Below, in pieces: positions 1 to 64,000 of a stretch of DNA of 64,000 bases. The notes under the pieces are model-generated. The model had not been told where the DNA came from. It ran no database searches and worked only from the letters and a program-made list of their open reading frames with translations. How positions within the stretch are numbered: position 1 is the first letter of the stretch; the number at the start of each line of letters is the position of its first letter. This stretch comes from Akkermansiaceae bacterium (GTDB taxonomy: Bacteria; Verrucomicrobiota; Verrucomicrobiia; Verrucomicrobiales; Akkermansiaceae), in contig JANXMQ010000177.1 of the NCBI GenBank assembly GCA_025354565.1, positions 1 through 64,000 on the forward strand. Reading direction: 5' to 3'. The position numbers were made by a program, and so were the translations under genes.

Positions 1-153
1 TTTCCCGTCCCATTCCAGAAACATTCCGTCGCCACTCCAGCCCTCGCGGCTGCGGGCGATGGCGACAACTTCTTTGCCACGGCGGGCATAATAGCGGGTG
101 AGGTAGCGGCCGAGGAAGCCATTGGCTCCAAAAATCACGATAACAGGGTTCAT
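1..153 (-). CDS. TIGR01777-type NAD(P)-dependent epimerase, N-terminal part
   Basis: Only the first 51 codons lie in the window; the gene runs off its left edge. Translation from the ATG at 153 starts MNPVIVIFGANGFLGRYL, a beta strand followed by the Gly-x-x-Gly-x-x-Gly dinucleotide-binding loop of an extended short-chain dehydrogenase. The following residues (RRGKEVVAIARS, then GDGMFLEWDG) resemble the TIGR01777/YfcH (SDR39U1) group, whose second strand is followed by a W-D-G segment. The substrate of that group is unknown. It lies 22 bases downstream of the small membrane protein gene on the same strand and is probably cotranscribed with it and the GbsR-like regulator. The family call is from the N-terminus only. 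Confidence 0.7.
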   Translation of the reverse strand, partial: MNPVIVIFGANGFLGRYLTRYYARRGKEVVAIARSREGWSGDGMFLEWDGK

Positions 154-175
154 AAATGGATGTTGGTTAGAGTAT

Positions 176-589
176 TCATGGATGGCGGGGTTCAGGCTTT
201 TTGAAAATGTTTCCAGCAGGTGGCAATGGAGGCGGCGCTTGATCCCAAGTCGCACGTTTCCGCATTTTTGTGAAGACGAGGAGGTTGAAGAAATGCATAC
301 CACCGAGGACTAACAAAATCACCCCGAGCTTGCCGCTGAGCGCCTCGAAAATCCCGCGAATCTCATGCACTTCATCGGCCAATTTGAGGTAAAGTGAGAC
401 AAAACCGAAATTCACCAGATAGAAGCCCACCACGAGCAATTGGTTCACACTGTCCGCCAAGGACTCGTTGCCGTGGAAGCAATCCACCAGAAAGATCCGG
501 CCGTTCCGGAACAAATTCCGCGCCACCCAGATCGTGAGTGGCAGCGCGATCATTAAATAGAGTCCATAGGTTGTTACGGTTGCATTCAT
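176..589 (-). CDS. Small integral membrane protein, unknown function
   Basis: A 137-residue protein with three to four hydrophobic stretches, at about residues 5-22, 50-68 and 85-105. It has a basic, proline-rich cytoplasmic-type tail (AQAPPPLPPAGN-like, ending KKPEPRHP). I do not recognise a named family. A charged segment between the helices (VDCFHGNESLADSVNQ) is likely a loop. It sits between the GbsR/MarR-type regulator upstream and the TIGR01777 epimerase downstream, all on the minus strand, so it is probably part of the regulator's operon. An inverted repeat at 627-650 lies just upstream of its ATG. Confidence 0.7.
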   Translation of the reverse strand: MNATVTTYGLYLMIALPLTIWVARNLFRNGRIFLVDCFHGNESLADSVNQLLVVGFYLVNFGFVSLYLKLADEVHEIRGIFEALSGKLGVILLVLGGMHFFNLLVFTKMRKRATWDQAPPPLPPAGNIFKKPEPRHP

Positions 590-626
590 GTTGTGACTTT
601 TCTTATTTTTGTTTTCATCTATTTCG

Positions 627-650
627 ATCTTTCAGAAAATTATGAAAGAT
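627..650. promoter_or_regulatory. Inverted repeat ATCTTTCA-N8-TGAAAGAT
   Basis: A perfect 8-base inverted repeat with an 8-base AT-rich spacer lies between the regulator gene (ending at 669) and the membrane protein gene (starting at 589). Its half-site core TTTCA/TGAAA is shared with the palindrome at 1193-1212 in front of the regulator. It could be a second operator of that regulator, or an intercistronic hairpin. No T-tract supporting a terminator on the minus strand is obvious. Confidence 0.45.
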
Positions 651-668
651 AGCAGCAAAAAAAATTAT

Positions 669-1190
669 TTACCCAAGCAGTTTGGTGGCGAGTTGAACCG
701 CGAATCCGTATTTCAGCGATGAAACCCGGTCCGCCATCTTCGAGGCAAATCCAACAAATTCTTCAAGCTGGCGCATTTGCTCGTGAAAAGCCTTGCCCTC
801 AGTCGAATCAATCTCCCGGCTTTCTTCGGCATACTTATGGAGGATTGCGAGAGCTGGCTCGATTTCCCGGCGTTTCCGTTCGCGGGCGACGATGGTGAAA
901 ATTTGCCACACATCCTTCTCAGCCTCAAAAAACTCGCGCCGCTCACCTTTTTTCACGACGACTCGAATCAGACCCCACGCGACCAGTTCCTTGAGATTCG
1001 TGTGGGCATTCCCACGGCTGATTTCCAAGTCCTCCATCACCTCGTCCGTTGTCATCGGTTGCGGCGCGGTCATCAGCAACGCGTGGATCTGAGCCATCGT
1101 CCGATTGATCCCCCACTGCGTTCCAAGCGCGCCCCACTGCGAGACGAACTCGTCTCTCGCTTGCTTGAGCTTTGTCGCTTCGGTGGTCAC
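669..1190 (-). CDS. GbsR/MarR-family transcriptional regulator
   Basis: A 173-residue winged-helix protein starting at a GTG codon. The N-terminus (FVSQWGALGTQWGINRTMAQ) is typical of the GbsR branch of MarR regulators. The helix-turn-helix occupies about residues 40-80 (MTTDEVMEDLEISRGNAHTN, then LKELVAWGLIRVV), followed by a wing with charged residues KKGERREFFEAE. The C-terminal half is a helical dimerization region. Family members respond to choline or osmotic signals in Bacillus, but many have unknown ligands; no choline genes are nearby. It is divergent from dnaE and lies upstream of the membrane protein and epimerase genes, which it probably controls together with itself. Confidence 0.85.
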   Translation of the reverse strand: MTTEATKLKQARDEFVSQWGALGTQWGINRTMAQIHALLMTAPQPMTTDEVMEDLEISRGNAHTNLKELVAWGLIRVVVKKGERREFFEAEKDVWQIFTIVARERKRREIEPALAILHKYAEESREIDSTEGKAFHEQMRQLEEFVGFASKMADRVSSLKYGFAVQLATKLLG

Positions 1191-1192
1191 TG

Positions 1193-1212
1193 TTTTCAGT
1201 TAATTCTGAAAA
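1193..1212. promoter_or_regulatory. Candidate GbsR-type operator, TTTTCAG-N6-CTGAAAA
   Basis: A perfect 7-base inverted repeat with a 6-base TTAATT spacer. It sits directly upstream of the GTG start of the regulator gene and within the divergent promoter region shared with dnaE. Position and symmetry fit an autoregulatory site for a dimeric winged-helix protein. The assignment to this regulator is inference. Confidence 0.5.
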
Positions 1213-1304
1213 ATCGAAAAGGCAAGAGAAATTTTTAAGATTCAGGCATTCACGGGTCCTGCCGCTTGCGGTCTGACGCGGGATCGCTAGCGTCGGGCCG
1301 TCTG

Positions 1305-4300
1305 ATGTCCGATTCCTTCGTCCACCTCCACCTGCATACGGAATTTTCTCTGCTCGACGGCATGATCCGCACCAAGGATCTCGCCAAACGCGCCGCCGAA
1401 CTCGGCATGCCCGCCGTCGCCCTTACTGACCACGGCAATCTTTACGGCGCGATTAAATTTTACCAAGATTGCAACAAAGCTGGCGTGAAACCAATCCTCG
1501 GCTGCGAAATTTACCTCGCCCCCGGTGCCATGAATGACAAGCGCGAGGTCGTCGGTCGCAAGCGCTCGACCCACCTGACGCTGTTAGCAGAAACCAACGA
1601 GGGCTGGGCAAATTTAAGCAAGCTCGTCACCAAGGCCAACCTGGAGGGCGTCTATCAGGGCGAGCCGCGCGTGGATTGGGATTCTCTAAAACAGTATTCT
1701 AAAGGTATTATCTGCCTAACAGGCTGCATCTCCGGTCCGGTGAATGAGTGGCTATTGTTAGGCGACGAAGACAAGGCCCGTGAAACTTTGATGGATCTCG
1801 TTAGAATATACGGCCAGGACAACACCTTCATCGAGCTCCACAATCACGGCCTCGAACCGCAGCGCCTCGTCACTACCACTTTGCTCAAGTTCGCCACGGA
1901 ACTTGACCTCAAGATCGTGGCCGCAAACGATGTCCATTTCCTCCATCAGGCCGATCATGAGGCGCACGACGTGATGATTTGCATCGGCACAGGAAATTTG
2001 GTCATCGACGAAAACCGGACTCACTACAGCACCGCGGTATATTTCAAAACACCGGCCCAAATGCGCACGCTTTTCGCCGATGTTCCCGGTGCCTGCGATG
2101 CGACGTTAGAAATCGCGGAGCGCTGCAACGTCACCCTGAAACTCGACTCGACCAGCTCGGAGAAATATCCGCAGTTCGGCACGCCCGACGGCAGCCCACG
2201 GGAGGAATACCTCATGAAAGTCTGCCGCGATGGCCTCGTGAAACGCTATGGCGAATTACGCGCGGTGGAGCCGGAAATCGCGGAACGCCTGAAGTACGAA
2301 GTCGATACGATCAACAAACTGGGCTTCGCGTCCTACTTCCTCATCACCGCAGATTTCATCCAATGGGCACGCGACAATGACATTCCCGTCGGCCCCGGCC
2401 GGGGGTCTGCGGCGGGCTCACTGGCCTCTTACGCCATGGGCATCACCGACATTTGCCCGTTGCGCTTCGGCCTGTTATTCGAACGTTTCCTCAACCCGGA
2501 ACGCGTCAGCCCGCCCGACGTCGATATCGACTTCTGCCAGAGCCGACGCACTGAGGTCATCGCCTACGTCCGGAAAAAATACGGTGAGCGGAGCGTTTCC
2601 CACATCATCACCTACGGCAAACTCGGTGCGAAGAGCGTCCTGCGCGACGTCTGCCGCGTGATGGGGATTTCCTACGGCGAGGGCGACCGCATCGCCAAAC
2701 TCATTGAGGCGAAACCGGACGCCACCCTCGCCAAGGAATACGAAACCAAGCCCGAACTGAAGGAACTCATCGAAAGCAGTTCCACTTATCAGCAACTCTG
2801 GAGTTACGCCACCAAGCTCGAAGGCCTAGCCCGCAACGTCGGCGTCCATGCCGCCGGTGTCGTCATCGGTGACCGGCCGCTCGACGAACACGTCCCGCTA
2901 ACACGAGGAAATGAGGGCGAAGTCGTCACCCAATATGACATGAAGGCCATCACCGATGTCGGCCTTCTCAAGATGGACTTCCTCGGCCTGAAAAACCTAA
3001 CAGTCATCCAGGAAGCCGTACAGCACATCCGCAAGCACACCCCGGATTTCACGATTGAAAATGTCTCACTGGAGGATTGGAAAACCTTCGAGCTGCTCAA
3101 CCGCGGCGAGACGATGGGCGTGTTCCAGCTTGAATCCGGCGGCATGGTCGAGACCTGTCGCAAGTATGCCATCGAGAAAATCGACGACATCATCGACCTT
3201 CTCGCCGTCTATCGTCCCGGAGCCATGCAGTTCATCGACCAGATGCTCGATGTGAAAAAAGGCCGCACCCGCGCGATGTATGAGCACCCACTGTTAGAAA
3301 CTGTCTGCGGCGATACCTTTGGCGTCATGATCTATCAGGAACAGGTCCAGAACGCCGCCAAGGTGCTCGCCGGATACTCGCTCGGCGGTGCCGACCTTCT
3401 CCGCCGCGCAATGGGCAAGAAAGACCCGGTGGAGATGGAGAAGCAGCGGGCGAAATTCGTCGAGGGTGCGGAGAAGACGAACAACATTGGCAAGAAGCTG
3501 GCGGACCAGATTTTCGACAAGATCGCCATGTTTGCGGGTTACGGTTTTAACAAATCCCACTCCGCCTGCTACGGCCATATATCCTACTGGACCGCCTATC
3601 TGAAAGCGAACCACCCGGTCGAGTTCATGGCCGCCCTGTTATCTAACGAAATCCACAACACCGACAAGATCGGCGTCTTCGTATCCGAGTGCCATCGCAT
3701 GGGTCTGGAAATCCTGCCACCGGATCTCAATGCGTCGCAGCTCCGCTTTTCTCCCGAAGTCTTACCTAACAATTCCAAAGGCGTGCGCTACGGCCTCGCT
3801 GCCATCAAGAACTGCGGCGAGGGAGCTATGGCCATCGCCATCGAAGACCGCGGGAAAAACGGGAAATTCATCTCGCTCGATGATTTCGCCTCGCGCCTCG
3901 ATTCCAAGGTCGTTAACAAGCGCATCCTCGAAAATCTCGCCAAGGCTGGCGCGCTCGACTGGACCGGCGAAACCCGCGCCGGGATGTTTGCCCGCCTCGA
4001 ACAAGTCGTCGCCTCCGCCTCGTCCGCCCAGCGCGACCGCGCATCCGGACAGGTTTCCATGTTCGATTCCATGGAATTTTCCGCCCCCGTCGCGAAAACC
4101 AAATCCAAGCATTCATCCACACCGAGCATCGAGGAATGGACCAAGGAAGAACGCCTCGCTCACGAAAAGGAACTCCTCGGTTTCTATGTCACCGGCCATC
4201 CGCTCGACAAGTTCCGCAGCGTGATCGACTCCAGTAAATACCACCGGATTGGCCTCATCGACGAACTCGATCTATCCAATCCTCGCGAGCGTTTTCCCTT

Positions 4301-4784
4301 CGCCGGCATGGTCCGCTCACTGGATGCGAAAACCACCAAAACCGGCAAGCCCTTCGGCGTGCTCGTGCTTGAGGATTTCACTGGCAGCAGCGAGATCATG
4401 CTCTGGGGCGAGACCTTCGTCCCATCCCGGGATGCTGGATTGTTAGAAGCGGGAAAAATTATCCGCCTGAAATGCGGGGTCCAGGCCGACGACCGTACCG
4501 GTGGCCGCCGCCTGACCGGCTACGAACTCGCCGAACTCAAGCCGAAGCGCACCGCCGCGAATACCAAAGGTCCGCTGGAACTCATGCTCTGGACGACCCG
4601 CCATAGCGAACGAGACCTGATAGAAATCAAACTCGCCCTCACCAACCACCCCGGCACCACGCCCGTCCTGCTGCATTTCCAGAATAGCGCTGGCCGCCGC
4701 ATCACCGTCGCGGCGGGCGAATCTTTCGGCATCACCCGCAACGAAGCACTCGAAGAAGCCCTGGGCCGCTGGCTGGAAGAGTGA
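1305..4784 (+). CDS. dnaE: DNA polymerase III subunit alpha
   Basis: The replicative polymerase, about 1159 residues from the ATG at 1305 (MSDSFVHLHLHTEFSLLDGM). The open frame extends 13 codons upstream to 1266, but the conserved PHP domain begins right at MSDSF. PHP metal-binding residues are visible in HLHLHTEFSLLDG and in ALTDHGNLYG. The palm carries PPDVDIDFCQ with D405 and D407, and the third catalytic aspartate is D558 in KMDFLGL, matching E. coli D401/D403/D555. A helix-hairpin-helix region, an OB fold (FAGMVRSLDAKTTKTGKPFG) and a shortened C-terminus follow. Length matches DnaE1. It is divergent from the GbsR-like gene and about 110 bases upstream of nrdR. Confidence 0.97.
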   Translation: MSDSFVHLHLHTEFSLLDGMIRTKDLAKRAAELGMPAVALTDHGNLYGAIKFYQDCNKAGVKPILGCEIYLAPGAMNDKREVVGRKRSTHLTLLAETNEGWANLSKLVTKANLEGVYQGEPRVDWDSLKQYSKGIICLTGCISGPVNEWLLLGDEDKARETLMDLVRIYGQDNTFIELHNHGLEPQRLVTTTLLKFATELDLKIVAANDVHFLHQADHEAHDVMICIGTGNLVIDENRTHYSTAVYFKTPAQMRTLFADVPGACDATLEIAERCNVTLKLDSTSSEKYPQFGTPDGSPREEYLMKVCRDGLVKRYGELRAVEPEIAERLKYEVDTINKLGFASYFLITADFIQWARDNDIPVGPGRGSAAGSLASYAMGITDICPLRFGLLFERFLNPERVSPPDVDIDFCQSRRTEVIAYVRKKYGERSVSHIITYGKLGAKSVLRDVCRVMGISYGEGDRIAKLIEAKPDATLAKEYETKPELKELIESSSTYQQLWSYATKLEGLARNVGVHAAGVVIGDRPLDEHVPLTRGNEGEVVTQYDMKAITDVGLLKMDFLGLKNLTVIQEAVQHIRKHTPDFTIENVSLEDWKTFELLNRGETMGVFQLESGGMVETCRKYAIEKIDDIIDLLAVYRPGAMQFIDQMLDVKKGRTRAMYEHPLLETVCGDTFGVMIYQEQVQNAAKVLAGYSLGGADLLRRAMGKKDPVEMEKQRAKFVEGAEKTNNIGKKLADQIFDKIAMFAGYGFNKSHSACYGHISYWTAYLKANHPVEFMAALLSNEIHNTDKIGVFVSECHRMGLEILPPDLNASQLRFSPEVLPNNSKGVRYGLAAIKNCGEGAMAIAIEDRGKNGKFISLDDFASRLDSKVVNKRILENLAKAGALDWTGETRAGMFARLEQVVASASSAQRDRASGQVSMFDSMEFSAPVAKTKSKHSSTPSIEEWTKEERLAHEKELLGFYVTGHPLDKFRSVIDSSKYHRIGLIDELDLSNPRERFPFAGMVRSLDAKTTKTGKPFGVLVLEDFTGSSEIMLWGETFVPSRDAGLLEAGKIIRLKCGVQADDRTGGRRLTGYELAELKPKRTAANTKGPLELMLWTTRHSERDLIEIKLALTNHPGTTPVLLHFQNSAGRRITVAAGESFGITRNEALEEALGRWLEE

Positions 4785-4815
4785 TGTCGGTATTTCCTGA
4801 AAATTTTCTAGATAC

Positions 4816-4834
4816 CTACTAAATATGTCGTAGT
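4816..4834. promoter_or_regulatory. Dyad CTACTA-N7-CGTAGT upstream of nrdR
   Basis: A 19-base imperfect dyad in the AT-rich dnaE-nrdR spacer. Its internal ACTA...GTAGT symmetry resembles operators of BlaI/MecI-type repressors. The same CTACTA-N7-CGTAGT layout recurs at 15034-15052, upstream of the window's BlaI-like gene. A role as operator is inferred; a role as a promoter element cannot be excluded. Confidence 0.35.
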
Positions 4835-4896
4835 TTTTGGATTGACGCTACCAGATGGAGGACTAAGATCCGCGACGTTGCATCTCCCAACCGTCC

Positions 4897-5388
4897 ATGC
4901 GTTGCGTCCAATGTGGTTCTCTCAAAGACAAGGTTATCGACTCCCGGTCGGCGAAGGACGGGACCTCGATCCGTCGTCGTCGCGAGTGCTTGAAGTGCGC
5001 TTACCGCTACACGAGCTACGAGCAGATCGAGCGCACCGAGTTGCGCGTGGTGAAAAGGGATGGCACGCGGGAAGCTCTCAACCGCGAGAAACTCATGAGC
5101 GGCCTGATCAAGGCCTGCGAGAAACGTCCGGTGCCGATGGATCGTCTGGACCGCGCGGTGGAGGAAATTCTAACCGACCTGCACAAGGACCACGTGAGCG
5201 AGGTACCGTCCGCCAACATCGGCGGCAAGGTGATGGACAAGCTCCATCAGATCGATCCAGTCGCCTACGTCCGCTATGTTTCGGTTTACCGCCAGTTCGA
5301 GGATGTGAACGAATTCATCCAGGAAATCCAATCTCTCTCCCGCCGAGCCGCCCGCGATCCCTTCCAACGACGTTTGTTCAAGGACTGA
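4897..5388 (+). CDS. nrdR: Transcriptional repressor NrdR
   Basis: A 163-residue NrdR, the nucleotide-sensing repressor of ribonucleotide reductase genes. Zinc-ribbon cysteines are C3, C6, C31 and C34 (MRCVQCGS, RRRRECLKCAYRYTSYE). The ATP-cone spans about residues 49-139 (VVKRDGTREALNREKL through DPVAYVRYVSVYRQF). Length and arrangement are standard for the family. No nrd genes occur in the window, so its targets lie elsewhere. The gene starts about 60 bases after a CTACTA-N7-CGTAGT dyad. No clear Shine-Dalgarno sequence precedes the ATG; a GGAGGA about 40 bases upstream is too far to act in the usual way. Confidence 0.95.
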   Translation: MRCVQCGSLKDKVIDSRSAKDGTSIRRRRECLKCAYRYTSYEQIERTELRVVKRDGTREALNREKLMSGLIKACEKRPVPMDRLDRAVEEILTDLHKDHVSEVPSANIGGKVMDKLHQIDPVAYVRYVSVYRQFEDVNEFIQEIQSLSRRAARDPFQRRLFKD

Positions 5389-5413
5389 AATTTTTCCCCG
5401 CCAAAGCCATCCT

Positions 5414-5986
5414 GTGATCTCCCTCATCGGCAATCGCCCTGCATTACAAATCGGTCGCTATCAAGTGATCGACTACGACACCGCGTGGCTGGATGACGCC
5501 CTGCGCCGGGCCGCGCTGGCGGCGGAGCATGAGGATTTTCCCTTCGTCGAGGAGATCCGCGGCGGCATCGTGAAATACTTGGAAACCAAGTGTCCACTCA
5601 AGCTGCTGCACTTGGATGATCTCTTCGACCGGATGCGGAAAATGCTGGTGAAAATCGGCTGCGAGCGGATCGCGGAGAAACTCGAACCACTCGCCCCGCC
5701 AGTCACCGTCTCGCTGGTCCGTGCGGCGATGGAGGCGGGAAATGGTTTTGAACTGGCATTTTTCGAGACCCTGCGCATCGAGCTCGGCGACCTCCGCGCT
5801 GCCGGGGCTGAGGAGATTCGTTTCACCGGCTTGAAGGAAAGCTCGCTGATTCTGCGCGGCAGGGTAAAGTGGAACAAGCACTGCGAAAGCTTGCTTTCAG
5901 AGATTGAGGCGTTCCTCAAAGCGTGGGAGCGCGAAACACCTGAAAACGATCGAGTCCGACAATTGTGCGTCGAAAGCGAGTCCTGA
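5414..5986 (+). CDS. Conserved-looking protein of unknown function, 3' end apparently replaced
   Basis: A 190-residue soluble protein starting at GTG, 25 bases after nrdR. I do not recognise a family. The middle is helical (LDDALRRAALAAEHEDFPF, then a YLETK segment and a DRMRKMLVKIGCERIAEKL stretch), weakly reminiscent of ATP-cone proteins. The C-terminal residues SEIEAFLKAWERE (5898-5936) recur almost exactly at 8068-8105 on the far side of the restriction-modification island. The last 16 or so residues and the following 100 bases look unlike the upstream sequence. This suggests that the island joined at the 3' end of this gene and supplied a new terminus. Confidence 0.7.
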   Translation: MISLIGNRPALQIGRYQVIDYDTAWLDDALRRAALAAEHEDFPFVEEIRGGIVKYLETKCPLKLLHLDDLFDRMRKMLVKIGCERIAEKLEPLAPPVTVSLVRAAMEAGNGFELAFFETLRIELGDLRAAGAEEIRFTGLKESSLILRGRVKWNKHCESLLSEIEAFLKAWERETPENDRVRQLCVESES

Positions 5987-6065
5987 TGAGGGACGATGAA
6001 GTGCTTTTGCGACCGTCACATACTTACTCCAGAGAGTGCAAGGTTTTGATACTACGAATTTTGTT

Positions 6066-6099
6066 TTGACACAAGCACGCAAAGTGTTCAAATAAACAC
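6066..6099 (+). promoter_or_regulatory. Methyltransferase promoter with overlapping palindrome; possible leaderless start
   Basis: TTGACA at 6066-6071 is followed after 17 bases by CAAATA at 6089-6094, a usable -10 element. The expected transcription start, about 7 bases on, falls on or next to the ATG at 6101. There is no Shine-Dalgarno sequence, so the message may be leaderless. A perfect inverted repeat GTGTT-N6-AACAC (6084-6099) brackets the -10, an ideal place for a repressor or for autoregulation by the methyltransferase. Regulation is inferred. Confidence 0.5.
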
Positions 6100-6100
6100 C

Positions 6101-7231
6101 ATGAAAAAACTTACATCGATAGAGTTGTTTTCGGGAGCCGGTGGCCTCGCGCTCGGTTTGCATGATGCCGGATTCAAGCATGAGGCGCTATACGAATGGA
6201 ATGCTTCGGCGGTTGAAACGTTGCTTTACAATCAGGCGATGGGATATCCGGCATTGAAAGGATGCTCGATTACGCGCGCCAATGTGCGGACCGTGGATTT
6301 CAAAAGGCATCAGGGCGTCGATCTCGTGGCAGGCGGACCTCCTTGCCAGCCGTTTTCCATGGGTGGAAAGGCGGCAGGCATGAACGACGTTAGGGACATG
6401 TTTCCTCAAGCGATCCGCGCGGTTGCGGAAATTCAGCCGCGCGCGTTCATTTTTGAGAATGTTAGAGGACTTCTCCGGCCTGCTTTTTCCAACTACGTTG
6501 AATTCATCCGCCTCCAGATGGAGTTTCCGTCGTTCCCCATTTCCGACAACATCAATTGGGATCAGAATCTAGCGCGCCTGCAACGCCACAAGGAACGGAT
6601 GGGGGATGCGGCCGAAGGGCTTCGCTATCGGGTGCATGTTCATCAGGCAAATGCTGCGAATTATGGAGTGCCACAACAACGGCATCGGGTCTTTTTTGTT
6701 GGTTTCCGTTCCGATGTCGAAACCGAATGGTTCTTTCCGGAAGAAACACATTCGGAGTCGAGGCTTATCAATGATCGGGAAACGACCACTAAGTTTGACA
6801 AAACCCTGCCTTGGGTGACCTTGTCTGAAAGAATTGGCGATCTACCAGATCCCTCGCGGACGGCGGCAAAGAAGCACCTAAACCATGTCCTTCAGGAGGG
6901 AGCTAAGGCCTATCCAGGGCACACAGGCAGTCCGTTGGATCGCCCGGCCAAAGCATTGAAAGCTGGCGCGCATGGCGTGCCTGGCGGGGAAAATATGATT
7001 GCCTATCCCGATGGCTCGGTGAGATACTTAACTGTCCGAGAAAGTGCACGGGTGCAAACTTTTCCGGATAATTATGCCTTTCTTGGCAGCTGGACTGAAG
7101 CGATGCGCCAGTTGGGAAACGCGGTCCCGGTCGAACTTGCCAGAATTGTTGGACGCTCTGTCGCCCGCGCGCTAACTCGAGATTCCACCAACAAGGTGCG
7201 TGTCGCTCGCGAGGAGGTCTTGAAATCCTGA
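6101..7231 (+). CDS. DNA (cytosine-5) methyltransferase of a type II restriction-modification system
   Basis: A 376-residue C5 methyltransferase that transfers a methyl group from SAM to cytosine in its target site. Motif I is IELFSGAGGLALGL (residues 7-20). Motif IV is GGPPCQPFS with nucleophile C82. Motif VI is FENVRG (E119). Motif VIII is NYGVPQQRHRVFFVG, and motif X contains GNAVP. All catalytic motifs are intact. The variable target-recognition region lies between about residues 205 and 290. It is followed 78 bases later by a GIY-YIG nuclease gene, so it is the protective partner. Base composition is visibly lower in GC than the flanking dnaE and ABC-F genes, consistent with transfer. 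Confidence 0.95.
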   Translation: MKKLTSIELFSGAGGLALGLHDAGFKHEALYEWNASAVETLLYNQAMGYPALKGCSITRANVRTVDFKRHQGVDLVAGGPPCQPFSMGGKAAGMNDVRDMFPQAIRAVAEIQPRAFIFENVRGLLRPAFSNYVEFIRLQMEFPSFPISDNINWDQNLARLQRHKERMGDAAEGLRYRVHVHQANAANYGVPQQRHRVFFVGFRSDVETEWFFPEETHSESRLINDRETTTKFDKTLPWVTLSERIGDLPDPSRTAAKKHLNHVLQEGAKAYPGHTGSPLDRPAKALKAGAHGVPGGENMIAYPDGSVRYLTVRESARVQTFPDNYAFLGSWTEAMRQLGNAVPVELARIVGRSVARALTRDSTNKVRVAREEVLKS

Positions 7232-7309
7232 TTCGGAAGAAATGGGGAAATTGCTAGAAGTCACGAAAGTTGTTGCCAGAGGGCTGGGCGAAACGCTGGA
7301 TTCTCATAG

Positions 7310-8041
7310 ATGCACGCACTCTACAGTTTCGATTTTCTCGACACGATTTCAAAACAGCTCCAAGAGAGGCTGGATGAACTGGATGTGACCATTCTGAACG
7401 ACGACCAACTTGCCGGATTGGAATTTTTTCAGCATGAGAACATTCGTAAACAAGGTGTGTATGTCATTCATTACGAAGATACTCCGAAATACATTGGTAA
7501 GGCCAACAATGTGGCGGAACGGCTCAAGCAGCACTTTAAAAAACTGACCGGTCGACAGCACATCGATCCGCTTAAAATTGGCTACAAATGCCTTTTGTTG
7601 GATAGAAGCATGAGCACGGCGGCGAACGAGGATCTTCTCATCGAGAAGTACAGGGAGATTCATTCAGGTCTGTGGAATGGACAGGGATTTGGGCCCAAAG
7701 ACCCGGGTAAGGAACGCGATACGACCGCACTAGGGTCTTTTGATCAGTCACATCCCATCCGCTTGGATTTCCTGCAGGACAATGTCGATGACGTGGAAAC
7801 GGTGAAATCTCTCTGCAAAAAACTAAAAACCGGATTGCCATACGTTTTTCGTTACGAGGTGAATCGACGTCGCGAGGAATCAATCGAATTGGCTGGTGTG
7901 GAGCGTTATCCTAAGTCGCTGGTTCAAGCCTTGATCAATCATTTAGGCGATGGTTGGCGTGGAGCTGTCTTAAGCTATGGAATCGTCATTTATGAGAATC
8001 AGAAAGATTATCTATTTGGCGAAATAATTGATCCTGAGTAA
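7310..8041 (+). CDS. Eco29kI-like GIY-YIG restriction endonuclease
   Basis: A 243-residue nuclease. The GIY-YIG core is QGVYVIHY (Y51) followed by KYIGKA (Y61), then ERLKQHF giving R71 and H75. A later NEDLLIEKY supplies a likely metal-binding E107, and LWNGQGFGPKDPGKER supplies N123 and the G-F-G-x-x-D-P-G signature seen in Eco29kI relatives. Known members of that family are about 210-220 residues and Eco29kI itself cuts CCGCGG. Shared specificity here is only a guess. The methyltransferase is immediately upstream, completing a type II system. A short unlikely reading frame starts at 7242 in the spacer. Composition is AT-richer than the surroundings. Confidence 0.85.
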   Translation: MHALYSFDFLDTISKQLQERLDELDVTILNDDQLAGLEFFQHENIRKQGVYVIHYEDTPKYIGKANNVAERLKQHFKKLTGRQHIDPLKIGYKCLLLDRSMSTAANEDLLIEKYREIHSGLWNGQGFGPKDPGKERDTTALGSFDQSHPIRLDFLQDNVDDVETVKSLCKKLKTGLPYVFRYEVNRRREESIELAGVERYPKSLVQALINHLGDGWRGAVLSYGIVIYENQKDYLFGEIIDPE

Positions 8042-8065
8042 GTTGGGTCTTTTATGTGCGACCGG

Positions 8066-8245
8066 CATTCCGAGATCGAGGCTTTCCTCAAAGCCTGGGA
8101 CCGCGCAGCCGAAGAACGACCGGCAAATGCGGCTTTGCATGGAAAACGAGCATTGAGGCGGCTCGTTTCGCTCTCCGACTTGACCCCGCCGCCGTGGCAT
8201 GCAACCTCCGCGCCCGATGATTTCTGTCCAGTCCCTTCGAGTTGA
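8066..8245 (+). pseudogene. Orphaned 3' end of the 5414-5986 gene
   Basis: The frame beginning around 8066 reads HSEIEAFLKAWDRAAEERP and continues in GC-rich, codon-like sequence to a stop at 8245, overlapping the start of the ABC-F gene. Its first 12 codons match the tail of the gene at 5414-5986 (SEIEAFLKAWER); 33 of 39 bases are identical and nearly all differences are synonymous. It has no convincing start of its own. It is best read as the native C-terminus left behind when the restriction-modification island was acquired. A functional 60-residue protein from an ATG at 8054 is a less likely alternative. Confidence 0.6.
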
Positions 8246-10217
8246 ATTCGGCGCGCGCGTGCTCTTCAACGACCTTGCCTTCTCCGTCCAGCCGCGCGAG
8301 CGCATCGCCTTCGCAGGTCACAACGGCGCGGGCAAATCCACGCTTATGAAGTGCGTGGCCGGCCTCATCCGGCCCACATCCGGGCAAATCAGTGCGCCGA
8401 AGGGCACCCGCATCGGCTACCTGCCGCAGGAGGGGATTCACGTGAAAGGCCGCACGCTCTGGCAGGAAACGGAATCGGCTTTCGGCGAAACGATGGCGCT
8501 TTCCGAAAAAATCGACCGGCTTTCTAACGAACTTATCAAACTCGATCCACGTTCGTCACCGTATGGTGATTTGCTAGAGGAAATCGGCGAACTCGAACTC
8601 CAGCTCGATGCGATGGACCCCGCCCGGATGAAGCCGCGCATCGAGTCGGTGCTCAAGGGGCTTGGCTTCCAAGCGAAGGATTTCACCCGTGATTGCTCGG
8701 AGTTTTCCGGCGGTTGGCAAATGCGGATCGCGATGGCGAAACTATTCCTCCAAGAGCCGGAAGTCCTGCTGCTAGACGAGCCGACGAACCATCTCGACAT
8801 CGGCACGCAGATCTGGGTCGAGCAATATCTCATCAACTACCCCGGTGCGATCCTGCTCATTTCGCACGACCGGGCCTTGTTAGATACGCTCTGCACCCGC
8901 ACCATCGCTTTCTCACACGGACGCGCGGAGGAGTATGCGGGAAATTTTTCCTACTTCGAGCGCGAGTCGGTCCTGCGTAAGGAAATCCGCCTCAAGCAGT
9001 ACACCGCCCAGCAGCGGGAAATCGCAGAAACCCAGCGCTTCATCGACCGCTTCCGCGCGTCCGCGAACAAGGCGACACTCGTCCAATCCCGAATCAAGCT
9101 GTTAGCCAAGGTGGAGCGCATCCCGGCTCCGGAGCAAGACGATGCGGTGATGAATTTCAAATTTCCCCCGCCACCGAACTCCGGCCATACAGTTGCCAAG
9201 CTCGAAGGCGTCGCGAAATCCTACGGCTCGCTCAACATCTTCAGCGGCTTCGATTTTGAAATCAACAAGGGCGAGAAATTCGCCATCGTCGGTCCTAACG
9301 GCGCAGGCAAGTCCACCTTCTGCCGCCTTATCACGGGCCAAGAGGAACCGGACGCCGGGACCCACATATTCGGCCACAAAGTCGCTACCTCGTTTTTCTC
9401 GCAGAATCACGCCGACGAGTTGGACCCGAATCTATCAGTGCTCGAAACCGTGGAGGCCGCCGCCTCACGCGAGTCCATGCCACACGCCCGAAATTTGTTA
9501 GGCTGCTTCCTCTTCCGGGGCGATGACGTCTTCAAAAAAATCGGCGTCCTATCCGGTGGCGAGCGTTCGCGTGTCGCCCTCGTCTGCATGTTGCTACGCC
9601 CGGCGAATTTCCTGATCCTCGACGAGCCGACGAACCACCTCGACATGCAATCGCAGGACGTGCTCCAGCGCGCTCTCATTGACTATCCCGGCAGCGTAAT
9701 GATTGTCTCCCACAATCGGAATTTCCTCGATGCTCTCGTCAGTAAAACCTTGGAGTTCCGCCCCGGTGAGCAGCCGACGCTCTATGCGGGTAACATCACT
9801 TACTATCTGGAAAAATCCGCCGAGGATGAGGCTGCGAAAAAAGGCATCCCCAAGCTGACATCTCTCGCCCCCGTCGGTTCTAACGCCAGTGCTCCTTCCC
9901 GCCAATCCGTGCCCGGCGTGAACCGCAAGGAGCAGCGCCGGATCGAAGCCGAGCAGCGGGAAATGAAATCCAAAGTACTCAAGCCGTTAGAAACCGAATT
10001 CACCGATCTGGAAACTAAAATTGCCGAGCTGGAAGCCGCGCAAGTCACCCTCACCCAGCGGCTCTCCTCTCCGGAGGTCAGCAGCGATTCCGCCAAGATG
10101 CGCGAGGTTTCAAACGCCGCTGAAAAAATCGCCAAATCATTGGAAACCAGCTACTATCGCTGGGGCCAACTCTCCGATGAAATCGAGAAAGTGAAGGCGA
10201 AGCTGGGACTCGAGTGA
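8217..10217 (+). CDS. ABC-F family ATPase
   Basis: About 666 residues from the ATG at 8217 (MISVQSLRVEFGARVLF); an in-frame ATG at 8199 would add six residues. Two ABC cassettes without membrane segments define the ABC-F class, ribosome-associated ATPases that rescue or adjust translation. Cassette 1 has Walker A GHNGAGKST, signature FSGGWQ and LLLDEPTNHLD. Cassette 2 has GPNGAGKST, LSGGERSR and LILDEPTNHLD. The linker between them is charged and helical (RFIDRFRASANKATLVQSR). The last 80 residues form a coiled coil, as in Uup-like and YheS-like members. Subfamily cannot be fixed by eye. Seven GTTAG/CTAAC pentamers occur within this gene. Confidence 0.93.
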   Translation: MISVQSLRVEFGARVLFNDLAFSVQPRERIAFAGHNGAGKSTLMKCVAGLIRPTSGQISAPKGTRIGYLPQEGIHVKGRTLWQETESAFGETMALSEKIDRLSNELIKLDPRSSPYGDLLEEIGELELQLDAMDPARMKPRIESVLKGLGFQAKDFTRDCSEFSGGWQMRIAMAKLFLQEPEVLLLDEPTNHLDIGTQIWVEQYLINYPGAILLISHDRALLDTLCTRTIAFSHGRAEEYAGNFSYFERESVLRKEIRLKQYTAQQREIAETQRFIDRFRASANKATLVQSRIKLLAKVERIPAPEQDDAVMNFKFPPPPNSGHTVAKLEGVAKSYGSLNIFSGFDFEINKGEKFAIVGPNGAGKSTFCRLITGQEEPDAGTHIFGHKVATSFFSQNHADELDPNLSVLETVEAAASRESMPHARNLLGCFLFRGDDVFKKIGVLSGGERSRVALVCMLLRPANFLILDEPTNHLDMQSQDVLQRALIDYPGSVMIVSHNRNFLDALVSKTLEFRPGEQPTLYAGNITYYLEKSAEDEAAKKGIPKLTSLAPVGSNASAPSRQSVPGVNRKEQRRIEAEQREMKSKVLKPLETEFTDLETKIAELEAAQVTLTQRLSSPEVSSDSAKMREVSNAAEKIAKSLETSYYRWGQLSDEIEKVKAKLGLE

Positions 10218-10236
10218 CGTGGGTTTGGCTTCGCAC

Positions 10237-11049
10237 TTAGGCTCCGGCATCGCGATAAACCTCACCCATCCGGGAAAGCGAGCCGTCCGCTTTGAATAGG
10301 CTAAGCGGCTTGCCGGCACCGGGTTCAAAGTAGGCATAGCGCTCGATATGGCGACTGCGCTCGAGATACCGCAGGGCACCTTTGAGGAAATTGTAGTTCT
10401 CGGGTTCTGCGCCGCTCCAGCCGTTGAATTCAGTCAACCAGATCGGCAGCCGATAGCGCCGTGCTAGATCGTCGAGAAACCCAGCGAATTCAGCGGGATT
10501 GCGGCTGCGATACCAGTGCATGGCGATGAAGTCGATACGCAGTTTCTGACGCTTTGCCTGCTCCATGAAGGCATGGAAATAGGTCATGCCACCGACATCG
10601 GAGGAGGTGACCGGACTGCCGAGTTTGAGGTTTTTCGCTTCGGCCAATTTCACCAAGCGTGGCCAATTCTTAAGCGCATCCGCAAGCGGGAGATTGCCTT
10701 GGTCTGAGCGTTCTGGTTCGTTATATCCTAGCAGATGGGTGATGCCCGTCAGCTTACGGACCTCCTCGAAGGCGTGCTCGTCGGCGAGATCGCGTCGCCC
10801 CTTGATCATCGGCACGAACTCCGCCGCAGTGCTGTTTCGACCGCCGGTTCCCCAGGTGAAATACCAGTGACCGCCGAGCTTGGTGACCGTGTTTGGGTCG
10901 CCGCCGGTGCAGCCTTTTTTCAGTGCGGATGCGGCCAGTGCGGGGGCTGCGGATGCGCCTGCCATTGCGACGAGAGCCGTGGCACCCGCCTGTGCCAACC
11001 ATGCACGACGGGGCATCAGCTTTTGAGTGGAGTATGATTGATTGTTCAT
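10237..11049 (-). CDS. Exported glycoside hydrolase, GH128 / Asl1-like
   Basis: A 270-residue secreted enzyme; the ATG at 11049 is preferred over the upstream one at 11091. The N-terminus has a twin-arginine-like signal (PRRAWLAQAGATALVAMAG, cleavage near ALAASA). The mature part has the TIM-barrel motifs of Asl1-like glycosyl hydrolases: HWYFTWG, LGYNEPE with E111 as likely acid/base, FIAMHWY, and IWLTEFNG with E207 as likely nucleophile. Characterised GH128 enzymes cleave beta-1,3-glucans; the substrate here is not shown. It converges with the ABC-F gene 19 bases away and diverges from the haem O synthase gene. Confidence 0.85.
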   Translation of the reverse strand: MNNQSYSTQKLMPRRAWLAQAGATALVAMAGASAAPALAASALKKGCTGGDPNTVTKLGGHWYFTWGTGGRNSTAAEFVPMIKGRRDLADEHAFEEVRKLTGITHLLGYNEPERSDQGNLPLADALKNWPRLVKLAEAKNLKLGSPVTSSDVGGMTYFHAFMEQAKRQKLRIDFIAMHWYRSRNPAEFAGFLDDLARRYRLPIWLTEFNGWSGAEPENYNFLKGALRYLERSRHIERYAYFEPGAGKPLSLFKADGSLSRMGEVYRDAGA

Positions 11050-11281
11050 GTTGCGGCGATGGAGGTGGTAAGCGAGCGCGGAAAATGGCAAGCGTTATTT
11101 GGCAATCGAAATCAAGTTGGTAATCGCCAAAATTAGCAGATCCCCAACGCCTTGCTTGTATTTGAACGAATCATTTGTGTATGAATGCGACAACTGTAAA
11201 CGAGCCCGAGTGACCTCAATCACGCTTTGGCAAGTCGCTGCTTGGAAAAACCGTAAGTGCGGTCATGCTCCCGCCGCACCC

Positions 11282-12196
11282 ATGGATGATCCCGCAACGA
11301 TAGAAAAAACGACTGACACGGTGCCAGATCCGCCGCCGGGATTGCGGCAGGATCTAGCAGTGTTGATGAAGGTGCGTTTAAATTTTTTCATTCTGATCAC
11401 CACCTTTTTTGGGTTCGTGCTAGCCATGCGTGGCAGTGATCTGAATTGGATGAAACTGCTCCACACGATCCTTGGCACGGCGGCGGCGGCATTTGGCTCG
11501 GCGGCATTCAATCAGGTGATGGAGATCGATCTGGACGCGCGGATGAAACGCACGGCGGATCGTCCGCTGCCTTCACGGCGGATGGATCCGGTGGTGGCCT
11601 TCGGCATCGGCTGGGTGCTTTCCGCCATCGGCATCATTCATCTGGCGGTGCAGGTCGGAAATCTAGCCGCCTATCTCGCGGCGGCCACGGTGTTCATTTA
11701 CGTTTGCGTTTACACTCCGCTCAAACGATTCAGTTCCACTAACACTTTGGTTGGAGCCATCACCGGCGGTATTCCACCGGTCATCGGTTGGGTCGGCGGC
11801 GGCGGCGCCATCGGCTGGCAGGCATGGTTTTTGTTCGGGCTGCTGTTTTTCTGGCAGCTCCCGCATTTCATCGCGATCAACTGGCTGTGCCGCGAAGAAT
11901 ACGAATCGGTGGGCTACAAAATGTGGTCGAACGGTGATCTAACGGGACGCCGGAGTGGACTGCTTTCCGCGATGTTCGCGCTGATGCTCGCGGTCTTCTC
12001 GCTGATGCCAGCATATCTGGGTTTCGCGAATCTGCTGTGGACCATCAGCGGGCCGCTGCTGGCATTTACAATGATGGCGCTGGCGCTGAAATTCTCGCGC
12101 GACGGCCAACGGACCTCCGCGCGACGCCTGTTTTTCTTTACGCTGCTTTACATCCCGGTGTCGTTCCTAGTGCTGGTGTTCGCGTGGAAAAACTAA
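11282..12196 (+). CDS. ctaB: Protoheme IX farnesyltransferase (haem O synthase)
   Basis: About 304 residues from the ATG at 11282; the open frame continues upstream to 11099 but that part is not family-like. The enzyme attaches a farnesyl chain to haem B to make haem O for terminal oxidases, in the inner membrane. The prenyl-diphosphate motif is NQVMEIDLDARMKRTADRPL (N77, E81, D83, D85), followed by about eight further hydrophobic helices and a second acidic loop. No oxidase subunit genes are in the window. It is divergent from the GH128-like gene and 13 bases upstream of the uracil-DNA glycosylase gene. Confidence 0.93.
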   Translation: MDDPATIEKTTDTVPDPPPGLRQDLAVLMKVRLNFFILITTFFGFVLAMRGSDLNWMKLLHTILGTAAAAFGSAAFNQVMEIDLDARMKRTADRPLPSRRMDPVVAFGIGWVLSAIGIIHLAVQVGNLAAYLAAATVFIYVCVYTPLKRFSSTNTLVGAITGGIPPVIGWVGGGGAIGWQAWFLFGLLFFWQLPHFIAINWLCREEYESVGYKMWSNGDLTGRRSGLLSAMFALMLAVFSLMPAYLGFANLLWTISGPLLAFTMMALALKFSRDGQRTSARRLFFFTLLYIPVSFLVLVFAWKN

Positions 12197-12209
12197 CGAT
12201 TAAATTGGC

Positions 12210-12926
12210 ATGAACGAGTTGATAGCATCCACGCAGCGGCTGGCGGACGACTTGAGAGAACTGGAATTTTCCCCACCGGTGGCCTGTGTTTACCGGACCT
12301 TGGATTACACTTGGGCAGCGCACGAAGAATATCTGAAGCGCTACGGAAAAGGAAAGAAGCGGGTCGTCTTTCTCGGCATGAACCCCGGCCCGTTCGGCAT
12401 GGCGCAAACGGGTGTGCCTTTCGGCGAAGTGGCGGCGGTGCGCGACTGGATGGGCATCGAAGCGACGATTGACAAACCCGCGTCCGAACATCCGAAGCGG
12501 CCCATCGAAGGTTTCCAATGCACGCGCTCCGAAGTCAGCGGTCGGCGGCTGTGGGGGCTTTTTTCCGAACGCTTTGAAACTGCCGGGGACTTTTTCAAGG
12601 ATCACTTCGTCCTGAATTACTGTCCCTTGGTTTGGATGAGTGCCAGCGGTGCGAATCTAACGCCCGACAAACTCCCCGCCTCGGAGTTGGCCGCAGTCGA
12701 AGCCGCGTGTCTCAAGCATCTTCAAGAAGTGATCGTGTTGCTCAAGCCCGTTTGGTTAATCGGCGTGGGAGCCTTCGCGGAAGAACGACTGCGGCGCGCT
12801 GCCGAAGCCTGCGGGAGCAAGGCCGTGGTCGGGCGGATCTTGCACCCGTCCCCCGCCTCGCCCGCAGCTAACAGAGGCTGGGCGGCAGCCGCAGGTAAGC
12901 AGTTGAAGGAACTCGACGTGTGGTGA
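12210..12926 (+). CDS. SMUG1-type uracil-DNA glycosylase
   Basis: A 238-residue base-excision repair enzyme. The first active-site motif is GMNPGPFGMAQTGVPFGE (residues 56-73) and the second is HPSPASPAANRGW, both diagnostic of SMUG1 rather than Ung. SMUG1 enzymes remove uracil and oxidized pyrimidines. Bacterial SMUG1-like genes are patchily distributed. The gene follows ctaB by 13 bases and may be cotranscribed with it. It converges on the SirB1-like gene across a spacer with two hairpins. The product lacks any signal peptide. Confidence 0.93.
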   Translation: MNELIASTQRLADDLRELEFSPPVACVYRTLDYTWAAHEEYLKRYGKGKKRVVFLGMNPGPFGMAQTGVPFGEVAAVRDWMGIEATIDKPASEHPKRPIEGFQCTRSEVSGRRLWGLFSERFETAGDFFKDHFVLNYCPLVWMSASGANLTPDKLPASELAAVEAACLKHLQEVIVLLKPVWLIGVGAFAEERLRRAAEACGSKAVVGRILHPSPASPAANRGWAAAAGKQLKELDVW

Positions 12927-13004
12927 AATAGCCCCATTGTTAGACCATCCGACTAACTTGCCGCAGTCAGGGATTAGTAGCACGTTCATGCTAAACGCCG
13001 GAGC

Positions 13005-13050
13005 GCGTTCATTCTGAACGCCAGGTCCTGCGGACATTTTGTCCGCAGGA
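13005..13050. terminator. Two adjacent hairpins between convergent genes
   Basis: Two perfect hairpins lie between the converging SMUG1 and SirB1-like genes. The first is GCGTTCA-TTC-TGAACGC at 13005-13021. The second has an 11-base stem TCCTGCGGACA with a TTT loop at 13026-13050. Neither has a clear T-tract, so a bidirectional transcription barrier or a dispersed intergenic repeat are both possible. Related GAACGC/CGTTCAT words occur on both sides. Confidence 0.55.
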
Positions 13051-13059
13051 AGAACGCGG

Positions 13060-13902
13060 TCATTCCAACGTCGCTAACAGTTCCTTGACGAGTCGTGCAT
13101 CTTCCGTGCGCTTGGCTTGCACCATGGCCTCGTTGAGGTTGTTGAGCAAGCGGACGAGGATCGTGCCGGGATCGGCGGAGAGGCGCAGCATGTTTCGCTG
13201 GATACGATCAAGATCGGGATTTTCTAGCAAAGTTTGCTGGAGCAGCAACCGACCGTGGTCGAAACAATCAATGATGATCGGATAGCCATCCTCAAAAATC
13301 CGGCACATGAAATGGCCGGGGAAATTCACACCCTCCACCTCGAGATTGAGCCGCCGCGCGACGAGCATGTAAATCAGGCAGAGTCCGATTGGATTCGATC
13401 GACCTTCCGCGATCGACCAGGCAAGGTCCGAGTTACGGGGATCGTAGTACTTCTCCTGATTGCCGATGAGGCGGGTGCCATTGAAGAGAAAGACCCGCAG
13501 TTCGTTGGCCGTGGTGATACCGCTTTCTCCCGCTTCCTCGGCGAGCAGATCCAAGGCGTCGGAAAGCGGTTGGCGTAGCGTGATGCCATCGTGCAGGAAA
13601 TCTGATAGAGTGCGGAGCAGGGCTTCGAAGGATTCCCAATCCTCTTGCAAGGCAGCAGCGCCACCACTGGGCGCGATCCATTCGCGAACCAACATTTCCC
13701 GACGCGGCGGACTGAGCATTTCCGTGAGCAGGGCCTTTTCCTGCTTGTTCAGTGCGTGGGGCCGGGTGGCCAGCCACTCGCTGATGTCGCCGCCGCAGAG
13801 GGCGAGACGTTCCGCCACCCGCTCACGGACGGCGGGAGTCTCGTCATCTATCAGACGGAGCAGGGCGTCGAGTTCCTCGGAGGCTGGCGGCGCTGCGTGC
13901 AT
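13060..13902 (-). CDS. SirB1-like transglutaminase-fold protein
   Basis: About 280 residues from the ATG at 13902; the open frame begins four codons earlier at a TTG. The C-terminal half matches the SirB1/transglutaminase-like core 2 family: RSNPIGLCLIYMLVARRLNL, then VEGVNFPGHFMCRI with a conserved histidine, then IIIDCFDHGRLL. The usual TPR-like end is short here (ILVRLLNNLNEAMVQAKR). The N-terminal 100 residues are helical and resemble a HEAT-like start (AVRERVAERLALCGG). Biochemical function of the family is not established. It is the last gene before the tRNA-Val region on the minus strand. Confidence 0.8.
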   Translation of the reverse strand: MHAAPPASEELDALLRLIDDETPAVRERVAERLALCGGDISEWLATRPHALNKQEKALLTEMLSPPRREMLVREWIAPSGGAAALQEDWESFEALLRTLSDFLHDGITLRQPLSDALDLLAEEAGESGITTANELRVFLFNGTRLIGNQEKYYDPRNSDLAWSIAEGRSNPIGLCLIYMLVARRLNLEVEGVNFPGHFMCRIFEDGYPIIIDCFDHGRLLLQQTLLENPDLDRIQRNMLRLSADPGTILVRLLNNLNEAMVQAKRTEDARLVKELLATLE

Positions 13903-13944
13903 CGCAGGGGTCAATTGAATCGGGGGAACGTGGAGGGAAAGAAA

Positions 13945-14019
13945 TGGTGCGCGATACTGGGTTCGAACCAGTGACCCCCTCCGTGTCAGGGAGGTGCTCT
14001 ACCACTGAGCTAACCGCGC
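13945..14019 (-). tRNA. tRNA-Val (anticodon GAC)
   Basis: Reading the minus strand gives a full cloverleaf. The acceptor GCGCGGT pairs with ATCGCGC (one G-T pair), the D-arm contains TAGCTCAGTGGTAGAGC, and the T-arm contains GGTTCGAACC. The anticodon stem CCTCC/GGAGG encloses loop CTGACAC with anticodon GAC. The 3' CCA is encoded at 13945-13947. It decodes GUC/GUU valine codons. Confidence 0.96.
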
Positions 14020-14102
14020 AAGAGGTTTGCCCGAATCAGGGCGGGCGAAACTAGGGCGGGGCTGGGATAGGATGCAACCCCTTTTTTCGGCTAAAGCAAA
14101 GA

Positions 14103-14128
14103 GGCGGGAGATCCGTGGATCTCCCGCC
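14103..14128 (-). terminator. Hairpin terminator of the BlaI-H1 gene
   Basis: A perfect 11-base stem GGCGGGAGATC / GATCTCCCGCC with a 4-base loop lies about 80 bases downstream of the BlaI-H1 stop. On the minus strand it is followed by CTCTTTGCTTTAGCC, a modestly T-rich tail. It separates that gene from the tRNA. Confidence 0.65.
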
Positions 14129-14209
14129 GTTGATCAACCCCTGATCGGGAGTCGCACCGGCGTCCGGCCCGAAGGCTGAACGCACGGTTCGGCAACCGGG
14201 GGTTCGGTT

Positions 14210-14908
14210 TTAGGCTTTCTTCGCAGCCTTCTTAGCGGCTTTCTTAGCAGCCTTTTTCGCAGGGGCCGCTTTCTTGGCAGGAGCGGCCTTCTTGGCGACC
14301 GTCTTCTTCACTGCCTTTTTGGCGGCCTTTTTAGCGCTTTTGGCGGCGACTTTTTTTACCGCTTTCTTGGCGGCCTTCTTTGCAGGGGCGGCCTTTTTGG
14401 CGGGGGCTTTGGGTGCCGCTTTTTTAGCTGCTTTCTTGGCGGCGGCTTTTTTGGCCGGGGCTTTCTTTGCAACTTTCTTCACGGCTTTCGGTGCGGCTTT
14501 AGCCGCTGCTTTTTTTGCTGTTTTTTTTGCAGCCATTGTTTTGTGTCGTTGGAGTTCGCGTTCGATGTTTGTTTTCTCTTCCGGCGTTAATGTGCCAGCG
14601 GAGAGGATAGCGAGGAGCGCCTCACCGAGGCGTCCTCCAAAAGCATTTGTTAGGAAGTCGTGCGTCGCGCGCTGCACGATCACTTCCTGCGAGTAAGCGG
14701 CGGCGTACACATGCGCCCGACCGACCAGTGCGCGTTTCACCAGGCTCTTGCGCTCGAGACTTTGCATCACCGAGAGCACCGTGGTGTAGGCGCGGCTTTT
14801 TTTATCAGGCAGCGTCTCATGTACGGTAGCTACCGTAGATGGTCCCTCATGCCACAATACCGAGAGGGCTTGAAGTTCGAGATTGGATGGATGGGTTGGC
14901 CGTGCCAT
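14210..14908 (-). CDS. BlaI/MecI/CopY-family repressor fused to a histone-H1-like Lys/Ala tail
   Basis: A 232-residue protein. Residues 1-120 are a BlaI/MecI/CopY winged helix: NLELQALSVLWHEGPSTVAT, VLSVMQSLERKSLVKRA, then a helical dimerization part. From about residue 124 (MAAKKTAKKAAAKAAPK) the rest is almost only Lys, Ala, Pro and Val in KKAA/APAKK-type repeats, like eukaryotic and bacterial H1-type DNA-binding tails. The two parts are in one frame without a stop. An internal ATG at the junction could give a separate H1-like protein, but no ribosome-binding site is visible there. The tail probably adds sequence-independent DNA binding. Dyads at 14939-14951 and 15034-15052 lie upstream. 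Confidence 0.85.
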   Translation of the reverse strand: MARPTHPSNLELQALSVLWHEGPSTVATVHETLPDKKSRAYTTVLSVMQSLERKSLVKRALVGRAHVYAAAYSQEVIVQRATHDFLTNAFGGRLGEALLAILSAGTLTPEEKTNIERELQRHKTMAAKKTAKKAAAKAAPKAVKKVAKKAPAKKAAAKKAAKKAAPKAPAKKAAPAKKAAKKAVKKVAAKSAKKAAKKAVKKTVAKKAAPAKKAAPAKKAAKKAAKKAAKKA

Positions 14909-14938
14909 AACTGATTGTCTCGTTCGCTAACGACGATG

Positions 14939-14951
14939 AAACTAGTAGTTT
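14939..14951. promoter_or_regulatory. Palindrome AAACTA-G-TAGTTT upstream of the BlaI-H1 gene
   Basis: A perfect 6+1+6 palindrome about 30 bases before the ATG of the BlaI-like gene, where an autoregulatory operator is expected. Its ACTA/TAGT core resembles the ACTAC/GTAGT half-sites at 15034-15052. The role is inferred from position. Confidence 0.45.
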
Positions 14952-15033
14952 GGCATTCCGTCAAGTTGAAATGTGCCGATTTTTAAGAAAACTGAAATAT
15001 TTTTTCCGCAGCACTTCCACCTAATTTTCAGGA

Positions 15034-15052
15034 CTACTAGACAAGCCGTAGT
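15034..15052. promoter_or_regulatory. Dyad CTACTA-N7-CGTAGT, second copy
   Basis: The same two half-sites with the same 7-base spacing occur at 4816-4834 upstream of nrdR. Here the dyad lies in the AT-rich spacer upstream of the BlaI-H1 gene and just past the end of the degenerate thioredoxin gene. ACTAC...GTAGT symmetry fits a BlaI-type repressor. Confidence 0.4.
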
Positions 15053-15065
15053 TCGGACCCACCTG

Positions 15066-16040
15066 CTAGTCCGCGCCACCGGGTGATTGCGGACGGATGA
15101 TTTTTGGGTCGAGTTTTTTCAGAGCCTCCCAGAAACTCTCATCGGTTGGGTCGCCATTGAAGAGGATGTTGCCGCTGCTAGAAACAAGCGCGAAGACCGG
15201 CAGGGCCTGGACGCGTAGTGTGCGGGCGAGCGGGGTTTCCTTGGAATCAAGGAGCCATGCGCCGGGCAGGGTTTTATCGGGACTTAGAACCATGGCTCGC
15301 GCTTTAGTTAGAATTTCCGGTGGGTCACCCGGCATGATGGAAATCATGGCGATGCCTTTTTCTCCCAGCGCCTTGGCGGTGGCAGCGTAGTCTGGCAGAC
15401 TGGACTCGCACTCACGGCTCGCGGGCGACCAGAAGTGGAAGATCATGGCTTTTTTGTCCGCTATGAGTGACTTGAGGGTGACGGAATCGCCGCCAGCGAG
15501 CGGGATGAACTTGGCTTCGAAGTCAATTTTAACCGATCGCATCGCATCCTCCAATCTCATGCGGTCGATGTGCGGAGCGAAGGCGGAGGCTTGGCGCGGG
15601 CTCAGCCAGAACGCTTCGGTGATGTGGGTTTTGAAGGCGTCCTTGTCGCCCTTCTTGAGCGAGGCGATGGCTTGCACGTATTCAATCACAGCGAGCCAAT
15701 CATCCTTCACGCTAAAAATCGCGGAGTCGCCGAGTTTGAAATTCTCAGCCTGTTTGAGAAACTCGGGGAGCATCGCGGCGATGGCGTCGTCTTCACGGCG
15801 GTCCACATGATAGAGGAAGCGTGCTTCGAGGATCGCCTGCTCGCTGATGCCGTTTTTTCTAGCAGTTGCGATGGCGACGTCGAGTTGGTTGGGCGAATCC
15901 CGTTCGGATAGCAGATTGTCCAAGGCGATGTCACGCGGGCTACCGGAGGCGGGTCCGGCGTCCACGGGCGATTCGTGAGGTTGCGCCAAAGCCACGGCGA
16001 CGAAGGCGAACCACGGTAAAACGGCGAGAGGCAGGCGCAT
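15066..16040 (-). CDS. Exported thioredoxin-like protein lacking the CxxC active site
   Basis: A 324-residue exported protein; signal peptide MRLPLAVLPWFAFVAVALA with cleavage near AQP. Residues about 30-170 are helical and TPR-like (AILEARFLYHVDRREDDAIA). Residues 175-310 have a TlpA/redoxin-like fold: an IPLAGGDSVTLKSL strand, then MIFHFWSPASRECESSLPDY where W-C-x-x-C is expected, and a cis-proline segment VQALPVFALV. The resolving and attacking cysteines are replaced (S-P-A-S), leaving one later Cys, so classical disulfide exchange is unlikely. It ends 23 bases after the LysM gene on the same strand, suggesting a shared envelope role. Confidence 0.8.
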   Translation of the reverse strand: MRLPLAVLPWFAFVAVALAQPHESPVDAGPASGSPRDIALDNLLSERDSPNQLDVAIATARKNGISEQAILEARFLYHVDRREDDAIAAMLPEFLKQAENFKLGDSAIFSVKDDWLAVIEYVQAIASLKKGDKDAFKTHITEAFWLSPRQASAFAPHIDRMRLEDAMRSVKIDFEAKFIPLAGGDSVTLKSLIADKKAMIFHFWSPASRECESSLPDYAATAKALGEKGIAMISIMPGDPPEILTKARAMVLSPDKTLPGAWLLDSKETPLARTLRVQALPVFALVSSSGNILFNGDPTDESFWEALKKLDPKIIRPQSPGGAD

Positions 16041-16063
16041 GGTGGTGAGGCTAGGTGAAACTG

Positions 16064-16483
16064 TTAGCGAGCGGGCGGGATGACCATTTTCCGGCCGAGG
16101 ATGACCGTGTCCTTGGTCATGTTGTTGGCTTGCTTGATGGCGGCGACGGGGACTTTGTATTTCGCGCTGATACCGGAGAGTGTGTCACCGGCGACAACGG
16201 TGTGGATGATAGCGGCACCATTGGAAGAAGCGGCGGGAACAGGAGGCATTGGCTTGTTAGGCACAGAGGCGGTAGCGGGAGTGGAGGGGGCATTCGCTGT
16301 GGGAGCTGGGGTGGTGCCACTGGCCTCGTAGGCGGCCGGAGTGTCATAAACCGGGTTCGCGGGTTCGGTGGCGGGTGCGCTGGCCGGGCCTGCGGCGGCG
16401 GTTGGAGTTGTCTCCTGTTGCGGAGCGCAGGAAACGATGGCCAAGGCGAGCAGCGATGGGACGAGGATGCGTGTTGGAGTCAT
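16064..16483 (-). CDS. LysM-domain lipoprotein
   Basis: A 139-residue lipoprotein. The signal ends in a lipobox (LAIVSC, Cys about residue 19). A long Ala/Pro/Thr-rich linker spans about residues 20-90. A single LysM domain occupies residues 93-137 (HTVVAGDTLSGISAKYKVPV, then AIKQANNM and LGRKMVIP). LysM binds peptidoglycan GlcNAc, so the protein probably tethers membrane to wall. It precedes the degenerate thioredoxin gene by 23 bases on the same strand. Confidence 0.9.
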   Translation of the reverse strand: MTPTRILVPSLLALAIVSCAPQQETTPTAAAGPASAPATEPANPVYDTPAAYEASGTTPAPTANAPSTPATASVPNKPMPPVPAASSNGAAIIHTVVAGDTLSGISAKYKVPVAAIKQANNMTKDTVILGRKMVIPPAR

Positions 16484-16580
16484 GGCGGGTATTTAGTAGT
16501 GGATTGGATTTGAGATGGGAAGGACGGAACAGAGAGTGCCGCCAACGGGTTGATGAAACGTGGTGGGACGGATTCTTTAT

Positions 16581-17393
16581 TCAATCGGAATCCGGGCGAA
16601 GCCGAAAAAACGCCTCCGTGGTGGCACTGGTATGCAGGGCTAGGTCGGCGAGTGATTCGCCGCGCAAGGCCGCAAGATGCTCGGCGGTGTGGCGGAGAAA
16701 TGACGGCTCGTTGCGACTTCCCCGGTGTGGCGTGGGGGCGAGATAAGGCGCGTCCGTTTCGAGCATAAAATTTCCCGCCGGGCAGAGTTGGGCGCTTTCA
16801 TTCACTTTTCGGGCGTTCTTGAAAGTGGCCACGCCGCCGAAGGAAACCAGCCCGCCGAGATCGAACACGCGCCGGGCGTTCTCCCACGGTCCGTTGAAAC
16901 AGTGGAAAACAGCGCGCACGAATTTTTGATAGTCGGCGTAAATCGCGAGCGCATCCATGAACGAGGCCGCGCCGGATTGGTCGCGGGTGTGGATGACGAG
17001 GTTGAGGCTGGCGGCGGCTGCCAGCTCGAAATGGCGGCGGAGAAAATCGCGCTGGCGGGTGCGGTAATTTTCCTCAGTCCAACCATCCGGCGCGGGGTGA
17101 TGGTAATCGAGTCCGGTCTCGCCGATGCCACACACGCGCGGGTCCGCAACGTAGGCCGCGAGTTGCTCGGGCGCGTCGTCCGGCGCGTGATGGACATCGC
17201 AAGGATGGATGCCGATGCAGGCGTGGACGGCGGGATTTTCCGCGATAGTTAAATTTGCCTGGAGGTCATCAAGACTGGTCGCGAGGGTGATCATGCGCGT
17301 GACTTCCGCAGCTTTGGCGCGTGCGAGCAGGTCAGGCAGTTCTTCCGGCTGGAACCGGTGGGAGGCGAGATGGCAATGGGAATCTGTTAGCAT
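16581..17393 (-). CDS. TatD-family metal-dependent hydrolase
   Basis: A 270-residue TIM-barrel hydrolase. Metal ligands are visible in the N-terminal TDSHCHL, in GIHPCDVH, in GIGETGLDYHH (glutamate ligand), in LNLVIHTRD, in VFHCFNG and in MLETDAPYLAP. Family members are 3'-5' DNA exonucleases or other deoxyribonucleases. All ligands seem present. Its start overlaps the end of trpF by seven bases, so the two are translationally coupled, although no functional link is evident. Confidence 0.92.
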   Translation of the reverse strand: MLTDSHCHLASHRFQPEELPDLLARAKAAEVTRMITLATSLDDLQANLTIAENPAVHACIGIHPCDVHHAPDDAPEQLAAYVADPRVCGIGETGLDYHHPAPDGWTEENYRTRQRDFLRRHFELAAAASLNLVIHTRDQSGAASFMDALAIYADYQKFVRAVFHCFNGPWENARRVFDLGGLVSFGGVATFKNARKVNESAQLCPAGNFMLETDAPYLAPTPHRGSRNEPSFLRHTAEHLAALRGESLADLALHTSATTEAFFRLRPDSD

Positions 17394-18055
17394 GACGGGC
17401 GACGGCCGATGGCTGATAGAAAATCGGCGACCTTGTTGAAATCCTTGATGCCGGGTGAAATTTCCGCCCCGGAGGCGATGTCGAGCGCGGTGGGCAGAAC
17501 CGACATCGCAGCGAGGGCGGCGTTTTCCGGCACGATCCCGCCTGCTAATATAATAGGCAGGTGCGGGTGGCTACGGCGAAAATCAGAGGCCAGCTCCCAA
17601 TCGAAAACCTCGCCAGTGCCGCCGTAGATGCCGGGAGCGTGCGCGTCTAGCAGAATGGCAGCCGCCCCGAACTCGGAGGCGCGCACTAGGTCCGCCTGGG
17701 TTTTCACGCCGATCGCTTTGATGAAGGGAATGCCCGCGTCGCGAAATACCGCCGCCGTTTCCGGGGTCTCGTCGCCGTGGAGTTGCACGGCATCCAGCCA
17801 GCCGTCGCTAACAAGCCGGAGTGCGAGTGCGGGCGGTTGGTTCACGAAGACGCCGACGCGTAGGATTTTTCCGGTGAGGTCGGGCAGCCAGTGCGCGGCA
17901 TCGGGTGTTAGATAACGTTTCGAGTGCGGCCAGAAATTCACACCCAGCGCATCCACGCCCATTTCTGCTAGGCGGGCAGCATCGTCACGGGTCTTCACGC
18001 CGCAGATTTTCAGCGATACGGTGTCCGGGTCCAAGAAGCTTGCGAGCGTCGCCAT
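17387..18055 (-). CDS. trpF: Phosphoribosylanthranilate isomerase
   Basis: A 222-residue (beta/alpha)8 enzyme for the third step of tryptophan synthesis. The catalytic Cys is in VSLKICGVKTRDDA near the N-terminus and the catalytic Asp is in AILLDAHAPGIYGGTGEVFDW. Phosphate-binding loops are ILAGGIVPEN and ALDIASGAEISPGIKD. No other trp genes are in the window. It is followed by tatD with a seven-base overlap and is divergent from rlmN. Confidence 0.95.
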   Translation of the reverse strand: MATLASFLDPDTVSLKICGVKTRDDAARLAEMGVDALGVNFWPHSKRYLTPDAAHWLPDLTGKILRVGVFVNQPPALALRLVSDGWLDAVQLHGDETPETAAVFRDAGIPFIKAIGVKTQADLVRASEFGAAAILLDAHAPGIYGGTGEVFDWELASDFRRSHPHLPIILAGGIVPENAALAAMSVLPTALDIASGAEISPGIKDFNKVADFLSAIGRRPSC

Positions 18056-18127
18056 GGCAGGACGTTAAAGGAAATTGGCGGCTTGGAAACTTGGAAGTTT
18101 CCGCGTCGGCAAACGGATCGCGCTTGA

Positions 18128-19255
18128 ATGCCCGTCTGTGCGGGGTTGCATTCGGGCGTGAGCGAGCAGCCCCCACGATCCTTGCACGATCTCGGATTTT
18201 CCGAGTTCGCGGACTTGTTAGCGGCTGAAGGGGTGATCCCGCATCATGCAAAAGTCTTGTGGCGGGCCTTGCACCGCGATGGCGTGCTGGATTTGGCGGG
18301 GCAGGAATTTTTACCCCCGCTGAAACGCTGGGTCGCGGCCTCGGTGGGACCGGGCAAAGCATTTTCTCTCGATGCGCCGGCCGTGGTGGACGAGATCCGC
18401 AGCACCGATGGGCTGACCCGGAAATTTCTCCTGCGGCTGAACGATGGGCAGGTGATCGAGACGGTATTGATGGGCTACGACGGGCGGCAGACGGTTTGTG
18501 TTAGCACGCAGGCGGGCTGTGCGATGGGTTGCGTTTTTTGTGCGACGGGGCAGATGGGCTTCGTCCGGCATTTGCGGGCGGGGGAAATCGTCGCACAGGT
18601 CCTGCACGCACGGCGGGTCTTGAAAACGATTGATCCTAACAAGCGGCTCCGCAATCTGGTGCTGATGGGAATGGGCGAGCCACTGCACAATTATGACGCG
18701 GTGATGCAGGCGCTCGAAATGATTTCCGACGTGCGAGGCATCGGCATCGGCCCGTCGAAAATCGCGATCAGCACGGTGGGTGTGGTGCCGGGTATCCTGC
18801 GCTTGGCGGATGAAGGGCGGCCATTCCGGTTGGCTGTTAGTTTGCATGGCTCGACCGAGGAGGAGCGCGCGGCGCTGGTGCCGGCGAGCAAGCGATGGTC
18901 GTTGGCGTTGCTGATGGACGCCTGCCGGAAATATGGCGAAACGACTGGCAAGCGGATATTTTTCGAATGGACCCTGATCGCCGGGAAAAATGATTCGCCG
19001 GAGACGGCGGCGCGTTTGGTCGAGCTGCTGCGGGGGATCGACGCGCATGTGAATTTGATCCCACTGAATCCCACCGGTGGCTTTGTCGGGACGGCGAGTC
19101 AGGCAGGACACGGGTTTCAAAAAATCCTAATAGCCGCCGGATTTCCCTGCACATTCCGCCAGCGCCGGGGGATCGACGTGGCGGCCGGCTGTGGCATGTT
19201 GAGGGCGGAGAAGCGCGTGAAATCCGCACAGTCACAGGGTTCCCACGAATTGTGA
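18128..19255 (+). CDS. rlmN: 23S rRNA (adenine2503-C2) methyltransferase
   Basis: A 375-residue radical-SAM enzyme that methylates A2503 of 23S rRNA and A37 of some tRNAs. The iron-sulfur cysteines are C131, C135 and C138 (AGCAMGCVFCATG). The GMGEPLHNYDAV and HVNLIPLNPTGG motifs are present, as is the C-terminal cysteine in VAAGCGML that carries the methyl transfer. A GTG at 18158 (VSEQPP) is an alternative start. The C-terminal tail overlaps a cluster of TGTGAC/GTCACA words that precedes the secretion operon. Confidence 0.95.
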   Translation: MPVCAGLHSGVSEQPPRSLHDLGFSEFADLLAAEGVIPHHAKVLWRALHRDGVLDLAGQEFLPPLKRWVAASVGPGKAFSLDAPAVVDEIRSTDGLTRKFLLRLNDGQVIETVLMGYDGRQTVCVSTQAGCAMGCVFCATGQMGFVRHLRAGEIVAQVLHARRVLKTIDPNKRLRNLVLMGMGEPLHNYDAVMQALEMISDVRGIGIGPSKIAISTVGVVPGILRLADEGRPFRLAVSLHGSTEEERAALVPASKRWSLALLMDACRKYGETTGKRIFFEWTLIAGKNDSPETAARLVELLRGIDAHVNLIPLNPTGGFVGTASQAGHGFQKILIAAGFPCTFRQRRGIDVAAGCGMLRAEKRVKSAQSQGSHEL

Positions 19256-19327
19256 CAGGAACGTCACAGGAGCGCCCTTGAGGCGTAGCGACCCGCTGGG
19301 AGATGCTCACGGCTCCACCCGGAGCCG
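19231..19327 (+). promoter_or_regulatory. TGTGAC/GTCACA site cluster and 5' hairpin before the secretion operon
   Basis: GTCACAGG occurs at 19231-19238 and again at 19263-19270. TGTGAC lies between them at 19251-19256, so TGTGAC-N6-GTCACA forms a perfect dyad. A stable hairpin CGGCTCC-ACCC-GGAGCCG follows at 19310-19327, just before the ATG at 19338. The dyad resembles CRP-family half-sites but has wider spacing than the CRP consensus. Control of the downstream 20-kb operon is inferred from position. Confidence 0.4.
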
Positions 19328-19337
19328 GGTCGTTGGC

Positions 19338-20942
19338 ATGGCGTTTTCCCGATTTTTTCCTGCATCACCCGCGCCGCTGACAGCGTTGCGTGGCGGGTAT
19401 ATTTGTTTGGTAATCGGGCTCATTTCACCGCAGTTGTGCGCCCAGGAAATCACCAGTTTTTACATCCGCGAATACCGGGTGGAAGGAGCCAAGCGCTTGA
19501 AAAATCTGGAAGTCGAAGAGGCGGTCTATCCGTTTCTCGGGCCGGGTCGGACGCCGGCCGATGTCGAGCAGGCGCGGGTGGCGTTAGAGAATGTCTATCA
19601 TGACAAGGGTTTCCAAACTGTCGCGGTCGTGGTCCCGCAGCAGGACCCGCGACGCGGGGTGATCCGGCTTGAGGTGGTGGAGGGAAAAGTCGGTCGCTTG
19701 CGAGTCAATGGCGCACGGTTTTTCCTGCCGAGCAAAATCAAAAGCGATTCGCCCTCGATGGCGGAAGGCACGGTCCCGGACCTGAACCTGGTGAAACGTG
19801 ACATCCTCGCGCTCAACCGTCTGGCCGACCGCCGGGTGACCCCAGATTTACACACCGGAAAAGTACCCGGCACGGTGGACATCGACCTGAACGTCGAGGA
19901 CAAATTGCCCCTGCATGGCTCGCTGGAGTTGAACAACCGCTACAGTTCTAACACCACCCCGCTGCGACTCAATGGCACCGTGAGCTACAGCAATCTCTTC
20001 CAACTCGGCCACACCGCCAGCCTGAGTTTCCAACTCGCTCCAGAAAACACCGACGACGCGCTGGTGTTCTCCGGCTACTACCTCGCGCGGGTCTCGGACG
20101 GCGTCAGTCTGATGCTCACCGGGACCAAACAGAACAGCGACATTTCCACCCTCGGCGGCTCGGCGGTCGCGGGGAAAGGTGAGATCATTGGCCTGCGCGC
20201 ACTCTATGACCTGCCGACGACCGCAACTTTCTATCAGAATTTCAGCCTTGGCGTGGACTACAAGAATTTCAGCGAAGATGTCATCATCGGCACGTCCACC
20301 ATTTCCTCACCCATCGAATACTATCCGATCAGTGCGAACTACGGGGCCACTTGGTTGACGGACAAGGGCTTCACCGAGTTCAACACTTCGCTCAATTTCC
20401 ATCTCCGAGGCATCGGCAGCGGCGAAAAGGATTATTCCAACAAACGCTACAACGCGGATGGTAATTATGTCTATCTCCGTGGCGACCTCGCCCATACCCA
20501 CGATCTAACTGGCGGTTCGCAGCTCTTCGGAAAAATCCAGGGCCAAATCGCCAGTCAGCCCCTCATCAATGGCGAGCAGCTTTCCGGCGGCGGACTCGGC
20601 ACCGCTCGCGGTTATCTCGAAGGCACCTCGCTCGGTGATGACGGCATTTTCGGCACCTTTGAATTCCGTAGCCCGTCGCTGATCGGCACACCAGACAAGT
20701 CCGGCAGCCGCACCGACGAATGGCGTTTCCTCGCCTTCGCCGATGCGGGCCTGCTCTCGATTCACGATGCCCTGCCCTCCCAGCAAAAGCGCTTCGGCTT
20801 CGCCAGCGTCGGCACCGGCACGCGGTTCAAGGTTATCAATCATTACAACGGCTCAGTCGATGTCGCCGTCCCGCTCATCGACAAGCCGGATGCCCAGGCC
20901 GGTGACATCCGCGTCACCTTCCGGGGTTGGGCCGACTTCTAA
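19338..20942 (+). CDS. Two-partner secretion outer-membrane transporter (TpsB, ShlB/FhaC/HecB family)
   Basis: About 534 residues from the ATG at 19338; a TTG at 19278 in the same frame is less likely. A signal peptide (GGYICLVIGLISPQLCAQ) is followed by POTRA domains: FYIREYRVEGAKRLKNLEVEEA, then a segment ending VVVPQQDPRRGVIRLEVVEG. After residue 200 the sequence alternates beta strands of a 16-strand barrel. The L6-loop arginine motif is present (TARGYLEG), as is FLAFADAG near the end. TpsB proteins export a TpsA partner; the 3905-residue TpsA lies five genes downstream. Four of the intervening genes encode an ExbB fusion, ExbD, TonB and a porin, an unusual arrangement. Confidence 0.92.
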   Translation: MAFSRFFPASPAPLTALRGGYICLVIGLISPQLCAQEITSFYIREYRVEGAKRLKNLEVEEAVYPFLGPGRTPADVEQARVALENVYHDKGFQTVAVVVPQQDPRRGVIRLEVVEGKVGRLRVNGARFFLPSKIKSDSPSMAEGTVPDLNLVKRDILALNRLADRRVTPDLHTGKVPGTVDIDLNVEDKLPLHGSLELNNRYSSNTTPLRLNGTVSYSNLFQLGHTASLSFQLAPENTDDALVFSGYYLARVSDGVSLMLTGTKQNSDISTLGGSAVAGKGEIIGLRALYDLPTTATFYQNFSLGVDYKNFSEDVIIGTSTISSPIEYYPISANYGATWLTDKGFTEFNTSLNFHLRGIGSGEKDYSNKRYNADGNYVYLRGDLAHTHDLTGGSQLFGKIQGQIASQPLINGEQLSGGGLGTARGYLEGTSLGDDGIFGTFEFRSPSLIGTPDKSGSRTDEWRFLAFADAGLLSIHDALPSQQKRFGFASVGTGTRFKVINHYNGSVDVAVPLIDKPDAQAGDIRVTFRGWADF

Positions 20943-20960
20943 CAATATCGCAATTCGCAC

Positions 20961-22820
20961 ATGAAAAATCGTTGCCACGTCCCGCTTCTCGGAAGCCTGT
21001 TAGCCGCCCTCGCCCTCGCCGCTCCACTGCGTGCGGAAACGGCTTGGTGGAATCCCGCTTGGACCCACCGCCAAGCGATCACCATCGATTCCGACGCCGC
21101 CGCCGTGACTGATGTAACGGGCGACGTGACCGTGCTTGTCCGCCTATTCGACGCCAACCAATTCGCCGCTGCCCGCGAGGATGGCAGCGATCTACGGTTC
21201 CTCGCTGCCGATGACAAAACTCTCTTGCCTTATCAGATTGAGAGCTACGACAACCTCCTCAACGAGGGCTTCGTTTGGGTCAAATTGCCCGGCGTGAAGC
21301 CTGGCACCAAAAAGACCATCCATCTTTATTTCGGCAACTCCGACGCCGCCATGCCAGCCGCCGGAAAATCCACCGATGCCTTTGATGCCGACACCACGCT
21401 CGTCTATCACTTCGCCGGGCGTGGCGTGGCCCCCGTCGATGCCACCGCCAATGCGAACAACGCGGAAACCATCGGCACCACCGCAGAAGGCTCGCTCATT
21501 GGCAACGGTCTTCGCCTGTTAGGTGCTGCACCGCTCACCATTCCGAACACCGCCACCTTGGAATGGAAACAAGGCCAGACGCTGACGATTTCCACTTGGC
21601 TCAAGCCCGGTGCGCTCCAGGACAACGCCGTGCTTCTCAGTCGTGCCGATGGAAAATCCTCGTTCCGCCTGTTGTTAGATCAAGGCATCCCAGTCATCCA
21701 ACTCGACTCTAACCGTAGTGCGGCGGCAACTCCCATCGCCGCCGCCACTTGGTCCCATCTTGCCCTTGTCGCTGATGGGAAAACACTCAAGCTCTTCCTC
21801 AATGGCGCACCCTACGCCAGCATCGACGGCGCACTCCCCGCTCTAACCACTCCGCTCGCGCTCGGTGCTCCCGCCACCGAAACTCCCGGCACCACCGCCT
21901 ACGCCGGTGAGCTTGACGAATTTTCCATCTCGAAAATTGCCCGCAATCCCGCATGGATTAAGCTAGCCTTCGTCAATCAAGGTGCCAGCGACGCCGCCCA
22001 GAAAACCCTCGCCCTAGGCCAAATTGAAGGCGGAAAGGTAGAGGAACAAGGCGAGATCATGCAGCAAATCTCGCTCTTCACCGACATCGCCCACAACATG
22101 AAATTCGACGGCTGGATCGCCATCGGTGTCTGCGCCATCATGATCGTCGTCGGCTGGACCGTGGCCATCCGCAAGTTTTTCTATCTGAACTCGATTGAGA
22201 AAGGCACCAAGGAGTTTCTCAAAAAATGGAAATCCCTTGCCACCGATCTTACCGCACTCAATCCCGAGGACGAATCCAACGTCAGTAGCCTCGGTGGCAA
22301 GGTCGATCCCGACCAGCAGTCACTCGTCGAGAAATCGCCGCTCTATCATATCTATCAGATCGGCTCGGAGGAAATCAAACACCGCCTCGACAAAGATGGC
22401 TGTCGTGTCGAGGGCTTGTCCGGCCGGTCCATCCAGGCCATCCGCGCCAGCCTCGATGCTGGCTTGGTCCATGAAAGTCACCGCATCACCGACGGCCTGG
22501 TCTTCCTCACCATCAGCATCGCGGGCGGTCCTTACGTTGGCCTGTTAGGCACGGTCGTCGGCGTCATGATCACCTTCGCCATCATCGCCAAATCCGGCGA
22601 GGTGAACGTGAACTCCATCGCTCCCGGCATCGCCTCCGCCCTGCTCGCCACCGTCGTCGGCCTCATTGTCGCGATTCCCGCCCTGTTCATTTACAGCTAT
22701 CTCAACGGTCGAATCAAAAACTCGCTCGGCCTCATGCAGGTCTTCATCGACGAGTTCGTCGCCAAAATGGCCGAGTTCTATCGCCCGCCCCAAGAACCCG
22801 ACCAGAACAGCGGCAAGTAA
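20961..22820 (+). CDS. DUF2341-LamG-ExbB fusion protein
   Basis: A 619-residue protein with a signal peptide (MKNRCHVPLLGSLLAALALA, then APLRAE). Residues about 30-130 are DUF2341-like (WWNPAWTHRQAITID; KKTIHLYFGN). Residues about 145-345 form a LamG/concanavalin-like fold (LVYHFAGRG; TISTWLKPGALQ; ATWSHLALVADGKTLKLFLNG; AYAGELDEFSIS). After residue 380 it becomes a MotA/TolQ/ExbB proton channel with membrane segments at about 385-402, 512-540 and 556-580 (GPYVGLLGTVVGVMITF; LLATVVGLIVAIPA). The periplasmic lectin-like front is absent from ordinary ExbB. It would gate proton flow with the ExbD and TonB encoded next. Confidence 0.92.
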   Translation: MKNRCHVPLLGSLLAALALAAPLRAETAWWNPAWTHRQAITIDSDAAAVTDVTGDVTVLVRLFDANQFAAAREDGSDLRFLAADDKTLLPYQIESYDNLLNEGFVWVKLPGVKPGTKKTIHLYFGNSDAAMPAAGKSTDAFDADTTLVYHFAGRGVAPVDATANANNAETIGTTAEGSLIGNGLRLLGAAPLTIPNTATLEWKQGQTLTISTWLKPGALQDNAVLLSRADGKSSFRLLLDQGIPVIQLDSNRSAAATPIAAATWSHLALVADGKTLKLFLNGAPYASIDGALPALTTPLALGAPATETPGTTAYAGELDEFSISKIARNPAWIKLAFVNQGASDAAQKTLALGQIEGGKVEEQGEIMQQISLFTDIAHNMKFDGWIAIGVCAIMIVVGWTVAIRKFFYLNSIEKGTKEFLKKWKSLATDLTALNPEDESNVSSLGGKVDPDQQSLVEKSPLYHIYQIGSEEIKHRLDKDGCRVEGLSGRSIQAIRASLDAGLVHESHRITDGLVFLTISIAGGPYVGLLGTVVGVMITFAIIAKSGEVNVNSIAPGIASALLATVVGLIVAIPALFIYSYLNGRIKNSLGLMQVFIDEFVAKMAEFYRPPQEPDQNSGK

Positions 22821-22821
22821 A

Positions 22822-22856
22822 TCTCAAATTTGAAATTTCAAATCTCAAATCTCCAA
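22822..22856 (+). repeat. Heptanucleotide repeat array between exbB-fusion and exbD
   Basis: The 40-base spacer is made of five 7-base units: TCTCAAA, TTTGAAA, TTTCAAA, TCTCAAA, TCTCCAA. It contains the perfect 16-base palindrome ATTTGAAATTTCAAAT at 22828-22843. The next spacer (23274-23287) has two ACATTTA units. Comparable arrays occur at 45771-45885. Confidence 0.75.
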
Positions 22857-22860
22857 CTCA

Positions 22861-23274
22861 ATGGCCTCTGCCGACGACAAATCCTACGATGACATCAACG
22901 TCACCCCGATGGTGGACCTCTACCTCGTGCTGTTGCTGATTTTCATCATCATGACCACCGCCGGGGTGCAAGGGGTGAAGGTGAATCTCCCGAGCGCGAG
23001 CAAGGCCTCGTCGCCGAAACTCGATGCCCCCAAGACGCAGGCCATCACCATCGACCCCTCGGGAAAAATCCGTCTCAACACGATGCCCGTCACCCTCGCC
23101 GAACTTGAAACCAAGCTCGCCGCGCTCAAGGCCGCCACCCCCGCCGTTCCCGTCGTCGTCCGTGGCGACCGCGCCAGCCAATACCAAGGCATCATGGAGG
23201 TGCTCGACGTACTTGGCCGCGTCGGCATCAACCAGATCGGCCTCGCCACCCAGCCGCCGAAGGGCGGGAAATAA
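22861..23274 (+). CDS. exbD: ExbD/TolR biopolymer transport protein
   Basis: A 137-residue protein with one N-terminal membrane helix (PMVDLYLVLLLIFIIMTTAG). The helix holds the conserved aspartate of ExbD/TolR near its start, which couples proton flow to force generation. A periplasmic domain follows (VTLAELETKLAALKA; VVVRGDRASQYQGIMEVLDVL; then IGLATQPPK). It is located between the ExbB fusion and tonB genes with short spacers, so it belongs to the same channel. The upstream spacer is a heptanucleotide array, which leaves no Shine-Dalgarno sequence. Confidence 0.95.
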   Translation: MASADDKSYDDINVTPMVDLYLVLLLIFIIMTTAGVQGVKVNLPSASKASSPKLDAPKTQAITIDPSGKIRLNTMPVTLAELETKLAALKAATPAVPVVVRGDRASQYQGIMEVLDVLGRVGINQIGLATQPPKGGK

Positions 23275-23289
23275 CATTTAACATTTATC

Positions 23290-23982
23290 ATGAAACCGCT
23301 CCCACCACCCAAGCCGAACCATTCTCGCCTGATCATCGGTATCCTGCTTGCCGTCGTTTTGTTAGGCGGCATCGTCTCCTTCGTGATGTCCGCTGGCAAA
23401 GGCTCCCACTCAGTCGCCCGCAAGGCCGAGACGATCTCGATCACCCTGACGCCGCCGCCGCTTCCACCACCGCCACCGCCCCCACCACCGCCGCCGCAGA
23501 ATGAGCCACCACCCGACAAACAGGAAATGGTCGAGCAGACGCCGGTCGAAAAAATCGAGCCACCCGAGGCCCCGCCAGCCGCCCCGCCCGACGATGCGCT
23601 GGGCACGAACAACGCAGGCAACGGCCCCGACATGGGCCTAACCAAAGGCGGCGGCAACGGCACCGGTCGCGGCAACTCAATCGGTGGCGGTCGTCACGGC
23701 GGCAAGTGGGACGCTTTCGCCGTCGGCGTACAAACCACAATCTCCGAAGCCCTACGCAGGAACTCCGGCACCCGCAGCGCCAGCTTCAGCATGACGGTCA
23801 AGGTCTGGGCGGATGAAAATGGCCGTATCACCCGCGCCCAACTCGTCGGTTCTTCCGGCAATCCCGCCGTGGATCAAGCCATCAAAGGCCAAGTCCTCAA
23901 CGGCCTCCAGCTCGCCAACCCACCACCTGCCGGGATGCCCATGCCCATCAACATGCGCATCTCCGCCCGCAAGTCGATTTGA
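23290..23982 (+). CDS. tonB: TonB-type energy transducer
   Basis: A 230-residue protein. A short basic cytoplasmic end precedes one membrane anchor (residues about 14-34, LIIGILLAVVLLGGIVSFVM). A proline tract follows at about residues 52-75 that could span the periplasm, then a Gly/Asn-rich linker. The C-terminal TonB domain spans about 145-230 (ASFSMTVKVWADENGRITRA; VDQAIKGQVLNGL). TonB conveys proton motive force to outer-membrane proteins, usually those with a TonB box. No TonB-dependent receptor is encoded in the cluster, so its client may be the TpsB barrel or the porin; this is inference. Confidence 0.9.
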   Translation: MKPLPPPKPNHSRLIIGILLAVVLLGGIVSFVMSAGKGSHSVARKAETISITLTPPPLPPPPPPPPPPPQNEPPPDKQEMVEQTPVEKIEPPEAPPAAPPDDALGTNNAGNGPDMGLTKGGGNGTGRGNSIGGGRHGGKWDAFAVGVQTTISEALRRNSGTRSASFSMTVKVWADENGRITRAQLVGSSGNPAVDQAIKGQVLNGLQLANPPPAGMPMPINMRISARKSI

Positions 23983-24013
23983 TAGACTGCTAGAAATTTC
24001 ATCCCTTTTTCCC

Positions 24014-25843
24014 ATGCCTCAAGTCCACCCATTCCTCCTTGTCGCCTGCCTCGGCACCGCCAGCCTGTTGCAGGCTCAAAACGCCGCGCCCGCCACTCCT
24101 CCGGCCACACCCGCCGTGTCCGCGACTGCGCCCGATCCGACAGCCCCCGGCCCGCTCCCCGGCGACCTGCCCGCCGCGCCAACACCCGCCGCCGCACCCA
24201 CGCCGAACGTCACGGTCAATCTAATCAACCGCCTCGTCCAAAAAAACATCCTCACCCGCGCCGAGGCTGACGAGATGATCAAGCAAGCCGAGGCCGATGC
24301 GGTCGCCGCCGCGCAAACCGCCGCAGCTCAAGCCGACATCGCCGCCCTCCCACCCGCGCCCGGACCCGATGACATGCGCGTCACCTACATTCCCGAGGTC
24401 GTCAAAAACAACCTGCGCGACCAGATCAAACAGGAACTCATGGCCACCGCCCATCAGGAAAAATGGAGTGAGAAATCCGCCCCCGACTGGACCTCGAAGT
24501 TCCGCCCGTTCGGCGACATCCGCGGCCGCTCAGAAAGCACTTTCTTCCCCGCCGGAAATGCCGCCGACGGCTCATTCCCCAACTTCAACGCCATCAACAC
24601 CGGCGCACCTTACGACGCGTCCCCAAGCAACCCGCAGTTCGCCCCACAATACAACGTGGATCAGGACCGCAACCGCCCCCGCATCCGCGCCCGCTTCGGC
24701 ACCGACATTATGTTAGGTGACGGCTTCAATGGTGGAATACGCCTCGCGACGGGTGACAGCAGCACCCCCACCTCCACCAACCAGACCCTTGGCAGCTCCG
24801 GTGGAAATTTTTCTAAATACGCCGTATGGCTCGACCGCGCCTTCATCAGTTACGACGCCGGCCCCGGGGATGGCCAGGAACTCACATTCCTGTTAGGCCG
24901 GTTTGACAATCCATTCTTCACGTCCTCGGAAATCATGTGGGACGAAGACGTCGGCTTCGATGGCCTCGCCCTGCGCGGCAAGGTGAAGATCACCGACGCC
25001 GTCTCCTCCTTCTTCACTGCCGGTTATTTCCCCGTTTACAACACGGACTTCAACTTCGCCTCCAACCAGCCCTCGAAATTCTCCAGCACCGACAAATGGC
25101 TCACCGGTGCCCAGTTTGGAATCGACTGGAAAATCGCCTCGGATCTAACTGCCAAGGTCGGCGTGTCCTACTACGATTACAATAACATCTCCGGCAAGCT
25201 TTCCTCGCCTTACATTCCGCTCAGCGCCACGGATGCTGGTAACACGGACTCCACCCGTCCCTCCTTCGCCCAACGAGGCAATACCTACATGGCGCTTCGC
25301 AACATCGACAATACCACCGCCGCCAACGACTTCGGTAACAAATACCAATACCAGTATTACGGCCTCGCCGCCGAATTCCGAGACGTCGTCATCAATGCCA
25401 GGCTGGATTACGATCACTTTGATTCTATCAGGATTTCGCTGCTCGGCGAGGTGATCAAGAACATCGCGTTCGACTCCTCGTCCGTCGCCGGAAAAGCCGT
25501 CAACAACCTTGGTTCCTCCTCCACCTCCAAGCCAGGAGCCTTTGAAGGCGGTGACACCGCATGGAGCCTCGCCTTCCAAATCGGCAACCCGGCCCTTGAG
25601 AAGTTCGGCGACTGGCAAGCCGGCTTCGGCTTCCGCTACGTCGAGAGCGACGCCGTGGTGGACGCCTTCAACGACTCCGATTTCGGCGGTGGCGGCACTA
25701 ACGTCCAAGGCTTCACCCTTGGCGGTATCATGGCCCTTACTCCCGCCGTCAAAGTCGGCCTGCGTTGGATGAGTTCCGACGAAATCGCCGGCCCCACCCT
25801 CAGCACCGACGTCCTGCTAATCGACCTCAACGCGAAATTCTAA
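24014..25843 (+). CDS. Putative outer-membrane porin (Porin_5-like)
   Basis: About 609 residues from the ATG at 24014, which starts a signal peptide (MPQVHPFLLVACLGTASLLQA). The frame is open from 23813, overlapping tonB, but that part is not protein-like. An Ala/Pro-rich stretch is followed by a short helical region (LVQKNILTRAEADEMIKQAE), typical of putative porins, and then a long beta-strand barrel. Recognisable pieces are FGDIRGRSES, RNRPRIRARFGTDI, LTFLLGRFDNPFF and a final WMSSDEIAGP...DLNAKF strand ending in Phe. The substrate is unknown. Its place in a two-partner secretion operon is uncommon. Confidence 0.85.
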   Translation: MPQVHPFLLVACLGTASLLQAQNAAPATPPATPAVSATAPDPTAPGPLPGDLPAAPTPAAAPTPNVTVNLINRLVQKNILTRAEADEMIKQAEADAVAAAQTAAAQADIAALPPAPGPDDMRVTYIPEVVKNNLRDQIKQELMATAHQEKWSEKSAPDWTSKFRPFGDIRGRSESTFFPAGNAADGSFPNFNAINTGAPYDASPSNPQFAPQYNVDQDRNRPRIRARFGTDIMLGDGFNGGIRLATGDSSTPTSTNQTLGSSGGNFSKYAVWLDRAFISYDAGPGDGQELTFLLGRFDNPFFTSSEIMWDEDVGFDGLALRGKVKITDAVSSFFTAGYFPVYNTDFNFASNQPSKFSSTDKWLTGAQFGIDWKIASDLTAKVGVSYYDYNNISGKLSSPYIPLSATDAGNTDSTRPSFAQRGNTYMALRNIDNTTAANDFGNKYQYQYYGLAAEFRDVVINARLDYDHFDSIRISLLGEVIKNIAFDSSSVAGKAVNNLGSSSTSKPGAFEGGDTAWSLAFQIGNPALEKFGDWQAGFGFRYVESDAVVDAFNDSDFGGGGTNVQGFTLGGIMALTPAVKVGLRWMSSDEIAGPTLSTDVLLIDLNAKF

Positions 25844-25848
25844 CGACC

Positions 25849-26514
25849 ATGAAATTGTCATTTATTAAAAGTGGCTGGACCCTCCTCGTGATGGGCCTCG
25901 CCTCGCTCAGTCCGCTTCACGCCGCCGAGCCGGCAGACCCGTCGATCAAACTCCGCGAGCAACTCAAGAGCGTCATGCTCCAGCTTCGGACCTCCCAGAT
26001 CGACGCCGCCAACGCCCTCGCCGCGAAAACCGCCGCCGACTTGAAATCCAACGCCCTCGCCACAAAAATCGCCGATCTCGAAAAGCGCAATGCGACTCTC
26101 ATCAAGCAAGCCGCTGCCGACAAGGCCGTCGCCGATACATCCATCGCCGCTCTGAATGCGAAATTGACAGACCGCGAAAAGCGTTTGGTGCAATTCACCG
26201 AGGCTAACGAAAAGTGGCAGGCCGGTTACGCCAAGGCTGCGGAAATGGCCCGCACCAAAGAAGATGAGCGGGCAAAACTCGCCGCTGAGATCATTGTCCA
26301 CCAACGCACCATCGCCGACCGCGAGCGTAAGAACATCACGTTGTTCAACACCGCCAACGAGATTCTCGACCGCTATCAGAACTACGCCCTCGGCAAAGCC
26401 CTCGCCGCCCGCGAGCCATTTATCGGCACCACGCGGGTCAAAGTCGAGAATCAGGTCCAAGGCTATAAGGATAAGATTCTGGATAATCGGATCGCAGCGC
26501 CCAAAGCCAACTAA
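25849..26514 (+). CDS. Exported coiled-coil protein
   Basis: A 221-residue protein with a signal peptide (MKLSFIKSGWTLLVMGLASL, cleaved near LHAAEP). Almost all the rest is predicted helix with heptad-like spacing (LREQLKSVMLQLRTSQIDAA; KIADLEKRNATLIKQ; ALNAKLTDREKRLVQFTE). The end is less regular (REPFIGTTRVKVENQVQGY). I do not recognise a named family. The ATG lies five bases after the porin stop and 32 bases before tpsA. It may act as a periplasmic chaperone or tether for the giant exoprotein; this is speculation. Confidence 0.75.
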   Translation: MKLSFIKSGWTLLVMGLASLSPLHAAEPADPSIKLREQLKSVMLQLRTSQIDAANALAAKTAADLKSNALATKIADLEKRNATLIKQAAADKAVADTSIAALNAKLTDREKRLVQFTEANEKWQAGYAKAAEMARTKEDERAKLAAEIIVHQRTIADRERKNITLFNTANEILDRYQNYALGKALAAREPFIGTTRVKVENQVQGYKDKILDNRIAAPKAN

Positions 26515-26546
26515 CAGAATCATTACAAGCTGAATTTTTCCTAGCC

Positions 26547-29500
26547 ATGAAACCCCGCCACCGCCGCTTCCGCTCCTCGATCATTTTCGGAACCCCCGTG
26601 TTCATTGGCTTCACCGTTTTGATTAGCGGTTTGGACGCTCAGGCCGGCGACATCCTGCGCGGCGGCGGTGGCGGCACCCGCCCGACTCCCAGTGGTACGG
26701 TTGGCGGCACCACGCCCGCCAACACCGACCTTGCCCGCGCGAATGCGCAAGACGTGCTCGCCCGCAGCACCCGCACCTTGGATTCAGTTAGAGCGATGCA
26801 AGCCGCTGCCCACGCCGCTGCCCTCAGTAACGGCGTCAACCATCTCGGGAAAAATCCCAACAATTTAACGGTAAATTTGCCAGTCGTGCACAATGGTCTC
26901 GTCACCGGTGGCCTCAAGGTCGCGCCCACTGTCACCACCGATCCGACCAAATGGACCGGTGCCGAACTGCCGACCCAAACCGTGAAAGACGGCAGAACCG
27001 AGGTCACCATCAAGCAGACGACCCAGCAAGCCCTGCTCAACTGGGAGACGTTCAACATCGGGAAAAAAACCACTCTCACCTTCGACCAATCCGCTGGCGG
27101 CGCGGATGTCACCAAGTGGATTGCCTTCAACAAGATCAATGACCCCAGTGGCAATCCCACCCAAATCCTCGGCTCTATCAAGGCTGCGGGGCAAGTTTAT
27201 ATCATCAATGGCAACGGTATCATCTTCGGCGGCAGCAGCGAGGTAAATGCTCGTGGACTAACCGTTTCTTCATTGCCAATTAATGACAATCTCATCAGCC
27301 GCGGCCTGCTCAACAACCCTGACGCACAATTCCTGTTTTCCGGTCTCAGCGTCCCTGGGGGCGTCGATGGCACGCCGGCTTTCGTTCCAGAACCACCGCC
27401 TGTTAGCGGCCATTATGGAGACGTCACCGTACAGGCCGGAGCGATCTTGAAAAGCCCGGCAGACAGCGGCGGTAATGGCGGTCGCATTATGTTAGTGGGG
27501 CCGAACGTCACCAATGACGGCACCATTTCCACCGAGTCCGGCCAGACGATTCTGGCAGCCGGCCTGCAAGTCGCAGTCGCCGCCCACGACGGCAATGATC
27601 CCAGCCTGCGTGGTCTCGATGTATGGGTCGGCGCGGTGGATGATGTTTCCGGTACTGCGAAGAATTCCGGAGTCATCGAATCTCTAACTGGCAGCGTCTG
27701 GTTGGCGGGCCGCCACGTCAACCAACTCGGGGCGATCAACGGCAGCACCTCAGTGAACCTCAACGGTCGCATCGACATTAAGGCCAGCTATGGCGCTGTT
27801 GCGAATCCAAATTTCGACAACGCGTCCGAGCTTGGCGTCGGCGGGCCGATGTTTCTGAACCAATACACCGGCACTGTCACATTTGGCCCTGAAAGCGTGA
27901 CGCAAATTCTACCCGATTACACGAGCGACAAGGCCGTGCCAGGCACCGCCCTTCCCGAGCGTTCCCAAGTGAACATTGAGGGCCTGACCATTCATTTTGA
28001 CTACAACTCCACGCTGCTGGCCCCGAATGCCGAAATCTCGGTGCGGGCCGGTGTTTGGCCGTATAAGGACACCGATGGCAACCGCACGATTTTCGATGCC
28101 AATGGTCAGGTGGAATCAAGCGTTAATGATTTCTATTCAGGCAAGCAGCAACGCTTTCTATTCAGCGACGGCCAAATCTATCTGGATCAATCTGCCATCA
28201 TCAACGTGGCTGGCAGCGTCGATGTATTCGTGCCGCTGGCACAGAGCATCTTGGAGGTCAAATTGTTAGGTCCAGAACTGGCGGATTCGCCGCTCCAGCG
28301 CGACACGGATTTGCGGGGCCAAGTCCTCACTGTTGATATCCGGAATACGGGCGTCTATAACGGAAAATACTGGATCGGTACGCCGCTGGGTGATGTCACC
28401 GGACTGGCTGGCCTGATCGAGCGCAACGCCGCGCAACTTACCGCCGTCGGCGGCAATATCAACTTGCAAGCTGGCAACTCCATCGTCGTCAGCAAAGGCT
28501 CCGCGCTTGATGTCTCGGGCGGCTATTTCCAACATCAAGGCGGCTTGGTGAAAACCTCCGCGCTAATCAAGGACGGCCAGCTCATTGCCATTGATAAAGC
28601 GACCCCAGATCAGATTTACGATGGCGTGTTCAAAGGTGAATCCACATTGGTTAGCAAAAAGTGGGGTGTCGTTAGCACCACCGGGACACCCTTCTTTGAG
28701 GGCACGCAAGAGGCGGCCTATGTCGAGGGCGCGGCGGGCGGAACCCTGACGATGACGGCACCGAGTATGGCCATCGACGGCGAATTACGCGGCCTAACTG
28801 TAGTCGGCCCACGCCAACGGGCCACCCCACCGGGGTTGAGCACACTGCGGTTAGACTTTGAAGGTGAAAAGACCTTGGATGTTGCTGGCAGTAACACCTT
28901 TATCACCTATTCGCCAACACCGCCGGTGCTGGTTTTTGCAAACAATCCTGCCGTCTCGCAGACTCCTGCTTTCGCTCTGAACGGCGACGCCCCGGTGGCT
29001 TTACCTGCTGATCGACAGTCCTCAGTGACCCTCACACCCGGACTGCTCAAAGCCGCAGGCTTCGGCAATCTTGACATCATCAATCCAGACGGTTCCGTGA
29101 CGATTCCCGCGGACGTCAGACTATCCGCAGCCCCCACGGGAGCCATTTCGTTTTCTGCAGCCAACATTTCCGTGTTTGGTCAAATTGACGCAGTCGGTGG
29201 CAAACTGTCATTCACCACTTACGACATTTCCCCGACGGATGTCACCATCTATCGGTTAGAGCACGCACCCGGCACCGCGCCGCTCCTCACCGCGGTTGCG
29301 GATCGCGGCCACTTTACGCTGGCACCGGGGGCCAGCCTGTCCACTGCCGCGCCGCTGATAGACGATCTCAACAGCACCATTGATCTGGCAAAATCCACCA
29401 TCATCGACGGCGGCAGTATCATCATCAATTCCTTTCAGGCAACGCTTGCGACAGGTTCGGCGATCAACGCGTCTGGCGGAGCCTACGTTTCGAATCTCGG

Positions 29501-32500
29501 CAAAATTAGTTATGGCAAGGGCGGCAACATTTCCATCATATCCGGCAAAGATCCCGCGTACCCGGAATTAATCGGTGGTGGCCTTGAGTTAGGTTCCACA
29601 CTCAGTGCGTATTCGGGTGGCATCGGCGGCACGCTCAACCTCCAAGCAAGCCAGATCCAGATCGGCGGCACAGCGAATGACGGCGTGCTCAATCTGAACG
29701 CAGATTTTTTCCGGACGGGAGGATTCACCCAATACGCGCTGTCGGCCTGCGGCACGCCCGGTGGATCCGCCGTGCCAGCGATTTTGATCGCGGCGGACAC
29801 TCACATTGCTCCGCAGGCTGAGAGCCTGCTGGTAGTCGCGGACCCCGCGCATGACGGTGCGTTGACGCTCCAACAGATCACCCAAGTGGCAGGCGTGCGG
29901 TCACCCGTTAGCCTGAGTTTTACCGGATTGGTCTCAGATGATCCGTTCACCCAAGATACTTTCGAGGCTCGTGGTGATATTGTTTTCGGAGCGGGCGCAG
30001 GGATCACCACCGATGCCGGTGCGAATGTCTCATTCAATGGCGGGACTGTGACCTTGTTAGGAAGTGTGATCGTCCCGGGAGGTGTCATTTCAGTTGCAGG
30101 AGGCGGATCATTCCAATTCCTCCATACCCCAACCGTTCTGCCCGACCAGGCACTGCCGACAGTACACCTAGGCTCATCGGCGGTTCTATCAACAGCAGGC
30201 ATGTTGCAATTGGTTCCCGATATTTACGGACGGCGAATCGGCAAGGTATATGCGGGCGGTACGATTTCGGTCTCTGGGAATATCCTCGCGGAATCCGGAG
30301 CACTGCTCGATGTCTCGGGCAGTTCCGGGATTTTGGATGTCAATCCTCTGACTCTGGCGACCGCCCAGACGTCGGGCACTACTGGCTTGAATTCCCTGCC
30401 GTTGCAGCTTCGTGGCGTGGCGACTCGTATCGATAGCAATGGTGGTTTGATTGATCTAACTGGATCTCAGATGCTGCTTTCCGATGCTACCCTGCGCGGG
30501 AATGCTGGCGGGGCAACTGCCACTGGCGGCGCCCTTTCAGTATTTTCGGGGAAATTCGGCATCACCACCAGTGCGGATATCAACCTCGTGGTAAAGCAAA
30601 GTGGCAATACAATCGTCAATCCAGATGCGGCGATGGGTGTGGGTATTGGCTTGTTTGATCAAAATGGGATTGCTTACGGAAACTCTGGATTTTTTACGAT
30701 TGATCGCTTTGAGCAAGGTGGCTTCGCGTCACTCAGTCTTGGTGGGAAGTATGTGAATGCCTCGCCCCTTTCATACGGCGGCAATGTGGATTTCCAAGGA
30801 CCTATCAACATTCATGCCACGGGCAGCGTGATTCTAGCAGCAGGTGGGATCATCCAAGCGGATGACGTGGTGAGCATCTCGGCGTCCTACATTGCTGTGG
30901 GCCAAGCATTTCGTCCGCCTGATAATCCCGGCGATGACAAGTTCTTCGCCTTCCAATTTTATCCGGCGATTGAATCACCGGAGTATCAATTCGCGCCGAC
31001 CTTTGGCAGCGGCAGTCTGGATCTCCATGCAAACTTGATCGATGTCGGGACACTCTCATTACAAAACATCGGAAACCTAAGTCTAACCGCTGCTGGGGGC
31101 GACATTCGTGGCAATGGAACACTCGGTCTTGCGGGTGATCTGGTGTTGAAGGCAGCACAGATCGAACCTACGACGTTAGGTAAATTTGACATCTTTGCCT
31201 ATGATCATGCTGGGGCCACCGGATCGGTCACAATCGAAGCGGCTGGAATCACCGCCGCCCCGCTTTCCGCAGGCGGCAAGCTCTCGATCTACGCAAGCTC
31301 CATCATGCAGGAGGGTGTTCTGCGCGCGCCGTTAGGAATCATCCGGTTAGGCTGGGACGGCACGGGGGATGCACCGGTGAACGCCATCGCTGGCGACACC
31401 ATCGCTACGCCCATCGCCAGCGAGATTAAACTAACTGATGGTAGTGTGACTTCCGTTTCCGCCAAGGGCTTGGAAATTCCTTTTGGGGTCAGCCCCGACG
31501 GACTCACCTGGATCGATCCTCGTGGCGTGAATGTCACTTTGTCGGGATTGCCGGATAAGGCGGTCCTCATCGACGGCAATAGCATCCACATGGACGCGGG
31601 GGCCACTGTGGACCTCAGTGGTGGCGGGGATCTCTTGGCCACGCGATGGATTCCAGGCAATGGTGGTAGCATGGATCTGCTAGGGACTCCATCAGCCAGT
31701 TGGGGAGCGGGAACAGTCTATCAGGCAGGCGCACTGGTTACCTATAACGGGGCGACATGGTCGGCACGGGTCAGGACTATCGGTCAAACACCGGACTCCA
31801 ACCTTTACTGGTCAAAGGTCGCGGAGTCCTACGCGATTGTGCCGGGCTACGCAGCAGCATTCGCCCCCTACGCCCCCTTCAACACCGGCTCCCAAGCGGG
31901 CTCTCTGGCGGGAAATCCGGGATACGTGAGCGCAAGCCTGAAAATTGGCGACACGATCACCCTAGACGCTAGCAGCGGTCTGCCCGCAGGGACATACACG
32001 CTGCTGCCCCGTGCTTATGCCTCGCTAAAAGGAGCCTTCCTTGTCACGCAACTCGCAAGTGGTGGCACGGGTGACCTCGTTAAGAACGATGGGACGAGCT
32101 ATGTCTCGGGCTATATTTCCAACGCGTTCAACCAGCCGCAAACTATTTCGCCGATCCGGGCACGATTCGAACTTGCGTCGGCGGCCGTAGTGAGCAGCCG
32201 GGTCACCTATACGGTGGCGAAAGCGGATGAATTCATCGCCAAGGCCGGCGGCACCCAGTTGTTGCCGGGCGATGCCGGATACGCGGGATTCAATGGCAGT
32301 TCGATGCTGCGGCTTGACGGCTCCTTGCTAACATCCGCAACAGGCCGTGGTGCGGAAGTCGATATCACCAGTTTGTCCGACATCAAACTAACAGGCGACG
32401 GAAGTGATCTGGCAACAGCCACCGAAGTAGTGCTTCAGACCAATGTGCTCGAGTCATGGAACGTGGCCAGCCTGCTCATCGGCGGCATCCGCAGCCACGA

Positions 32501-35500
32501 CGCGGACGGCAACACCACGGTTGATGTACACACCGCAAGCCTGACGCTCGACAACCCTAACAACCATTTTTCAGGCCCTGAGATCATCCTCGTCTCGCGC
32601 GGTGAATTGACTCTCACTGCGGGTTCATCGCTGGCGTCCTCGGGTGAGCTGAAGGGCAATACCAGTGCGCTCACCATCGCTGGCGACGGTACCGTATTGC
32701 GCGTCTCTGCGGATGCTACAGCGACGGTCACACGCACCGGTCTAACGGATTCCGCGGTACCCTTGATGACCATCGGCGCAGGGGTGAAAATTTCTGGAGA
32801 ATCGGTATTGCTGGATTCCACTTACGGCACCTTGCTTTCATCTCAAGCCAGAATTGATGCGAATGAGCTCACACTTGGCAGCGGGCAAATCAGTGTTCAA
32901 TTCGACAACTCCGCAAGTCCTCAGGAAGGAACACTCATTGAAAATCACCTCAATTTGGCCGGCCTAACACTTGCAAACGTCCAACAAGCAAAGACGCTCA
33001 CGCTGCACAGTTATAGCAGCATTGATTTTTATGGTGACGGTCACCTAGGAGGTCCTAAGCTTAGTGCCATTACACTTTCTAGCAACGGCTTACGTGGCTA
33101 TCGTCAGGGTGACGGGAAAGTTGTGATCAAGGCGAAAGACGTTTATTTTGCAAACCCGACGGATTCCGCCATTTCGAACTCCCCTGCGGAAATCTCGGGA
33201 ACCATGAAAATCGATGCGGAAACGATACACTTGGGTGCCAATCACTTCGCGGTATCCGGTTACGCCAACCTTTCGCTCGGGGCTTCCGATCACCTATCGT
33301 TCGATGGCAGTGGTACTTTCCATACTGACGGCAGTTTACAAACTTATACCCCACTGATTGTCGGCACCGAGGCGGCATCCTATGTCGTCAATGCGGACGG
33401 TGCGGTTTCCATGATTCATGTTGATAACAGTTCCAAAGCCACCAGCGGACTGGGTGCCAGCTTGACGATCCAAGGCTCTGCCATCACGGCCGATACGGAT
33501 ATCCAACTGCAAAGTGGCAGCTTAACCCTACTCGCGACAGACGGTCCGGTTGAAGTCGGTGCCAATCTTTCGGTAGCCGGAGCTATGCGAATCTTTAACG
33601 ACATCATTCGCTGTTCCGATGCCGGTAACATTACCCTAAATTCGGCGACCGGCAACGTGACTCTAGCAGTCGGCAGCAGTGTCTCGGTGGCGGCGGAAAT
33701 GTTAGGTGGAAATGCTGGTGGCCTTGCGGTCATTGCGCCGCAAGGTAATTTTATAAATAACGGCACCTTGCAAGGGCAGGGAAGCGCTGGCCAACTTGGC
33801 AGCACTGGCGGAACGTCCGGGACTTTCCTGCTAGATGTGGGAAGCTTGGGCCAGCCGGACGGGTTTGAAACCATCTCCACGGCGCTTGATCACGGCAGAT
33901 TCCACGCCTCCCGGGATTTCAGAATCCGCAGTGGCGACGCGACAATCGCCAACACCAACGTCAGCCACAATTTTTCCCTCTCAGCCGACTCAGGTAGTAT
34001 TACCGTCACTGGCACCATTGACGCTTCCGGTCCTACCGGCGGCTCCATCGCACTCGCAGCGCGGAACAATCTGACTCTAGCGGCAGGGGCCGAACTAACA
34101 GTGGCGGCGCTGAACTTCGATAGCGCGGGCAAGGGCGGTTCGATTCTGCTAGAAGCCGGCACCCAGCGAGACGGCGCGGCCAACGACAGCGCGTTGCTGG
34201 ACTTGCACGCCGGTTCGGTAATCAATCTCGGAGTAGGCGCTTACGTTGCCGGCGATTTCACCACTCCGGGTTCGAGTGCTTTTGAAGGTAAATTCACCGG
34301 CACACTCCACCTCCGCGCACCCCGCACAGCGGCCAATAATGACGTGCAGATCGCCGCCATCGGCAGCGCGATCACCGGCGCGTCCGCCATCGTCGCCGAG
34401 GGTTTCAAAGTGTATAACCCGGCGGGTGGCGTGCTCAATATTTCCCAGCGGGATCAGATGAATTTTGACTCGCAGGAGTTTCTCGGCGCGGCGGGTGTGG
34501 GCAATTCCAACGAAACCGCGATCCTTCACAAACTCGATGGAGGCAACAAGCTGGGCGATCTGCTAGTCCTCAGCCCGGGCGTGGAAATAGTGAATCTCAC
34601 TGGTGATCTCGTGCTTGGTGCTGCTAATAACACCGAATTCGGCAGCTTCGATTCCGAGGCCCTTGCCACAGCGGACTGGGATCTCTCCAGCTTCCGTTAC
34701 GGCAGCCGCGGTGCCCCCGGAATACTCACTCTGCGGGCCGCTGGTGATGTGATTTTTAACAACACCCTGAGCGATGGATTCACCCCGCTCTCCTTCAGCT
34801 CTGCGTCAACCGGTGACTCACTGATGTGGCTTGCACCATTGATGACCGTCTCTAACACCCTGCCAGTTAATAATCAGTCATGGTCTTACCGTCTAACTGC
34901 GGGTGCGGATTTAAATGCCAGTAATTTCCGCAATGTCATGTCCACTGGCGTACTGGATGCTACGCAGCCGGGCAAAGGTTCGGTCATCGTCGGCGAATAT
35001 TATCCGGCGGTCCCTAACGGCATGACAGGTGGGTCTTACGACGGGATCGGTTCTTCCGGAACAACCGCTAACACCATTCGAGTTTCAACCTCGGATTTTG
35101 ATATGGGAACCCGCTTTGAAGTGGTCCGCACTGGCACTGGCGACATCACAGTCAGTGCGGGACGCGATGTGCAGCTTCGCAACCAGTTTTCCACAATTTA
35201 CACTGCGGGTGTCGCGTTGCCCACCCCAACCACGGTGTATGGTGAAAATGATTTCGTCGTGCCAGTCATTCCACTTTCAGAGAGAAAACATCCCAGACAA
35301 GACGGTGGACCGGGCACTACCTTGGGGGCTATCCAGCAGCTTACCCAACCGGCATGGTCGCTGGCGGGCGGTAATGTATCGCTGCAAGCACAGGCTAACA
35401 TCGGTCATTATACTTTGTTAAATGGTGTTGTGACTGTTGACTCCAGCCGCCAGATGCCAACCAACTGGCTTTATCGCCGCGGCGATGTGAACTCTCTAAC

Positions 35501-38264
35501 TGGCCTATTTTCTAACCAAGGAGGCACTGATATCACATCGACTATAACGAGCACCTTGGATGTGGCCACCTCGACAACCTGGTGGATTGACTACAGTAAC
35601 TTCTTCGAGGGGGTTGGTGCCCTGGGTGGCGGCAACGTCAGCTTGGTGGCTGGCAATGACGTGGTGAATGTTGATGCCGTCACACCGACCAATGCCCGGA
35701 TGCCGGGCCGTATGAAGAATCCTGATTTCGTCGCTGGCTCCACCACCATCCCAGAATATCTTAATCTCGCGCCTGATGCCTCGAAGCTGCTCGAATTGGG
35801 CGGTGGTGATGTCACGGTCAAAGCCGGACATAACATCGACGGTGGCGTTTATTATGTCGAGAGAGGCGTCGGTTCGTTGTTTGCGGATCATGACATCACC
35901 ACCAACGCGGCGCGCTCTCCATCGCTTGGAATCCTGAACGGTTCGGCACCCTTAGATCCACTCACATGGATGGCCACGACCTTGTTTGTCGGCAAATCCC
36001 ATTTCGATGTTGCCGCCCGTGGCAGTGTATTGCTAGGGCCAGTCAGTAATCCCTTTTTGATGCCGCAGGGTATCAATAACAGGTTCTGGTATAAAACTTA
36101 TTTCAACACCTATTCCGCTGATGCCGGGGTCAATGCCGCAGCCTATGGCGGCGACCTGACATGGCGCAACGCATTGTTCACACCAGGCAATACCAGCAAT
36201 CCATACTCAGCGCTGGGGCTCTGGTTTAGCGGACAGAATCAATTCTCTGGTGACGCTTCGCTGTTCAATGCCTCTAACTTCCAGCCGTGGTTGCGACTGG
36301 CCGAGTTGAGTGTTTTCCAGTTTGACAATTTGTTCAAATTGAGCGCCCCCAATGTCAGCGCCATATCCTTCAACGGAAATTTAAATCTGGTCGGTGGCAC
36401 GACTCTGTTTCCATCTACCACTGGAAATCTCGAACTTGTTGCCGGCGGCAGCATCATCGGCCTACAGCAAGCTGGTGCTTCCAGTTTCAGAAACGCCCCG
36501 GTGCGACTTTGGACCTATTCTACCATTAACGTTTCTGATACCAATCCCACCTTTATTCCAAGCATTGCGGCACCGCTCGCCTATGCTTCGGTTGTCGGTT
36601 CCGCCAGTGATGCTTTGGTAGTAAGTGGAGATATTCTACAAAATGTGAACTTGGCGCTCAGCGAGACCGGCTCATACCAAGGGCAGGCAGGTGCCAGCGC
36701 GGTGAAGGACGCTTTACATGCGGCCAATCTCCTGCACGCGGGGGACTCGGTGCCGATTCGGATCTACGCTGATGGTGGAGATATTACCGGACTTAAATTG
36801 TTTTCCCCGAAAGTCACCCATATCACCGCGGGTGGAGACATTACCGATGTCGCGTTCTATCTGCAGAACAACGCGGCGACGGACATTTCTCTGATCTCAG
36901 TCGGCCACGATATCATTCCATTCGATGAAAATGGCACCCTTCGATCAGTGGCAACCAACTTATCCACTGGCAACATTCTTGGCGCTTTCGTTCAGCCGAC
37001 GGCAGCGGGAGACAGCACTAACGCCCTCGCCGGGGATATCCAGATCAATGGTCCCGGTGTGCTTGAGGTTCTCAGTGGCAGGAACACAGACCTAGGGTCC
37101 GGTGCCAATTTCACGGATGGCACGGGTGTGGGCATCACCAGCATTGGCAACACCCGTAATCAGTATCTACCATTTATCGGTGCCGATCTAATCACTCTGG
37201 CCGGGGTGTCCGCCGCGGACGGCATGGGTGCGGCATTCGGTCTGGCCCAGAGCAGTTTGGATATCGCCGCGTTCATCGCCAAATATCCAGATAAAATCGC
37301 GGATCTATCTCACTCGGAGTATTTGAAAAAACTTGGCTGGACCGGCACGTTTGAAGAACTCAAGCCGGATCAACAAGCGATCGTCGTGCTTGAGGACTTT
37401 TACCGTATCCTCCGCGATGCCGGGCGTCATGCCGCTAAAAAACATAACTACAACACAGGGACCCAGGCAATCCACACCCTGATTGGAAAGCACCCGCCAT
37501 TGGGTGACATCATCACTCAAGCCCGGGACATCCGCACCACCACGGGCGGCTCGATCAGTCTGGGTGCTATGGGTGGCAACATCGTCATGGCTAATTCGAT
37601 TTTCGGTAACCCGCTCACCCCACCGGGCATCGTCACCGAGTATGGCGGCTCGATCTCTACTTTCACTGAACATGACGTGTCTATCGGCCAGGCCCGGATT
37701 TTCACGCTGCGCGGTGGCGATATTTTGATGTGGTCTTCTCAAGGCAACATCGCCGCTGGCACCGCCCCCAAAACCGTGGTGACGGCCCCGCCGACGCGGG
37801 TGGTCATCGACATCAGCAGTGCGGATGTCCAGACCGACCTTGGCGGACTCGCGACAGGCGGCGGCATCGGCGTGCTTGCGTCTGTCGAAGGCGTGCCGGC
37901 TGGTAACGTGGATCTCGTGGCCCCCAAGGGCTTTGTCGATGCGGGAGATGCAGGCATCCGGGTCACTGGCAATCTCAATATTTCTGCGGTCACGGTTCTG
38001 AATTCTGGCAACATTTCGGTGGGCGGGACCAGTGTTGGTGCCGCACCGCCTGGCGTCGCCGCACCCAGCATTTCCAGCGTGACCTCTGCATCCAATGCCG
38101 CCACCACCGCAAATACATCGGTGACCAAAAGCCCCGCCCAAGACACCGCGCCGCCAGAGTCTGGTGACGCTCCGCTGTCGATCATTTCCGTCGAGGTGAT
38201 CGGCTATGGTGGCGGTGGCGATCCCGATGAGGGTGAAAAAAAGGATAAACCCGCCGTGAACTGA
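26547..38264 (+). CDS. Giant filamentous-haemagglutinin-family exoprotein (TpsA), 3905 residues
   Basis: Signal-like N-terminus (MKPRHRRFRSSIIFGTPVF, then IGFTVLISGLDAQA). The TPS secretion domain is at about residues 100-260: NWETFNIGKKTTLTFDQ, a QVYIINGNGIIFGGSSEV segment with NGNGI at about 220, and LTVSSLPI. The body is repetitive beta-helix with many SGG, GGS and NITL-type turns and no long hydrophobic segments. A compact module at residues 1717-1758 resembles chitin-binding CBM5/12. The segment near 3660-3735 (TTTGGSISLGAMGGNIVM) resembles the DUF3739 region of this family. No C-terminal toxin domain is seen; the protein ends in acidic and Lys-rich GGGGDPDEGEKKDKPAVN. It is the likely cargo of the TpsB at 19338-20942. 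Confidence 0.93.
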   Translation: MKPRHRRFRSSIIFGTPVFIGFTVLISGLDAQAGDILRGGGGGTRPTPSGTVGGTTPANTDLARANAQDVLARSTRTLDSVRAMQAAAHAAALSNGVNHLGKNPNNLTVNLPVVHNGLVTGGLKVAPTVTTDPTKWTGAELPTQTVKDGRTEVTIKQTTQQALLNWETFNIGKKTTLTFDQSAGGADVTKWIAFNKINDPSGNPTQILGSIKAAGQVYIINGNGIIFGGSSEVNARGLTVSSLPINDNLISRGLLNNPDAQFLFSGLSVPGGVDGTPAFVPEPPPVSGHYGDVTVQAGAILKSPADSGGNGGRIMLVGPNVTNDGTISTESGQTILAAGLQVAVAAHDGNDPSLRGLDVWVGAVDDVSGTAKNSGVIESLTGSVWLAGRHVNQLGAINGSTSVNLNGRIDIKASYGAVANPNFDNASELGVGGPMFLNQYTGTVTFGPESVTQILPDYTSDKAVPGTALPERSQVNIEGLTIHFDYNSTLLAPNAEISVRAGVWPYKDTDGNRTIFDANGQVESSVNDFYSGKQQRFLFSDGQIYLDQSAIINVAGSVDVFVPLAQSILEVKLLGPELADSPLQRDTDLRGQVLTVDIRNTGVYNGKYWIGTPLGDVTGLAGLIERNAAQLTAVGGNINLQAGNSIVVSKGSALDVSGGYFQHQGGLVKTSALIKDGQLIAIDKATPDQIYDGVFKGESTLVSKKWGVVSTTGTPFFEGTQEAAYVEGAAGGTLTMTAPSMAIDGELRGLTVVGPRQRATPPGLSTLRLDFEGEKTLDVAGSNTFITYSPTPPVLVFANNPAVSQTPAFALNGDAPVALPADRQSSVTLTPGLLKAAGFGNLDIINPDGSVTIPADVRLSAAPTGAISFSAANISVFGQIDAVGGKLSFTTYDISPTDVTIYRLEHAPGTAPLLTAVADRGHFTLAPGASLSTAAPLIDDLNSTIDLAKSTIIDGGSIIINSFQATLATGSAINASGGAYVSNLGKISYGKGGNISIISGKDPAYPELIGGGLELGSTLSAYSGGIGGTLNLQASQIQIGGTANDGVLNLNADFFRTGGFTQYALSACGTPGGSAVPAILIAADTHIAPQAESLLVVADPAHDGALTLQQITQVAGVRSPVSLSFTGLVSDDPFTQDTFEARGDIVFGAGAGITTDAGANVSFNGGTVTLLGSVIVPGGVISVAGGGSFQFLHTPTVLPDQALPTVHLGSSAVLSTAGMLQLVPDIYGRRIGKVYAGGTISVSGNILAESGALLDVSGSSGILDVNPLTLATAQTSGTTGLNSLPLQLRGVATRIDSNGGLIDLTGSQMLLSDATLRGNAGGATATGGALSVFSGKFGITTSADINLVVKQSGNTIVNPDAAMGVGIGLFDQNGIAYGNSGFFTIDRFEQGGFASLSLGGKYVNASPLSYGGNVDFQGPINIHATGSVILAAGGIIQADDVVSISASYIAVGQAFRPPDNPGDDKFFAFQFYPAIESPEYQFAPTFGSGSLDLHANLIDVGTLSLQNIGNLSLTAAGGDIRGNGTLGLAGDLVLKAAQIEPTTLGKFDIFAYDHAGATGSVTIEAAGITAAPLSAGGKLSIYASSIMQEGVLRAPLGIIRLGWDGTGDAPVNAIAGDTIATPIASEIKLTDGSVTSVSAKGLEIPFGVSPDGLTWIDPRGVNVTLSGLPDKAVLIDGNSIHMDAGATVDLSGGGDLLATRWIPGNGGSMDLLGTPSASWGAGTVYQAGALVTYNGATWSARVRTIGQTPDSNLYWSKVAESYAIVPGYAAAFAPYAPFNTGSQAGSLAGNPGYVSASLKIGDTITLDASSGLPAGTYTLLPRAYASLKGAFLVTQLASGGTGDLVKNDGTSYVSGYISNAFNQPQTISPIRARFELASAAVVSSRVTYTVAKADEFIAKAGGTQLLPGDAGYAGFNGSSMLRLDGSLLTSATGRGAEVDITSLSDIKLTGDGSDLATATEVVLQTNVLESWNVASLLIGGIRSHDADGNTTVDVHTASLTLDNPNNHFSGPEIILVSRGELTLTAGSSLASSGELKGNTSALTIAGDGTVLRVSADATATVTRTGLTDSAVPLMTIGAGVKISGESVLLDSTYGTLLSSQARIDANELTLGSGQISVQFDNSASPQEGTLIENHLNLAGLTLANVQQAKTLTLHSYSSIDFYGDGHLGGPKLSAITLSSNGLRGYRQGDGKVVIKAKDVYFANPTDSAISNSPAEISGTMKIDAETIHLGANHFAVSGYANLSLGASDHLSFDGSGTFHTDGSLQTYTPLIVGTEAASYVVNADGAVSMIHVDNSSKATSGLGASLTIQGSAITADTDIQLQSGSLTLLATDGPVEVGANLSVAGAMRIFNDIIRCSDAGNITLNSATGNVTLAVGSSVSVAAEMLGGNAGGLAVIAPQGNFINNGTLQGQGSAGQLGSTGGTSGTFLLDVGSLGQPDGFETISTALDHGRFHASRDFRIRSGDATIANTNVSHNFSLSADSGSITVTGTIDASGPTGGSIALAARNNLTLAAGAELTVAALNFDSAGKGGSILLEAGTQRDGAANDSALLDLHAGSVINLGVGAYVAGDFTTPGSSAFEGKFTGTLHLRAPRTAANNDVQIAAIGSAITGASAIVAEGFKVYNPAGGVLNISQRDQMNFDSQEFLGAAGVGNSNETAILHKLDGGNKLGDLLVLSPGVEIVNLTGDLVLGAANNTEFGSFDSEALATADWDLSSFRYGSRGAPGILTLRAAGDVIFNNTLSDGFTPLSFSSASTGDSLMWLAPLMTVSNTLPVNNQSWSYRLTAGADLNASNFRNVMSTGVLDATQPGKGSVIVGEYYPAVPNGMTGGSYDGIGSSGTTANTIRVSTSDFDMGTRFEVVRTGTGDITVSAGRDVQLRNQFSTIYTAGVALPTPTTVYGENDFVVPVIPLSERKHPRQDGGPGTTLGAIQQLTQPAWSLAGGNVSLQAQANIGHYTLLNGVVTVDSSRQMPTNWLYRRGDVNSLTGLFSNQGGTDITSTITSTLDVATSTTWWIDYSNFFEGVGALGGGNVSLVAGNDVVNVDAVTPTNARMPGRMKNPDFVAGSTTIPEYLNLAPDASKLLELGGGDVTVKAGHNIDGGVYYVERGVGSLFADHDITTNAARSPSLGILNGSAPLDPLTWMATTLFVGKSHFDVAARGSVLLGPVSNPFLMPQGINNRFWYKTYFNTYSADAGVNAAAYGGDLTWRNALFTPGNTSNPYSALGLWFSGQNQFSGDASLFNASNFQPWLRLAELSVFQFDNLFKLSAPNVSAISFNGNLNLVGGTTLFPSTTGNLELVAGGSIIGLQQAGASSFRNAPVRLWTYSTINVSDTNPTFIPSIAAPLAYASVVGSASDALVVSGDILQNVNLALSETGSYQGQAGASAVKDALHAANLLHAGDSVPIRIYADGGDITGLKLFSPKVTHITAGGDITDVAFYLQNNAATDISLISVGHDIIPFDENGTLRSVATNLSTGNILGAFVQPTAAGDSTNALAGDIQINGPGVLEVLSGRNTDLGSGANFTDGTGVGITSIGNTRNQYLPFIGADLITLAGVSAADGMGAAFGLAQSSLDIAAFIAKYPDKIADLSHSEYLKKLGWTGTFEELKPDQQAIVVLEDFYRILRDAGRHAAKKHNYNTGTQAIHTLIGKHPPLGDIITQARDIRTTTGGSISLGAMGGNIVMANSIFGNPLTPPGIVTEYGGSISTFTEHDVSIGQARIFTLRGGDILMWSSQGNIAAGTAPKTVVTAPPTRVVIDISSADVQTDLGGLATGGGIGVLASVEGVPAGNVDLVAPKGFVDAGDAGIRVTGNLNISAVTVLNSGNISVGGTSVGAAPPGVAAPSISSVTSASNAATTANTSVTKSPAQDTAPPESGDAPLSIISVEVIGYGGGGDPDEGEKKDKPAVN

Positions 38265-38270
38265 TTTCTG

Positions 38271-39206
38271 ATGAAACACCCGATTATTGCCCTCCTGATG
38301 TTGTCCGCAGTGGTTGCTGCCAGCTATTCCGAAGAAGCCAAACCCGCGACTGAGTTCATGATTGGACTCCAGGCCGCCGCCGACCGTGGTGAACCGGACG
38401 CCCAATTCAAACTCGCCGGAGCCTATCTGAATGGCATTGGGGTGCCGAAGGACAAGCACAAGGCATTCGACCTCATGAAATCCGCCGCCACCAAGGATCA
38501 TGCCGACGCCATGGGTGCGCTTGGCTATTTCTATGGAGTGGGCATCGGCACTTTGAAAAATGAAAATCTAGCAGCCGAGTGGTTGCGCAAGGGAGCGGAG
38601 AAGGGTTCCGCGAATGCTCAGCTCAATCATGGAAAATATCTATTCGAGGGAAAATCCGGTGATACGGTTTTAAGAACTCCCGAGCAACAGCGCGACGAAG
38701 CCGCCGAATGGATCCGGAAAGCGGCGGACCAAGGTCTCCCTGAAGCCTGTTTGACTTATGGCAACATCTTTTTCTTTGGGGATCACGAACAGAAAAAGGT
38801 TTATCCAAAAGCACTGCGCTATCTAAAAACCGCCGCCGATAGCGGCAATGCAGATGCCCAAAACACCATCGGAGTGATCTACGAGGGAGTTGATGGGGTG
38901 GGCCGAGACATGGACGCGGCAGAGCATTGGTTTCGTGCCGCCGCCCTTCAAGGCCATGCAAAAGCCCAATGCAATCTTGGCCGAATCCTGGGGCCAGATG
39001 GCATGCAAAAGGACCAGAACAAACAAGCGGAAGGACTGGCTTGGTTGTTGCTCGCACAGGACCAAGAAGAGGTCATCGCCAAAAAGCAACTTCTCGCTAT
39101 CCTGCCGGGCCTGCCACCTGACTTGATCGTCAAGGCTAGGACTCGCAAAACCGAACTGCAGAAACAGGTGAAAAAGCCCGAGTTTCGCTTGCCGGATGCC
39201 CGGTGA
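38271..39206 (+). CDS. Exported Sel1-repeat protein
   Basis: A 311-residue protein with signal peptide MKHPIIALLMLSAVVAASYS. At least five Sel1-like repeats follow: GEPDAQFKLAGAYLNGIGV, HADAMGALGYFYGVGIG, SANAQLNHGKYLFEGK, NADAQNTIGVIYEGVDGVG, and HAKAQCNLGRILG. Sel1 repeats mediate protein-protein contacts. The start lies seven bases after the tpsA stop, so it is the last gene of the secretion operon and may help assemble or hold the exoprotein at the surface. Confidence 0.88.
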   Translation: MKHPIIALLMLSAVVAASYSEEAKPATEFMIGLQAAADRGEPDAQFKLAGAYLNGIGVPKDKHKAFDLMKSAATKDHADAMGALGYFYGVGIGTLKNENLAAEWLRKGAEKGSANAQLNHGKYLFEGKSGDTVLRTPEQQRDEAAEWIRKAADQGLPEACLTYGNIFFFGDHEQKKVYPKALRYLKTAADSGNADAQNTIGVIYEGVDGVGRDMDAAEHWFRAAALQGHAKAQCNLGRILGPDGMQKDQNKQAEGLAWLLLAQDQEEVIAKKQLLAILPGLPPDLIVKARTRKTELQKQVKKPEFRLPDAR

Positions 39207-39236
39207 ACAGGGTGCCCGATTTAGGCGGATTGCAAA

Positions 39237-39818
39237 CTATTCTCCGGCATTGGCTGGGAGGCGGGACTCGATCACCGCATCGATGGTCATCCGGTTGTAG
39301 GCCTCGTCACCGAAAAGCAGGCGATAGGATTCGTCGGCATGGTCACGCGCTTGGTCAACTAAGGGGCCATCCTGAATGACGATGGTGTTGTCAGACGTGG
39401 GTTGACCGCCGATGACGCTCGCTGCCAGCTCTTGGTAAAAAGTATCCACGATGTTTTGCATGGCATCTAGGACCGGTTGTTCGATCGGATGTGCGGGATC
39501 TTTCTTGGCGTTGTTGATGGCGATGATGGCGGCGGGTAATGGAAGGTTGTCCGCCAAACGGAGGGCGGGAGCACCAGATAGGTTCTTGGCAGAGCGGACA
39601 GGAGTGGCAGCTCCCTCGATGGTGGGCGTGGTGAGGAGGTCAGGCACCGAATCATGCGGGATTCCAGCAGTTTGAGCCGAAGCGGGCGAAGTGGGCGGCT
39701 GAGGGGCGGCGTGGGTGGTGATCGCTTGCGGCCCATTTTCCCCGGCTTGGCGGATGATGAGAAAAATGCAGAGCAGCAACAGAGCGGCGGCGGCGAGGTG
39801 TAGGTAGTTCAGGCGCAT
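39237..39818 (-). CDS. Membrane-anchored protein of unknown function
   Basis: About 193 residues from the ATG at 39818. One membrane helix near the N-terminus (LAAAALLLLCIFLII) is followed by a Pro/Ala/Thr-rich linker. The C-terminal domain is helical (PIEQPVLDAMQNIVDTFYQELA; DQARDHADESYRLLFGDEAY). I do not recognise a family. The gene converges with the Sel1 gene 30 bases away. A hairpin terminator at 39864-39894 separates it from the next minus-strand gene, so it has its own promoter in a short spacer. Confidence 0.65.
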   Translation of the reverse strand: MRLNYLHLAAAALLLLCIFLIIRQAGENGPQAITTHAAPQPPTSPASAQTAGIPHDSVPDLLTTPTIEGAATPVRSAKNLSGAPALRLADNLPLPAAIIAINNAKKDPAHPIEQPVLDAMQNIVDTFYQELAASVIGGQPTSDNTIVIQDGPLVDQARDHADESYRLLFGDEAYNRMTIDAVIESRLPANAGE

Positions 39819-39863
39819 GACGAGTGGGGGATGATAGCTGGAATAGGCAGGGAAGCAAAAGCA

Positions 39864-39894
39864 AGCTGGCACCAGGGGATGCCCGGTGCCAGCT
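39864..39894 (-). terminator. Terminator of the gene at 39976-41412
   Basis: A 10-base perfect stem AGCTGGCACC / GGTGCCAGCT encloses an inner GGG/CCC pairing. On the minus strand it is followed by TGCTTTTGCTTCC, a T-rich tail, as expected of an intrinsic terminator. Confidence 0.75.
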
Positions 39895-39975
39895 AGGAGA
39901 TGGTCAGCTTGCGCGGTTGGCCATGAAATCCTATTTCATGACGGCTGATGCAAGCCAAGCCGGAGTGCCTGTGGC

Positions 39976-41412
39976 TTAGAACGGGCTGAGCTTCGGCGCA
40001 ACCAGACCACCGTCGGTGGAACGGCTGGCATGCATGGCGGTGAGCGCCACGGCAACCGCACCATTGGTGGCATTGGCGGTATTGATTCCGGCTTCGACAC
40101 CATTGAAGATGGCGGTGAACACGGTGCCATAGTCACCATTGGTGGAGTAACCGCTGCGGGAATACCAGTTTTCATAACCCCATGCGGTGTACATACCATA
40201 CGTGATTTTCTTCACGTCGGTTTGGGTCAATCCAGAGTTGGCAGCGAACAGCGAGCCGGAAGAGGCGGCAAAGCCGGAGAGCGTCACGCCGTTGTAGCCG
40301 ATGACCTTGGCCGGGGTGGTGCCACCCGTGGTGGTGCCGCCGACGGCGTTACGAGCGGTCAACGCGTCTGGAAGGCCGATCCAAGTGATCAGATCAAGTG
40401 GGCCGTTGTAGAACTCGCTACCTGCGCCGACACCGCTGTCATCGACCACGCTGACGCTGGTCATGAGACGGGTCATGTCGCTGGCGAGCGTGCCACCACT
40501 TTTATAGCCACCATTGCCGACCTTGGCCGTGCCCCAGATGTTGGAAGGGGTGTTGGCATTGGTGCTGACGGTGGAAACCGTGCCGTTTTGCGGCACGAGC
40601 TGGAGGATGGCGACATCGCCGGCTGGCGGGTTGCTGTTAGGGCTGCTGGTGACCAAGCTGGGCGAGACCACGACGAATTGGTTGACGGGCTTGGTGATGC
40701 CGAAGCCGGTTTCCGCCAGAGCGGTGGTGCGGGTGCCGGAGAGGTCGTTACGGCCGGTTGCAAAGACGGTATTGCTATCGTCGGCGAGGAGACCGGTGAA
40801 AAGGCTCTTCTGCTGATAACCTTGGGTGAAAAGGGCCCGGTATTGCTGGGAGGTCACGTTGGTGATGCCGGAAGCGTTGTTGGTGAGCATCGTGAAAACG
40901 ATAACTCCCACTGGCGCACCACTGGTGGATACTTCCAGAGTGGAGGAAGCAAAAGGGGTGCTGAATTTGGACACGTCCGAGAAGGCAAAGTGCGAGACAT
41001 CATCGCCGACATCCGTGGTGGTCTCGGTGTTGCCGCTGGTGCTGACCTGAGCCTCACCCGAGCCAGGAAGTGCGCTGAGCTTGAAATAATTTGGCTTGGC
41101 CGTGTCAACCACGCTGCCACCGGCAATGGAACGGACGCCTTCGACCGAACCGGAAAAGGTGCAGCGAACGACACACACTGGGCCGCCGGAACCGAAGGTA
41201 CCGGAGAAGATCGAGGTAGTGGAACCGGTGTAGCTGGCAGGTGCCTTGTCATAGGCCGCCTTGAACGTGCCGCCTGCGGCAAATGCGGTGCGGATCGCGG
41301 TGAGGGTTTCAGCCCGGAAGGCGGTGGCACCGGTGATGTTGATGGTGACCGCTTGCGATGAGGCGGCGAGGCCGAACAGCGCAAGAGCGGTGAGATAACA
41401 GGTAGATTTCAT
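39976..41412 (-). CDS. Exported protein with a periplasmic-binding-like start, unknown function
   Basis: A 478-residue exported protein; signal peptide MKSTCYLTALALFGLAASSQA. The mature start TINITGATAFRAETLTAI resembles the first strand and helix of phosphate-binding-type (PBP-like) proteins, in which an S/T-G-x-x-A/S-F pattern is common. Long Ser/Thr/Gly-rich segments follow, then MYTAWGYENWYSRSGY near the end. There is no PEP-CTERM tail. A true PstS role is unproven and no pst transport genes are nearby. It lies 52 bases downstream of the PEP-CTERM gene on the same strand, with a terminator after it. Confidence 0.65.
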   Translation of the reverse strand: MKSTCYLTALALFGLAASSQAVTINITGATAFRAETLTAIRTAFAAGGTFKAAYDKAPASYTGSTTSIFSGTFGSGGPVCVVRCTFSGSVEGVRSIAGGSVVDTAKPNYFKLSALPGSGEAQVSTSGNTETTTDVGDDVSHFAFSDVSKFSTPFASSTLEVSTSGAPVGVIVFTMLTNNASGITNVTSQQYRALFTQGYQQKSLFTGLLADDSNTVFATGRNDLSGTRTTALAETGFGITKPVNQFVVVSPSLVTSSPNSNPPAGDVAILQLVPQNGTVSTVSTNANTPSNIWGTAKVGNGGYKSGGTLASDMTRLMTSVSVVDDSGVGAGSEFYNGPLDLITWIGLPDALTARNAVGGTTTGGTTPAKVIGYNGVTLSGFAASSGSLFAANSGLTQTDVKKITYGMYTAWGYENWYSRSGYSTNGDYGTVFTAIFNGVEAGINTANATNGAVAVALTAMHASRSTDGGLVAPKLSPF

Positions 41413-41464
41413 AGGATTGATTTAATTTTGGTTGTTTGGTGTTAGACAATGGATGGAATTAGGA

Positions 41465-42361
41465 TTAGGCGGAACGGCGGCGGCGAAGCACGAGGCCACC
41501 GGCAGCCAAACCGAGGAGGGCGACCGAGGACGGCTCAGGCACGGCGACGAATGAAACCATGCCATTGGTCCCAATGGTAACGGTTCCTTCATAGCTGGCG
41601 TTTTGCAGATTGCCGCCAACTTGTCCGGCAGCATTGGTTTTCGCAAGGATGCGGTTGAGGTCGAGGGCGAACTCGACTGAACCGGCTGGGCCGAAGGTGC
41701 CAAGGGCCGACGCGGTGCCAGCTTGTTGGACACCACCACCGAAAACACCGAAGGCGGTGCCTTGCGAAGTGACACCACCTGTAGGATGCACGAGCGGCTG
41801 GTTGTCATCGATTTGCGAATCGCTTGTCGGTGAAATCGCGACTTGGGCATTGTAGAGGTTGTTGAAAACGTCGTTTTGCGAGATGATCGCGCCAGCAGCG
41901 GAGGTCATATCGGTCGAACTCGACCCGGAAAGGTCCCACAAGGCCGAATTCGAGGTGCCGACGGTGCCGAGGACGTTGCGGGCGCTCGATACGTAAAGGG
42001 TGCGCTTTGGATCACCGTCTTGCAACTGACTGCCCGTGGTGCCGCCCGACCAGCATGCGGCGAGACCGACATAGAGCTCGGTGCTGTTTGCCCAACCGCC
42101 TGGGAAGGCGGTATTGAGCGTGGAGCTCAAGTCCAAAAAGTTGATGTTGTTGACTCCATCCGAAGCTCCGGCAGCCGCACCGCGGAAGGCGGTGGCAGGA
42201 TTGCCGATGTCAGCATAGACGGTGTTAGTGCTACCAAACTGTTGGATGGTCAGAATTAGATCTCCCGTGTGGAAGAACGAGTTGACCGCAGAGGCTGGAA
42301 ACGCGGCCAGAAGGGACGCTGTCGCCACAACGAGGGTGCAACGTGTGAATTTGTTTTTCAT
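41465..42361 (-). CDS. PEP-CTERM-anchored secreted protein (paralogue A)
   Basis: A 298-residue protein with a signal peptide (residues 1-25, ending PASAVN). The body shares blocks with the two plus-strand neighbours: GDLILTIQQFGSTNTVYADI, ATAFRGAAAGASDGVN, LQDGDPKRTLYVSSAR and SVEFALDLNRILAK. The C-terminus is a PEP-CTERM sorting signal: VPEPSSVALLGLAAGGLVL, followed by a basic RRRRSA end. In species that have exosortase this segment is cleaved during export; no exosortase gene is in the window. Function is unknown. The neighbours have exchanged this tail for an anchor-D-type domain. Confidence 0.88.
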   Translation of the reverse strand: MKNKFTRCTLVVATASLLAAFPASAVNSFFHTGDLILTIQQFGSTNTVYADIGNPATAFRGAAAGASDGVNNINFLDLSSTLNTAFPGGWANSTELYVGLAACWSGGTTGSQLQDGDPKRTLYVSSARNVLGTVGTSNSALWDLSGSSSTDMTSAAGAIISQNDVFNNLYNAQVAISPTSDSQIDDNQPLVHPTGGVTSQGTAFGVFGGGVQQAGTASALGTFGPAGSVEFALDLNRILAKTNAAGQVGGNLQNASYEGTVTIGTNGMVSFVAVPEPSSVALLGLAAGGLVLRRRRSA

Positions 42362-42799
42362 GGTGATGTGGTGATGTGGTGTTCTGAGTGTGATGAGCTT
42401 GCCTCAGGGATTTTCGTGCGAATCATCAGTTTTTTAGCGTCTGATAGTCCCGTACGATGACTTCCGAAAGACAGCAGGATCATGGCCGAGCGAGAGGCTC
42501 TGCCTATCATTCAAGTGTGAACATTTCGTCACTTGGGATGCCGGATTGGGATGAAATCCAATACCGTGATCGCCCACTATTGATTAAATCACGAAATATC
42601 CAGTCATCAGAACGGCGAAAGTGACAATTTCGTCAAAGTGTTAGTTTTGCCAGATGCTGTATCCGAAGGAATATGGAGTCTAGCTGGTGTTCGGACAGAC
42701 CGTGCCAAGTCCGGCGTGCCGCCGAATTCGGCAGATTGCTGGATCAGCTATCCATATTCATTTCAATAACAACCAAATTATAACCACCAAATTCCCACC
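42362..42799. promoter_or_regulatory. 438-base divergent spacer between paralogues A and B
   Basis: The only gene-free stretch above 300 bases. It holds the divergent promoters of the PEP-CTERM gene and the next paralogue. Next to the PEP-CTERM start is a direct repeat of period 8 (TGGTGATG twice, 42361-42376). The 9-mer ATTTCGTCA occurs at 42523-42531 and 42627-42635, 104 bases apart and each within a longer similar word (TGAACATTTCGTCA and TGACAATTTCGTCA). No gene, tRNA or clear -35/-10 pair is seen. Confidence 0.5.
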
Positions 42800-43984
42800 A
42801 TGAAACACAATCTAACAGCCATGACCTGCGCAGGAGCAACGGCCCTCGGCCTTGCCCTGACTTCAGCCAGCGCCGAAAATACTCAGTTTGCGCTGGGAGA
42901 TCTGGTGCTCTATTTCCAAAAACCAGGCAGCAGCAATACGGTTTATGCGGATCTTGGTAACGCCGCCACCGCCTTCCGTGGTGCGGCCGCTGGATCTTCT
43001 GACGGAGTCAATCGTGTCAATTTTTTGGACCTCAATGCGACTCTAACCAGCGCCTTTGGTTCGAGTTGGGCGAATGATCCATCCATTTTCGCCGGGCTGG
43101 CAGGTGTCTGGGGAACGAGTTCTCTTAACAAGACCACCCTTCAAGACGGAGATCCCCATCGCACCCTCTATGTCTCGAAATCGCGGGATGGCGTTGGCAC
43201 CGTTGGTTCGCCGAATTCGGTGGCATGGAATCTGAGCAACACTAGCAGCACCCTGATCACTGCCGCCGCGCAGGGCATCGACTCGCAAAATAGCGTGCTT
43301 GAGTTCTCATACACGACCGCTGTCGCAATATCCCCCACCACGATTTCGCAGATCGACGAGCAGAACCCATTCCTGACGCCGACAATTCAGGCCGCCCCCT
43401 TTGGCGGCGCATTTGAAGGCGGAGTCCAGCAGGCAGGCTCTTCCTCGTCTTTTGGGGTTTTCGGGGATGCAGGCAATGTCGAATTCGCACTGGATCTTTA
43501 TCGGATACTCGCTGTCAACACGGCACCTGGACAAGTTGCCGGTGATTTACTTGTGGGTTCCTACGAAGGCACGGTCACGCTTAACAGCCTTGGACAAGTT
43601 TCTTTCATTGCCCATGGTGCGGTGATTTCCAAGCCAGAAATCGACATCCAGCAGCCTTTCGGCAGTTCGTTGGTCGATGGCACGTCCAAGAAGAGCTTCG
43701 GCACGGTGGTCGTCGGTCAATCCAGTGCTGCCAAAACCTTCACCATCAAAAACACGGGAACCGCAGCGCTTACTGGCCTCGCAATCACCAAGACCGGTGC
43801 CCAATCGGCGCAATTCACAGTGAGCGCACTGACCAAAACCTCGCTCGCGGCTGGAGGTAAAACCACCTTCAATGTGACTTTCAAACCGACCACCTCCGGC
43901 AGTCACTACGCCGCCATTCACATCAAGAGCAACGACGCCAATGAGAATCCGTTCGATATCTCACTCTCGGGCTTAGCCCCCTGA
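42800..43984 (+). CDS. Secreted paralogue B with HYDIN/anchor-D-like C-terminal domain
   Basis: A 394-residue exported protein with a signal peptide ending LTSASAEN. Residues about 28-275 match paralogue A (GDLVLYFQKPGSSNTVYADL; ATAFRGAAAGSSDGVN; LQDGDPHRTLYVSKSR; NVEFALDLYRILA). After residue 280 it has an Ig-like ASPM-SPD2-Hydin / choice-of-anchor-D domain: SFGTVVVGQSSAAKTFTIKN, then GTAALTGLAITKTG and IHIKSNDANENPFDISLSG. It lacks a PEP-CTERM tail. The next gene is a close paralogue 34 bases away on the same strand. Biochemical role is unknown. Confidence 0.88.
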   Translation: MKHNLTAMTCAGATALGLALTSASAENTQFALGDLVLYFQKPGSSNTVYADLGNAATAFRGAAAGSSDGVNRVNFLDLNATLTSAFGSSWANDPSIFAGLAGVWGTSSLNKTTLQDGDPHRTLYVSKSRDGVGTVGSPNSVAWNLSNTSSTLITAAAQGIDSQNSVLEFSYTTAVAISPTTISQIDEQNPFLTPTIQAAPFGGAFEGGVQQAGSSSSFGVFGDAGNVEFALDLYRILAVNTAPGQVAGDLLVGSYEGTVTLNSLGQVSFIAHGAVISKPEIDIQQPFGSSLVDGTSKKSFGTVVVGQSSAAKTFTIKNTGTAALTGLAITKTGAQSAQFTVSALTKTSLAAGGKTTFNVTFKPTTSGSHYAAIHIKSNDANENPFDISLSGLAP

Positions 43985-44018
43985 TTCCTTAAACGACAAC
44001 CACAAACGAACATACAGC

Positions 44019-45191
44019 ATGAAAAGCATCTTAACTACTCTATCAATCGCGTGCGCGGTGTCAGTCGGCTTTGCCGTTACTTCGGCCATCGCTCAGAACA
44101 CGCTATTTACCCCGGGCGACCTTGTTCTTTGCTTTCAGCAAGAAGGCGGCTCCAACACGGTCTATGCGAGAATCGGAAGCGCTGCCCTGAAGTTTCGCGG
44201 CGCGGCTGCCGGTCCGAATGCGGTCAACCGGCTGAGATTCCAGACAATCGGCGCCGAGTTGGTGGATGCCTTTGGCCCTGACTGGGCGAGTGACCCATCG
44301 ATCTATGTCGGCGCGTCTGCCGTTTGGGGGACTAGCGCAATTAATAAATCGCTCCAGGACGGTGATCCTCAGCGGACTCTTTACATCACCAAACCGCGAA
44401 TTGCGGTGGGGACGATCGGCCAGCCAAATTCGGATGCCTGGAACCTCACCGGGACCAGCTCTACGGATTTCACCAATGCGGCAAGTGGTATTTTCCAACA
44501 AAATGACGTGCTGGAAACCCTTTACAGCACGGCGGTGGCCGAGTCTCCTGTCGCCGACTCGCAGATTGATGATCAGAATCCGTTTCTGGCCGCTGGCATT
44601 CAGGGCGCGGCGATGAACAACACCCTCCCCGGCGGAATCCAACAAGTAGGGTCAGCCACATCATTTGGAACCTTTGGTGCCGCAGGCGGTGTGGAATTCG
44701 CCCTCGACCTCTATCGGGTTCTCGCTCGCGAAGACGTAGTTGGACAAGTTACCGGGACCGGTACGGTCGGCCAAGGCACCTATGAAGGCACCATCACCGT
44801 TGATAACTTAGGGCGAATTTCCTTCATCGCGACCGCCCCTGTGATCGGCGTGGAGCAACCCGTCGGCACCGGCTTGGTGGATAACACATCCAAGACCAGC
44901 TTTGGCACCGTCTCAATCGGCTCGTCCGTCACCAAAACCTACACCATCACAAACAAAGGTAATCTGACTCTATCGCTGCGGAGCTTCGTCTTGAATGGTG
45001 CCAATGCGGCTAATTTCATCGTGACTGCGCCCAGTACTCCGACCGCCCTTGCGCCGGGAGCTTCTACAACGTTCGATATCATGTTCCAGCCGATGTCCCT
45101 ACGCACCAGCAACGCGGCTATTCACATCGTCAACACAGATTTAAGCCAGAACGCGTTCGATATCAAACTCACTGGCTTCGGAGCACCCTGA
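44019..45191 (+). CDS. Secreted paralogue C with HYDIN/anchor-D-like C-terminal domain
   Basis: A 390-residue exported protein with a signal peptide ending TSAIAQN. The body follows the same pattern as A and B (GDLVLCFQQEGGSNTVYARI; LKFRGAAAGPNAVNRL; LQDGDPQRTLYITKPR; GVEFALDLYRVLAR). The C-terminal anchor-D-like domain (SFGTVSIGSSVTKTYTITNK; AIHIVNTDLSQNAFDIKLTG) aligns with that of B, so B and C arose by duplication after the domain was gained. A strong terminator follows at 45225-45260. Function is unknown. Confidence 0.88.
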   Translation: MKSILTTLSIACAVSVGFAVTSAIAQNTLFTPGDLVLCFQQEGGSNTVYARIGSAALKFRGAAAGPNAVNRLRFQTIGAELVDAFGPDWASDPSIYVGASAVWGTSAINKSLQDGDPQRTLYITKPRIAVGTIGQPNSDAWNLTGTSSTDFTNAASGIFQQNDVLETLYSTAVAESPVADSQIDDQNPFLAAGIQGAAMNNTLPGGIQQVGSATSFGTFGAAGGVEFALDLYRVLAREDVVGQVTGTGTVGQGTYEGTITVDNLGRISFIATAPVIGVEQPVGTGLVDNTSKTSFGTVSIGSSVTKTYTITNKGNLTLSLRSFVLNGANAANFIVTAPSTPTALAPGASTTFDIMFQPMSLRTSNAAIHIVNTDLSQNAFDIKLTGFGAP

Positions 45192-45224
45192 GATCCTGCT
45201 GAAATCAAATAGCCCGAAAATTTT

Positions 45225-45260
45225 AAACCACCCTCGCTGCATCGCGGTGAGGGTGGTTTT
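45225..45260 (+). terminator. Intrinsic terminator after paralogue C
   Basis: An 11-base stem AAACCACCCTC / GAGGGTGGTTT flanks a 13-base loop. It is followed by a short T run. It lies 34 bases after the stop of paralogue C and also faces the end of arsC, so it may act in both directions. Confidence 0.85.
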
Positions 45261-45313
45261 ATGTTAGAGTCTAGCTTGCCAAGTGTGAACTCAAATTCTG
45301 CGGGCTTTGCATT

Positions 45314-45763
45314 TCAGGGTTTGGGAGCGGTGGATAATCCATCCATTCGTCCCGCCGCATAAGCTCTGAAAACCTTTGCGATCTCATCGCGCACCCGGCG
45401 GAAGACGGCCAGTTGTTCCTCCTCGGTGCCGGTCGCATGAGCCGGATCATCGAAGCCCCAGTGATAGCGGTGCATCTGGCCGGGAAACATCGGACAGACC
45501 TGATCGGCGTTGCCGCAGACGGTGATGACGGTGGCAATGTCGTCAGTTAGAAATTCATCCAAGTGCTTCGAACGATGGTCGCTGATATCGATGCCGATTT
45601 CCTGCATCACTTGAATGGCAAGGGGATGGACGTATCCGGCAGGTTTCGAGCCGGCGCTGGCGACGCGGAAATTCTCAGTTAGAGCGGCGCGGAGAATGCC
45701 CTCCGCGAGGTGGGAGCGGCAACTGTTGCCAGTGCAGAGAATTAAGATGGCGGGTGGTTTCAT
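45314..45763 (-). CDS. arsC: Thioredoxin-coupled arsenate reductase
   Basis: A 149-residue low-molecular-weight phosphatase-fold enzyme that reduces arsenate to arsenite. The P-loop is [10 protein letters not shown] with nucleophile C10. The redox pair C83 and C90 lies in [11 protein letters not shown], matching C10/C82/C89 of plasmid pI258 ArsC. This makes it the thioredoxin-linked class. It is downstream of an aquaporin gene and a broken arsR gene on the same strand, with a 126-base repeat-filled spacer in between. Arsenite would leave through the aquaporin, as in rhizobial arsR-aqpS-arsC operons. Confidence 0.93.
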
Positions 45764-45770
45764 GGGACGA

Positions 45771-45885
45771 AGTTGATGGTTTGAAGTTGATAGTTAATAG
45801 TGAAGATAAAGAGGTGGGGGGAGTGTTTGATATGTTTTTCCGAGTTTATCTATCAACTATAAACCATCAACTATCAACTTCTTCC
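45771..45885. repeat. Paired heptanucleotide arrays forming an inverted repeat
   Basis: Left array from 45771: AGTTGAT, GGTTTGA, AGTTGAT, AGTTAAT, AGTGAAG. Right array from 45851: TATCAAC, TATAAAC, CATCAAC, TATCAAC. The arms 45772-45793 and 45850-45871 are inverted copies, identical at 20 of 22 positions. The element fills the spacer between the aquaporin gene and arsC. On the minus strand it could fold into a long hairpin within the ars transcript. Confidence 0.8.
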
Positions 45886-45889
45886 CCCA

Positions 45890-46564
45890 TCAACTCTCTT
45901 CCACGCATTTCCCCCCGCAGCATCCTGGTTCACGGACGCCTATGCAGAGCGGCACGGCGATGAGGGCACCCAGGATGGTGGCGGTGAGATAGAGCCAGAG
46001 GTGTTGGAAATTTCCGCTGACGAGGGTGGGAGCGAGCGAGCGGGCGGGGTTCATGGACGCCCCACAAATAGGACCTGCAAACATGGCTTCCAAAGCGATG
46101 ACGGCACCGATGGCGATCCCGGCGGTGATGCCTTTTTCCTTAGCTCCCGTCGAGACGCTGAGAATGACTAACATGAGGATGGCGGTGAGGACCACTTCCA
46201 GAATGAAGCTTTGTGAAACGCTGCCTGCGGGCAGGGTGGCTCCGAGTGTCAGATTGCTGGGGAATAGCAACTTCAACAAGGCGCTGGCAGCAATGGCCCC
46301 GCCGGATTGGGCGATGAGGTAGCCGGGAATTTCGGCCTTCGGGAAACGACCCGCTGCGGCGAAACCGAGGGTGACCGCCGGATTGAGATGTGCACCGCTG
46401 ACATCGCCGAAGGTGTGGATCATCGCGAGCACGACGAGGCCGAAGACGAGGGCGACGCCGACATGGCCGATGGTGCCGCCGGTGCTTTGATCGACGACGA
46501 TGGCTCCCGTCCCGGCGAAGACGAGGACGAAGGTCCCGAGAAATTCTGAGAGGAGACGTTTCAT
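45890..46564 (-). CDS. Aquaporin / aquaglyceroporin, probable arsenite channel
   Basis: A 224-residue MIP channel with six membrane helices. The two half-helix motifs are GAHLNPAVTL and GASMNPARSL. The start MKRLLSEFLGTFVLVFAGTG is typical of the family. The C-terminus ends in a Cys-rich segment, EPGCCGGKCVEES, with three cysteines that could bind arsenite or another thiophilic metal; I know of no standard role for it. The ATG overlaps the stop of the arsR frame (ATGA), so translation was coupled. With arsC next, it likely exports arsenite like AqpS. Confidence 0.88.
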   Translation of the reverse strand: MKRLLSEFLGTFVLVFAGTGAIVVDQSTGGTIGHVGVALVFGLVVLAMIHTFGDVSGAHLNPAVTLGFAAAGRFPKAEIPGYLIAQSGGAIAASALLKLLFPSNLTLGATLPAGSVSQSFILEVVLTAILMLVILSVSTGAKEKGITAGIAIGAVIALEAMFAGPICGASMNPARSLAPTLVSGNFQHLWLYLTATILGALIAVPLCIGVREPGCCGGKCVEES

Positions 46565-46941
46565 GGTTTCGCGAGTTTTCTAACTGCCAACAATTTGGGG
46601 CCGGGACAGCAACTGTGCTCACGCATGGCAAGCCGCTGGCTGGCGCGGGCGGCGTCGGCTGCCATGTGGGTTTCCTCCGCTTCGCTGGAAAATTGAGCGA
46701 GTGCGCGGATGATTTTTCGGTAGTCGCGGTGGATTTGGAAATAGGTCCACTTCTCGCATTTTTCACTCACTAACAGACCGGCCCGCCGGATGATCTAGAC
46801 GTGGCTGGAGACTGACGATTGCGGCATTTTCAGGATGTCGGCGAGTTCGCACACGCAGAGCGCGTCGGCCATCACTAACCGGACGATGCGCCAGCGCGTG
46901 GCATCGGCAAGGGCGCGGGAAAAGGTGACGACTGAACTCAT
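46561..46941 (-). pseudogene. arsR: ArsR-family repressor interrupted by an in-frame amber codon
   Basis: The frame from the ATG at 46941 reads MSSVVTFSRALADATRWRIV, then ADALCVCELADILKMPQSSV and SSHV, then TAG at 46795-46797. It continues in the same frame with IIRRAGLLVSEKCEKWTYFQI to a TGA overlapping the aquaporin ATG. CVCELAD is the metal-binding signature. The stop sits where relatives have Lys or Gln (HLK/HLQ), so a single CAG-to-TAG change would explain it. The rest of the frame is intact, which points to a recent mutation, stop-codon suppression or a sequencing error. A GTG at 46770 could restart the C-terminal part, which would lack the DNA-binding helix. Confidence 0.85.
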
Positions 46942-46954
46942 AACGTGGATCATC

Positions 46955-46974
46955 GTAACGAAGATTGCCGTTAC
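46955..46974. promoter_or_regulatory. Inverted repeat GTAACG-N8-CGTTAC upstream of arsR
   Basis: A perfect 6-base inverted repeat lies 13 bases before the ATG of the arsR frame, the usual place of an ArsR operator. If arsR is inactive, the ars genes may be constitutively expressed or controlled by another ArsR. The assignment is positional. Confidence 0.45.
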
Positions 46975-47098
46975 AACAACTGGATTTTTCACCACGTAGT
47001 TGGCATGGCATCTGTTGCAGAAAGGGGTTGGATCCGCGAAATGTCCCTGCGTCCGGCCCACTTTAGCATTTGAAAAAACCAGCAACCCGAACCCTCCA

Positions 47099-47377
47099 AT
47101 GCTTGAAACCACATTAACCGCTGAGCTGCCGGACGGCAGTTTTCAACCCTGCCACTCGCCCTCGGCGGTGGTGAAAAAATATTTCAAACCGGGGCAGGAG
47201 ATTTCCGCTTGTGAATTCATCCGGCTTTCCCGCCTCGCTTTGCAGGAGGCTACTGATTTGGTTGCGCAAAAATTCGAGTTCGCGGATCGGTCTGGGTCGA
47301 ATTCGCTGGCCGACATCGAGCGTTGGGCGGGAGCCTTGCCACCGGACACGCCCATCACGATTTCGCACATCAGTTGA
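47099..47377 (+). CDS. MSMEG_0570-family nitrogen starvation response protein
   Basis: A 92-residue protein from the ATG at 47099; the frame is open from 47000 but the upstream part is not family-like. Conserved blocks of the MSMEG_0570 family are present: AELPDGSFQPCHSPSAVVKK, a YFKPGQ turn, CEFIRLSRLALQEATDLVAQ, and KFEF. Family members elsewhere sit in nitrogen-starvation or hydrolase clusters; no such cluster is here. It ends three bases from the end of the convergent MoeB/ThiF-rhodanese gene. Biochemical role is unknown. Confidence 0.75.
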   Translation: MLETTLTAELPDGSFQPCHSPSAVVKKYFKPGQEISACEFIRLSRLALQEATDLVAQKFEFADRSGSNSLADIERWAGALPPDTPITISHIS

Positions 47378-47380
47378 CGT

Positions 47381-48517
47381 CTAGCAAACCTCGCCGTTTT
47401 CCGCCAGCCAGGCGTCCATGCCGCCGGTGACGTTTTTGACGTGGGTGAAACCATTTTCCAGCAACAGTTGCACGGCCTTAGCCGAGCGCCCGCCGGCCTT
47501 GCAATGGATGAGAATTTCACGGTCGGTGGGGAGGTTGGCTAACTGATCTGAGAGGGTTTTCAGAGGAATGAGTTGGGAGCCGGCGATGTGGCCAGCGGCG
47601 TATTCATCCGGCTCGCGGACGTCGATGAGCAGGCCTTTGAAATTCCCGGCGAGGATTTCACGAAGTTTTTGGGTAGTGATGGATTCCATGGTTTGAGTGG
47701 TAGGGTTACAGATGTTAGGGGTGTTGGTTTCCGCATTGGAAACTAGGTGGATGTCGGGGTGGTCGCCGCACAGTCGGCATTGCGGATCGCGGTTGAGCTT
47801 GAGGTTGCGGAAGGTGCTGTTGAGCGCGTCGTAGCAGGTGAGTTTTCCTAACGGAATCGCGCCAATGCCGAGAATGAGCTTGAGCGTTTCCATCGCCTGC
47901 AGGGAACCGATGATGCCCGGCAGCACGCCCAGGACCCCGGCTTCCTGACAAGAAGGCACGCTGCCGACCGGCGGCAGGCTGGGCAGCAAGCACCGGTAAC
48001 AAGGCCCGCCGAGATGCGGGGCGAAGACGCCGGTCTGGCCCTCGAAGCGGTGGATCGCCCCATAGACCAGTGGCTTACGCAACAGGAAGGCGGTGTCGTT
48101 GGTTAGAAAGCGAGTGGGAAAATTGTCCGAGCCATCAACCAGGATGTCGTATGAAGCGGCGATTTGCAGCGCGTTTTCCGGCGTAAATCGAACCGGATGA
48201 GGCTCGACCGTCACATGTGGGTTCACCTCCCGCAGGCGGGCGGTAGCGCTTGCGAGTTTTGGTTTTCCCAGCCATGATTCACCATGCAGAATCTGGCGTT
48301 GCAGGTTGGAGGCATCGACCACATCCGCATCCACGAGGCCGAGTCTGCCGACGCCGGCCGCAGCGAGGTAGAGGGCGGCGGGCGAACCCAAGGCTCCGGT
48401 TCCGATCAAAAGGACGGAGGCATTTTTCAAACACATTTGTCCCGCTTCGCCCACTGCCGGAATGAGCAGATGGCGCGAGTAGCGGAGGAGTTCCGCCGGG
48501 GAAAGACCTTCTGGCAT
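47381..48517 (-). CDS. MoeB/ThiF-type adenylyltransferase fused to rhodanese (MoeZ-like)
   Basis: About 378 residues from the ATG at 48517 (MPEGLSPAELLRYSRHLLIP); the frame is open further upstream. The E1-like domain has the nucleotide loop VLLIGTGALGSPAALYLA, a catalytic aspartate in ILVDGSDNFPTR, and zinc cysteines GPCYRC and CRLC. A rhodanese domain occupies the last 110 residues with active-site HCKAGGRS. It activates a sulfur-carrier protein (ThiS or MoaD-like) as an acyl-adenylate and hands over sulfur. The carrier gene is not in the window. It is divergent from the thioredoxin-like gene at 48604. Confidence 0.92.
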   Translation of the reverse strand: MPEGLSPAELLRYSRHLLIPAVGEAGQMCLKNASVLLIGTGALGSPAALYLAAAGVGRLGLVDADVVDASNLQRQILHGESWLGKPKLASATARLREVNPHVTVEPHPVRFTPENALQIAASYDILVDGSDNFPTRFLTNDTAFLLRKPLVYGAIHRFEGQTGVFAPHLGGPCYRCLLPSLPPVGSVPSCQEAGVLGVLPGIIGSLQAMETLKLILGIGAIPLGKLTCYDALNSTFRNLKLNRDPQCRLCGDHPDIHLVSNAETNTPNICNPTTQTMESITTQKLREILAGNFKGLLIDVREPDEYAAGHIAGSQLIPLKTLSDQLANLPTDREILIHCKAGGRSAKAVQLLLENGFTHVKNVTGGMDAWLAENGEVC

Positions 48518-48603
48518 GACGGCGGGAAGATGTGCGGGAACCGGGCCGATGTCCAAGCAGGAAAACTCTTTTGCGGACGCGAAATTTGTGATAATGTGTT
48601 CCC

Positions 48604-49179
48604 ATGTCAGAAGTTCTTTCCACCTTTCAACTGAGTCCGGGAGATGCCGCGCCTGATTTTTCATTGCCAGATGCGGATGGCCGAATTTTCACCCGCGCTG
48701 AACTGACGGGTGAGCATGGGCTGCTGGTGGTATTTGCCTGCAACCATTGTCCGTTTGTGATTCATCTGGCGGATTCGTTAGGTGATTTGGCCCGGGAAAT
48801 CGCGGCTCCGGGGGTGAATACCGTGGCGATCAATCCGAATGATTTGCAACGGTATCCGCAGGATGGTCCCGAGCCGATGAAAGCCTTCGCCACCGCCAGA
48901 CACTGGGATTTTCCCTATCTGCTCGATGAATCCCAGTCGGTCGCGAAGGCCCACGGTGCCGCTTGCACCCCGGATTTCTTCCTTTTCACGGCGGCGGGTA
49001 AACTTTTCTACGCCGGACAATTCGATGATTCCCGGCCCCGCAGCGGCATCGAGCCACATGGCGGTGATCTCCGCGAGGCGGTCCGCCGGATGCTTGCGGG
49101 TGAGGAACCACTCGCGCGGCCCTACCCGAGCAGCGGCTGCAATATTAAGTGGAAGCCGGGAAACGAGCCGATTGCTTAA
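48604..49179 (+). CDS. Thioredoxin-family (AhpC/TSA-like) protein with CNHC active site
   Basis: A 191-residue cytoplasmic protein without a signal peptide. It begins PGDAAPDFSLPDADGRIFTR, typical of AhpC/TSA and redoxin folds. The active site is LLVVFACNHCPFV with C46 and C49. The second half has PYLLDESQSVAKAHGAACTP with the conserved cis-proline, then DFFLFTAAGKLFYAGQFDD. This belongs to the widespread thioredoxin-family group with a C-x-H-C-P-F motif; the reductant and substrate are not known. It converges with tadA. Confidence 0.88.
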   Translation: MSEVLSTFQLSPGDAAPDFSLPDADGRIFTRAELTGEHGLLVVFACNHCPFVIHLADSLGDLAREIAAPGVNTVAINPNDLQRYPQDGPEPMKAFATARHWDFPYLLDESQSVAKAHGAACTPDFFLFTAAGKLFYAGQFDDSRPRSGIEPHGGDLREAVRRMLAGEEPLARPYPSSGCNIKWKPGNEPIA

Positions 49180-49196
49180 AGGGTGGTGGGATTCCA

Positions 49197-49691
49197 CTAT
49201 TCCTTGATTCGCTTCTTATTTTCCCGGGCTTCGCGGAAAAAACTTTGGAGCAGATAGAGGCATTCCTCGCCGAGCACGCCTGGCGTCACCTCGCAACGAT
49301 GGTTGAGCGGGGGATTGGCATCTAGCAGATTGATCCAGCCGCCTGCGGCACCGGCCTTGGCGTCCGGGCAGCCGAATACCACACGCTCAGGGCGACAGTG
49401 GACGATGGCCCCAGCGCACATCGGGCAGGGTTCCTTGGTGACGTAGAGCGTACACTTTTCTAACCGCCAATCGCCCAGTGCCACCTGCGCGGCGGTCAGC
49501 GCCAGCATTTCCGCGTGGGCGGTGGCGTCCTTGAGCGTTTCCACCTGATTCCAAGCACGGGAAATGATCCGGCCCTCGTGGACCACCACGGCCCCGACGG
49601 GAACCTCATCGGCGGCGTAGGCCTTGCGTGCTTCCCGCAACGCCTGGCCCATGAAATAGCTGTCGCTGTGCAAATCAATGATCGGGTCCAT
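49197..49691 (-). CDS. tadA: tRNA-specific adenosine deaminase
   Basis: About 164 residues from the ATG at 49691; an upstream in-frame ATG at 49751 would add 20 residues with no family match. TadA converts A34 to inosine in tRNA-Arg(ACG). Zinc ligands and the catalytic glutamate are in DATAHAEML (H and E) and in TKEPCPMCAGAIVHC (two Cys). The start YFMGQALREARKAYAADEVP and PVGAVVV are typical. The end is a long basic helix (LQSFFREARENKKRIKE). Confidence 0.93.
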   Translation of the reverse strand: MDPIIDLHSDSYFMGQALREARKAYAADEVPVGAVVVHEGRIISRAWNQVETLKDATAHAEMLALTAAQVALGDWRLEKCTLYVTKEPCPMCAGAIVHCRPERVVFGCPDAKAGAAGGWINLLDANPPLNHRCEVTPGVLGEECLYLLQSFFREARENKKRIKE

Positions 49692-49792
49692 GTCGTCCAC
49701 GCCCGAGAGGTAAAGGTTGGGGCGACGGCATGCACGCGGATTCCGACTCATTTCATCCCCCCAAAGAATTTCCGTGCGGAACGGTGAAATCC

Positions 49793-50479
49793 ATGGTTCG
49801 TATCATCTGCGTGATTGATAAAAATTTCCACGATCGAGTCATCGCCCCGTCGCTGCTGGCGGCGGATTTTTCATGTCTCCGCGAGGAAGTCAGCCGGGCG
49901 ATTCTAGCCGGGGCGGACTGGCTGCACTTGGACGTGATGGATGGGCATTTCGTCGATAACATTTCCTTTGGCCCGGCGGTGGTGCAAACGGTGCATGAAA
50001 CCAACGACATTTTTCTCGATGTCCACCTGATGATTTCCCGCCCGGACCATTATCTGCCGCGCTTCATTGCGGCTGGCGCGGATCTTATCAGCGTCCATGT
50101 CGAGGCCGAGCACGACGTTGCGGAAACCCTGCGCCGCATCCGGGAGGCCGGTTGCCAAGCGGGTCTCGCGCTCAACCCAGCCACGCCATTGAGCGCGGTG
50201 GAGCCGTTTCTCGATCAAATTGACCTCCTGCTCTGCATGACGGTCGTTCCCGGCTTCGGCGGGCAGGCCTTCATGCCCGAAGTGCTGGATAAAATCACCG
50301 CCGCCATGCAGATTCGAGAGACAAAAAACCTCTCTTATCACATTGAAGTAGATGGTGGCATTGATGCCCACACCGCCGCGAGTTGCTACTTCGCCGGGGC
50401 CAATGTGATGGTCGCCGGCTCCTCCACCTTTCGGGCCCCTGACATGAGCGCCGCCATCACCGCCATCCGCAACGCATGA
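49793..50479 (+). CDS. rpe: Ribulose-phosphate 3-epimerase
   Basis: About 228 residues from the ATG at 49793 (MVRIICVIDKNFHDRVIAPS). The TIM barrel interconverts ribulose-5-phosphate and xylulose-5-phosphate. Active-site blocks are APSLLAADFSCL, DWLHLDVMDGHFVDN (metal-binding His and catalytic Asp), DVHLMISRPD, LLCMTVVPGFGGQ and IEVDGGID. The phosphate loop is AGANVMVAGSSTF. The stop overlaps the ATG of the next gene (ATGA), so the two are translationally coupled. Confidence 0.94.
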   Translation: MVRIICVIDKNFHDRVIAPSLLAADFSCLREEVSRAILAGADWLHLDVMDGHFVDNISFGPAVVQTVHETNDIFLDVHLMISRPDHYLPRFIAAGADLISVHVEAEHDVAETLRRIREAGCQAGLALNPATPLSAVEPFLDQIDLLLCMTVVPGFGGQAFMPEVLDKITAAMQIRETKNLSYHIEVDGGIDAHTAASCYFAGANVMVAGSSTFRAPDMSAAITAIRNA

Positions 50480-51369
50480 AATCCCCCTACCTGCTCCCCG
50501 CCCTCACCGCCTTGCTCGGCTTTTCCATCGCCTGGATCGCCAAGCCCACTGCCGGTCCGGTCCCGCCCGCATCCCAAAATGCCGACCCGTCTCCAAATCC
50601 CTCCGCCCATCCCGACACCAGCAGCCACCCGCCGAGACCCGAAAAACCCCGCGCCCACGAATCCAAACCCGGCAATTTCCCCCTTGCCGATCTCGCTGAC
50701 CGTGGCCCCAAATCCCGCGACGAGGCAAGAATGCTCCGGCTCACGGAAGCGCTCGGCCTGAACATCGACCAGCAGGGTGCCATCCTGAAACTCATCGCAG
50801 ACGTCCAAGCCACCGCCAGCGACAAAGTGCCAGCCATCACCGACCTCGCCACCCGAGGCGCCGCCATCCAGGACGGCCTCGCCAAGGTGCTCTCGCCAGA
50901 ACAACTCACAAAATTCCAGGAAATCCGCGACCGCGAGCGCGACAACCGCATCGAACTCCGCTCCCAGCGCTTCCTCACCCAAGCCATCGACGACATCGAC
51001 CTCACCGCCGCCCAGCGCGACGAGTTGCTCAAGCGCCTCCGCCAGAAAGCCAAGGCCGACCTGCAGTCCATCCCCGCCGCTGCCACGCTCCTCCTTGACA
51101 AGTCCATGCTCCCAACCGGCAACCGCGAGCTCTCCGCAGACGGCGTCCTCCTGCTCGCACAAATCAGCGGGGAACACGCCCCCCTTGACCCCATGGCCGC
51201 CCACCAGCAAGTCCTCGACCACCAGCGTCAAGAGTTGGAGGAAATTCTCAAATGTTTCGACGGCGTGCTCACCCCCGGTCAGATGGGCCAATACCAAGCC
51301 GCCATCGCCGAACAACGAAAAATTCTGGACAGCCTCCCCCAAGCCACCGTGCGCGACTCCGGACCCTAG
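50476..51369 (+). CDS. Membrane-anchored periplasmic helical protein, unknown function
   Basis: A 297-residue protein. An N-terminal hydrophobic segment (LLPALTALLGFSIAWI) acts as signal or anchor, and a Pro/Ser-rich linker follows. The rest is helical (ARMLRLTEALGLNIDQQGAI; LAKVLSPEQLTKFQEIRDRE; LTAAQRDELLKRLRQKA). The pattern recalls Spy/CpxP-like helical periplasmic proteins, but the LTxxQ motif pair is not clear and I do not assign a family. Its start overlaps rpe by four bases. The methyltransferase gene follows 24 bases later. Confidence 0.65.
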   Translation: MKSPYLLPALTALLGFSIAWIAKPTAGPVPPASQNADPSPNPSAHPDTSSHPPRPEKPRAHESKPGNFPLADLADRGPKSRDEARMLRLTEALGLNIDQQGAILKLIADVQATASDKVPAITDLATRGAAIQDGLAKVLSPEQLTKFQEIRDRERDNRIELRSQRFLTQAIDDIDLTAAQRDELLKRLRQKAKADLQSIPAAATLLLDKSMLPTGNRELSADGVLLLAQISGEHAPLDPMAAHQQVLDHQRQELEEILKCFDGVLTPGQMGQYQAAIAEQRKILDSLPQATVRDSGP

Positions 51370-51393
51370 CCTCACCGTCCAACCCATCCCCCC

Positions 51394-52221
51394 ATGCCCA
51401 TCATCGACCATCTCTTCTCATTCGGCATCCTCCGCAAGGCGATCTGGAAATTTTGGTATCCATTTCTAACCAAGCGGCTCCAGGGCGAGGCCGTGGTTTT
51501 TCTCAATTACGCCTTTGAAACCGAGCCGCCGATGGGGATTCCACTTCGCCCAGAGGACGAGCCGAACCGCGCCTGCATCCAGCTCTATCACCACGTCGCC
51601 TCGCAAGTGAATTTGCAACGGTTAGAAGTCCTGGAAGTCGGTTGTGGTCATGGCGGCGGCGCATCTTATATCGCCCGCACCTTCAAGCCCGCGAGATACG
51701 TCGGCCTCGATCTCAACCCCGCTGGCATCGCCTTTTGCCAGAAAAACTATGAGATCAACGGTCTGGAATTCATCCAAGGCGACGCCGGGAAACTACCCTT
51801 CCCGGACGCGTCGTTCGATGCAGTGGTCAACGTCGAGACCTCGCATTGTTATCCCGACTTCCCACGCTTTCTATCCGAAGTCGCACGCGTGCTACGGCCC
51901 GGCGGCGTCCTCCTTTATGCGGATTTCCGCTTCAGCGAAAGCTTCACTGCTTGGGAAAACGCGCTTGAAAATGCCCCTCTCAGACTCATGCAATCCGCAG
52001 AAATCAGCGCCGAAGTCCTGCGCGGCATGGACCGCAATTCCGCCTATTCTCAGGAATTGCTCGACCGGAAATTGCCCGGATTCATGACCAAGCTCGGGCG
52101 CGACTTCGCCGGCGTGACGGGTTCCCGAGTCTATGCAGCACTCCAGAACGGCGAAGTTTCCTACCGCTCCTATTGCTTCCGGAAGCCCTTCTATCCTGAC
52201 CCGCAGAATCCCCCCAAGTAG
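51394..52221 (+). CDS. Class I SAM-dependent methyltransferase
   Basis: A 275-residue methyltransferase. Motif I is LEVLEVGCGHGGGASYIA, with the acidic residue of motif II in RYVGLDLNPAGI. Motif III/IV is FIQGDAGKLPFPDASFDAVV, then NVETSHCYPDF, and motif V is EVARVLRPGGVLLYADF. This pattern is common to lipid and small-molecule methyltransferases of the phthiotriolone/geranyl type. The substrate is not predictable here. The N-terminus (FWYPFLTKRLQGEAVVFLNY) is amphipathic and may touch membranes. A hairpin immediately follows the stop. Confidence 0.85.
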   Translation: MPIIDHLFSFGILRKAIWKFWYPFLTKRLQGEAVVFLNYAFETEPPMGIPLRPEDEPNRACIQLYHHVASQVNLQRLEVLEVGCGHGGGASYIARTFKPARYVGLDLNPAGIAFCQKNYEINGLEFIQGDAGKLPFPDASFDAVVNVETSHCYPDFPRFLSEVARVLRPGGVLLYADFRFSESFTAWENALENAPLRLMQSAEISAEVLRGMDRNSAYSQELLDRKLPGFMTKLGRDFAGVTGSRVYAALQNGEVSYRSYCFRKPFYPDPQNPPK

Positions 52222-52241
52222 CTGGAGTGTCACCACTCCAG
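52222..52241. terminator. Hairpin between convergent methyltransferase and uvrC genes
   Basis: A perfect 8-base stem CTGGAGTG-TCAC-CACTCCAG begins right after the methyltransferase stop. No T-tract follows. The remaining 120 bases to uvrC hold no recognised gene. It may end transcription from both sides. Confidence 0.5.
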
Positions 52242-52362
52242 ACCGTGACTCACCATAGCCAAATCTTCTTAATGTGCGCGATAGTATAGACCGTTCTTTG
52301 GCATCTCGCTTCGCGGGCGAAATGAATTTCGTGGTCCGTTGAGTCCGTGAGGAGAGGCTCAA

Positions 52363-53916
52363 TTATTCGCGCTTGAGAAATTCTAGCAGGCTTTCTGCGG
52401 CTTTTTTCGAGATGCCGGGGAGGGTGGCGATTTCTTCGGCGGTGACTTTTTTCAAGCGGGCGACGCTGCCAAATATTTCGAGCAGTTGCCGTTTGCGGTT
52501 CGCGGACATGCCGGGGCACTCGTCTAACAAGCTCTCCTTCATCCGGCGGCGGTAGAGCAGCGCGTTGTAGCCGTTGGCGAAGCGGTGGGCCTCGTCGCGG
52601 ATGCGCTGAAGGAGCTTGAGGGCGCCGCGGTCGTGGGGGATGCGGATGGATTCGCCGCGACCGGGGATGAAGATTTCCTCATGCTGCTTGGCGAGGCCGA
52701 TGACGGGCAGTTCGTGGAGACCTAGAGCATTGAGTTCTCTAACGGCCATGCCGAGCTGGCCTTTTCCGCCATCGACGATGACCAGATCCGGGAGGACGAT
52801 TTTCGCCAGTCCGGCGCGGGCGAGGCGGCGCTGGGCATCGACGACGGATTCTTGGGAGGATTCGTCCGGCGGTGTGGTGGTGGCATTTTCCAGCAAAATC
52901 CGTGAGTAACGGCGGCGGATGACCTCGGCCATGGAGGCGAAATCGTCTTGTCCCTCGACAGTGCGGATGCGGTAGCGGCGGTAGTTCTGGTTGTCTGGCC
53001 TGCCATCGGTGAAGCGGACCATGGAGGCGACGATGTGGTTGGAGGAGACGTTGGAGATGTCGAAACATTCCATGACGCGCGGCGGGCCGGCGAGGTGGAG
53101 CAGTTCACCGAGTTCGGCGAGATCTTCGGTGGGCTTCACGGTGGATAGCACCCCACGGCCACGGCTGAACTGGCGGGTGGGGGTGAGGGTTTTTTCGAGA
53201 TTCTGGAGGATGTCGCGGAGGCTGGCGGCTTGCTCGAAATCGAGGTTTTCGGCGGCGGCGGTCATTTCCGCACGGAGGGTGTCGAAGCGCTCGCGTTTGC
53301 CCTTACCCTCCAGGATGCGGCAGGCGACGGCTATATTTTCCAGGTAAGCTGCGTGGTCGATGCGGCCGATGCAGGGGGCGGAGCAGTTGCGGATGATGTC
53401 GGCATTGCAGTGGCGGTAGTCGTTTTCCCCAGGAACGCGCGGGCGGCAGACGCGCAGACCGAGGCTGCGGTTCAGCCACTCCAAGGTGCCGTGGAGGGCG
53501 TTAGAATGTGGAAACGGGCCGAAATGGCGGGAGCCGTCGTCCTTTCTCATACGAGTGGTGACGAAGCGTGGCCACGGGTCCGAGAGCTGGATTCTCACCA
53601 GGAGGAAGCGTTTGTCATCGCGGAGGGCGATATTGTAGCGCGGGCGGTAGTCCTTGATGAGCTTGATTTCCAGCAGCAGGGATTCCTCTTCGTTGCGCAC
53701 AGTGTGGAACTCGAAGTCATGGATGGAATCGATGAGGGCGCGGGTTTTTACATTGGCCCGCATTTTCTGGGAGGCCATGAAGTAGGAGGAAACGCGGCGT
53801 TTCAAGTCGCGGGCCTTGCCGACGTAGATGATCGAGCCGAGACGATCCTTCATCAGGTAAACTCCGGGTTCATGGGGTAGCTCGCGGAGCTTGGCTTTAA
53901 AATCCGGGGTGGACAT
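52363..53916 (-). CDS. uvrC: Excinuclease ABC subunit C
   Basis: A 517-residue nuclease subunit of nucleotide excision repair. The N-terminal GIY-YIG domain has GVYLMKDRLGSIIYVGKARD. A UVR motif follows (RAEMTAAAENLDFEQAASLR). The RNase H-like C-terminal nuclease has MECFDISNVSSNHIVASMV and IVDGGKGQLGMA. A helix-hairpin-helix pair is at the end (ATLPGISKKAAESLLEFLK). At 517 residues it is about 90 shorter than E. coli UvrC, mainly between UVR and the C-terminal nuclease, but no catalytic part is missing. It is divergent from the TPR gene. Confidence 0.93.
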   Translation of the reverse strand: MSTPDFKAKLRELPHEPGVYLMKDRLGSIIYVGKARDLKRRVSSYFMASQKMRANVKTRALIDSIHDFEFHTVRNEEESLLLEIKLIKDYRPRYNIALRDDKRFLLVRIQLSDPWPRFVTTRMRKDDGSRHFGPFPHSNALHGTLEWLNRSLGLRVCRPRVPGENDYRHCNADIIRNCSAPCIGRIDHAAYLENIAVACRILEGKGKRERFDTLRAEMTAAAENLDFEQAASLRDILQNLEKTLTPTRQFSRGRGVLSTVKPTEDLAELGELLHLAGPPRVMECFDISNVSSNHIVASMVRFTDGRPDNQNYRRYRIRTVEGQDDFASMAEVIRRRYSRILLENATTTPPDESSQESVVDAQRRLARAGLAKIVLPDLVIVDGGKGQLGMAVRELNALGLHELPVIGLAKQHEEIFIPGRGESIRIPHDRGALKLLQRIRDEAHRFANGYNALLYRRRMKESLLDECPGMSANRKRQLLEIFGSVARLKKVTAEEIATLPGISKKAAESLLEFLKRE

Positions 53917-54096
53917 TGGCGGATAGTTTGCGATAAATATGGAATGGCCGGAAGTGCAAAGATCAACCCAGAATCCCCCGTCAAATTCCGCGACAAGGGT
54001 ACACCAACACCGTCACCTGAAAAAAGTTTCCAAGTGTGAGGACAATCACGACTTGACACTACGAATCTAATGGCCCTCTCTTTTTCACCCGATTGT

Positions 54097-57048
54097 ATGC
54101 TGCGAAGAAAAACCCGATCATTTTCCGCGTGTCTGGTGTGCCTGCTGCTTGCTGGCATTCCGGCATCTCGTATGCAGGCCCAGAAACCCGCGCCCGCGCC
54201 CGCGCCGGTTCCATTTGTATCGCCAGCCACCTTGAACCGGCTTTTCAGCGAGGCCGAAGCCGCTTTCGCCGCGAAGGAATACGACAAGGCGGTGGCGAAA
54301 ATCCAGGAACTGCTCAAAGACCTCGGCCCGAACAAGGATGCCCCGCTGGAACTGCTCTATTTCAACATTGGCTTGGGATATCTGCTGGGAGGCAAGGCCC
54401 CCGAGGCGGAGGAAGCATTTACCGAATGTTTGAAGCGCTTCCCCCAGGGCAAGGGGGAGTTCGCTAGCCGCTGTTATCTAGGGGTTGGACGGGCCTGCAT
54501 TCTCCAAGATACCCCGGAGAAAAAGGAACGCGCCATCGAGGCGCTCAAGCTGGCCGCGCTGGACCCGAGATACCGTTCGGAAGCCGGACTCGGCCTGGGC
54601 CAGGTGCTGCTCGACCTGCACAAGCGGGATGAAGCGATGGTCGTGTTCAAGAGTTTGATGGGCTCGGACATCCGCTCGCCCGCCCAGACCACGGCTGCCG
54701 TTGAAGTCATCGGCTTGCTCGCCGATACCGGGAAACTCGAGGATCTCATTGCCTACCTGGACCGCCTGATTAACCAAAGCGGCGTCCGCGACGCCATTGC
54801 GTGGTACACGAATCAAGTCATCGTCCACGGCGATGAGCTGGTGAAAACGGAAGCCTATGACGCAGCACTGGCGATTTACCGCTCGATTCCCACGCGCGGC
54901 CAGATTCTGGAAACCCAGAAAGTCGCTCTGGAATCTCAGCGCAAGGACGTGAAAACCCTGGAAGCAAGGGTGGCAGTGGAGCAAAACTTGCCCATCAATA
55001 AACGTTCGAGTGCCTCGGACTACCTCAATAATCTTAAACCTGCCGTCGATTTGGCGGAAAAAGCCCTCGCCGCGATTGAAGAAAAGAAGGATCTGGATGC
55101 TGCCCTCCTGATGCGCCGCGGGCGTTGTCTCTACTACCTAAAGCGCTATGAAGAGGCCCTCCTCTGTTTCCGCACGCTCCGCCTGAAACATGGCACTGCA
55201 GAGGACGCCCAGCACGCCGCCTACGCGGAAATCGTCATCATGAGTGAGCTCAAGGACACCGCCCAGATCAAGGTGCTTTGCGACGCGTATTTGCGGAAAT
55301 ACCCAGCGGCTGACAACACCGAGCAAGTCGCCACCCTTGCTGGCGAGTTGCTCGTGCAAAGCGGCAAATGGGCAGATGTGGGCAAATTCTACCGCGACCT
55401 CGAAGAGAAATTCCCGAAGTCGGCAAACATGGACCGCTACACCTACTACCAAGCCGTTTCATTTTTCTATGACGCGAACTTCAAGGAGTCCGGCCCGATC
55501 TTTGCTAAGTTCCTCAAGAATTACCCGAGCAGCCCTTTGATCGAAAAAGGCTACTATTTCGTGGCCATGTCCAATTTCCTCCAAGGGGTGAACCGCTACA
55601 AAGAAACGCTTGCCTCCATCAAGGAATATCTCTCACGTTACCCGGAAGGGAATTTCGCTGGGGACATGCGCTACCGTCTGGCCTTCATCGACTATAACGA
55701 TACGGATGAGGATCAGACCGATAAGATTATCCGCGATCTCACCTCCTTCCTCATTCAACACCCGCAAGACCAATCTGTCGGCTCCATGTATTGCCTGTTG
55801 GCCGATACCTATAAGAAAAAGAAATCCCAGCTCCCTGACGAACTCGCAAGATTCCAGAGTCTAGCGATTGAAAATTACAAGAAAGCCGTCTGGTCGGAAA
55901 GCCCCGAGGACGTCGTCCAATACGCGCTTGAAGCTGCCACTTCGATGATGCAGGAGAACAAGGACTGGACCGGCATCGCAGCCCTGCACAGCGAGTTTCT
56001 CGAGAAAAAACCCAACAGCTCGCTGGTACTCAATTCGATCACTTGGATTGTCAAAACAAAGGCCCGCGAGGGCAAGGTGGACGAGGCGGCGGAAATGGTC
56101 GCCAACGCCCTCAAGCCGCGCATCGGCAACCCCGCCAGCGAACAGGTCGAACTCCTCATCGACGAACTCGTGAAAACCCTCGTCCCGCGGAAGAAGGCCA
56201 AGGATGTCGATATTGATGCCCTGGACAAACAGCTTATCGCTATTCTCAACAAAGCCATCGGCACCCAACAAAACGCTACCACCAACGCCCGGCTCTATTA
56301 CGCCCGCGCCCGACTCGCTCAGTTGCTCAAGCGCACCGAGATCTCGGACCAATACCTCAAGGGCGTAGCGACCATCAATGCCAAGGATCCCTCGGTCCTC
56401 AGCCCCGCGTTGCTCGCGGTATCCGGTGATATTCTGTTAAAGGATGGCAAGCTCGAAGATGCCGAAGCCATGTATCGCCGTCTTAGCGACCGCTTCACCG
56501 ACGGCAACTATGCGGATGCCGGACCCATGGGCCTTGGCTACATCGCTCTGGCGCGGAATAAGCCAGCGGAAGCGCTCCGAATTTTTGAGGAGTCGCTGGA
56601 TAAAAACCCCGGAATGTCGCGCTTCAAGGAAACGACGATTGGCAAGCTCCAAGCCATCATCGAAATCGGTGACCCCAAGGCCCTCCAAGAAGCGGAGAAA
56701 TTTGCTAAAGAAACCGTCGGTGACAAGAGCTTCCGGGGAGAATACGCGGGAAAACTCTACCTACTTCTCGGCAAAATCTATCGCAAGCAGTCTGAAAAGG
56801 CAGATGGCCCGGATGCAAAAATCGAGCTGCTCAAGCAAGCCTACGCCAATTATCAACACGTCTATATCGCTTACAAGAGCACCCCGGAAATCTGCGCCGA
56901 AGCCTACTGGCAGGCGTATGAAACCGCCACTGAAATGGGCAACAAGACCTATGCGGATGAGAATCTCCAAGCCTTGCTCGCCGACCCGAAGCTGAAAAAC
57001 ACCGAACGTTACAAGAAAGCCTCCGCTGGTGCCCCTGATTCCAAATGA
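54097..57048 (+). CDS. Exported TPR-repeat protein, first gene of the second ExbBD cluster
   Basis: About 983 residues from the ATG at 54097, which begins a signal peptide (MLRRKTRSFSACLVCLLLAG). The rest is built from TPR-like helical hairpins, for example EAEAAFAAKEYDKAVAKIQE, LLMRRGRCLYYLKRYEEAL, and a YYFVAMSNFLQGVNRYKETL stretch; these resemble YbgF/BamD-type periplasmic TPR arrays. No enzyme motif is seen. The 180-base spacer to uvrC has a TTGACA at 54053 with no well-placed -10. The stop overlaps the next start (ATGA). It probably acts as a periplasmic scaffold of the cluster. Confidence 0.88.
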   Translation: MLRRKTRSFSACLVCLLLAGIPASRMQAQKPAPAPAPVPFVSPATLNRLFSEAEAAFAAKEYDKAVAKIQELLKDLGPNKDAPLELLYFNIGLGYLLGGKAPEAEEAFTECLKRFPQGKGEFASRCYLGVGRACILQDTPEKKERAIEALKLAALDPRYRSEAGLGLGQVLLDLHKRDEAMVVFKSLMGSDIRSPAQTTAAVEVIGLLADTGKLEDLIAYLDRLINQSGVRDAIAWYTNQVIVHGDELVKTEAYDAALAIYRSIPTRGQILETQKVALESQRKDVKTLEARVAVEQNLPINKRSSASDYLNNLKPAVDLAEKALAAIEEKKDLDAALLMRRGRCLYYLKRYEEALLCFRTLRLKHGTAEDAQHAAYAEIVIMSELKDTAQIKVLCDAYLRKYPAADNTEQVATLAGELLVQSGKWADVGKFYRDLEEKFPKSANMDRYTYYQAVSFFYDANFKESGPIFAKFLKNYPSSPLIEKGYYFVAMSNFLQGVNRYKETLASIKEYLSRYPEGNFAGDMRYRLAFIDYNDTDEDQTDKIIRDLTSFLIQHPQDQSVGSMYCLLADTYKKKKSQLPDELARFQSLAIENYKKAVWSESPEDVVQYALEAATSMMQENKDWTGIAALHSEFLEKKPNSSLVLNSITWIVKTKAREGKVDEAAEMVANALKPRIGNPASEQVELLIDELVKTLVPRKKAKDVDIDALDKQLIAILNKAIGTQQNATTNARLYYARARLAQLLKRTEISDQYLKGVATINAKDPSVLSPALLAVSGDILLKDGKLEDAEAMYRRLSDRFTDGNYADAGPMGLGYIALARNKPAEALRIFEESLDKNPGMSRFKETTIGKLQAIIEIGDPKALQEAEKFAKETVGDKSFRGEYAGKLYLLLGKIYRKQSEKADGPDAKIELLKQAYANYQHVYIAYKSTPEICAEAYWQAYETATEMGNKTYADENLQALLADPKLKNTERYKKASAGAPDSK

Positions 57049-57932
57049 CCATGATCCCATCACCGCATATTTCCCGGTCGGCCTTGTTGGCCTGCGTAGC
57101 GGCAGCGCTTCCCTTCGGCTGGGCACGCGCTGCCGAGCAGCCGATCTCTCTGGTGTTGCAAAACGGTAGCTCAATCAACATTGCCTCCGTCGTTCTGCAA
57201 AACGGTGCGCTTGTGGTCCCCGCCACGGTCCTAGGCTTCACCGAGGGCCAGATCATCCCGGTGGAATCCGTCGATCACGTTTACGGCGATAAACCGGCGC
57301 AACTGAATCCGGCGATCGCCCTCTTGCTTTCGGATAAACCTGCCGATGCCCTGAAAATGCTGGAACCCATTCTAGCGTCCCAAAAAATCACCGCCAAATT
57401 TCCCGGGAATTTCTGGCTCGAAGCCGCCCGCGCCGCCTTGGTTGCCTACGCCGTGGATGGCAACTCCGCCAAATGCACGGAAATCGGCAAGGAAATTTCA
57501 GACGCCACCCCCGCATCAGGTGCTGATCCGTTTGTTGCGCTCGGCAGGGCTCTGCTCATGCCCGCCTCGACCAAGCCTCAGGAACGCGAGCAAGCTCTGC
57601 GTGACCTAGTGACTAGCGACCAGCCAGCGGATGTTTCCGCCTACGCAGCCATTTATCTCGGAAATTTGCTCAAAACCTACAAGCATAATCCTGACGCGGC
57701 AGAAGCTCTTAAGATGGATGCTCTAAATATGGATGCCTATCTTATGGTACCCTGCCTGTTCCCCTCCGGCGGGATGGTTCTCAATGCCGTCGCCGAACTC
57801 AAGGCCTCGTATTTTCTCTCCGCCCTCGGCCGTCCTAGCGAGGCCCTCGCCATCGTCAAATCCGCTATCCAACACTCCGCTGGAACAATGATCGCAGCGG
57901 AAGCGAACAAGCGGCTTGAAAGCCTCAAATAA
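57045..57932 (+). CDS. Exported protein with short beta N-domain and TPR-like helices
   Basis: A 295-residue protein with a signal peptide (ALLACVAAALPFGWARAAE). After it comes a small beta segment (ISLVLQNGSSINIASVVLQN), then alpha-helical TPR-like repeats (DALKMLEPILASQKIT; FPSGGMVLNAVAELKASYFL; SEALAIVKSAIQHS). I do not recognise a specific family. It overlaps the TPR gene by four bases and precedes the ExbB gene, so it is part of the same operon. It may sense or relay strain between the TPR proteins and the motor; this is inference. Confidence 0.75.
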   Translation: MTMIPSPHISRSALLACVAAALPFGWARAAEQPISLVLQNGSSINIASVVLQNGALVVPATVLGFTEGQIIPVESVDHVYGDKPAQLNPAIALLLSDKPADALKMLEPILASQKITAKFPGNFWLEAARAALVAYAVDGNSAKCTEIGKEISDATPASGADPFVALGRALLMPASTKPQEREQALRDLVTSDQPADVSAYAAIYLGNLLKTYKHNPDAAEALKMDALNMDAYLMVPCLFPSGGMVLNAVAELKASYFLSALGRPSEALAIVKSAIQHSAGTMIAAEANKRLESLK

Positions 57933-57977
57933 TCCGTCATTCTCTCCGTCTAGCAACCTCCCCATCCTATCCACGAC

Positions 57978-58760
57978 ATGAAAAAAACCATCCATCAGGC
58001 TGTCTATGCGGCACTGTTCCTCCTTCCCATGACCGCCTTCGCAGAAGGCCCGGCTCCTGCGGTCGTTAAGAAAACCTTTGTCGACGTGCTCAAAGACGGC
58101 GGTTGGTGCATGTGGCCTATCGCCGGTTTCTCGATTGCCACCGTTTGGCTCATCATTGACATCTGGATACGTACCAATGACAAGAAAATGGTCCCTGAGC
58201 AGGATGTCGTGGCCGCCCAGCAATCCTTTCTTGCCGGTGACTACATCGGTTGCTATCAGCTCATGAAAGTGGCCACCAGCCCTTTTGCCATGGTTGTTCG
58301 CGCTGCGCTTTCCTCCATCGGCTATGGCAAGTCAGCCACCGAGGAGGCTCTGGTCGCCGAGGTGGACAAAATCAGCTCCAAGCTCCAAACCCGCATCAAC
58401 TACCTCTCCGTCATCGGGGTTTGTACGCCGATGGTCGGTCTTTTGGGAACGGTTTCCGGGATGCGCGGTGCCTTCGCTGTCCTCGGTGGTTCGGGGATCG
58501 GCGATCCCAGCCTGCTCGCAGGCAAGATCGGTGAGGTGCTAATCGCCACCGCCTCCGGCCTGTTTATCGCCATCCCAGCCTTCATGGGCTTCTATTTCCT
58601 GCGTAATAAATTGCAGTCCGGTGTGCACCACCTTGAAGAAGAGGCCGAGCGACTCTTCCGCAACGCGCCCTATGATTACCTGAAGGACGCCGACGTCGGC
58701 CAAGAGGAAACCTACGCCGCCCTGCCGAACTGGCTTGACACCCCGCAAGGTGCCGCTTGA
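57978..58760 (+). CDS. exbB: MotA/TolQ/ExbB proton channel protein
   Basis: A 260-residue ExbB with a signal-like start (MKKTIHQAVYAALFLLPMTAF). Membrane helices lie at about residues 40-62 (WCMWPIAGFSIATVWLIIDI), 140-165 (VIGVCTPMVGLLGTVSGMRG) and 188-210 (VLIATASGLFIAIPAFMGFY). The second and third hold the ExbB-family G-L-L-G-T-V and small-residue patterns that form the channel. It precedes two exbD genes. In the pair with these it would drive the anchored cyclase-like protein rather than TonB. Confidence 0.94.
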   Translation: MKKTIHQAVYAALFLLPMTAFAEGPAPAVVKKTFVDVLKDGGWCMWPIAGFSIATVWLIIDIWIRTNDKKMVPEQDVVAAQQSFLAGDYIGCYQLMKVATSPFAMVVRAALSSIGYGKSATEEALVAEVDKISSKLQTRINYLSVIGVCTPMVGLLGTVSGMRGAFAVLGGSGIGDPSLLAGKIGEVLIATASGLFIAIPAFMGFYFLRNKLQSGVHHLEEEAERLFRNAPYDYLKDADVGQEETYAALPNWLDTPQGAA

Positions 58761-58802
58761 GCCATCCGCCTCTGAAAACCCAACAACTAACATTCAAACA
58801 CC

Positions 58803-59240
58803 ATGGCAGGCGGCGGCGGCGGAAGCGAGAGCGGGGAACCCGAGTTCCAGATTGCTCCCATGATCGATGTGCTGCTCGTGCTGCTCATCTTCTTCATGAG
58901 TATCACCTCCGCCGAGGTCTTGAAGGTGGATAAAAAAATTAAGCTCCCGGTTTCTCCCCATGCGACTAAACGGGACCCTGAAATGGCCAAGCATGAGATC
59001 GCCGTCAACGTGCGCTGGGATCCTCAGGCCAACAAATCCCTCCTTCTTGTCGATGACCGGGAATATCCAAACATCTCGGAACTTATCCCCTTCTTGAAGG
59101 AGCGGCGGGCCAAGGATGAGAAAGTCCGCGTCGTCGTCCGGGGTGATGCCAAACTACCCGCGATTGAAATTCAGCGCGTGATGAACCTCGTCGGTGAAGG
59201 GGGAATCGCTGATATTTCGTTCTCCGCTTCCAACAAATAA
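58803..59240 (+). CDS. exbD: ExbD/TolR protein, first of a tandem pair
   Basis: A 145-residue protein with a Gly-rich N-terminus and one membrane helix (QIAPMIDVLLVLLIFFMSIT) carrying the conserved channel aspartate. The periplasmic domain is LLLVDDREYPNISELIPFLK, then VVVRGDAKLPAIEIQRVMNL. The end is ADISFSASNK. It is followed six bases later by a second exbD; two ExbD proteins per ExbB pentamer fits known stoichiometry, so a heterodimer is possible. Confidence 0.94.
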   Translation: MAGGGGGSESGEPEFQIAPMIDVLLVLLIFFMSITSAEVLKVDKKIKLPVSPHATKRDPEMAKHEIAVNVRWDPQANKSLLLVDDREYPNISELIPFLKERRAKDEKVRVVVRGDAKLPAIEIQRVMNLVGEGGIADISFSASNK

Positions 59241-59245
59241 CCACC

Positions 59246-59701
59246 ATGAGAAAACGCAACCATCGCAAGGCCTCTGCCGAGGTCAACCTCGGGTTCCAAA
59301 TCGCACCGATGATCGACGTGGTATTCGTCATTATGCTCTATTTCATGGTCATGGCCGGTGCGGTGCAGGTCGAAAACGCGCACAACACGAAGCTCCCCGG
59401 CACCGTCGAACCCACTACCCGCGACACGGTGGTTCCGGATGAAATTGCCATCCGCATCGAGGATGACGGCCAAGTCTATCTGAACGACGATCCGCTCGAT
59501 GCTCCGAGCAGCAAGGAGTTGCCAGAACTCACCAAAAACCTCGTGGATCTACACACTAGCAGTGAAGCCGCGAAATCCAAAGTTCTAGTGACAATTTATG
59601 CCAACGAACTTGCGCGCTACGAAAGAGTGGTGGATGTTCTCGATGCCCTTAGCCAAGCGAAAATTTCAGATGTGACCTTCCAAGCCGGAAGTCCAGAATA
59701 G
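59246..59701 (+). CDS. exbD: ExbD/TolR protein, second of the tandem pair
   Basis: A 151-residue protein with a basic start (MRKRNHRKASAEVNLG) and one membrane helix (IAPMIDVVFVIMLYFMVMAG) with the channel aspartate. The periplasmic part differs from the first copy (EIAIRIEDDGQVYLNDDPLD; VLVTIYANELARYERVVDVL). The two copies therefore have similar helices and diverged outer domains. It precedes the cyclase-like gene by about 40 bases. Confidence 0.94.
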   Translation: MRKRNHRKASAEVNLGFQIAPMIDVVFVIMLYFMVMAGAVQVENAHNTKLPGTVEPTTRDTVVPDEIAIRIEDDGQVYLNDDPLDAPSSKELPELTKNLVDLHTSSEAAKSKVLVTIYANELARYERVVDVLDALSQAKISDVTFQAGSPE

Positions 59702-59740
59702 TGATTGATTTCAAATCCCCAACCCCAACCTAACACGACC

Positions 59741-61303
59741 ATGGAAATTTACGATGAAGAGGGAAATCCGATTGTCATTGAAGAACGCAAGATCGGGATG
59801 TGGCAGAAAATCGGTGGTGGATCGCTGATGTTCGCCGCGCTGTTCCACTTGATTCTATTAATCATCGGTGCGTTCTGGATCTTCCAAGTCACCCGTGAGC
59901 CCGAGAAAAAAGTCGATTTCATGCCACCCGGCGGCGGCGGTGGCGAACGCAGCGCCGAGCATCAGGTGAACAATAAAAAGCGGGCGGTAATCACCCCGAC
60001 AACCAACGTCAAGCGGGTCTTCGCCGAAGGCGCGACCGCCACCTACGCCATCCCCGAACAGGGTGATAACTTCGGGGAAATGTCCACCCTCAGCTCGCTC
60101 AGCGGCGGCGGCATGAGCGGCGGCTTGGGCGGCACCGGTAATGGTAAAGGCTTCGGCCATGGATCTGGCAACGGAGGTGGCCTCGGCAATGGTGCCGGTA
60201 AGGGTAAATTGTTCGGACTGCTACCTGATACCATGGGCAAGCGCTGTTCAAAGGAGGACCGTCTCCAACGCCTCGCGCAAAATGGCGGAAACCCCGCCTG
60301 TGAGGAAGCCGTCGTGAAATCCCTGCGCTGGCTCAAGGCCCACCAGAATACTGACGGATCATGGGGCAACGCCACTCAGCCTGCACTGACCGGCCTGGTC
60401 CTGCTTGCCTACTTCGGCCATTGTGAAACCCCGAGCTCCGAGGAATATGGCGACTCCTGCACAAAGGGCATCCTCTATCTGATCGACGTGGGAATGAAGA
60501 ACAATGGCAAGATGGCCTCCAATTTCACCGCCAATAGCTGGGTTTACGAGCACGGCATCGCGACCTACGCCCTCGCTGAGGCGCAGACTTTCTGCAAGGA
60601 TCTCAAACCGGAGATTCCCTACCTCTCAGAAGTCGCCCAGAAGGCAGGCCAGTTTATCATCGACAATCAGAACGCTAACGGCGGGTGGGCCTACGCCTAC
60701 GCCACGTCCGCCGGTCACACGGATACCTCGGTCGCCGGTTGGCAGCTCCAAGCCCTCAGGGCATGCAGTCATACCGGACTCAAATACAATCAGATGACTG
60801 CCTGCGTTGACAAGGGACTTAAATACATGATCAGTTGTCAGAATGCAAATGGCGGATTTGGCTATTCCGGTCCGGGTGCTCCGGCTGGCAATGGCAAGTT
60901 TTTTTCGCTGACTGGCGTAGGTGCCCTTTGTCTCCAGATGTGGGGCAAGGGCGGCAGCTCTGATGTCCGCAAAGGCGTGAAATACATCAAGGAAAACGCA
61001 AAGCTGGATTGGAATACGCAGGAGTCGGACCTCTACTCCCATTATTACATGTCCCAAGCGATGATGCAGGCGGGTGGTGAAAACTGGAACGCTTACAATG
61101 CTATTTTCCGTGACCAATTGCTCAACAACCAGAATGCCGATGGCTCATGGAAGCCGACCGGTTTCGCGGGACACGGCGGTGGCAGCGATATCTACCGTAA
61201 CGCGTTCTCTACCCTCATGCTGGAAGTCTATTACCGCTTCCTCAGCACCGGCGGTGGCGGCGGTGCTGGCGGTGGCGTCATGGGCGGACCACACCGGATT
61301 TGA
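59741..61303 (+). CDS. Membrane-anchored squalene-cyclase-like repeat protein, possible TonB substitute
   Basis: About 520 residues from the ATG at 59741; the frame is open from 59705. One membrane helix at about residues 28-48 (GSLMFAALFHLILLIIGAFW) follows a short cytoplasmic end, as in TonB. Then come a Gly/Pro-rich linker (PPGGGGGERSAEHQ) and a Gly/Asn-rich stretch at about 110-165. The C-terminal 350 residues carry QW-type repeats of prenyltransferase/squalene cyclases: HQNTDGSWG, NQNANGGWAYAY, CQNANGGFGYSG, NQNADGSWKPTG. The DxDD cyclase acid motif is not seen. It sits where TonB would be, between ExbBD sets, so a force-bearing, non-catalytic toroid is likely. Confidence 0.8.
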   Translation: MEIYDEEGNPIVIEERKIGMWQKIGGGSLMFAALFHLILLIIGAFWIFQVTREPEKKVDFMPPGGGGGERSAEHQVNNKKRAVITPTTNVKRVFAEGATATYAIPEQGDNFGEMSTLSSLSGGGMSGGLGGTGNGKGFGHGSGNGGGLGNGAGKGKLFGLLPDTMGKRCSKEDRLQRLAQNGGNPACEEAVVKSLRWLKAHQNTDGSWGNATQPALTGLVLLAYFGHCETPSSEEYGDSCTKGILYLIDVGMKNNGKMASNFTANSWVYEHGIATYALAEAQTFCKDLKPEIPYLSEVAQKAGQFIIDNQNANGGWAYAYATSAGHTDTSVAGWQLQALRACSHTGLKYNQMTACVDKGLKYMISCQNANGGFGYSGPGAPAGNGKFFSLTGVGALCLQMWGKGGSSDVRKGVKYIKENAKLDWNTQESDLYSHYYMSQAMMQAGGENWNAYNAIFRDQLLNNQNADGSWKPTGFAGHGGGSDIYRNAFSTLMLEVYYRFLSTGGGGGAGGGVMGGPHRI

Positions 61304-61424
61304 GACTTTCTCCCAGACCGCGGCGGATCCGTGAAATGCTGACGGCTTTTTGCGCGTAACCCCGGACGTATCCACTTCCTTGGGCTTGCGTTCGCTGGCT
61401 GCGGCAGTAAACTCTCCAACCTTC

Positions 61425-62276
61425 ATGAAGTGCAGTCACCTCTCAATCGCGGTTTTTTCCTACTCCGCACTTCTCGCATCCGCCGCGGCGGAAAGCCCGG
61501 CTCCAGTCGCCAAGGAAATGAACTTCCTCGAAATCCTCGCGAAGGGTGGCATCATGATGTATCCGCTAGGTTTATTGTCGATTTTCACCGTATTGTTGAT
61601 TCTCATCTTCATTCTAACAATCCGTCGCAATGCAATCATTAGCGACCGCTTCATGAACAACGCCGATTCGCTGATCCGCAAGCGTGACTACCTCGGCCTT
61701 GTCGCCCTGAGCCATCGCCGCAACGAGTGCATGGCCCGAATCATCCAGAAAACTCTGGATTTCATCACTGCCAATCCGGGTGTGGCCTTTGAAAACATCC
61801 GCGAGGTCGCCCAAGTCGAGGGCTCTCACCAGGCGGGAATGCTGACTTCCAGAATCACCTACCTGGCCGACATCGGCGCGATCGCCCCAATGGTCGGGCT
61901 GCTTGGCACCGTGCTCGGCATGATCGAGGCCTTCATCGAGATTTCTAACGGCGAGGTCGCCGGAGTCCGCCAGATGGGCTTGGCCGAAGGGGTTTCCAAG
62001 GCACTGATCGCCACTGCTGGCGGCCTTGCCATCAGTATCCCGGCCCTTGCGTTTTATTCGATCTTCCGGGGCCGAGTGCAAAAATACGTTGCGGAACTCG
62101 AAGCCGGTGCCACTCACTTCATCGCCCTGCTTCAAACTCAGTTCGAACGCCAGACCAGCCAGACTCCCCAGGCCCAGCATTATGCCAACCCGGTGCAACA
62201 ACGGGCCCGTGAGGACTATGCCATGCCGGTTGCGTCCCCCCTGGCCGGTGAGCGGCCCGACCTCCACGGCATCTAA
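61425..62276 (+). CDS. exbB: MotA/TolQ/ExbB proton channel protein, second of this cluster
   Basis: About 283 residues from the ATG at 61425; an upstream in-frame start at 61350 is less likely. A signal-like N-terminus (IAVFSYSALLASAAAESPAP) is followed by helices at about 42-63 (GIMMYPLGLLSIFTVLLILI), 150-175 (APMVGLLGTVLGMIEAFIEI) and 195-215 (ALIATAGGLAISIPALAFYS). The C-terminus is a Gln-rich tail (QTSQTPQAQHYANPVQQ). It is paired with the exbD gene 12 bases downstream. It forms the second motor of the cluster. Confidence 0.94.
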   Translation: MKCSHLSIAVFSYSALLASAAAESPAPVAKEMNFLEILAKGGIMMYPLGLLSIFTVLLILIFILTIRRNAIISDRFMNNADSLIRKRDYLGLVALSHRRNECMARIIQKTLDFITANPGVAFENIREVAQVEGSHQAGMLTSRITYLADIGAIAPMVGLLGTVLGMIEAFIEISNGEVAGVRQMGLAEGVSKALIATAGGLAISIPALAFYSIFRGRVQKYVAELEAGATHFIALLQTQFERQTSQTPQAQHYANPVQQRAREDYAMPVASPLAGERPDLHGI

Positions 62277-62287
62277 CTAACCCAGGG

Positions 62288-62707
62288 ATGAAATTCTCAA
62301 ACCGTCAGCCACCAGCGATCGCCATTCAGTTGGCCCCGATGATTGACATCCTGCTGCTGCTGCTGAGTTTTTTCATCATCAGTTGGCAGTTCAGCAAGTC
62401 CGAGACGGAGTTGAAAGTCTCCGTCCCGACGGCCCAAGAGGGCGCGGAGGCCGAGCGACCACGTGGCGAAATCATCATCAATGTGCTCGCCGATGGCACC
62501 ATCCGGGTTGAAGGACTCACCGTGGATGCGTTGCAGCTTTTTGAAAAACTTTCCGCCATCGCCAAACAATATCAAAACCAACCAGTCCGGCTCCGCGGTG
62601 ATGGCGGCGTGGCCTATCAGCGTATTGTCGAGGTCATCGACATCTGTCAAAAAGCCGGAATTTGGAATATCTCCTTCGCCACCCAACACCCGACTCCCGA
62701 AAAGTGA
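62288..62707 (+). CDS. exbD: ExbD/TolR protein of the second motor
   Basis: A 139-residue protein. The single helix (QLAPMIDILLLLLSFFIISW) carries the channel aspartate. The periplasmic domain includes EIIINVLADGTIRVEGLTV and VRLRGDGGVAYQRIVEVIDI, ending IWNISFATQHPTPEK. It follows exbB by 12 bases. The next gene is a TPR protein that begins about 44 bases after the stop, from a TTG codon. Confidence 0.94.
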   Translation: MKFSNRQPPAIAIQLAPMIDILLLLLSFFIISWQFSKSETELKVSVPTAQEGAEAERPRGEIIINVLADGTIRVEGLTVDALQLFEKLSAIAKQYQNQPVRLRGDGGVAYQRIVEVIDICQKAGIWNISFATQHPTPEK

Positions 62708-62750
62708 TTCGCTTGGCAAACGCCTGCAACCGGTCCAATCTCTCCGCACC

Positions 62751-64000
62751 TTGAAACGCGCCCTCGCCCTCCTGCTCCTCGCCGCCGCCCCGTTGACCGC
62801 CCAAGTGCCGCGGGCCGGAGCCGTCGATCCAGCGTTGAGCCCGGATGCCGCGAATGACTATTTCCTCCGGGGAAAAAATCTCTACGACTCCGCCCAAGCC
62901 GCCACCACTCAGGACGGGCGACTGGTTTTTTTTCAACGCGCGGCCCAGATTTTCGCCGATTACCTCACCTCCTTTCCGAACCACCCGAACGCGGAAATGG
63001 CGTGGTGGTACCTCGGCAACAGTTATTATCAATCGGGCCAGATCGACGATGGGAAGCGCTGTTTCAGCACCTTGATGAACCGCTACGGCAACGGCAAGTG
63101 GGCCGCCGCCGCCGCCTATACCCTCGCCGCGGATCATTACAATAAAGGCGAATATATCTTTGCCGCGCCCCTCTTCGAGCGCTTTGCCGCCAATACCGCG
63201 AAGCCCGAGGAACGCTCTCGTGGCAACTATCTGGCAGGAAATTCTTACCGCTTTCTCAGCCGCGACCGAGAGGCGATCGGGGCCTTCAAAAAAGTCATCC
63301 AGGATCCGGCTGGCGGCCTTTACGCCCCACAAGCCAAGGTCGCCCTCGGTCATCTATCGCTCAAGGCGGGAAAACTTCAGGAAGCACTCGACCAGTTCGA
63401 GGAGGTGATCGCCACCGCCGCTTATTCCGCGAAAGTCCGGGGTGAGGCAGCCCTCCACGCCGCGCTCACCGCCACCAAACTCGACCACCCGGATCTCTCG
63501 GACAAATATCTCCAAATGGTCCTCACCTCGCCCGGCATGGAAGATTTCCGCCCAGATGCCCAGACCGCGTTGATGGCCAACCTATTCGCAAAAAATCAGT
63601 TCCGTGAGGTCATCGACGCCTTCCGCCGCAGTGCGGTCAAAGCGACCGGCGATAAGGAAGGTAGCCGCCTGATGCTCGCCGGACGCGCCTACATGCGGCT
63701 GAAACAACCGACCGAGGCCCTGCAACTTTTCCGCGAAATCGAGCGGATTTTGAAACCGGAAACGGACATGGCGTTTCAAGCGTCCTACTACCGCTTGCTC
63801 TGCTTTTTCGACATCGAGGGCCGCCATGTGCCGGATCAGGTGGATGCGTTCCTCCAGTTATACCGCAAGTCCCGCCCGGAAGATCCGCACATCCACATGG
63901 CGCTGATGATGAAGGCAGAAACTCTGTTCGCTAACAAGGAAACCGCCGCTGCTGCCAAAGTTTACAGTGAGATCAACGCCGCTGCCGTCAGCGACAGCAA
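62751..64000 (+). CDS. Exported TPR-repeat protein, cut by the window edge
   Basis: The frame opens at TTG 62751 and runs off the right edge after about 416 codons. The start gives a clear signal peptide (MKRALALLLLAAAPLTAQ), and no ATG lies nearby in frame. TPR-like helices follow: AEMAWWYLGNSYYQSGQIDD, then AAPLFERFAANTA, AKVALGHLSLKAGKLQEALD, and RLMLAGRAYMRLKQPTEALQ. It matches the role of the TPR gene at the other end of the cluster. TTG as start is inferred from the signal peptide. Confidence 0.8.
   Translation, partial: MKRALALLLLAAAPLTAQVPRAGAVDPALSPDAANDYFLRGKNLYDSAQAATTQDGRLVFFQRAAQIFADYLTSFPNHPNAEMAWWYLGNSYYQSGQIDDGKRCFSTLMNRYGNGKWAAAAAYTLAADHYNKGEYIFAAPLFERFAANTAKPEERSRGNYLAGNSYRFLSRDREAIGAFKKVIQDPAGGLYAPQAKVALGHLSLKAGKLQEALDQFEEVIATAAYSAKVRGEAALHAALTATKLDHPDLSDKYLQMVLTSPGMEDFRPDAQTALMANLFAKNQFREVIDAFRRSAVKATGDKEGSRLMLAGRAYMRLKQPTEALQLFREIERILKPETDMAFQASYYRLLCFFDIEGRHVPDQVDAFLQLYRKSRPEDPHIHMALMMKAETLFANKETAAAAKVYSEINAAAVSDS

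What the first reader, a model, noticed from the sequence alone, without database searches (positions are those of the whole stretch)
54097..64000. Second energized envelope cluster: two ExbB, three ExbD and a toroid protein replacing TonB
The order is TPR, unknown, ExbB, ExbD, ExbD, anchored squalene-cyclase-like protein, ExbB, ExbD, TPR. The cyclase-like protein has TonB topology (one helix, Pro/Gly linker, periplasmic domain) but a QW-repeat toroid instead of a TonB domain. No DxDD motif is seen, so a structural or glycan/lipid-binding force transducer is more likely than an enzyme.
Basis: partly seen in the sequence, partly recalled or inferred. Interest (0 to 1): 0.8.

Follow-up and report, generated by a model that had tools for sequence, protein, structure and literature searches.

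The report
Membrane motor with swappable periplasmic heads
These bacteria (Verrucomicrobiota) carry a proton-driven membrane motor of the TonB/Tol kind that, in place of TonB, appears to drive a membrane-anchored protein ending in a barrel resembling a squalene cyclase, and the same anchor is reused on other end domains, which suggests one motor powering several different envelope tools.

Summary
The gene order is real: TPR, TPR-like, ExbB, ExbD, ExbD, anchored toroid, ExbB, ExbD, TPR. The toroid protein has one TM helix, a Gly-rich linker and a confidently modelled barrel matching squalene-hopene cyclase (Z 27, 2.7 A), but the catalytic Asp is missing. In 33 of 60 sampled toroid loci ExbB/ExbD lie beside it, in 19 family codes of the phylum, mostly as TPR-TPR-ExbB-ExbD-ExbD-toroid.

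Two findings go further. The TM helix carries Ser/Ala-x3-His, the motor-docking pair of TonB/TolA; it is present in all 111 aligned copies of this N-terminal "plug". And the plug is also fused to PA14-like and vWA-like heads, up to 11 plug proteins per genome; the plug tree follows host family, not head. Plug and ExbB orthologue are both present in 62 genomes, both absent in 71, and disagree in 9 of 142.

Best reading: a modular force-transducer system. The vWA version was published in 2025; toroid and PA14-like heads on a shared plug were not found in the papers searched. What the toroid grips is unknown, and coupling has not been shown experimentally.

The parts
54070..57048 (+). TPR1: 992-aa periplasmic TPR protein with a signal-like N-terminus
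   Evidence: TPR families, YbgF-like stretch 85 bits. Orthologues occur in the same 15 of 40 genomes as the ExbB1 orthologue.
57045..57932 (+). Second periplasmic protein (295 aa): small beta domain plus TPR-like helices
   Evidence: No Pfam or NCBIfam hit; model pLDDT 88; only weak Foldseek matches, many of them TPR proteins. In distant loci a 264-272-aa TPR protein takes this place.
57978..58760 (+). ExbB1 (TolQ/ExbB-like pore subunit)
   Evidence: PF01618 82 bits. TolQ Thr145 and Thr178 (essential, PMC12905483) align to T158 and T191.
58803..59240 (+). ExbD1
   Evidence: PF02472 69 bits; APMID motif with proton-binding Asp22 (alignment).
59246..59701 (+). ExbD2, a different ExbD (29% identical to ExbD1 over 136 columns), probably its partner in a mixed dimer (inference)
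   Evidence: PF02472 70 bits; BLASTP with ExbD1; APMID motif with Asp24. The ExbD pair recurs across the phylum.
59705..61303 (+). Toroid transducer, 532 aa (TTG start; ATG at 59741 also possible)
   Evidence: PF13243 35 bits; model; fold match 2sqc Z 27.0, rmsd 2.7, 281 aligned.
59816..59890 (+). TM helix 38-62 with A44-x3-H48, the equivalent of TonB/TolA Ser-x3-His
   Evidence: His in 111 of 111 aligned plug domains, Ser or Ala four residues before it in all 111.
59891..60229 (+). Disordered Gly-rich linker (residues 63-175), starting with the conserved EKKVDFMP stretch that lies where TonB has its motor box
   Evidence: 29 Gly in 113 residues; pLDDT mostly under 50; A5-TonB comparison in register but weak.
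60230..61240 (+). Alpha/alpha toroid head; conserved Arg180, Glu241, Tyr281, Glu292, Asp340, Ser342, Tyr444, Arg511
61350..62276 (+). ExbB2 of a second motor without a transducer of its own here
   Evidence: PF01618 96 bits; 33% identical to ExbB1. Its place varies: downstream, upstream of TPR1, or absent.
62288..62707 (+). ExbD3 of the second motor
   Evidence: PF02472 96 bits.
62751..64000 (+). TPR2: periplasmic TPR protein, likely start TTG 62751, continues to 65129 of the contig

Best explanation
A proton-driven motor (five ExbB1 around an ExbD1-ExbD2 pair, inferred) with TPR partners drives a TonB-like transducer whose TonB domain is replaced by a cyclase-like toroid. The transducer's TM helix docks on the outside of ExbB through Ala/Ser-x3-His; a long Gly-rich linker crosses the periplasm; the toroid binds a partner at the cell wall or outer membrane and transmits pull or rotation. 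In relatives the same docking plug is fused to PA14-like or vWA-like heads, so one motor serves several exchangeable tools. Shown: gene order, its conservation, the shared plug, the invariant His, co-occurrence with the motor, loss of the cyclase catalytic Asp. Inferred: docking, stoichiometry, force transmission, place of action. Unknown: the toroid's partner.
For: Operon TPR-TPR-ExbB-ExbD-ExbD-toroid across the phylum: motor genes beside the toroid in 33 of 60 loci, 19 family codes (more in 32). His in the TM helix of all 111 aligned plug domains regardless of head; Ser and His of S-3x-H-6x-L-3x-S form the contact hub with ExbB/TolQ TM1 in TonB and TolA structures (PMC12905483). [SAGT]xxxH in 51 of 56 motor-adjacent toroids against 18 of 102 others. 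Plug homologous between toroid and PA14-like protein (E 3e-17) and vWA protein (E 8e-24); in two genomes of the same genus (G255, G244) the motor operon carries a vWA or a PA14-like plug protein upstream and no toroid after ExbD. 112 plug ORFs: 47 toroid, 32 PA14-like, 31 vWA-like in two clusters, 2 incomplete or unassigned. Plug tree: 3 changes for host family, 29 for head, on the same 98 rows. Plug present with ExbB1 orthologue 62, both absent 71, plug only 6, ExbB only 3 of 142 genomes (Fisher 3e-29). Motor residues intact. The same layout with a vWA head was modelled on the motor by others (PMC12204202).
Against: No complex was modelled and no experiment exists. The Leu and second Ser of the SHLS motif are not kept (Gly/Ala and Val/Ile instead), and the query has Ala44 where many have Ser. 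The profile match of the distant plugs to TonB is weak (probability 2.7%, E 0.017). His and motor go together, but on the toroid tree only two independent transitions support this. Five toroids counted as having a motor lack the His. Related His-less toroids exist without this motor, so the head also has a motor-independent role. The co-occurrence test ignores relatedness of the genomes. That one motor serves all plugs is inferred from co-occurrence and the tree; most genomes have several ExbBs.
Confidence: 0.77

Rival explanations
1. The toroid is an enzyme acting on a lipid, glycan or cell-wall substrate, and the motor only positions or gates it.
For: Many residues of the head are invariant or nearly so, including Glu241, Tyr281, Glu292, Asp340, Tyr444 and Arg511. 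After cyclases, the barrel's best fold matches include sugar epimerases and GH76 mannanases.
Against: The catalytic Asp376 of squalene-hopene cyclase is replaced by Thr339 in a variable column. The same plug carries PA14-like and vWA-like heads, which are usually binding domains. No known active-site set was identified.
Confidence: 0.2
2. The toroid protein is a regulator or assembly factor of ExbB1-ExbD (for example a lock on the motor), not an output shaft.
For: Operon conservation and the docking helix would look the same. Two TPR proteins in the operon could be the real link to the outer membrane.
Against: The docking motif and topology are those of TonB and TolA, which are output proteins; several different large heads on one plug fit outputs better than regulators.
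Confidence: 0.15
3. Neighbourhood by descent only: toroid proteins are unrelated to the motor and merely stayed next to it.
For: 27 of 60 sampled toroid loci have no motor genes beside them (a few are cut by contig ends), and many genomes of the family keep toroids without the ExbB1 motor.
Against: The toroids of motor-less genomes lack the His while 49 of 54 toroids with a motor have it (0 of 17 without; only two independent transitions). Plug proteins that are not next to the motor still occur almost only where the ExbB1 orthologue occurs, with 9 exceptions in 142 genomes.
Confidence: 0.05

Closest known systems
vWA-type motor-driven force transducers (Williams-Jones et al. 2025, PMC12204202)
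   Same: TPR, TolQ-like, pair of different TolR-like genes, then an inner-membrane-tethered protein with TMH, SHLS-type His, about 100-residue linker and a globular head; found in PVC bacteria.
   Different: Head is a cyclase-like toroid (or PA14-like) instead of vWA. The paper's main text does not mention toroid or cyclase or 'PA14 domain', and its section 8 does not describe a plug shared between head types.
TonB-ExbB-ExbD and TolA-TolQ-TolR
   Same: Motor subunits with conserved essential residues; transducer with one TM helix carrying Ser/Ala-x3-His, disordered linker, periplasmic C-terminal domain.
   Different: No TonB_C domain, two unlike ExbDs, two TPR proteins, no TBDT, TolB or Pal gene seen in the cluster; Leu and second Ser of SHLS absent.
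Squalene-hopene cyclase and other class II terpene cyclases
   Same: Alpha/alpha toroid with QW-type repeats; 2sqc Z 27.0, 2.7 A over 281 residues; PF13243 above cutoff.
   Different: One barrel only, predicted membrane-anchored with the head in the periplasm, no DxDD: Asp376 is Thr339, only the last Asp (Asp340) is kept.

Membership tests
ExbB/TolQ-ExbD/TolR motor | MotA_ExbB and ExbD domains above curated cutoffs | tested here: met
   82, 69, 70, 96, 96 bits
ExbB/TolQ-ExbD/TolR motor | Essential Thr pair of ExbB/TolQ and Asp of ExbD/TolR | tested here: met
   T158, T191 in ExbB1; Asp22 in ExbD1; Asp24 and Asp20 in ExbD2 and ExbD3 by reading the APMID motif
ExbB/TolQ-ExbD/TolR motor | 5:2 assembly, proton-driven | not testable with these tools
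   No complex prediction or experiment available
TonB/TolA | Single N-terminal TM helix, linker, periplasmic C-terminal domain | tested here: met
   (periplasmic side inferred from topology)
TonB/TolA | Ser-3x-His-6x-Leu-3x-Ser in the TM helix | tested here: inconclusive
   Ser/Ala and His kept in 111 of 111 plug domains; Leu and second Ser not
TonB/TolA | TonB_C / TolA C-terminal domain | tested here: not met
   C-terminal domain is a PF13243 toroid; no TonB_C above cutoff on this contig
vWA-type force transducer class (PMC12204202) | Operon TPR, TolQ-like, two different TolR-like, tethered transducer | tested here: met
vWA-type force transducer class (PMC12204202) | vWA head | tested here: not met
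   Toroid head in the window protein; vWA heads on the same plug in relatives
Class II terpene cyclase | Alpha/alpha toroid fold | tested here: met
   2sqc Z 27.0
Class II terpene cyclase | DxDD catalytic motif | tested here: not met
   Catalytic Asp376 aligns to T339, variable column
Class II terpene cyclase | Terpenoid cyclisation activity | not testable with these tools
   Needs an assay

The most novel reading that the evidence does not exclude
One proton-driven motor per cell serves a whole set of transducers that share one docking plug but carry exchangeable heads (toroid, PA14-like, vWA-like), the plug evolving with the host's motor while heads are swapped: a modular power take-off in the Verrucomicrobiota envelope.
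Probability: 0.6. Interest if true: 0.82.

Novelty: new variant of a known kind. Interest (0 to 1): 0.74.

Why it matters
TonB and TolA are the textbook outputs of this motor type; a vWA output was added in 2025. Here the same motor layout carries a cyclase-like toroid across much of a phylum, and a shared docking helix links it to vWA and PA14-like outputs. If right, these bacteria use one energy source for several envelope tasks, and a single residue (His48) gives a direct test. It also warns that proteins of this family that match squalene-cyclase or prenyltransferase models are probably not enzymes of that kind.

Tried and rejected
Literature searches for this toroid with ExbD gave nothing relevant; the library lacks most subscription papers, so absence is weak evidence. 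The TonB profile comparison puts Ser/His and the motor-box strand in register but is not significant. The full SHLS motif was looked for and not found. The His-motor link looks strong in raw counts but rests on two independent transitions. Neighbours of the orphan PA14/vWA plug genes were not compared with background, so no function was drawn from them. Promoter and terminator scans were at chance level. Planctomycetota could not be searched: the one scan of named genomes kept only Verrucomicrobiota. Only the toroid and the small TPR-like protein were modelled; no complex could be predicted. A class II cyclase function was considered and rejected because the catalytic Asp is absent.
Full report
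What is there. The window is G000:C204:1-64000 of a 5.1-Mb assembly; its closest named relatives are Akkermansiaceae and other Verrucomicrobiota, though the assembly itself is unnamed. They lie on one strand with gaps from -4 to +46 bases, followed by an arginine-decarboxylase-like gene beyond the window (name from the sequence, not tested). Promoter and terminator scans gave nothing above chance. The 295-aa 'unknown' is a small beta domain plus TPR-like helices.

The toroid protein. It has a TM helix at 38-62, a Gly-rich disordered linker of 113 residues and a barrel mostly modelled at pLDDT above 90. Against solved structures it matches squalene-hopene cyclase best (2sqc Z 27.0, rmsd 2.7 A, 281 residues; other class II cyclases at Z 25-26; sugar epimerases and GH76 mannanases at Z 22-23). 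By sequence it also hits the cyclase. The catalytic Asp376 aligns to Thr339, whose column is mixed, while the neighbouring Asp340 is nearly invariant (74 of 76). Other conserved residues (Arg180, Tyr281, Glu292, Ser342, Arg511 in 75-76 of 76; Glu241 in 72) leave room for a ligand site or another activity.

Conservation. Relatives were found in 198 of 388 genomes of the phylum. In 60 fetched loci, 33 have ExbB and/or ExbD beside the toroid, in 19 family codes, and most show TPR-TPR-ExbB-ExbD-ExbD-toroid; named Akkermansiaceae and Verrucomicrobiaceae loci show the same. TPR1 and ExbB1 orthologues occur in exactly the same 15 of 40 genomes (orthologues told from paralogues by the gap in bit scores). 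The second ExbB-ExbD is less fixed: downstream, upstream of TPR1, or absent.

The docking motif. TonB and TolA dock on ExbB/TolQ through Ser-3x-His-6x-Leu-3x-Ser, of which Ser and His form the contact hub (PMC12905483). Motor-adjacent toroids have [SAGT]-x3-His in the helix in 51 of 56 cases, others in 18 of 102. Leu and second Ser are not kept. The A5 profile of distant plugs aligns with E. coli TonB with Ser and His in register, but weakly (probability 2.7%, E 0.017); it does match the plug profile of the window's order (probability 90%, E 1.5e-6). On the toroid tree the link between motor and His is 49 of 54 against 0 of 17, but rests on two independent transitions, so it is not significant by itself.

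A shared plug with different heads. In relatives the N-terminal 95 residues ('plug') are joined to other domains. L061, L062 and L201 carry PA14-like heads, L202 a vWA head; BLASTP of the plug gives E 3e-17 with L201 and 8e-24 with L202. In G244 and G255, of the same genus as the window, the TPR1-ExbB-ExbD-ExbD operon has no toroid after it and a PA14-like or vWA plug protein before TPR1. A second, more distant motor cluster ends in a vWA protein (L206-L208), the layout published in 2025 (PMC12204202).

How widespread. A profile of the plug found 68 of 142 genomes of the order, up to 11 plug proteins in one genome (G308). Of 112 plug ORFs in fetched loci, 47 are toroid-headed, 32 fall in the PA14-like cluster, 20 and 11 in two vWA-like clusters and 2 are incomplete or unassigned. 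Cluster names rest on members with Pfam matches, several below the curated cutoff; the cluster of 20 had no Pfam match in the members scanned and is called vWA-like from its DVSGSM motif. All 111 plug domains with a residue at that column have His, and all have Ser or Ala four residues earlier. The plug tree needs 3 changes for host family but 29 for head type on the same 98 rows, with few columns and many unresolved forks. This fits plugs evolving with the host's own motor while heads are exchanged.

Co-occurrence. The ExbB1 orthologue is present in 65 of the 142 genomes. It and the plug are both present in 62 and both absent in 71; six have only the plug (four with weak hits in one family, two fragmented assemblies) and three only ExbB1 (Fisher 3e-29, not corrected for kinship).

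Mechanism. Shown: layout, conservation, shared plug, invariant His, motor residues, loss of the cyclase Asp. Inferred: ExbB pentamer with an ExbD1-ExbD2 pair, plug helix on ExbB TM1, force through the linker to a head that holds a wall or outer-membrane partner; TPR proteins as partners in the way of CpoB in Tol-Pal (analogy only). Not known: the partner of any head.

Own genome. It has two plug proteins, both toroid-headed (C204 and C120, 54% identical), two canonical TonBs elsewhere and a single TonB-dependent receptor barrel hit, so the toroid system is additional to a Ton system.

Place in what is known. It works like TonB/TolA but is not a member, as the TonB domain is absent. It matches the operon and topology of the published vWA transducer class but not its head. 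It has the cyclase fold but not the cyclase motif. I therefore call it a new variant of a known kind. The searches of open-access papers found no description of the toroid or PA14-like versions; subscription papers were not covered.

Noticed in passing
20961-23256: Another ExbB, fused to DUF2341 and Laminin_G_3 domains, followed by an ExbD (22879-23256): a different energised cluster in the same window.
   Followed up: no
L243-L302, genes beside orphan PA14/vWA plug genes: Planctomycete cytochrome proteins (PSCyt1, PSCyt2, PSD1; 6 of 79) and DUF1501 (4 of 79) are the commonest neighbour families; background abundance was not measured.
   Followed up: partly
L080, L081, L083 (G113, G221, G033): Two to three toroid genes in tandem with His-less TM helices and no motor genes nearby. 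The contig length of G113 (2,664,102) equals, from memory, that of A. muciniphila ATCC BAA-835.
   Followed up: partly
L211:4978-7267 (G000:C142): A 395-aa protein with a TM helix and no Pfam match precedes another ExbB-ExbD pair: possibly one more unusual transducer.
   Followed up: no
L206:9654-16710, L207:3010-10034, L208:3247-10064: Second, paralogous motor cluster (TPR1-like, ExbB, ExbD, ExbD) ending in a vWA protein; the ExbB ORF of L206 is 600 aa long.
   Followed up: partly
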